NCBI GenBank assembly: GCA_900548415.1
Contig: URKO01000028.1
Span: forward strand, 1 to 9,185
DNA length: 9,185 nucleotides
Direction: 5' to 3'
DNA from: an uncultured Porphyromonas sp.
GTDB taxonomy: Bacteria > Bacteroidota > Bacteroidia > Bacteroidales > Porphyromonadaceae
Below, one piece after another: positions 1 through 9,185 of this stretch (positions are counted from its first letter, which is position 1; the number at the start of each line of letters is the position of its first letter). The position numbers and the translations under genes were made by a program. The notes beneath the pieces were generated by a model, which had not been told where the DNA came from, did not search any database, and saw only the letters and a program-made list of their open reading frames with translations.

Positions 1-3
1 GTA

Positions 4-21
4 TCGTAACATTTTCGTCAC
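4..21 (+). promoter_or_regulatory. Candidate Pho box (PhoB operator) upstream of pstS
   Basis: Two 7-bp direct half-sites, TCGTAAC (4-10) and TCGTCAC (15-21), are separated by the A/T-rich tetramer ATTT. This is the 7-4-7 layout (11-bp period) of the Escherichia coli Pho box, whose half-site is close to CTGTCAT. The second half shares GTCAC with that consensus; the first is weaker. The position 113 bp before pstS, in a locus that encodes its own PhoB, supports the call. Consensus sites in Bacteroidota may differ, and the window starts only three bases upstream, so further half-sites could be missing. Confidence 0.45.
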
Positions 22-42
22 AGCGCAATAATGTATTGGGCG

Positions 43-50
43 TAATATTG
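43..50 (+). promoter_or_regulatory. Possible Bacteroidota -7 promoter element for pstS
   Basis: TAATATTG differs at one position from the Bacteroidota -7 consensus TAnnTTTG. No convincing -33 TTTG lies at the expected distance upstream; that space holds the candidate Pho box, which would fit an activator-dependent promoter. A start near 57 would give a leader of about 77 nt. The element is also the right part of a 6-bp inverted repeat, GCAATA (25-30) and TATTGC (46-51). Confidence 0.3.
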
Positions 51-59
51 CAAACGAAA

Positions 60-103
60 AGGGAGAGCTGCCCCTCTTGTTAAAGATTGGCGGAAAGCTC
101 CCT
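60..103 (+). other. Potential hairpin in the pstS leader
   Basis: Nested complementary arms occur in the untranslated leader: AGGGAG (60-65) with CTCCCT (98-103), GCC (70-72) with GGC (89-91), and TCTT (75-78) with AAGA (83-86) around the loop GTTA. Small bulges separate the steps. The fold may stabilise the abundant pstS mRNA or modulate its translation. It matches no riboswitch that I recognise. Confidence 0.3.
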
Positions 104-133
104 CACAGAAGCAACTAACTTACCAATACAATT

Positions 134-1207
134 ATGAATAAGAGTACACTCAAGGCTTTAGTCCTCATCGCCATCGCCCTTATGACTGCTAGCTGTGCCG
201 GCAAAGGTGGTCGGGTGACCGAGCTAGATGCAGCCGGAGCAACCTTTCCACTACCCTTCTATACCGAGGCTTTCAAAGCTTATGAGGCGCAGTCGGGTAT
301 ACATGTTAATTATGGAGCCGTAGGCAGCGGTGGTGGTATCCGTAGCCTCAAGGACGAAGTGGTGCACTTTGCCGCTACCGATGCTTTTCTATCTGATGCG
401 GAGATGGCCGAGATGCCGCGTCCGGTGGTTCACATACCGACCTGCATGGGAGCTGTCGTCATCGCTTACAACTGTCCTGAGATCTCGCAGCTAAACCTCA
501 CGGGAGAGATCATCGCCAACATTTATCTAGGCAAGATAACGCGCTGGAACGATCCGGCTATCGCTGCGATCAACCCCGACCAGAAGCTCCCCGACAAGGA
601 GATCTCACCCGTCTATCGCTCCGATGGTAGTGGCACGACGAATGTCTTCAGCGACTATCTGACGAAGGTGAGCACCGACTGGGCTACGCAGGTGGGTACG
701 GGCAAGTCGCTCAAGTGGCCTACCGGTATGGCTGCCAAGGGCAATCCAGGCGTCGCTGGCGTGATCGCACAGACCGATGGCGCGCTCGGATATGTAGGTA
801 GCGAGTACAGCTTCTCCCTAGACATACCGACAGCCATGGTACAGAATCAGGCTGGCAACTTCGTCCTCCCCTCGCTCGAGTCTATCTCTGCAGCGGCTGC
901 TGGCGAGGTAGCGTCCGACACCCGTCAGATGATCACTAACTCGTCACACCCAGACGCTTATCCTATCAGCTGTCTCACCTGGCTCATCGCCTACCAAGAG
1001 ATGCAGTACGACAACCACTCAGAGGCAGAAGCTGTCGAGACGGCTCGTCTACTCAACTGGATGCTGAGCGATGAGGCGCAGGCGATCACTTCGCAGATCC
1101 ACTTCGCACCGCTATCCGCTGAGATGGTCGCAGCAGCCAAGGCGCAGCTGGCTAAACTAACCTATGGCGGTAAGCCAATAGACCTAACTAGCACTCCTAA
1201 GGAGTAG
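134..1207 (+). CDS. pstS: Phosphate ABC transporter substrate-binding lipoprotein PstS
   Basis: PstS binds inorganic phosphate outside the inner membrane and delivers it to the PstCA channel. Residues 1-20 form a lipoprotein signal peptide (Lys3 and Lys7, then a hydrophobic run) ending in TASC, so Cys21 is the likely lipidated N-terminus. Phosphate-contact motifs of the family follow: AGATFPLPFY (34-43), the GSGGG loop (64-68), ATDAF (81-85) and RSDGSGTT (162-169), then a GNPGVAGV stretch (203-210) and GALGYVG (216-222). The 357-residue length is normal. The ATG has no Shine-Dalgarno sequence and lies in an A/T-rich leader, as is common in Bacteroidota. This is the first gene of the locus; a candidate Pho box lies upstream and a 178-nt structured spacer separates it from pstC. 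Nothing in the coding sequence looks damaged. Confidence 0.97.
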   Translation: MNKSTLKALVLIAIALMTASCAGKGGRVTELDAAGATFPLPFYTEAFKAYEAQSGIHVNYGAVGSGGGIRSLKDEVVHFAATDAFLSDAEMAEMPRPVVHIPTCMGAVVIAYNCPEISQLNLTGEIIANIYLGKITRWNDPAIAAINPDQKLPDKEISPVYRSDGSGTTNVFSDYLTKVSTDWATQVGTGKSLKWPTGMAAKGNPGVAGVIAQTDGALGYVGSEYSFSLDIPTAMVQNQAGNFVLPSLESISAAAAGEVASDTRQMITNSSHPDAYPISCLTWLIAYQEMQYDNHSEAEAVETARLLNWMLSDEAQAITSQIHFAPLSAEMVAAAKAQLAKLTYGGKPIDLTSTPKE

Positions 1208-1237
1208 CCCCCTTATTACACCTGAAAAACAAAAAGA

Positions 1238-1338
1238 ACGTCTCTCCTCCCCTCTCAACAGTAGTGCCGTCTGGATAGCTCCGATTAGTTAGTGAGTCGC
1301 ATCCGACCTGTACCGCTCTCTATTCGGAGGAGAGATGT
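1238..1338 (+). promoter_or_regulatory. pstS-pstC intergenic long-range stem
   Basis: The 178-nt spacer contains a 13-pair stem: 1238-1250 (ACGTCTCTCCTCC) pairs with 1326-1338 (GGAGGAGAGATGT), with a single G-U pair. The 75-nt loop holds a minor hairpin, GTCG (1296-1299) with CGAC (1304-1307). It is not a standard intrinsic terminator because no U-tract follows directly. A stable stem between a highly expressed binding-protein gene and its permease gene could protect the upstream mRNA or lower downstream expression. The 3' arm also contains a GGAGGA motif followed by an ATG. The pairing is seen directly; the role is inferred. Confidence 0.5.
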
Positions 1339-1373
1339 CTCTTTACCCTCCCCACCTACTCCTTATAATATAA
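1335..1373 (+). other. Possible 12-codon leader ORF before pstC
   Basis: An ATG at 1335 follows GGAGGA (1326-1331) and opens a 12-residue frame (MSLYPPHLLLII) ending with TAA at 1371-1373, 12 nt before the pstC ATG. It is in the pstC frame, but the stop prevents it from being an N-terminal extension. Its ribosome-binding motif and start codon lie inside the 3' arm of the long intergenic stem. Bacteroidota seldom rely on Shine-Dalgarno pairing, and so short a frame could be chance. Confidence 0.2.
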
Positions 1374-1385
1374 GCTCTGCCTATA

Positions 1386-2279
1386 ATGTCTACCCTCGTC
1401 CGTAAAGCGTCACGCCGCCCTATCGGCGACAAGATCTTCCGCGGTCTACTCACTAGCTCTGGGCTCCTCGTGCTACTGATCTGCCTAGCGATGCTGATCA
1501 GTTTGATTAGTAACAGCACGGAAGCCTTTAGTGAGTTTGGCTTCTTTCGCTTCATCTGCTCCTCCGAGTGGGACCCCACGGCTGGTCGGGAGCAGTATGG
1601 AGCGTTGCCCTTTATCGTGGGGACTGTGGTCACCTCGATACTAGCCTTGATCCTGTGCATCCCCTTCTCACTACCAGTGGCGCTCTTCATCGGGGAGTAC
1701 TTCAAGGGTAAGCGCATCGCCGGCGTCATACGTTCGCTGACGGATCTACTGGCAGGCATCCCCTCGATCGTGTATGGTCTGTGGGGCTTCTATACACTGC
1801 GTCCGCTCATTGACATGATCGATGGGCCACAGGGCAATGGCTACGGGATCCTCACTTCGGTGCTGATACTGACCGTCATGATCATCCCCTATGCCTCGTC
1901 GCTCACGGCAGAGTTTGTCATGCTCACCCCTAAGTCGCTCAAGGAGGCTGCCTACAGTCTCGGCGCCACCCGCACGGAGGTGATCGGATCGGTCATCCTG
2001 CCCAACGCACGGAGCGGTATCGTCGCAGCTTATATCCTCGCTCTGGGACGAGCTCTCGGTGAGACGATGGCGGTAACGATGCTGATCGGTAACACGGACA
2101 AGATACCCACATCGCTCTTTGACACGGGACAGAGTATGGCCTCGCTGATCGCTAACCAGTTCAACGAGGCGCACGGACTCAAGCTCAGTTCGCTCATAGC
2201 GATCGCTCTAGTCCTCTTCCTCATCACAGCCATCATCAACGGCATTGTGAAGATTATCCTAAACAAGAAACGAGCCTAA
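1386..2279 (+). CDS. pstC: Phosphate ABC transporter permease PstC
   Basis: PstC is one of the two inner-membrane channel subunits of the high-affinity phosphate importer. Hydrophobic segments lie near residues 22-42, 73-98, 120-140, 153-178, 208-235 and 266-292, giving the six-helix layout of the family. The PstC-typical AGIPSIVYG lies at 123-131. The cytoplasmic EAA coupling loop (KEAAYSLGATRTEVIG, 186-201) docks on PstB, and GRALGETMAV (221-230) follows. The length of 297 residues is ordinary. The ATG follows the short palindrome CTTATAATATAAG and no Shine-Dalgarno sequence. The pstA start is 9 nt after the stop, so the two are probably translated together. PstC and PstA are homologous; N-terminal motifs and order make this one PstC. 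Confidence 0.97.
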   Translation: MSTLVRKASRRPIGDKIFRGLLTSSGLLVLLICLAMLISLISNSTEAFSEFGFFRFICSSEWDPTAGREQYGALPFIVGTVVTSILALILCIPFSLPVALFIGEYFKGKRIAGVIRSLTDLLAGIPSIVYGLWGFYTLRPLIDMIDGPQGNGYGILTSVLILTVMIIPYASSLTAEFVMLTPKSLKEAAYSLGATRTEVIGSVILPNARSGIVAAYILALGRALGETMAVTMLIGNTDKIPTSLFDTGQSMASLIANQFNEAHGLKLSSLIAIALVLFLITAIINGIVKIILNKKRA

Positions 2280-2288
2280 CCTGAGACC

Positions 2289-3167
2289 ATGGCATCACTC
2301 AAAGTAAGACAGGGATGGGACCGCACGGTCTATCTAGTCAATATCGTACTCGCCTGCATCACCGTCATACCGCTCTTTCTCATCATCGGTAAGATCGTCC
2401 TAGAGGGGTACCAGCAGATCAACTGGGACTTCTTTACCAAGACGGCACCGACAGCTGTCGAGGCGATGATGGCTAAGCGCGCCAACACGATCGAAGGCTC
2501 TCGCACGATACTTCCAGGCGGTATCGCTAATGGTATCGTCGGCACCCTCCTCATGACCCTCGTAGCCTCTATCATCGCTATCCCCATAGGGCTCCTAGGC
2601 GGTATCTATCTCTCGGAGAATAGATCCACACGCCTCGCCAATGTAGTGCGCTTCGTCACGGACCTGCTACAAGGCACCCCCTCGATCGTCATCGGTATCA
2701 TCGTATACGCGTGGGTGGTACTGCCGATGCGAGGCTACTCGGCTCTAGCCGGTGCTGTGGCTCTGGCGATCATGATGCTACCGCTCATCATACGCTCTAC
2801 CGAGGAGACGCTGGCGCGACTGCCTAAGACCTTCAAAGAGTCGGCACTTGCTCTCGGATGCTCCTACCGCAAGATGGTGCTCAAGATCCTCCTCCCCTCT
2901 GCTATGGGTGGGCTGCTGACAGGCATCCTGCTAGCGGTGAGTCGTATCATCGGCGAGACGGCACCGCTCATCATGACCGCTCTAGGCAGTGCCCGCATAT
3001 CGTGGACGCTCGACACCCCTTCATCGGCCGTGCCGCTACTCATCTGGGAGTTTTACAGTGATCCCAACCTTCAGGAGATGATCTGGAGCTCTTCGCTCTT
3101 TCTCCTACTCCTAGTGCTCCTTCTAAACTTTATCGCCAAGCGTATCTCCGACCGGACACGCTACTAG
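2289..3167 (+). CDS. pstA: Phosphate ABC transporter permease PstA
   Basis: PstA is the second channel subunit and pairs with PstC in the membrane. Hydrophobic segments lie near residues 14-38, 80-108, 125-145, 150-172, 203-230 and 266-286. The EAA loop is FKESALALGCSYRKMVLKIL (182-201), the contact for PstB. DLLQGTPSIVIG (125-136) and SRIIGETAPL (218-227) are characteristic of PstA. The 292-residue length is normal. A loop between the first two helices (about 40-78) faces outside, where PstS would dock. The gene lies 9 nt after pstC and 23 nt before pstB, as expected for a co-transcribed transporter. No defect is visible. Confidence 0.97.
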   Translation: MASLKVRQGWDRTVYLVNIVLACITVIPLFLIIGKIVLEGYQQINWDFFTKTAPTAVEAMMAKRANTIEGSRTILPGGIANGIVGTLLMTLVASIIAIPIGLLGGIYLSENRSTRLANVVRFVTDLLQGTPSIVIGIIVYAWVVLPMRGYSALAGAVALAIMMLPLIIRSTEETLARLPKTFKESALALGCSYRKMVLKILLPSAMGGLLTGILLAVSRIIGETAPLIMTALGSARISWTLDTPSSAVPLLIWEFYSDPNLQEMIWSSSLFLLLLVLLLNFIAKRISDRTRY

Positions 3168-3190
3168 TAACTTCTTTTTTTGTCCAAAGC

Positions 3191-3979
3191 ATGACTCCAA
3201 ACTCTATACAGACGACAACGCCCGAAGTGGTCCTCCAGCTAGACAACGTAAGCATCTGGTACACTCCTGAGAAGAGTGCCGTGACCAATGTCTCTGCGGA
3301 GATCTACGACCACGAGATCACCGCCATCATGGGCCCCAGTGGTTGTGGCAAGAGTACCCTGCTACGTGCCATCAATCGTATGCACGAGCTTTACCCTGGC
3401 ATACGTACCGACGGGCGCATCCTCCTACAGGGAGAGAATATCTTAGAGAAAGACCCGATGGTCGTCCGTCGTATGGCGGGTATGGTCTTCCAGCAGCCGA
3501 ACCCCTTCCCGACGATGAGCATCGCCGACAATGTGATGGCGGGCTACAAGCTCAACGGCATCAAGGTCTCCAAAGCGCAGCGCGAAGAGATCCTCACCAC
3601 CTCTCTGCAGTCGGTCGGACTCTGGGAGGAGGTCAAGGACAGACTAGACAAGCGTGGCTCCTTCCTCTCGGGGGGACAGCAACAGCGTCTATGCATCGCT
3701 CGTGCCTTGGCACTGCGTCCTCGGCTACTCCTGATGGACGAGCCGACCTCCGCACTAGACCCGATAGCGACCAATCGCATCGAGGAGCTGATCCTAGAGC
3801 TCAAGAAGGAGATAGCCATCCTCATCGTCACACACAATATGGGGCAGGCGGCACGCATATCCGACCGCTCGATGTTTATGTATCTCGGTGAGCTGGTCGA
3901 GTATGACCGCACCGACAAGATGTTTACCAACCCCAGCGATCAGCGCACCGAGGACTACCTACAGGGCAACTTCGGATAA
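3191..3979 (+). CDS. pstB: Phosphate ABC transporter ATP-binding protein PstB
   Basis: PstB is the cytoplasmic ATPase that powers phosphate import through PstCA. All ABC motifs are intact: Walker A GPSGCGKST (48-56), Q-loop within FQQPNPFP (100-107, a PstB hallmark), signature LSGGQ (159-163), Walker B LLLMDE (179-184) with catalytic Glu184, D-loop SALD (187-190) and the switch His215 in VTHNM. The 262-residue length fits the family. A short N-terminal tail of about 12 residues precedes the first beta strand. The start lies 23 nt after pstA behind a T-rich stretch without a Shine-Dalgarno sequence. phoU follows after 73 nt, the usual transporter-to-signalling order. Confidence 0.98.
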   Translation: MTPNSIQTTTPEVVLQLDNVSIWYTPEKSAVTNVSAEIYDHEITAIMGPSGCGKSTLLRAINRMHELYPGIRTDGRILLQGENILEKDPMVVRRMAGMVFQQPNPFPTMSIADNVMAGYKLNGIKVSKAQREEILTTSLQSVGLWEEVKDRLDKRGSFLSGGQQQRLCIARALALRPRLLLMDEPTSALDPIATNRIEELILELKKEIAILIVTHNMGQAARISDRSMFMYLGELVEYDRTDKMFTNPSDQRTEDYLQGNFG

Positions 3980-4040
3980 AACGTCGTACCTTAGATCTGC
4001 CATACAGACAGACACTCACACGATCAAGTAAAAAACGTAA

Positions 4041-4059
4041 CTGTCACAGCCTATGTCAC
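4041..4059 (+). promoter_or_regulatory. Possible second PhoB-like site at the phoU start
   Basis: CTGTCAC (4041-4047) is a close match to the E. coli Pho half-site, and ATGTCAC (4053-4059) follows with a 12-bp rather than 11-bp period. The second copy contains the phoU start codon. The nearby GTAAC and GTCACAGC segments also occur upstream of pstS, but with different spacing. A site overlapping the start codon would be unusual for an activator, so chance is quite possible. Confidence 0.2.
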
Positions 4060-4790
4060 CCAATATGGATCACCACGTCGTCCTGATCAAGGAAGACTTC
4101 AACGTACTCAACAAAGTGATCGCTCGCCAAGTAGAGATCATACAGCAGCTCCTCAGCGGGATCGTCGAGCCTGACGACTACGAGCACATCGAGATGAATG
4201 AGACGATCATAGATAGCCTAGAGGTCAAGATAAGGAGCGAGGTCATCAACGGGATCGTACTCTACACCCCTCGCGCCTCTGAGGCTAGGCGTATGTTTGC
4301 CCTGCACGATATGACCAGCTATCTAGAGCGCATCGGTGATCTGCTGCTCAATGTAGCCAACTTCACCCGTACGATCGACTCTAGCAATGGACTCTACCTC
4401 CAGTACGCTGGTACGCTACACGAGATGCTCTCGGAGACTTATCAGATGGTCACCGACGCGGTCACTTCGTTCTTTGCCGGAGACTCTGACCTCTCGCGAC
4501 GAGTCATCCGTCGAGACACCCATGTAGACGATCTACACTATCAGATCAACGACTCGCTGCCCCAGGCACTCCTAGATGCGGAGCAGACTCCCGACGTAGA
4601 CTCCATACAGGCTTCACTGGCAATCAGTAGCATAGCCTACAATCTGGAGCGCATCGGCGACAATGCGACAAACATCGCCGAGGCGGCTATCTTCCATTCA
4701 GAAGGCAAGAACCTACTACACGCTAAGAGTCAAAAAGTAGAGATCCCCACCGAACAAGAGCTAGATAACTATGGACAAGAAGAAGTTTAG
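4053..4790 (+). CDS. phoU: Phosphate signalling protein PhoU
   Basis: PhoU is a peripheral cytoplasmic protein that restrains phosphate uptake and keeps PhoR in its repressing state when phosphate is sufficient. The 245-residue protein has the duplicated helical-bundle plan of the family. The metal-binding signature LERIGD occurs twice, at 91-96 and 198-203, one per repeat. The sequence outside these motifs is divergent from the enterobacterial protein, so the assignment rests on the repeats, size and position between pstB and the regulator genes. The last 20 nt overlap the start of the response-regulator gene in another frame, which suggests translational coupling. The ATG at 4053 is the first in frame; Met5 is an alternative start. 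Confidence 0.93.
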   Translation: MSPNMDHHVVLIKEDFNVLNKVIARQVEIIQQLLSGIVEPDDYEHIEMNETIIDSLEVKIRSEVINGIVLYTPRASEARRMFALHDMTSYLERIGDLLLNVANFTRTIDSSNGLYLQYAGTLHEMLSETYQMVTDAVTSFFAGDSDLSRRVIRRDTHVDDLHYQINDSLPQALLDAEQTPDVDSIQASLAISSIAYNLERIGDNATNIAEAAIFHSEGKNLLHAKSQKVEIPTEQELDNYGQEEV

Positions 4791-5472
4791 ACTACTCCTC
4801 GTCGATGATGAGGAGGACCTCCGAGAGATACTCACCTTCAACCTCGCTGGCGAGGGATACCAAGTCTCCACAGCGGCCAACGCTGAGGAGGCACTCAAGA
4901 TGCCACTCGAGGAGTATCACCTACTCATCCTCGACGTGATGATGCCTGGCATGAGCGGCTTCAAGCTCGCTGAGGTCATACGACGGGAGAAGAAGCTCAC
5001 CACACCCATCATCTTCCTCACTGCCAAGGATACTGAAAACGATCTCCTCACGGGCTTTAACATCGGAGCCGACGACTATATGGCGAAGCCTTTCTCTATC
5101 AAAGAGCTACAGGCGCGTGTCCAAGCGGTTCTCATGCGCTCCCTGCAGGGCGGACTAGACTTCGAAGAGAGTCAGATAGAGATTGGCACGCTCCTCATTG
5201 ACCTAGATACCAAGCAGGTCTTCGTCAATGGCGAGCCTATCGATCTAACCAAGAAGGAGCTCGAGATACTCATCTTACTGGCACGCGACCCCAGCAAGGT
5301 CTTCTCACGTGAGGAGATCCTCGACCGCGTGTGGCGAGAGGATGTATTCGTTATGGAGCGCACCATCGACGTACATATCACCCGCATACGCAAGAAGCTA
5401 CGTGGCAGCGGGATCAAGATCATCAACCGCTCAGGCTTCGGCTATTGCCTCGTCGAGGAGGAGGCGCAGTAG
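4771..5472 (+). CDS. phoB: PhoB-type OmpR-family response regulator
   Basis: This is a two-domain transcription factor expected to be phosphorylated by the adjacent kinase and to activate phosphate-starvation genes. The receiver domain (about 5-121) has the acidic pair Asp12/Asp13, phospho-acceptor Asp55 in LILDVMMPG, switch Thr84, Tyr103 and Lys106 in YMAKPF. The C-terminal winged helix (about 133-230) carries an LTKKELEIL stretch and a recognition helix near ERTIDVHITRIRKKL (196-210). The final wing reads GFGYCL, where many relatives have G-x-GYRL. The 233-residue length is standard. The start overlaps the end of phoU by 20 nt. The PhoB name is inferred from the pst-phoU context; sequence alone shows only the OmpR/PhoB family. 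Confidence 0.92.
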   Translation: MDKKKFRLLLVDDEEDLREILTFNLAGEGYQVSTAANAEEALKMPLEEYHLLILDVMMPGMSGFKLAEVIRREKKLTTPIIFLTAKDTENDLLTGFNIGADDYMAKPFSIKELQARVQAVLMRSLQGGLDFEESQIEIGTLLIDLDTKQVFVNGEPIDLTKKELEILILLARDPSKVFSREEILDRVWREDVFVMERTIDVHITRIRKKLRGSGIKIINRSGFGYCLVEEEAQ

Positions 5473-5514
5473 TTCCCATTTACCTAACACACCCCTATCG
5501 TTACCGTCCTAACT

Positions 5515-7335
5515 ATGAGTCAGTACAACTATAAGTCCAAAGTCCTTATCTCCGCAGCCCTGCTCTTTATCCTCTTTGGCGGGATCATCTACTTCGTACA
5601 GCGTGCCTCCGAAAAGGAGATCAAGACCAAAGCTCTCGTATCATACCTCGAGCAGGCCGCCGACTGTGTCGATAGTTACATAGCAGACTACGAAGCACAC
5701 CCGCAGGTGCCAGGGCGTGACTCGCTCTCAGCCTTTAGCAACTGGCCTGATCAGAAGAATCTAGGGCACTTCTTATCCTACCTCCCGGACAATCTACGCT
5801 TTACGATCATCAACCTAAAGGGCGACGTCTACTTTGACAACGTCACCCAGGGGTCAATCCCTGAGAACCACCTCTCACGCATAGAACTACAACAGGCTAA
5901 CCTCAATGGCACTGGCACCTCCAAGCGGTATAGCGAGACGCTCGGTGAGGACTTCTACTACTTTGCCAAGCAGTACAAAGATCAGGGGTACTACATCCGT
6001 GTAGCTATACCCTACCATATAGACTATGTCAACTACTTTCGCTCGAATCACTTCTTCCTCCTCCTCATCGTTGGCATCTTCAGCCTAGCACTGCTGGCGG
6101 TGGTTTTCTTTACCGACCAATTCTCTCGCTCCGTGCGTAAGCTACACGACTTTGTAGCGAAGGCTCAGGCTGGTGAGGAGTACGAGTCTGTCACTTTTCC
6201 CAAGAGTGAGATCGGAGAGCTGGGGGAGCAGCTCAAGAAGATCTTTAAGATGCTCGAGGAGAGCAACACACGCTACGAGATCGAGCGCGAGAAGCTCATA
6301 CAGCACTTCGCTAGCTCCGACGCTGGCATCTCTTTCTTTAGTGCGGAGAGCAAGTTTATCTATGCCAATAGCCACTTCATACAGAATCTCAACACCCTCG
6401 TCGACACCCCTACCTTTATCATCGACGAGCGCATCCTCGACTACCCAGAGCTTTACCAGGTCAAGACGCTTCTAGCCGACCAAGAGGCTCGCCCAGGTGC
6501 CGCTCCGCGCTCCACACGATACATCATCGACAAGGACGGGGCGCATATAGAGGTGCGCGCCCAGTTCTTCCCAGACAATAGCTTTGAGATCGTCCTGACC
6601 AATGTGACTAAGAAGGAAAACGATCGTCGCCTCAAGCACGACATGACCAATAGCATCGCCCACGAGCTACGCACGCCGGTCACTTGCGCCCGTGGTTACC
6701 TCGAGACAATACTCAACCAGCCACTCCCTGAGGAGAAGCAGCGCTACTTCATCGAGCGGACGTACAATCAGATGATCCGTCTCTCACAGCTCATCAGCGA
6801 CGTCTCTATGATCACCAAGCTGGAGGAGGCGAGCGACCTCTACGCCCTACAAGAGCTAACCCCGTACAGTGTCGTCGAGGAGGTCAAAGCAGCCCTAGAG
6901 ATCAAGCTACAAGAGGCGCAGATGACCATCTGCAATCGAATACCCGAGCAGACCACCGTACAGGCCAATCACTCGCTACTCTATGCTGTCTTTGCCAATC
7001 TGACGGAGAATAGCATCCGCTACGCTGGCTCTGGCACCACTATAGAGATCGATCAGACGATGGAGGACGAGCGCTACTACTACTTCACCTTTGCCGACAA
7101 CGGTCCTGGCATCCCCGAGAGCGAGAGCCTGGCTAAGATCTTCGAGCGCTTCTACCGCATCGATGAGGGTCGCAGTCGTGAGATGGGCGGATCAGGACTG
7201 GGCCTCTCCATCGTACGCAATGCTATCCGCTTCCACGGTGGCGAAATCTCAGCAAAGAACAGACCCACGGGAGGTCTCGAGTTCTTCTTCTCGCTAGCCA
7301 AGAGTACCCCCGACAAGACAGCCCAAGCGCACTAG
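5515..7335 (+). CDS. phoR: PhoR-type membrane sensor histidine kinase
   Basis: This kinase is expected to phosphorylate and dephosphorylate the PhoB encoded just upstream. Order of parts: first membrane helix (about 10-28); extracytoplasmic domain of about 150 residues (29-177) containing the PAS-like strand RFTIINLKGDVYFDN (95-109); second helix (179-199); HAMP linker (about 200-250); cytoplasmic PAS-like region (about 256-366); and HisKA with phospho-acceptor His383 in HELRTP. The ATPase domain follows, with N-box Asn495/Asn499, G1 DNGPGI (528-533), F-box FERFYR (543-548) and G2 GGSGLGLSIV (558-567). All catalytic boxes are intact. At 606 residues it is longer than E. coli PhoR, chiefly because of the outer sensor domain, which resembles Gram-positive PhoR architecture. 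It starts 42 nt after phoB and precedes a terminator-like hairpin. Confidence 0.92.
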   Translation: MSQYNYKSKVLISAALLFILFGGIIYFVQRASEKEIKTKALVSYLEQAADCVDSYIADYEAHPQVPGRDSLSAFSNWPDQKNLGHFLSYLPDNLRFTIINLKGDVYFDNVTQGSIPENHLSRIELQQANLNGTGTSKRYSETLGEDFYYFAKQYKDQGYYIRVAIPYHIDYVNYFRSNHFFLLLIVGIFSLALLAVVFFTDQFSRSVRKLHDFVAKAQAGEEYESVTFPKSEIGELGEQLKKIFKMLEESNTRYEIEREKLIQHFASSDAGISFFSAESKFIYANSHFIQNLNTLVDTPTFIIDERILDYPELYQVKTLLADQEARPGAAPRSTRYIIDKDGAHIEVRAQFFPDNSFEIVLTNVTKKENDRRLKHDMTNSIAHELRTPVTCARGYLETILNQPLPEEKQRYFIERTYNQMIRLSQLISDVSMITKLEEASDLYALQELTPYSVVEEVKAALEIKLQEAQMTICNRIPEQTTVQANHSLLYAVFANLTENSIRYAGSGTTIEIDQTMEDERYYYFTFADNGPGIPESESLAKIFERFYRIDEGRSREMGGSGLGLSIVRNAIRFHGGEISAKNRPTGGLEFFFSLAKSTPDKTAQAH

Positions 7336-7339
7336 TTCA

Positions 7340-7369
7340 GGCCGATCGTTGCGGTCGGCTCTTGTCTTA
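7340..7369 (+). terminator. Rho-independent-like terminator after phoR
   Basis: GCCGATCG (7341-7348) pairs with CGGTCGGC (7352-7359) through eight pairs, one of them G-U, around the 3-nt loop TTG. A further wobble pair extends it at 7340/7360. The T-rich tail CTTGTCTT (7361-7368) follows directly. It starts four bases after the phoR stop and would end the pst-pho transcript. The tail is not a pure T-run, so efficiency is uncertain. Confidence 0.6.
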
Positions 7370-7386
7370 CCCTGAAAAAAGTTGAC
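7370..7386 (+). repeat. Left terminal inverted repeat of the IS3-family element
   Basis: CCCTGAAAAAAGTTGAC pairs with the right repeat at 15 of 17 positions. Its internal TGA matches the usual first bases of IS3-family ends, so the true tip may be at 7373 rather than 7370. It lies 18 nt before the orfA start. Confidence 0.65.
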
Positions 7387-7403
7387 TCGTAAGTAATATA
7401 ACT

Positions 7404-7823
7404 ATGAGTACAATGAAACAGACAAAAGACACGAAGTCGAAGCCCACGAAGGGATCAACAAATCGCCCAACCAAGGGACATGCCACAACGGCCGAACGGC
7501 TTGAGGCACTCAAGCGCTACTACGTAAATGGCTATTCAATCAAGATTCTAGCGAGCCAGTATCAGGTAACATCATGTACGATTCGCAATTGGATTCGTAT
7601 CTTTGAGCAAGAAAACCCTGAAGTGGCTAAAGCTATGAACAAAAAGAGAATACCCCCACAAGGCACCTCCTCTGAGGAACTCAGCAAGGACGACTATGTC
7701 GCTCTGAAAGCACGTATCATGGAGCTCGAAAAAGCTCTTGACCAAGCCTGCTTAGAGCGAGATGTCTTCAAGACCTGCTTGGAGGTGTACAGCATCGATG
7801 AGCAAAAAAAAAATGGCCACTAG
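7404..7823 (+). CDS. IS3-family transposase subunit OrfA
   Basis: OrfA supplies the DNA-recognition part of the transposase. After a basic, Lys/Thr-rich N-terminus (1-27), residues 30-66 form a helix-turn-helix: AERLEALKRYY, then SIKILASQYQV and the probable recognition helix TSCTIRNWIRIFEQ. Residues 97-127 have the heptad-like pattern of the family's leucine zipper (Leu101, Ile105, Leu108, Leu112). The 139-residue product is somewhat longer than many OrfA proteins because of the N-terminal tail. Its last codons run through ten consecutive A bases and stop at 7821-7823, in the 0 frame relative to orfB in the -1 frame. Made alone, OrfA typically acts as a repressor or inhibitor in this family. 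Met4 is an alternative start. Confidence 0.88.
   Translation: MSTMKQTKDTKSKPTKGSTNRPTKGHATTAERLEALKRYYVNGYSIKILASQYQVTSCTIRNWIRIFEQENPEVAKAMNKKRIPPQGTSSEELSKDDYVALKARIMELEKALDQACLERDVFKTCLEVYSIDEQKKNGH
7802..7823 (+). promoter_or_regulatory. Programmed -1 frameshift (or slippage) window, A10
   Basis: Ten A bases (7804-7813) lie near the end of orfA. The orfB frame is closed just upstream by TGA at 7799-7801, and the orfA frame closes at 7821-7823. Any shift must therefore happen in this 22-nt window, which is almost filled by the slippery run. A -1 shift reads KK-WPLVV into orfB and gives a fusion of about 462 residues. IS3 elements commonly make OrfAB this way; transcriptional slippage on A10 would give the same result. 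Confidence 0.8.
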
Positions 7824-7825
7824 TT

Positions 7826-8791
7826 GTGACAGCTGTGAAAGATCAATATGAACATCCAATCAAGCAGGTCTGCAAGGCACTGAACAAGAGTCCACAAGCC
7901 TATTACAAGTACCTCAAGTCCGACACGCCCTTGAGAGAATCTGAGCTTGAGTTTATAGTGATAAGCTATATTGTGGAAGCACGTAAAAGCAATCCAGGTA
8001 TTGGAGGCGTATCGCTTTGGATGCAGTATTGCAGGGAGTGGGGAGCCCGCTATCCCGTTGGCAGAGATAAGTTTGTGAGCTACATACGCAAGCACAAGCT
8101 CTACGTCCGCATACCGAGGCGCTACAAAGCTCCCCGCACCACGGACTCCAGCCACGACCAGCCCACCTACCCCAACCTCGTTCGGGACCTTATCCCCGAT
8201 GGTCCAAATCAGGTGTGGAGCAGCGACATCACCTACATCCCCTTGGAGCGAGGGGACAACAGGGTTGAGTTCTGCTTCTTATCCCTGATTTTGGATAACT
8301 ATACGAAGGAGATTGTGGGCTATAGTCTAGGGGACAGTCTCGCCTCAGAATACCCCTGCGAGGCACTAAAGCAAGCCCTCAAGCGGCTCCCTAGAAAGGA
8401 CGCTTCCGATCTCATTCACCACTCCGACAGAGGCACTCAATATGCCAGTCTGCAGTATACTAAGATACTCAAGAAAAGAGGAATACAGATCAGCATGACA
8501 GAGTCAGGAGAACCCAAAGAGAACTCCCAGTCAGAGCGGGTGAACAGCACCATTAAGAACGAACTCTTAATGGGCAAAGTGTTCCATAACATCTCTGAAG
8601 CGGAAAGTGCAATCAGCAAAGCTATAGAGACTTACAACACTACTCGCCCTCATATGAGCATCGACTATATGACCCCACAAGAAGCTAGGGAATGTACGGG
8701 TCCCCTGAAGAAGCGATGGCGCAGCTATCGTGAAGACGCGATTCAGAAAGCTCGAAAAGACAAAGAGTCAAAGGAGCTAGTAACCAGCTAA
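7826..8791 (+). CDS. IS3-family transposase catalytic subunit OrfB
   Basis: OrfB carries the RNase H-like integrase domain that cuts and joins the element's ends, normally as the OrfAB fusion. The N-terminal part (about 10-100) holds a helical DNA-binding region with the family-like LNKSPQAYYKYL (19-30) and NPGIGGVSLW (56-65). The catalytic triad is Asp134 in WSSDITYIP, Asp201 in HHSDRGTQYAS and Glu237 in SQSERVNSTIK. Exactly 35 residues separate the last two, and Lys244 lies seven after Glu237: a DD(35)E core with the IS3-type lysine. TYNTTRPHMSIDYMTPQEA (269-287) is the usual C-terminal block. The GTG at 7826 is only a nominal start two bases after the orfA stop; expression through the A10 shift is more likely. 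The frame looks intact, so activity is possible. Confidence 0.93.
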   Translation: MTAVKDQYEHPIKQVCKALNKSPQAYYKYLKSDTPLRESELEFIVISYIVEARKSNPGIGGVSLWMQYCREWGARYPVGRDKFVSYIRKHKLYVRIPRRYKAPRTTDSSHDQPTYPNLVRDLIPDGPNQVWSSDITYIPLERGDNRVEFCFLSLILDNYTKEIVGYSLGDSLASEYPCEALKQALKRLPRKDASDLIHHSDRGTQYASLQYTKILKKRGIQISMTESGEPKENSQSERVNSTIKNELLMGKVFHNISEAESAISKAIETYNTTRPHMSIDYMTPQEARECTGPLKKRWRSYREDAIQKARKDKESKELVTS

Positions 8792-8827
8792 ATAGAACTT
8801 ATATCAGCAAATAAAGAAGAGACTGGA

Positions 8828-8961
8828 TTTTTCATTTTCAATCGGAACACAAAGAGCGGCAATGCACCTGACACACCAAACGCCCTCCGCTATGCTACAG
8901 GCGTTTGGCTTAGTCAGTTGCATTACCAACGGGGTGTTTGTCCGATTTGAAAAAAGAAAAA
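8828..8961 (+). repeat. Very large imperfect hairpin in the IS tail
   Basis: Eight complementary blocks in nested order form about 44 base pairs: 8828-8833/8956-8961, 8835-8839/8949-8953, 8840-8846/8941-8947 (AATCGGA/TCCGATT), 8850-8853/8937-8940, 8858-8859/8926-8927, 8861-8866/8919-8924 (AATGCA/TGCATT), 8868-8872/8913-8917 (CTGAC/GTCAG) and 8876-8884/8900-8908 (CCAAACGCC/GGCGTTTGG). The apical loop is 15 nt (8885-8899). The T-rich arm is 5' and the A-rich arm 3', so it is not a normal terminator on either strand. It could be an RNA fold read through from orfB, a single-stranded DNA fold, or a small palindromic repeat (MITE-like) captured by the element. Confidence 0.7.
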
Positions 8962-8971
8962 AAACAAGCCC

Positions 8972-8996
8972 GGGGTATACCACGAAAAACTACCCC
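8972..8996 (+). repeat. Small hairpin GGGGTA/TACCCC
   Basis: GGGGTA (8972-8977) pairs perfectly with TACCCC (8991-8996) over a 13-nt A-rich loop. The 8-bp palindrome GGTATACC (8974-8981) overlaps the left arm. It lies 10 nt after the large hairpin and is not followed by a T-run. Confidence 0.4.
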
Positions 8997-9005
8997 AAAT
9001 TGCCA

Positions 9006-9022
9006 GAGTCAACTAAAATCAG
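9006..9022 (-). repeat. Second terminal-repeat-like sequence inside the IS tail
   Basis: GAGTCAACTAAAATCAG resembles the reverse complement of the left end (7372-7388): the GAGTCAAC block and the CAG block match at the same spacing, with the central A/T bases differing. It may be an internal transposase-binding site, or an older right end followed by extra DNA. Confidence 0.4.
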
Positions 9023-9080
9023 TATCTTTGAAAAAGTCAAGACAACTCATTCTAGTTTGACGACGAAAACGATGTCAACC

Positions 9081-9097
9081 GTCAACCATTTTCAGGG
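9081..9097 (-). repeat. Right terminal inverted repeat of the IS3-family element
   Basis: GTCAACCATTTTCAGGG is the reverse complement of the left end at 15 of 17 positions. The 7-mer GTCAACC is duplicated immediately upstream (9074-9080), giving a tandem pair that may be a double transposase contact. Confidence 0.65.
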
Positions 9098-9114
9098 AAC
9101 CACAACTAGATACT

Positions 9115-9185
9115 TTTTCCTCCTTTGGAAAGTTTATTTTCCTCCCTTGGAAAACTATTTTTCCTGCCTTGGAAATTTACTTTTC
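9115..9185. repeat. 22-bp tandem repeat array, cut by window end
   Basis: Three full units (9115-9136, 9137-9158, 9159-9180) and the first five bases of a fourth repeat with an exact 22-bp period. The conserved core is TTTTCCTCCCTTGGAAA, with one base change in each of units 1 and 3. It contains the inverted arms TTTTCC and GGAAA. The remaining 5 bp differ between units: GTTTA, ACTAT, TTTAC. The period equals about two helical turns and is iteron-like, so a protein-binding array is plausible. The array continues beyond the window, so copy number and neighbours are unknown. Confidence 0.85.

Follow-up and report, generated by a model that had tools for sequence, protein, structure and literature searches.

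The last 71 bases of the window (the whole 9,185-nucleotide stretch analysed, from an uncultured Porphyromonas sp.) are one copy of a repeat family dispersed in Porphyromonas, and the array that they form is real. We read this family of 22-bp palindromes as likely to act as a chain of hairpins in non-coding RNA and perhaps also as a site where IS3-type insertion sequences land, and we put the probability of this reading at roughly 0.55. The nearest known kinds are the BOX and BIME repeats and the 77-bp inverted-repeat (77bpIR) element of P. gingivalis, so that the best short description is a BOX/BIME-like interspersed hairpin repeat, likely working at the RNA level and possibly an IS landing site. 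The analysis defines the geometry and lists the loci of a repeat which, in the excerpted literature, had been seen in P. gingivalis only as the internal inverted repeat of one regulatory RNA.

The array at the end of the window

The sequence-only reading had proposed an array of three-plus units with an exact 22-bp period, and both direct reading and Tandem Repeats Finder (9115-9185, period 22, 3.2 copies) bear it out. Two exact 38-bp pairs are found in the window, and such pairs were present in 0 of 1000 first-order Markov resamples of it. The 5-bp linkers between the cores are all distinct, again as that reading had said, and its constant 17-bp core stands as far as the arms are concerned; two loop positions vary, and the cores are not identical in all units. 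By reading, the three loops (TCCTTT, TCCCTT and TGCCTT) all satisfy the heterotypic rule for position 7 that is described below. The single-strand folding z-score was -3.0 for the array as it stands, cut by the window edge.

Table 1. Features of the window, with coordinates counted from its first base.
Feature	Position	Strand	Remarks
22-bp-period imperfect-palindrome array	9115..9185	.	three complete units plus part of a fourth, ending at the window edge
Unit 1 core TTTTCCTCCTTTGGAAA	9115..9131	.	followed by linker GTTTA
Unit 2 core TTTTCCTCCCTTGGAAA	9137..9153	.	followed by linker ACTAT
Unit 3 core TTTTCCTGCCTTGGAAA	9159..9175	.	followed by linker TTTAC
Unit 4, first five bases TTTTC	9181..9185	.	
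Phosphate-uptake cluster: PstS-type binding protein, two permeases, ABC ATPase, PhoU, response regulator	134..5472	+	context only
PhoR sensor kinase gene	5515..7335	+	
Terminator-like stem-loop behind phoR, just ahead of the IS	7340..7360	+	consensus match only
IS3-family insertion sequence, ends TGTCTTACCCTGAAAA and TTTTCAGGGAACCACA	7363..9104	+	ends read from IS copies
IS OrfA, helix-turn-helix transposase part	7404..7823	+	
IS OrfB, integrase-core transposase	7826..8791	+	IS3 family, above NCBIfam cut-off

The window runs from the pst-phoU-phoR cluster through an IS3-family insertion sequence (IS) to the array, and the IS separates the phoR side from the array, with 10 bp between its right end (9104) and the array start (9115). 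The 3' side of phoR bears an array in two relatives, G028 (locus L096) and P. uenonis (L067). G028, a close relative, is 98% identical to the window across 1470 bp ending at position 7362, and it carries four full copies of the window IS (97-100%), with one more in P. uenonis. The left flank of the window IS is the phoR side, as in G028, and its right flank (ACTAGATAC plus the array) had no match among the loci examined. No target duplication is present, the right junction (9104-9114) being without a match to the left flank; this junction may stem from IS copies having recombined, from loss of DNA next to the IS or from a chimeric contig. The draft contigs L005 and L013, like the window itself, end within or just after 22-bp arrays, and arrays may therefore break Porphyromonas assemblies.

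Counterparts in other Porphyromonas genomes

Counterparts of the array were looked for in related genomes and found. Close core pairs, searched with a looser pattern (gaps of 2-12), occur in 11 of 26 Porphyromonas genomes, with 168 pairs in total, while a reversed-pattern control over the same 26 genomes returned none. The array-richest genome is G028, with 73 of the 168 pairs. Its arrays have 2 to 8 units each; many exceed four, so that the extension past the fourth unit on which the sequence-only reading had turned is common in this relative.

Geometry and covariation of the units

Along the arrays, the half-sites TTTCC and GGAAA alternate each 11 bp. Among 149 unique successive cores within 40 bp of each other, 142 were separated by a 6-base gap, two by 5 bases, one by 7, one by 17 and three by 28, as though a unit in between had degenerated; when neighbouring pairs with gaps of up to 16 bases are considered, the 22-bp period is kept in 142 of 145 unique pairs. 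Many G028 arrays start from a closed end like TTTTCCAAAAAC, followed by TTTCC-N6-GGAAA units, and some continue in 22-bp phase with GTTCC-N6-GGAAC units or with units such as ATCCC-N6-GGGAT. The arm changes between unit types are thus matched ones (TTTCC/GGAAA, GTTCC/GGAAC, ATCCC/GGGAT). A second end module, TTTTGGAACTCGTAT or TTTTGGAACTCATAT plus about 30 more bases, was represented by 26 distinct strings across the examined loci, and by reading a GATA-containing core near CAGCACGATACGA is common to 21 of these.

Covariation between the two halves of the palindrome was measured in 332 units from 55 arrays of five genomes (G005, G007, G028, G027 and G003), related by descent, which inflates the counts. 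Arm position 1 was paired in 267 of 332 units (shuffle mean 148, maximum 174) and arm position 3 in 294 (shuffle mean 250, maximum 264), while loop position 7 was paired in just 48 (shuffle mean 124, minimum 97). At positions 2, 4, 5, 6 and 8, pairing was about what the column make-up predicts. The 2-bit conservation of the arms is circular, because units were picked by exact arms, and we left it out of the evidence. Regarding loop position 7, a heterotypic rule emerged: an A was missing from both halves in 0 of 171 units (shuffle mean 32), and was present in both halves in 21 of 171 (shuffle mean 53). A simple hairpin does not explain this pattern. The matched arm changes, judged from the letters alone, would fit a hairpin at least as well as the site of one protein.

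Folding, genomic location and turnover

In seven relative arrays or strands, folding z-scores ranged from -3.9 to -7.1, better than shuffles, and in several of the predicted folds adjacent units pair, giving hairpins longer than one unit. Both strands fold well wherever both were tried, hence folding favours no strand.

Arrays are mostly intergenic. In G028, G007 and P. uenonis, 42 arrays had called neighbours; of these, 19 were in convergent, 18 in codirectional and 5 in divergent positions, against 29, 84 and 15, respectively, in 128 background gaps (Fisher P 0.009); here ORFs were called by length and not by a gene finder, the background gaps include array-bearing ones, and the count leaves out five arrays that overlap an ORF of at least 100 aa together with arrays that have no called neighbour on one side (e.g. 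L071).

Orthologous arrays from G028, G007, P. uenonis and an uncultured species differ by whole units, for example 5 versus 4 (L103/L053 and L101/L007). In 17 orthologous pairs with alignable flanks, the differing positions were 17/495 in arms (3.4%), 48/295 in loops (16%), 50/199 in linkers (25%) and 288/1748 in flanks (16.5%), figures that omit six pairs with a flank difference above 35%. Over all 23 measured pairs (25 were taken, and two had no array at the predicted place), the values were 58/762 (7.6%), 111/453 (24.5%), 115/322 (35.7%) and 579/2345 (24.7%), respectively; in both sets some loci are counted twice, and the target was required to have at least one exact core, which biases them toward conserved arms. 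Linkers therefore differ about 7 times more often than arms in the 17 pairs, and about 5 times in all 23. The sequence-only reading had asked whether the linkers drift as fast as the cores, and had argued for constraint on core and spacing over simple slippage; arms kept while linkers drift support this view.

We also searched for empty sites. Nine G028 arrays had no ortholog among the examined loci, and ten flank stretches taken from seven of them served as queries. The only clean empty site was that of L121 in G027, where the composite of 299 nt with its array in G028 corresponds to 25 nt at the orthologous site; the other inspected sites were rearranged, degenerate or one-sided. At the site of L098, G007 has other repeats in place and no exact core.

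Insertion sequences near arrays

Besides the window IS, a second IS3-like element (IS-b) is present in 12 long copies in G028 and 8 in G007. Using a limit of 120 bp, which was chosen after the loci had been seen, full IS copies lie near an exact-pair array in 3 of 15 cases in G028 and 2 of 8 in G007, a count that leaves out one interrupted long G028 IS-b copy 38 bp from an array; at a limit of 60 bp, the G007 figure is 0 of 8. A whole-genome null gave P values of 1.7e-5 (G028) and 7.4e-5 (G007), and a restricted null, with 12% or 8% of the genome open to insertion, gave 0.008-0.02 and 0.005-0.01, respectively. Since the excess is only modest against the intergenic-only null, the claim that arrays are landing sites is weakened. 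An uncontrolled inspection by eye placed at least 15 of 18 listed IS-b copies within about 60 bp of a palindromic repeat belonging to this family or to a second one, and all five copies of the window IS likewise have such a repeat within about 60 bp on a listed side. Some IS3-family elements are known to target REP palindromes (PMC1525189, excerpt).

The second palindromic family, with cores CCACGTGG and TTCCTCCGAAG, is dispersed in G028 and G007, repeatedly beside IS3-type elements, and was seen in the flanks of L182, L185, L187, L195, L198, L207 and L219. A repeat of about 175 bp starting GAGACTGTTGCA also lies near several arrays (L096:4209-4383, and similarly in L100, L102, L105, L106, L113 and L115); it resembles the MITEPgRS/ISPg4 ends given in the excerpted text of PMC4596501.

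Arrays inside the P. gingivalis 77bpIR element

Genome G010 was taken as P. gingivalis on the basis of 140 BrickBuilt sites and of a topoisomerase III/nucleotide-sugar gene order resembling the capsule locus, the gene ahead of the P. gingivalis capsule operon being a topoisomerase. Ten of the 11 examined G010 arrays lie inside sequence common to one repeated element, which supports the link to mobile DNA that the sequence-only reading had listed among its options: most examined P. gingivalis arrays are within a transposon-like element. The eleventh (L044:5001) is free-standing, behind apparently the same gene as the P. circumdentaria array. Both ends of the 77bpIR element are present in copies L043, L049 and L051, and those of L043 and L049 match the 77-nt inverted-repeat oligonucleotide of PMC3969353 (excerpt) at all but a few positions of the alignment, 71 columns being invariant. 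MITE700, considered as the host element, was dropped, as the ends match the 77-bp repeat oligonucleotides. The G010 copies hold arrays of 2 to 4 units with the 22-bp geometry of the family. In L043, the array constitutes the only internal inverted repeats found. This copy is bordered on one side by an ORF for topoisomerase III and on the other by two ORFs, one coding for a WecA-like transferase (a hit below the cut-off) and one for a UDP-ManNAc dehydrogenase.

According to the excerpts of PMC8757827, asSuGR is a 550-nt antisense RNA that arises inside the 77bpIR element and ends at the far 77-bp repeat; it has an internal 32-bp inverted repeat and acts in trans, and the chromosome has several copies of the element. 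Mapped per this published description, and across strains, one P. gingivalis array, that of L043, would fall within the capsule-locus asSuGR at nucleotides 307-388. The footprint reported for PG0720, at -365 to -314 relative to the PG0106 start, lies, by our own reckoning, about 300 bp from the array. The excerpted text of PMC8757827 yielded no wording on tandem, palindromic, direct or 22-bp repeats, and a search of the open literature for the array sequence matched only the element ends, in PMC3969353.

The window shares the array with this element and not the element itself. The start of the 77-bp terminal repeat (CAGGGCAATCGCATTT) is matched nowhere in the window when up to 3 mismatches are allowed, the far side of the array lying beyond the window, and none of the 27 array loci in G028 has the two 77-bp-type ends within 700 bp. 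The arrays of the P. gingivalis element also have a loop pattern and loop letters unlike those of other arrays. Given this different pattern and the lack of paired 77-bp ends in G028, the function of asSuGR may not carry over to free-standing arrays. A separate observation concerns L152 of P. uenonis, where an array unit is interrupted by a MITE with ends CAGGGCTGACGCATTATAAT, with a duplication of about 10 bp; this MITE has palindromic repeats of its own, and its ends resemble those of the P. gingivalis 77-bp repeat.

Comparison with known repeats

The family would work like a BOX-type composite repeat. In pneumococcal BOX elements, end modules enclose central modules whose number varies, stem-loops are predicted and convergent neighbours are in excess (PMC3049150, excerpt). 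Variable central modules and recurrent end modules in relatives, predicted stem-loops and the convergent excess are likewise found here, but the host is another one, in Porphyromonas the central module is a 22-bp palindrome kept strictly in phase, and half-units such as TTTTCCAAAAAC or TTTTGGAACTCGTAT close many of the arrays; the comparison is one of architecture and not of sequence, and the window array's own ends are truncated by the window edge or affected by the IS. The 77bpIR element is alike in that its G010 copies bear arrays of 22-bp geometry, the array being the only internal inverted repeat found in L043, whereas the window and G028 loci have the array without the paired 77-bp ends and so do not belong to that element. 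The REP/BIME repeats targeted by IS1397, ISKpn1 and ISPsy8 are also extragenic palindromes, some with IS3-family insertions (PMC1525189, excerpt), but the array-richest genome differs in having no Y1 transposase above the cut-off. Finally, the BrickBuilt minisatellite MITE of P. gingivalis is a tandem repeat of similar length in the same genus, but it has a 23-nt unit, AGAYCATARTATCCTCTCRTRTG (PMC4596501, excerpt), which matches nowhere in the window with up to 3 mismatches allowed and has no exact match in G028.

Other candidates were rejected. CRISPR arrays were discarded given that the linkers are nearly always 5-6 bases long and that several of them turn up in more than one array. The iteron array suggested by the sequence-only reading finds no support: arrays occupy many chromosomal intergenic sites, and the window genes are for phosphate uptake and transposition, with no replication initiator or other replication gene seen among them. 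A plasmid collection searched with the window gave no match. Five matches in a phage collection (21-27 bp, E 0.2-0.6) and one stretch with 31-bp spacing in viral contigs were taken as chance. No Rfam family was found in 7 relative loci at the gathering threshold, nor did window positions 7300-9185 give one with E-values of up to 1 allowed. The 188-bp Prevotella repeat PINSR was set apart by its excerpted description only.

Weighing the explanations

In the reading that we prefer, the array would be transcribed as part of a non-coding RNA and fold into a chain of hairpins, and these hairpins would be what selection keeps; free-standing arrays such as that of the window would act on transcripts of the flanking genes, and IS3-type insertion sequences might choose arrays as landing sites. 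RNA-level action is the most likely function, and for free-standing arrays it is a predicted one. Arrays could instead be selfish or neutral repeat DNA which spreads with MITEs and IS, grows and shrinks by recombination and brings no benefit to the host, an account that we consider possible, with the odds somewhat against it. It would accommodate the whole-unit turnover between species, the IS and MITE insertions in or at arrays, the L121 composite missing from the orthologous G027 site (25 nt versus 299) and the convergent bias, which in pneumococcal repeats is read as a sign of parasitic elements (PMC3049150, excerpt). It sits less easily with arms that are conserved at orthologous sites while linkers and loops drift, a pattern that gene conversion could also produce, and with the report that deletion of the element lowers capsule and A-LPS in P. 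gingivalis (PMC8757827, excerpt).

The strict phase of the arrays, with the 22-bp period in 142 of 149 neighbours, and the heterotypic rule obeyed by the half-sites are what one would expect if a dimeric or polymerising nucleoid protein coated one face of double-stranded DNA through 11-bp half-sites. In the excerpts of PMC3969353, the HU protein PG0121 indeed binds the 77-bp repeat of the array-holding P. gingivalis element; what it was reported to bind there is the terminal repeat and bulged or looped DNA, however, and not the array, and one protein would not easily tolerate the matched-pair arm changes between unit types. We therefore see such a protein-binding array as unlikely. A REP/REPIN family mobilised by a RAYT would share the short extragenic palindromes and the IS3-family insertions near some of them, as in REPs (PMC1525189, excerpt), but a Y1 transposase domain (PF01797) was above the cut-off in just 3 of 26 Porphyromonas genomes and absent from G028, the richest in arrays; RAYT was rejected as the mover on this account, and the whole explanation appears highly improbable. 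Extending the RNA reading further, one may picture a genus-wide network of structured non-coding RNA modules made of 22-bp heterotypic palindromes, with asSuGR as a module captured between transposon ends and the free-standing arrays as the ancestral regulatory form acting on neighbouring transcripts, a picture that is speculative and, in our judgement, quite unlikely. With orthologous arrays that differ by whole units, the role of that RNA structure becomes testable by comparison.

Occurrence of the geometry outside Porphyromonas

A gap-tolerant two-core pattern (gap 2 to 14) run over genome_contigs returned 13 stretches. Eight came from Porphyromonas (P. crevioricanis, P. circumdentaria, P. 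uenonis and one uncultured species), two from one uncultured Bacteroidetes bin, with a 21-bp period, and one from Pontibacter, with a period of 22; two cyanobacterial stretches were taken as chance. Among 395 sampled genomes of the class around P. uenonis, the 22-bp pair was found in two, P. uenonis itself and G060 (Bacteroidia), the latter with 29 pairs across 18 places. In all 10 of the places listed (of 18), the linker of G060 is CTTTAT and then CTTTTG. The geometry is thus patchy in its occurrence yet not confined to one genus. Most of the listed arrays at the G060 loci L134-L148 comprise three to four units, with linkers that stay constant and a middle loop that varies. The loci L002 and L008 of the uncultured Bacteroidetes bin have up to ten near-identical units with a 21-bp period.
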